From positions 1-7,850 of the forward strand of contig JAQGIJ010000259.1 of NCBI GenBank assembly GCA_028291285.1: a stretch of DNA of 7,850 bases. Direction: 5' to 3'. The notes below the pieces were generated by a model. The model saw only the letters and a program-made list of their open reading frames with translations. It did no database searches and was not told the origin of the DNA. Numbering within the stretch: position 1 is the first letter of the stretch; each line of letters starts with the position of its first letter. Below, piece after piece: positions 1-7,850 of this stretch. The DNA is from Phenylobacterium sp. (GTDB taxonomy: Bacteria; Pseudomonadota; Alphaproteobacteria; Caulobacterales; Caulobacteraceae). A program made the translations under genes and the position numbers.

Positions 1-246
1 CAGCCAGTCGGGAAACGGCTCGGCCCGCTTCAGCCCGCCCTCGTTGAAGTCGTAGCGCCAGCCGAAGGAGACCACCCGCCGGGCGCCCTCGAAGCCGTGG
101 AACTGGAACGGCTGGAAGGGCAGGGCCTCGAGCCGGGCGACCAGCGCCCGCTCCTCGTCCGGGCCGACGAACTGTGGCCGGTAGACGAAGCCCTCCGGCA
201 GGCCCGTGGGCTCCGCGTCGAAGAGGCTCGGCTGGGCGTGGGGCAT
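1..246 (-). CDS. alkB: AlkB-like 2-oxoglutarate/Fe(II) dioxygenase, N-terminal 82 residues (cut by window edge)
   Basis: Reading the minus strand from the ATG at 246 gives 82 uninterrupted codons that run off the left edge, beginning MPHAQPSLFDAEP. The stretch LPEGFVYRPQFVGPDEE (residues 16-32) followed by RRVVSFGWRYDF (56-67) resembles the N-terminal nucleotide-recognition part of the short AlkB-like dioxygenases common in alphaproteobacteria. This family oxidatively demethylates alkylated bases in DNA or RNA using Fe(II) and 2-oxoglutarate in the cytoplasm. The iron ligands (HxD...H) and the 2-oxoglutarate-binding arginines would lie beyond the edge, so activity cannot be judged. A GAGG sequence about 10 bases before the ATG can serve as ribosome binding site. 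The gene is divergent from the channel gene at 314. No LexA box was found in the 67-bp gap between them. The family call is by motif memory, moderately sure. Confidence 0.72.
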   Translation of the reverse strand, partial: MPHAQPSLFDAEPTGLPEGFVYRPQFVGPDEERALVARLEALPFQPFQFHGFEGARRVVSFGWRYDFNEGGLKRAEPFPDWL

Positions 247-313
247 GGTCGGTGAACCTCACCCGTCGCTCGCGGGTTTCCTAAGCCACGGCGGGGGCGC
301 CGGACCCAATCCC

Positions 314-1438
314 GTGAGCCTGACCGAAGAGCTGAAAGACCTGCAACCCTGGTTCGCCTGGGCGCCGCCCTGGGTGTTCACCCTGGTGCTGATGGCGCTG
401 GCGCTGCTCGTGGCGCTGACGGGGCATGCGCTGATCGTGCGGCTCGTCCGGCGCGGCGTGCGCGGCAATCAGTTCTGGGCGCCGCTGCTGGTGCGGACCC
501 GCGCGCCGGGCCGCCTGGCGATGGTGATCGTGGCGCTCAGCGCCGCCCTGGCCGCCTCGCCGCTGACGGCCCGGCAGACGGCCTTCGCCCAGCACGCCTT
601 CGCCATCGGCTTCATCGTGCTGGTGGGCTGGTGCGCCCTGATCGCAGTGGACCTGGCCGCGGTGCTCATCGCCCGGCGCGACCGCATGGACATCGCCGAC
701 AACCTGCTGGCGCGCAAGCACCTGACGCAGATCCGCATCCTGCAGCGTGCGGCGGCCTCGCTGGTGATCGTGGTGACCGTCGGCCTGGCGCTGATGACCA
801 TCAACCAGGTGCGCCAATGGGGCGTCAGCCTGCTGGCCGCCGGCGGCGCGGCCGGGGTCTTCGTGGGCCTGGCGCTGCAGCCGCTGCTCTCCAACCTGAT
901 GGCCGGGATCCAGATCGCCATGACCCAGCCGATCCGCCTGGACGACCAGGTGCTGGTCGAGGGCGAGGTCGGCAACGTCGAGGAGATCAACGCCACCTAT
1001 GTGGTGGTCCGCATCTGGGACGAGCGGCGCATGGTGCTTCCGCTCACCTACTTCCTGCAGAAGCCGTTCCAGAACTGGACCCGGGACACCGCCCAGCAGA
1101 CCGGGGCGGTGATGCTCTATGTCGACTATACGACGCCGGTCGAGCCGCTGCGGGCCAAGCTCGCCGAGCTGCTGCAGGCCTCGCCGCTGTGGGACCGGCG
1201 GGTCAACGCGCTGCAGGTGACCGACGCCAAGGAGCGGACCGTGGAGATCCGCTGCCTGATGAGCGCGGTCAACTCCGGCAAGCTGTTCGACCTGCGCTGC
1301 GCCGTGCGCGAGGCGCTGATCGCCTACCTGCATGAAGCCCTTCCGACCGCCCTGCCGCGCGATCGCCAGGAGGTGCTGACCGGCGAGCCCTGGCTGGACC
1401 CGCGCCGGCAGGACGGTGCGGAGCGGCGGCCGCAGTGA
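314..1438 (+). CDS. MscS-family mechanosensitive ion channel
   Basis: A small-conductance mechanosensitive channel of the inner membrane, expected to open on hypo-osmotic shock and release solutes. The 374-residue product has about five hydrophobic segments (near residues 20-45, 65-85, 95-120, 145-165 and 170-200). The last one is the pore-lining TM3-like helix: it is rich in Gly/Ala (GGAAGVFVGLALQPLLSNL, residues 177-195) and continues into the beta domain (PIRLDDQVLVEGEVGNVEEI). The motif KPFQNWTR (250-257) is typical of MscS relatives. The reading frame is open upstream to 206, but those extra residues would overlap the divergent AlkB-like gene and look non-coding, so the GTG at 314 (VSLTEELKDL) is preferred. 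An ATG at 245 is the alternative. No strong Shine-Dalgarno is visible before either, so the start is less certain than the family. It is larger than E. coli MscS (286 aa), like many proteobacterial paralogues. Confidence 0.87.
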   Translation: MSLTEELKDLQPWFAWAPPWVFTLVLMALALLVALTGHALIVRLVRRGVRGNQFWAPLLVRTRAPGRLAMVIVALSAALAASPLTARQTAFAQHAFAIGFIVLVGWCALIAVDLAAVLIARRDRMDIADNLLARKHLTQIRILQRAAASLVIVVTVGLALMTINQVRQWGVSLLAAGGAAGVFVGLALQPLLSNLMAGIQIAMTQPIRLDDQVLVEGEVGNVEEINATYVVVRIWDERRMVLPLTYFLQKPFQNWTRDTAQQTGAVMLYVDYTTPVEPLRAKLAELLQASPLWDRRVNALQVTDAKERTVEIRCLMSAVNSGKLFDLRCAVREALIAYLHEALPTALPRDRQEVLTGEPWLDPRRQDGAERRPQ

Positions 1439-1454
1439 AGCGCCGGCTCAAGCC

Positions 1455-1480
1455 GGAACCGCTCCGCTTCGCCGCCGGTT
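1455..1480 (+). promoter_or_regulatory. Putative EcfG/SigT-type general stress promoter (GGAAC-N17-GGTT)
   Basis: GGAAC at 1455-1459 is followed after 17 bases by GGTT at 1477-1480. The known alphaproteobacterial general stress sigma factor consensus is GGAAC-N16/17-CGTT, so there is one mismatch in the -10 element. A start site near 1487 would give a leader of about 20 bases that carries the strong ribosome binding site of the gene starting at 1507. The position right behind the channel stop codon suggests that the small gene is not simply co-transcribed with the channel. Motif-based inference. Confidence 0.45.
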
Positions 1481-1506
1481 GGCCTCGACCTACGACGGAG
1501 GAGAGG

Positions 1507-1827
1507 ATGAACGGACAGGACAATCTTGGTTCGCCGCAAGGCGGCGGGCCGCAGGGCGAGCCGGTGGAAGGCAGCCTCACCGACGGCGGAAGCCTGCCGG
1601 GCGAGGGGCGCGAGGACCGCAGCTTCGGCGCCGGCCGCAAGCCGCATGGCCCCGCCGCCGCGGACGACCCTGCCGTCACCGGCGCGACCGATGGCGGCGA
1701 TGCGGCCGTCTCCGGCGTGATCGTCGCGCGCAAGATCTTCCAGGGCTCCGGCGTCATCGAGAGCGGCCCAGGCGAGGCCGCGTCGACGACCGGACCGGGC
1801 GGCCGCAAGGACGTTCCGCCGCGCTGA
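1507..1827 (+). CDS. Small glycine-rich hypothetical protein (106 aa), probably disordered
   Basis: I do not recognise this family. The ATG at 1507 is preceded by GGAGGAGAGG (1497-1506), one of the best ribosome binding sites in the window. This decides the start over an in-frame GTG at 1435 that overlaps the channel stop. The 106-residue product has no signal peptide or membrane helix. Residues 1-65 are rich in Gly, Pro, Asp and Glu and look disordered. A short hydrophobic patch, VSGVIVARKIFQGSGVIESG (68-87), is the only segment that could fold or act as a binding motif, and the tail is again Gly/Pro-rich and basic. A stress-type promoter lies at 1455-1480, a perfect hairpin follows the stop, and the convergent neighbour is a DUF4142 lipoprotein with a similar promoter, so a role in stress survival is a reasonable guess. 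No function can be assigned from sequence. Confidence 0.68.
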   Translation: MNGQDNLGSPQGGGPQGEPVEGSLTDGGSLPGEGREDRSFGAGRKPHGPAAADDPAVTGATDGGDAAVSGVIVARKIFQGSGVIESGPGEAASTTGPGGRKDVPPR

Positions 1828-1842
1828 CCGCGGCGAAGGAGA

Positions 1843-1870
1843 ACGGCGGCCGTCGCGAGACGGCCGCCGT
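1843..1870. terminator. Perfect 12-bp hairpin with GCGA tetraloop, probable bidirectional terminator
   Basis: Bases 1843-1854 pair perfectly with 1859-1870, closed by GCGA, a GNRA-type loop. The hairpin sits between the stop codons of two convergent genes (1827 on plus, 1887 on minus), so it can end transcripts from both sides. A weak T run (ATTTC) follows on the plus strand; no U tract follows on the minus side. It is therefore a strong hairpin with a poor tail, as is common in GC-rich alphaproteobacteria. Confidence 0.6.
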
Positions 1871-1886
1871 GATTTCGGCGCTCAGG

Positions 1887-2558
1887 CTACTGGGAATTGC
1901 CGGCGGGCGCGCCGCTCAGCTTGGCCTGGATCGCCTTGGCCTTGTCGAGGTGCGCCTGCACCTTCGGCACGGTCTTGGCGGCGGCGGCCTTCAGGCCGGG
2001 GTCGTCGCCGTTCTGGGCGTAGCCGTTGAGCAGCGTGAGCGTCTCCTCGTGGGCCGCGACCTGCTGGTCGATGTAGGTCTTGTCGAAATCGGCCGGGCCG
2101 GCGGCCTTCAGGTTGTCCAGGAAGCCGTTGCGGCGCTGATCCAGGTCGGTCGGCGGCGTCTTGCCGGACTTGGCGATCACCGGCTTCATCTCGTTGCCGA
2201 GCGCGGTGTGGTCGGTGACCATCATCTTGGCGAAGGCCTTCACGTCGGCGTTCTTGGACTTCTGCTCGGCGATCTTGGCGGCCTGGATCTCGTAGGTGTT
2301 GCCCTGCACGAGATTGTTCACGAACGCGCCCGTGTCGTGCGAGCCGAGCGTCGAAGCCGAGGTCGCGCCGACGGCGGCGCCCATGGCGTCCTGCGCCTTG
2401 TTGACCGGCGTCGACTGGCCGGGATTGGCCTCCGACATCATGCTGTTGCCGCCCGCCGTGTTCCCGGTGTCGGCGGTGTTCCCACCAGCCTTCTTGTTGC
2501 AGGCGGCCAGCGTGAGCGTGGCGGCGACCGCCGCGGTCAGAAGCAGTGTGCGTTTCAT
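1887..2558 (-). CDS. DUF4142 domain lipoprotein (ferritin-like fold family)
   Basis: The 223-residue product begins with a lipoprotein signal: MKRT, a hydrophobic stretch, and the lipobox LAAC with Cys20 as the lipidated residue. A low-complexity linker rich in Gly, Asn, Thr and Ser (21-70) follows. The DUF4142 domain covers about 77-212, with the motifs FVNNLVQGNTYEIQAAKIA (79-97), VTDHTALG (114-121), DQQVAAHEETLTLL (164-177) and KVQAHLDKAK (199-208). DUF4142 proteins form a helical bundle related to ferritin-like domains; His117, His170, Glu171 and His203 are visible candidate ligands. The biochemical role of the family is not established; members are frequent in stress regulons of soil bacteria. 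A GGGAG sequence stands upstream of the ATG at 2558. It is expected in the periplasm, anchored to a membrane. It is convergent with the small gene at 1507 and divergent from the kinase at 2825. Confidence 0.88.
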   Translation of the reverse strand: MKRTLLLTAAVAATLTLAACNKKAGGNTADTGNTAGGNSMMSEANPGQSTPVNKAQDAMGAAVGATSASTLGSHDTGAFVNNLVQGNTYEIQAAKIAEQKSKNADVKAFAKMMVTDHTALGNEMKPVIAKSGKTPPTDLDQRRNGFLDNLKAAGPADFDKTYIDQQVAAHEETLTLLNGYAQNGDDPGLKAAAAKTVPKVQAHLDKAKAIQAKLSGAPAGNSQ

Positions 2559-2591
2559 GTGGCGTCTCCCGGTGTTGACTTCGCCGTCAAA

Positions 2592-2616
2592 AACCCCCGC
2601 TGGCCGCGCCGGTTCC
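2592..2616 (-). promoter_or_regulatory. Putative EcfG/SigT-type general stress promoter of the DUF4142 gene
   Basis: On the minus strand GGAAC (2616-2612) is followed after 16 bases by GGTT (2595-2592), one mismatch from GGAAC-N16/17-CGTT. A start near 2585 would give a leader of about 27 bases with the GGGAG ribosome binding site. Spacing and orientation fit the lipoprotein gene exactly. Motif-based inference. Confidence 0.47.
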
Positions 2617-2643
2617 GCTTGCGATCAACTTTTCGTGCAAGAT

Positions 2644-2669
2644 GGCCCCCGCTCGGGACGGCGGGGGCC
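2644..2669. repeat. Perfect 9-bp inverted repeat in the divergent DUF4142/kinase gap
   Basis: GGCCCCCGC (2644-2652) pairs with GCGGGGGCC (2661-2669) around an 8-base loop. It lies upstream of both genes in the 266-bp gap 2559-2824, just upstream of the putative stress promoter. It could be an operator or the end of a leader RNA; no T tract marks it as a terminator. The rest of the gap holds a short CTTG-CT-CAAG inverted repeat (2676-2685), a 6-bp hairpin GCGGCG-CTTT-CGCCGC (2745-2760) and a CCGGCGCCGG palindrome (2762-2771). No convincing kinase promoter was identified. Confidence 0.4.
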
Positions 2670-2824
2670 GGAAGTCTTGCTCAAGCGCGGGACTGGAGAA
2701 ACCCGCACAGAACAAATGCCTAGACCACGGCCAAGGTTCCTGGAGCGGCGCTTTCGCCGCGCCGGCGCCGGAACCCGCGCCGCGATCCGTGCGATAAGGA
2801 CATTCGCATCCAGAGGGGGGCGCT

Positions 2825-3742
2825 GTGGCCGAGGTCGTCGCAATCGGAGAATGCATGGTGGAGGTGGGGCTGATCGGCCCCGGCCAGGCCGCGCTCGGCT
2901 ATGCCGGAGACACCTTCAACACCGCGGTCTATCTGCGCCGGCTGGGCCGCTCCGTCGCCTATGGCACGGCGGTCGGCGGGGACGATCCGTTCAGCGCCGG
3001 CATCCTGAGGCTGATGGCCGACGAGGGCGTCGACGCGAGCCTGGTGCGCCAGGTCGAAGGCCGGCTGCCGGGGGTCTACGCCATCGACCGCGACCCGGCG
3101 GGCGAGCGGCGCTTCTTCTACTGGCGCGCGGAGTCCCCGGCGCGCGACTATTTCGCCCTCGCCGACCGCGACGCCCTGCACAGGGCGGTGACCGAGGCCA
3201 AGCTCGTCTACGTCTCCGGCGTGACCCTGGCGATCATCGGCGAGGCCGGCCGCCAGGTGCTGCTCGAGCTACTCGCCGCGGCCAAGGCGGCCGGCGCAGC
3301 GGTGGCGCTCGACCCCAACCACCGCCCGCAGCTCTGGCGCAGCCCGGACGAGGCGCGGGCGGCGATCGAGGCGGTGATCCCGTACTGCCGCTACGTCTCC
3401 ACTGGCGCCTCGGACCTTGCCGGCCTGTTCGGCGAGGCAGGGAGCGCCAAGGCGCAGGCCTGGGCGGCCGACGGCGTGGAGGTGGTGATCCGCGCCGACG
3501 ACTACGCGGTCACGGTCCGTCTCGGCGGCGAGACGCTGAAGCTTCCGCCCGATCCGCCGGTCCGTGCGCTGGACACCACCGGCGCGGGCGACGCCTTCAA
3601 CGCCGGCTATCTGTGGGCCCGGCTGGCCGGTCGTGAGCCGCGCGCGGCGGTGCGCACGGCGCGGCGGCTGGCCAACTTCGTGGTGCAGCACATCGGCGCG
3701 ATCATTCCGCGAGCAGCCATGCAGGCGGCGCAGGCGTCCTGA
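2825..3742 (+). CDS. kdgK: 2-keto-3-deoxygluconate kinase, PfkB/ribokinase family
   Basis: Predicted to phosphorylate 2-keto-3-deoxygluconate with ATP to 2-keto-3-deoxy-6-phosphogluconate, feeding the lower Entner-Doudoroff pathway in the cytoplasm. The 305-residue length is normal. The N-terminal GECMVEV (8-14) and the substrate-site segment YAGDTFNTAVYLRRLG (26-41) are typical of KDG kinases. FFYWRAESPARDYF lies in the substrate lid region and ALDPNHRPQLWR in the central part. The PfkB signature DTTGAGDAFNAGYL (250-263) carries the catalytic Asp256 and the anion hole. The start is GTG at 2825, preceded by AGAGGGGGG. No Entner-Doudoroff or uronate genes lie beside it in this window, so it seems to stand alone. 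A related 2-keto-sugar or fructose kinase is possible, but the Y-A-G-D-T-F-N motif favours KDG. Confidence 0.88.
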   Translation: MAEVVAIGECMVEVGLIGPGQAALGYAGDTFNTAVYLRRLGRSVAYGTAVGGDDPFSAGILRLMADEGVDASLVRQVEGRLPGVYAIDRDPAGERRFFYWRAESPARDYFALADRDALHRAVTEAKLVYVSGVTLAIIGEAGRQVLLELLAAAKAAGAAVALDPNHRPQLWRSPDEARAAIEAVIPYCRYVSTGASDLAGLFGEAGSAKAQAWAADGVEVVIRADDYAVTVRLGGETLKLPPDPPVRALDTTGAGDAFNAGYLWARLAGREPRAAVRTARRLANFVVQHIGAIIPRAAMQAAQAS

Positions 3743-3765
3743 AGGCCAGGCTAAGATCGCGAAGG

Positions 3766-3811
3766 GGACCGGCCCGACTGGAGTGGGGCTCGCGTGTGAG
3801 CGGGCCGGTCC
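3766..3811. terminator. 11-bp perfect stem-loop between convergent genes, probable terminator
   Basis: GGACCGGCCCG (3766-3776) pairs perfectly with CGGGCCGGTCC (3801-3811) around a 24-base loop. It follows the kinase stop by 23 bases and can end that transcript. Read on the minus strand it forms the 3' part of the candidate small RNA. No clean T tract follows on either strand, so a Rho-dependent or processing role is also possible. Confidence 0.5.
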
Positions 3812-3843
3812 GTTCGGCGTGCGGAATGAACACGGGGAACGTG
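3766..3843 (-). ncRNA. Candidate stress-induced small RNA (about 80-90 nt)
   Basis: Inferred from a promoter and RNA structure, not from homology. The minus-strand promoter at 3848-3873 would start transcription near 3840-3843. The RNA would open with CACG-UUCCC-CGUG (3843-3831), a small hairpin showing a C-rich loop. A GUUC/GAAC pair (3831-3828 with 3815-3812) is an alternative fold. It would end in the strong stem 3811-3801/3776-3766. No open reading frame with a ribosome binding site is seen in it. The Caulobacter sRNA GsrN is known to depend on SigT and to use a C-rich 5' loop to bind G-rich mRNA leaders; the layout here is similar. I cannot confirm sequence homology, and the exact ends are estimates. 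Confidence 0.45.
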
Positions 3844-3847
3844 CCTA

Positions 3848-3873
3848 AACGTCGGCATTATAAGTCGAGTTCC
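3848..3873 (-). promoter_or_regulatory. Full-consensus EcfG/SigT-type promoter (GGAAC-N17-CGTT) in a convergent gap
   Basis: On the minus strand GGAAC (3873-3869) and CGTT (3851-3848) are separated by exactly 17 bases, with no mismatch to the general stress response consensus. The spacer contains TATAAT (3862-3857), so a vegetative promoter is also conceivable. It lies 23 bases beyond the stop of the acyl-CoA dehydrogenase gene and points away from it toward the kinase 3' end, so no protein gene is downstream on this strand. The local sequence is richer in A/T than its surroundings. Confidence 0.55.
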
Positions 3874-3895
3874 AGACAATACCGAAAAGGTTCCG

Positions 3896-5110
3896 CTATT
3901 TCGGGTCGGGCAGCGCGAGCACGCGCTTGGAGATGATGTTGAGGTTCACCTCCGAGGTGCCGCCCTCGATGGAATTGCCCTTGGCCCGCAGCCAGCCGCG
4001 GGTGGCGGTCCGCTCGGCCTCGTCGAACCCCGGCCCCGCCCAGCCCAGCCCCTGGGCGCCCATGGCCTCGATCATCAGCTCGCTGCGCTCCTGGGCGAAG
4101 CTGGCGGCGGCGTACTTGATGATCGAGATCGCCGGGGAGGGGCCGGTCCTGGACGCCTCGGCCTCGGCGTCGGTGCGCGCGATGGTCAGGTTGAGGCAGC
4201 GGAAGTCCATCTTGTTGCGCGTGATCCGGCCGCGCAGATCGCCGTCGGCGAGGCGGCCCTGCGCGTCCTTGCCCAGGTAGCGCTTGGCGATCTCGGCCAG
4301 GTCGCCCGGCGCCCCGCCGGCCAGGCCGCCGCCCGCGCCGAAGCCCGCGCCGACGTTGCGGCGCTCGTATTCCAGCAGCCGCTTGGCGATCGGCCAGCCG
4401 CCGTTCACCCCGCCCACCATGTTCTCCTTCGGGATTTTCACGTCGGTGAAGAAGGTCTCGCAGAACGGGCTCTCGCCGCTGATCAGCTGGATCGGCCGGG
4501 TCTCGACGCCGGGCGTGGCCATGTCGATCAGCACGAAGGAGACGCCGCCCTGCTTGCGGCTGGTGTCGGTGCGCACCAGGCAGAAGCACCAGTCGGCCTT
4601 GTTGGCGTAGCTGGTCCAGACCTTCTGGCCGTTGATCAGCCAGTGGTCGCCCTTGTCCTCGCAGCGGGTCGAGAGGCCCGCCAGGTCCGAGCCGGCGCCG
4701 GGCTCCGAATAGCCCTGGCACCAGCGGATCTCGCCTCTGGCGATCTTCGGCAGGTGGTCGCGCTTCTGCACCTCGTCGCCGTACTCGATCAGCGCCGGGC
4801 CCAGCATCATCACGCCGAAGGAGATCAGCGGCGGGCGATATCCCCCGGCGGCCAGCTCCTCGCGCAGCACCTCGGACTCGGTGACGGAAAGCCCGGCGCC
4901 GCCGTACTCGGTGGGGAAGGTGGGCGCGGTCAGGCCCCGCTCCGCGGCGCGGCGCATCCAGACGATCTGCGGATCCTGCGAGTCGACGAAACGGCGGCCG
5001 GCGAACAGCGCCTCCGGATCTGTGGCGACGTTGGGGTTGCGCAGCTCGGGCGGATAGGCGGCCGCCAGCCAGGCGCGGATCTCGGTGCGGAAGCTCTCGA
5101 GGTCGGACAT
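3896..5110 (-). CDS. Acyl-CoA dehydrogenase family protein
   Basis: An FAD-dependent flavoenzyme of 404 residues expected to oxidise an acyl-CoA thioester to the 2-enoyl-CoA and pass electrons to electron transfer flavoprotein. Domains in order: the N-terminal helical domain (1-130) with APTFPTEYGGAG (62-73); the middle beta domain with the flavin-site motif YSEPGAGSDLAGL (134-146) and NGQKVWTS (160-167); and the C-terminal helical domain with IEGGTSEVNLNIISKRVL (381-398). The residue aligning with the catalytic Glu of medium-chain enzymes (YEGT) appears to be Gly383, with Glu382 next to it, as in relatives carrying IYGGTSE. The substrate may thus be a branched, aromatic or steroid-like acyl-CoA, but this cannot be decided here. 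The ATG at 5110 has AGAGAAGAG upstream. The stop lies 67 bp after the FMN reductase stop on the same strand-wise run, suggesting co-transcription from the reductase. Confidence 0.93.
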   Translation of the reverse strand: MSDLESFRTEIRAWLAAAYPPELRNPNVATDPEALFAGRRFVDSQDPQIVWMRRAAERGLTAPTFPTEYGGAGLSVTESEVLREELAAGGYRPPLISFGVMMLGPALIEYGDEVQKRDHLPKIARGEIRWCQGYSEPGAGSDLAGLSTRCEDKGDHWLINGQKVWTSYANKADWCFCLVRTDTSRKQGGVSFVLIDMATPGVETRPIQLISGESPFCETFFTDVKIPKENMVGGVNGGWPIAKRLLEYERRNVGAGFGAGGGLAGGAPGDLAEIAKRYLGKDAQGRLADGDLRGRITRNKMDFRCLNLTIARTDAEAEASRTGPSPAISIIKYAAASFAQERSELMIEAMGAQGLGWAGPGFDEAERTATRGWLRAKGNSIEGGTSEVNLNIISKRVLALPDPK

Positions 5111-5177
5111 GGCTCTTCTCTTATCGGCGGCGCACCGCGGGTGGAAGCGCCTGCGACGCCGCGCGACGGCCCTGCGC

Positions 5178-5768
5178 TCAGTAGGGCGGCGGCCGCACCA
5201 GCCGCTGGGCCCTGGCCGCTTCAGTCCACCAGGCGAGGTCGTCGGCGAAGCGCGGGAAGGCCCGTTCCAGCGCAGCGCCTGGGTCGCCGATCGGCGACCC
5301 GCTCGCGTCCAGCGTCTGGGCGATCGGCCCCACGCTCAGGGTGCTGGAGACGACGACCATGCCCATCTCCGCGAGCGTGTTGTGCCAGGCATAGGCCGAG
5401 CGCACGCCGGAGAAGCGGCCGGCCGAGTAGCTGGCGATAGCGGCGGGGCGCCAGAACCATTCCTCGAGGAAGTGGTCGGTGAGGTTCTTCAGCCCGGGCT
5501 GGACGCCCCAGTTGTACTCGCCGGTGACGAAGACGAAGGCGTCGGCCGCGACGATCTTCTGCGCCAGCTGCTCCAGGGCGGGCGGCGCCGCGCCCTTCGG
5601 GTGCTCCTTGTACATCAGGTCCAGCATCGGCAGGCCCACGGCGCGGGCGTCGATCAGCTCCGCCTCCGCGCCCAGCGCTTGAAACCGCGCGGTGACGAAG
5701 TCCGCCAGGCGGATGCCCATGCGGGTGCGGCGGTAGGAGCCGTAGAAGATCAGGATCTTGTCAGCCAT
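5178..5768 (-). CDS. NAD(P)H-dependent FMN reductase (flavodoxin-like fold)
   Basis: A cytoplasmic flavoprotein of 196 residues, predicted to reduce FMN, quinones, azo dyes or similar acceptors with NAD(P)H. The N-terminal strand and phosphate loop read KILIFYGSYRRTRMG (4-18), with GSYR binding the FMN phosphate. The second flavin motif is VTGEYNWGVQPGLKNLTDH (81-99), matching the family's PEYN...PGxLKN. A third, YSAGRFSGVRSA (114-125), follows. Length is normal. The start ATG at 5768 has GGGGGAAG upstream at a slightly long spacing. It precedes the acyl-CoA dehydrogenase gene with a 67-bp gap, so both may form one unit, and it stands 83 bp behind radC. The natural acceptor cannot be told from sequence. 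Confidence 0.89.
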   Translation of the reverse strand: MADKILIFYGSYRRTRMGIRLADFVTARFQALGAEAELIDARAVGLPMLDLMYKEHPKGAAPPALEQLAQKIVAADAFVFVTGEYNWGVQPGLKNLTDHFLEEWFWRPAAIASYSAGRFSGVRSAYAWHNTLAEMGMVVVSSTLSVGPIAQTLDASGSPIGDPGAALERAFPRFADDLAWWTEAARAQRLVRPPPY

Positions 5769-5851
5769 CGACAGGTCTTCCCCCAGCCGGCATTCCAGCG
5801 GCCAGCTTAGACGCTCGCGGCCATCTCCGCCGCCCTGCGCGGCCTTGCGGC

Positions 5852-6601
5852 TCAGATCAGGCCCAGCGCCTTGAAGCTCGCCACGCCGTCGCGGCCGACC
5901 ACCAGATGGTCATGGACGGCGATCCGCAGTGACCGGCCCGCCTCGATGATCTGCCGGGTGATGTCCACGTCGGCGGCGGAGGGGGTCGGATCGCCCGAGG
6001 GATGGTTGTGCACCAGGATCAGCGAGCTCGCGGAAAGCTCCAGCGCCCGGCGCATCAGCTCGCGCGGATAGACCGGCGCGTGGTCGACCGTGCCGTGGCC
6101 GGTCACCTCGTCGGCGATCAGCTGGTTCTTCTTGTCCAAGAACAGCACGCGCACCTGCTCGCGCGGCTCGTGCGCCAGCGCCGCCTTCACATAGGCCAGC
6201 AGCGCCGACCAGGAGGAGATCACCGTGCGCCGGGCCACCTGCTCCTTCGCCGCCCGCAGCGCCGCCTCGTGCATCAGCGCCAGGTCCAGCGCCACCGCCG
6301 CGCCGACGCCGGGCACGGTCTTCAACGCCTCGGGGCCGGCCCCCAGCACGGCGCCGAGCGAGCCGAAGCGCGCCAGCAGCTGCTTGGCCAACGGCTTGAC
6401 GTCGCCGCGCGGAATGGCCCGGAACAGCACCAGCTCCAGCAGCTCGTAGTCCGGCAAGGCCGACAGGCCGGCCGCCGCCGCCCGCTCGCGCAGCCGGTCG
6501 CGGTGACCGAGGTAATGCGGCTTCGGCTCAGGCGCGCGCTTGGCCGCGGCCCACAGGTCGGGCTGGGACGAGGCGTCTTCCAGGGCGGGGCGGCGGTCCA
6601 T
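5852..6601 (-). CDS. radC: RadC family JAB-domain protein (UPF0758)
   Basis: The 249-residue protein has the normal RadC layout. An N-terminal helical region ([20 protein letters not shown], 29-48; [10 protein letters not shown], 51-60) leads to a helix-hairpin-helix-like segment [14 protein letters not shown] (96-109). A JAB/MPN metalloprotease-like domain (about 125-249) follows, with [16 protein letters not shown] (147-162) and the zinc motif [14 protein letters not shown] (198-211), in which His198, His200 and Asp211 are the expected ligands. The family was long called a DNA repair protein, but that role in E. coli was withdrawn and its true function is unclear. No Shine-Dalgarno is visible before the ATG at 6601, while a weak promoter (TTGCGC at 6638-6633, AACACT at 6615-6610) would start the mRNA almost at the ATG, so leaderless translation is possible. 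A LexA-type box lies at 6613-6627. Confidence 0.94.
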
Positions 6602-6612
6602 GCGGTGCGAGT

Positions 6613-6627
6613 GTTCCGCAAATGTTC
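6613..6627. promoter_or_regulatory. Putative LexA operator (SOS box, GTTC-N7-GTTC) before radC
   Basis: On the plus strand GTTC (6613-6616) and GTTC (6624-6627) are separated by exactly seven bases, the established LexA site of alphaproteobacteria such as Caulobacter and Rhodobacter. It lies 11 bases upstream of the radC start, in the 45-bp gap behind the nitroreductase gene, and overlaps the putative -10 element. Repression there would control radC independently of the upstream genes. It is the only exact copy noticed in the window. Confidence 0.6.
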
Positions 6628-6646
6628 CCGCCGCGCAAGCCCCAGC

Positions 6647-7111
6647 TCAGCCGATCGGCTCCAGCACCACCACCGGGATCTCGCGGGTGGCGCGGGCCTG
6701 GTAGTCGTCGTAGGGCGCATAGGTCTCGCGCAGCTGTGCCCACAGCCGCGCGCGCTCCTCGCCGTGCGCGGTGCGGGCGCGCACGCGCATCCGCTTGGGC
6801 CCGACGCGGATCTCCGCCTCCGGGTTGGCGGTCAGGTTCAGGTACCAGGCCGGGTCGCTGGGGAAGCCGCCCTTGGAGGCGATCACCACATAGGCCTCGC
6901 CGGCCTGGGCGTAGATCAGCGGCGAATGGCGCGGCTCGCCGGACTTTCGGCCCGTGGTAGTGAGCAGCAGCGTCGGCAGCAGGCCTGAGGCGCCCGCCTG
7001 ACCGGAGTCCCACAGGTGCGCGGCCTCCGGGTCGCTCAGGTATTTCTCGATGTGGCCCGGCACCCAGGGCGGCGTCTTCCAGACCCACTTCTTCGGCGCT
7101 TGTTCGGACAT
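6647..7111 (-). CDS. Deazaflavin-type nitroreductase / quinone reductase family protein (DDN-like)
   Basis: A 154-residue protein of the split beta-barrel flavin/deazaflavin-binding family that includes mycobacterial Ddn. Recognisable parts: LLLTTTGRKSGEPRHSPLIY (48-67), the family hallmark where TTGRKSG contacts the cofactor phosphate; YVVIASKGGFPSDPAWYLNL (74-93); ANPEAEIRVGPKRMRVRAR (95-113); and the C-terminal YAPYDDYQARATREIPVVVLEP. The open frame extends upstream to 7165, but the ATG at 7111 has a strong GAGAGGGAGA in front and is the likely start. Many proteobacteria with this family do not make F420, so the cofactor here may be another flavin; this cannot be told. It sits 57 bp behind the membrane protein gene and 45 bp before radC. 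Confidence 0.88.
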   Translation of the reverse strand: MSEQAPKKWVWKTPPWVPGHIEKYLSDPEAAHLWDSGQAGASGLLPTLLLTTTGRKSGEPRHSPLIYAQAGEAYVVIASKGGFPSDPAWYLNLTANPEAEIRVGPKRMRVRARTAHGEERARLWAQLRETYAPYDDYQARATREIPVVVLEPIG

Positions 7112-7168
7112 TCGGCGTCTCCCTCTCGTCGGCGCCAGGAGAGCAGCGACGCCGGGCCGCGGCAAGCC

Positions 7169-7687
7169 TCAGGCGCCTTCCGACGGCTTGGCCCTCGGCG
7201 CCAGCCAGGTGACCAGGTCCCAGGCGTTGCGGATGGTGATCAGCAGCAGCGCCATGGCGCCGACAGCGGCGGCGTTGGCGGCCCAGCCGCTGCGCTCCGC
7301 CACACCTAGCGCGGCCGCCGCCAAGCCCAGGTAGGCGACGTTCGGCGCCACGCCGTACCACCAGATGTCGGACCAGTGCGTTTGCTTGACCCGGCCGGTC
7401 GCCAGCGCCAGCATGACGCGCACGGCGTGGCCGAAGCCTGCGACGGCGCAAAGGCCGATCAGCGCGCCCGCGGGCGTCGCGGCGAGACGCGGCGTGAGCG
7501 CGACCCCGCTGACCACCAGCACGGCGGCGAAGTGATAGACCAGCGGCGTCATGAACACACTCGAGCCGCGCCGCGCCTGATCTTGGTCCTGACCCGCAGT
7601 CAGGGTGACCACGACGAACAGCAGGCCGATCAGGGCGCCGGAGGCGCTGCCGACGAGGAGGTAGAAGCTGTCCCAGCCCTCGAACAT
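7169..7687 (-). CDS. Hypothetical inner-membrane protein with about five transmembrane helices
   Basis: I do not recognise a named family. The 172-residue product from the ATG at 7687 starts MFEGWDSFYLLVGSASGALI. It has hydrophobic segments near residues 7-29, 48-66, 73-96, 111-130 and 136-162. Between them are a polar loop AGQDQDQARRGSS (31-43) and a Trp-rich loop THWSDIWWYG (103-112). No catalytic motif is visible. The frame is open upstream to 7828, but that extension is Arg/Ser/Pro-rich and overlaps the map reading frame on the same strand, so it is taken as non-coding. No strong Shine-Dalgarno precedes 7687. It follows map by 25 bp, so translation within a shared transcript is likely. 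Confidence 0.75.
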   Translation of the reverse strand: MFEGWDSFYLLVGSASGALIGLLFVVVTLTAGQDQDQARRGSSVFMTPLVYHFAAVLVVSGVALTPRLAATPAGALIGLCAVAGFGHAVRVMLALATGRVKQTHWSDIWWYGVAPNVAYLGLAAAALGVAERSGWAANAAAVGAMALLLITIRNAWDLVTWLAPRAKPSEGA

Positions 7688-7712
7688 GGCGCTGGACCGC
7701 GCCGAACGGGGG

Positions 7713-7850
7713 TCAGGCGCTCTGCACCGGCGGCTTGAAGAGCCCGGTCGGCGAGACGGTGAACACCTCCACGCCGGTCTCGGTGACGCCCACCGAGTGC
7801 TCGCACTGCGCGGAGAGCGACTTGTCACGGGTGACCGCCGTCCAGCCGTC
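7713..7850 (-). CDS. map: Methionine aminopeptidase type I, C-terminal 45 residues (cut by window edge)
   Basis: The minus strand from the right edge to the TGA at 7713-7715 reads [20 protein letters not shown] followed by a [11 protein letters not shown] segment, the C-terminal end of type I methionine aminopeptidase. The Glu in QCEHS corresponds to the last metal-binding residue (QYEHT in E. coli). The enzyme removes the initiator Met from new proteins and is essential in bacteria. The tail after VFTVS ([13 protein letters not shown]) is longer than in E. coli, as in related alphaproteobacteria. The N-terminal part lies beyond the window. It is the most upstream visible member of the minus-strand run map, membrane protein, nitroreductase, radC. 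Confidence 0.92.

Follow-up and report, generated by a model that had tools for sequence, protein, structure and literature searches.

A probable small RNA gene with a general-stress-type promoter, conserved in Phenylobacterium and separate from gsrN

Sequence comparison suggests that the gap between the kdgK and acyl-CoA dehydrogenase genes in the window (the whole 7,850 nt stretch of Phenylobacterium DNA analysed here) holds a genuine gene for a small regulatory RNA, conserved among relatives and equipped with a general-stress promoter. Positions 3873–3766 of the minus strand probably constitute an EcfG-driven gene for a base-pairing sRNA of about 76 nt, belonging to a second stress family that is distinct from gsrN. 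This family, which occurs in Phenylobacterium, is apparently undescribed: no such sRNA family was found by title and abstract opening among the open-access papers listed, and GsrN is the sole SigT/EcfG-dependent sRNA described for Caulobacteraceae in the literature searched. The comparison supports this reading through a conserved promoter pair, covarying hairpins, persistence of the element while its neighbours change, and its distinctness from gsrN.

The gap is indeed convergent, as the preliminary description had it, with the kdgK-type sugar kinase gene (PfkB family, 2825–3742, plus strand) ending at 3742 and the acyl-CoA dehydrogenase gene (3896–5110, minus strand) at 3896, the stop codon of the latter lying 22 nt before the −35 sequence on the same strand. 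The stress promoter claimed for the minus strand was likewise confirmed, since 3873–3848 reads GGAAC-N17-CGTT, with the −35 GGAAC at 3869–3873 (inside GTCTGGAACTCGAC) and the −10 CGTT at 3848–3851, 17 nt from it. This agrees with the SigT/EcfG-type rule GGAAC-N15-17-CGTT, given as GGAAC, 15–17 nt and CGTT in PMC5869019. The pattern GGAAC-N15-18-CGTT occurs only once in the window, where 0.12 occurrences are expected after shuffling, and at least one was present in 22 of 200 window shuffles; GGAAC-N16/17-CGTT on either strand was seen in 112 of 20,000 shuffles of the 153-bp gap. Taken alone the motif is moderately unlikely by chance, and the case therefore rests on conservation.

Among the genomes searched, both flanking genes were closest to Phenylobacterium, the genus of G003, with best identities of 75% for the dehydrogenase and 64% for kdgK. 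A contig search with kdgK gave at least 80 loci, few of them from Caulobacteraceae. As kdgK and radC are close together in several relatives, kdgK regions were chosen for reading, and 20 of these from 19 genomes were read 3′ of kdgK, with one contig (L250) stopping at kdgK. The same element was present in three regions (G015, G003 and G021), and G007 was added as a fourth once a covariance model had matched it. These three copies have GTCTGGAAC(C/T)CGA at the −35 position followed by a C-rich stretch, and 3′ arms GGA(C/T)CGG(C/T)CC flanking GAGCCCC..CTCCAG. When 101 Phenylobacterium genomes were searched by pattern, 28 rows in 27 genomes were obtained, comprising five family copies and 23 unrelated sequences, with G035 and G068 as the new copies. 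Six copies including that of the window aligned over the entire element, beginning ahead of the −35 and extending through the 3′ stem, with a mean column identity of 71%. The comparison with the same gap in related genomes, which had been proposed as a check, showed the promoter, the two-hairpin layout and the 3′ stem to be conserved.

The element had no clear match in a DNA search of four genomes, and matches of the 136-bp element at E ≤ 0.02 in 32 of 390 family genomes all spanned 19–38 bases; nine of the loci fetched from among them have GAGCCCCACTCCAG inside one apparently conserved coding sequence and were taken as chance. Rfam 15 gave no match above the gathering cut-off in the window, its best sub-threshold match over the gap (E 0.89) being on the opposite strand, and no match over the element in the loci of six relatives.

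A covariance model built from the six copies (R1) places the whole conserved element, from the promoter to the end of the 3′ hairpin, at 3760–3889 of the minus strand (101.5 bits, a match by construction as the window is in the seed). Searched in 390 family genomes, R1 matched at least 36 at E ≤ 0.05, and the clearest matches beyond the five seed genomes were in G098 (8.4e-11), G045 (1.7e-10), G058 (2.0e-7), G007 (2.3e-7, between kdgK and radC) and G031 (6.3e-7). Outside Phenylobacterium the R1 matches were weak (best 6.0e-4, in G267); those in G267 and G276 looked unrelated on inspection, as did, by eye, weak matches such as L315, L316, L318 and L325. A second model (R3) was built from 13 copies, with the R1 matches in G032, G034, G008 and G101 excluded from the seed. 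It matched at least 45 of the 101 Phenylobacterium genomes at E ≤ 0.1, and at least 33 by hand count at E ≤ 1e-4 (12 seed genomes and 21 others), these counts being lower bounds since strict filters were applied, and the best candidates alone scored, whenever over 40 genomes were searched. No R3 match was obtained in the two genomes tested outside the genus, which says little. A match in G078 (L391) looks gsrN-like and not like a family member, so R3 can catch gsrN-like genes at E of about 0.002. The EcfG-system marker nepR was present in 28 of the 33 element genomes, and also in 49 of the 68 other Phenylobacterium genomes (hand counts), so the element does not simply accompany the EcfG system.

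For closer comparison 43 copies were aligned, consisting of the window and 42 of 57 R3 rows, after removal of the 15 rows with the poorest matches (E of 0.012 or more). They divide into eight copies of subtype I, 32 of subtype II and three others, among them the gsrN-like G078 (7, 33 and 3 by script, before G007 (L366) was moved by synteny). Subtype I thus comprises the window, G015, G003, G021, G035, G068, G098 and, by synteny, G007, and two copies of different subtypes (I and II) are present in G003, G007, G015, G021 and G035. The −35 GGAAC is kept in 43/43 aligned copies and is followed at 16 or 17 nt by NGTT in 42/43 (GGTT 21, AGTT 7, TGTT 7, CGTT 7), the exception being the G015 copy with ATTG; NGTT also lies 16–17 nt past GGAAC in 30/30 copies outside the seed, although these counts are not fully independent of the search because the covariance models include promoter columns. 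In subtype I, the window included, conservation around the −35 extends beyond GGAAC alone (GTCTGGAACYCGAC). This could point to a real sRNA read by another ECF sigma factor with a GGAAC −35, of which E. coli RpoE, recognising GGAACTT according to PMC8103513, is an example. We consider such an assignment quite improbable, as GGAAC-N16/17-NGTT fits both the SigT rule (PMC5869019) and the GGAAC/NGTT-type promoters that are also found at the gsrN and nepR loci of the relatives' genomes.

Conservation of the C-rich 5′ loop, which the preliminary description had coupled to that of the promoter, held only in part: six of the eight subtype I copies are predicted to form a 5′ hairpin with a C-rich loop, the window and G007 copies being the exceptions. 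In the 3′ loop, six subtype I copies have the motif GAGCCCC-(1–5 nt)-CTCCAG, G098 a variant of it and G007 a different sequence. Subtype II mostly shows AACGACUUGCCUGUCGG in its 5′ hairpin, with CCUGGCAUCCCCCCGACC or a closely similar sequence in its 3′ loop, and six copies (L364, L375, L378, L379, L385 and L390) combine a C-rich 5′ loop with the subtype II 3′ loop, thus linking the subtypes. In the 3′ helix of the 43 copies, 8/11 pairs vary on both sides, and 14/27 pairs do so in an alignment (A8) of 26 of the 32 subtype II copies, from which six with a C-rich 5′ loop were omitted. The observed values were reached in none of 500 shuffles, by any of five measures and in either alignment.

The predicted window RNA opens with a 5′ hairpin at 3812–3840 of the minus strand (GUUC-CC-CGUGU-UCAUUCC-GCACG-CC-GAAC), at a position matching the 5′ hairpin of the relatives. 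Its pair probabilities of 0.94–0.999 led us to reject, as the main fold, the CACG-UUCCC-CGUG hairpin (3843–3831) put forward previously, which had values of 0.0000–0.0032 in three start-site variants. The C-rich 5′ loop described for the window copy gives way to UCAUUCC; the CCCC at 3837–3834 is predicted to be partly base-paired, and an unpaired run of 6–8 C residues is absent from the 5′ half of the RNA. The closing 11-bp stem, in contrast, was found as described, with arms GGACCGGCCCG/CGGGCCGGUCC formed by 3811–3801 paired with 3776–3766. It belongs to the 3′ hairpin (3766–3811, minus strand), which is the presumed end of the RNA and has a helix that covaries in the family. The loop of this hairpin holds the C-rich stretch GAGCCCCACUCCAG (3778–3791, minus strand), a candidate pairing site. 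The window copy retains a complete −10 (CGTT) as well as the stem and GAGCCCCACUCCAG; having lost the C-rich 5′ loop, it may differ from its kin in target choice, or may be decaying. No ORF of at least 60 aa starts within the predicted transcript, and a 140-aa ORF antisense to kdgK (3691–3269, minus strand), which starts 75 nt past the stem, is probably spurious.

The two main weak points of the sRNA reading are the missing U tract and a strand test that disagrees between alignments. The sequence just past the stem is CCCUUCG, and a pattern scan of 3500–4200 found no U-tailed terminator; G-U versus A-C changes favour the RNA strand by 33 to 12 in subtype II, and are against it by 17 to 38 in all 43 copies. 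Both points would suit a locus without any RNA gene, where kdgK and the gene facing it would share the hairpin as a terminator working in both directions and the resemblance to a promoter would be fortuitous. The same holds for the convergent arrangement in the window and for the near-perfect GC-rich inverted repeat, to which the models give low-scoring matches on the opposite strand too. We judge this unlikely in view of the loci of the relatives. The element begins just 3′ of the same-strand neighbour gene, which is DUF885 in G015, G021, G035 and G068, radC in G003 and G007, and the acyl-CoA dehydrogenase gene in the window. On the other side lies kdgK in the window, G015, G003, G021 and G007, but in G035 and G068 the element and kdgK are on separate contigs, and the gene on the other side in G035 encodes an Na/Pi cotransporter and has the same orientation as the element. 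Some subtype II copies adjoin Sir2, YGGT/DUF167 or ammonium-transporter genes. The element is thus independent of any one host gene, which argues against a mere kdgK terminator, as do the conservation of GGAAC and NGTT at fixed spacing and the covariation of the second, 5′ hairpin in subtype II.

The direction of the promoter towards kdgK, together with the failure of the pattern scan to find a U-tailed terminator, would also agree with a longer stress-induced antisense transcript running past the hairpin into kdgK and lowering kinase expression. This appears very improbable, as conservation stops at the hairpin, 24 nt before the kdgK stop, and copies persist without kdgK (G035 and G068) and beside other genes (subtype II).

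Several further features of these neighbourhoods were noted. In the window, the acyl-CoA dehydrogenase gene and an FMN reductase gene (3896–5768) separate the element from radC, where the relatives have DUF885 or radC directly; the best dehydrogenase match of the relatives sits elsewhere, often among further dehydrogenase genes. The subtype II copies L307 and L310 (G045 and G031) are located about 40 and 446 nt upstream of a same-strand Sir2-family gene, and their opposite flank is occupied by a gene for an RTX/beta-helix protein.

The preliminary description had left a choice between a GsrN homologue and a separate stress sRNA, and the evidence favours the latter, supporting a minus-strand gene of general-stress type. 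GsrN (ccna_R0081) is a SigT-dependent sRNA of Caulobacter crescentus, typically encoded near the ecfG-nepR-phyR locus; it binds the katG leader through a C-rich loop, and is processed to a 5′ isoform, stabilised by Hfq and active in katG activation (PMC5869019). A gsrN pattern made from target strings in that paper was found in at least 250 of 390 family genomes (at least 19 for the reversed control, hand count), with a few of the listed rows not being gsrN. A gsrN covariance model from 13 gsrN copies (R2) recovered the held-out gsrN genes L180 and L184 at 2e-31 and 4.9e-32, and had no match in the window even at a limit of E = 10; among 13 loci that carry the new element it gave only two stray matches (E 3.7 and 9.5), both off the element. 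That the element is the gsrN gene of its host would be consistent with the promoter type, the C-rich stretch and the similar size, but has next to no probability, since the gsrN model misses the element, the gsrN core (consensus TGCGGAGGCGGCGACGCCCCCC..GACTT, with many invariant columns in 13 aligned copies) is absent from it, and a separate gsrN distinct from the element was present in 9/9 genomes tested, seven of them with subtype I copies. GsrN homology was rejected on these grounds.

The new element resembles GsrN in its GGAAC/GTT promoter type, exposed C-rich sequence, length of about 100 nt and 3′ hairpin, and subtype II relatives have the stretch CCCCCCGAC in common with it. It differs in having two separate hairpins, where the C-run of gsrN is enclosed by a long closing stem (GCGGAGGCGGC/GCCGUCUCCGC), in lacking the U tract that gsrN has as the U-rich tail of an intrinsic terminator, in the absence of any sequence or covariance-model match to gsrN, and in location, as gsrN is found no more than about 2.3 kb from nepR in 8/9 genomes (the exception being G021) and the new element does not; no ecfG-, nepR- or phyR-type gene was noticed by eye in the part of the window ORFs scanned. 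Two further loci, L331 in G007 and L391:1532–1655 in G078, are gsrN-like, with an EcfG-type promoter and C6–7-GACT, and differ from canonical gsrN, with L331 being a second gsrN-like copy beside the canonical gsrN of G007.

With a conserved EcfG-type promoter ahead of a conserved non-coding structured RNA, the element has the hallmarks of EcfG-dependent sRNAs. We infer that it is transcribed, with EcfG/SigT, the general stress sigma factor, recognising GGAAC-N17-CGTT, and that transcription would begin near 3841 under stress and end at the GC-rich hairpin at 3811–3766, so that the RNA would be about 76 nt long and have one hairpin in its 5′ part and one at its 3′ end. The unpaired C-rich stretch of the 3′ loop, GAGCCCCACUCCAG, could then pair with G-rich mRNA leaders or ribosome-binding sites, and this pairing may alter translation of target mRNAs under stress, by analogy with GsrN and its own loop. 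A broader scheme, which we advance tentatively and give somewhat less than even chances, is that Phenylobacterium has, beside gsrN, dispersed, sometimes two-copy, EcfG-driven sibling sRNAs with exchangeable hairpin modules. With CCCCCCGAC common to subtype II and gsrN, the stress response would on this scheme use several sRNAs on overlapping G-rich mRNA sites, the window copy being a diverged sibling with changed targets.

If a second family shares the promoter type of GsrN but not its architecture, and one subtype has part of the C-rich sequence in common with it, a multi-sRNA post-transcriptional arm of the stress response would become testable. Such an arm would parallel the E. coli RpoE regulon, and the division of targets among siblings would be testable as well. 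The RpoE-dependent sRNAs MicA, RybB and MicL (PMC8103513) similarly provide more than one sRNA per ECF sigma factor, with a different sigma factor in other bacteria. The alphaR8/SisA-D sRNAs of Caulobacter (PMC12559287) are alike in having a pyrimidine-rich stretch able to reach ribosome-binding sites and several siblings per genome, but their conserved 10-mer UUUCCUCCCU is absent from the window RNA, and their promoters have no common motif according to that paper, whereas the promoter is the shared part here.

Two other terminator-like structures were seen in the window. A GC-rich inverted repeat at 2644–2669 (GGCCCCCGC/GCGGGGGCC) lies between a lipoprotein-like gene (1887–2558, minus strand) and kdgK, and a perfect 12-bp inverted repeat at 1843–1870 (ACGGCGGCCGTC-GCGA-GACGGCCGCCGT) is located in the gap before the lipoprotein-like gene.
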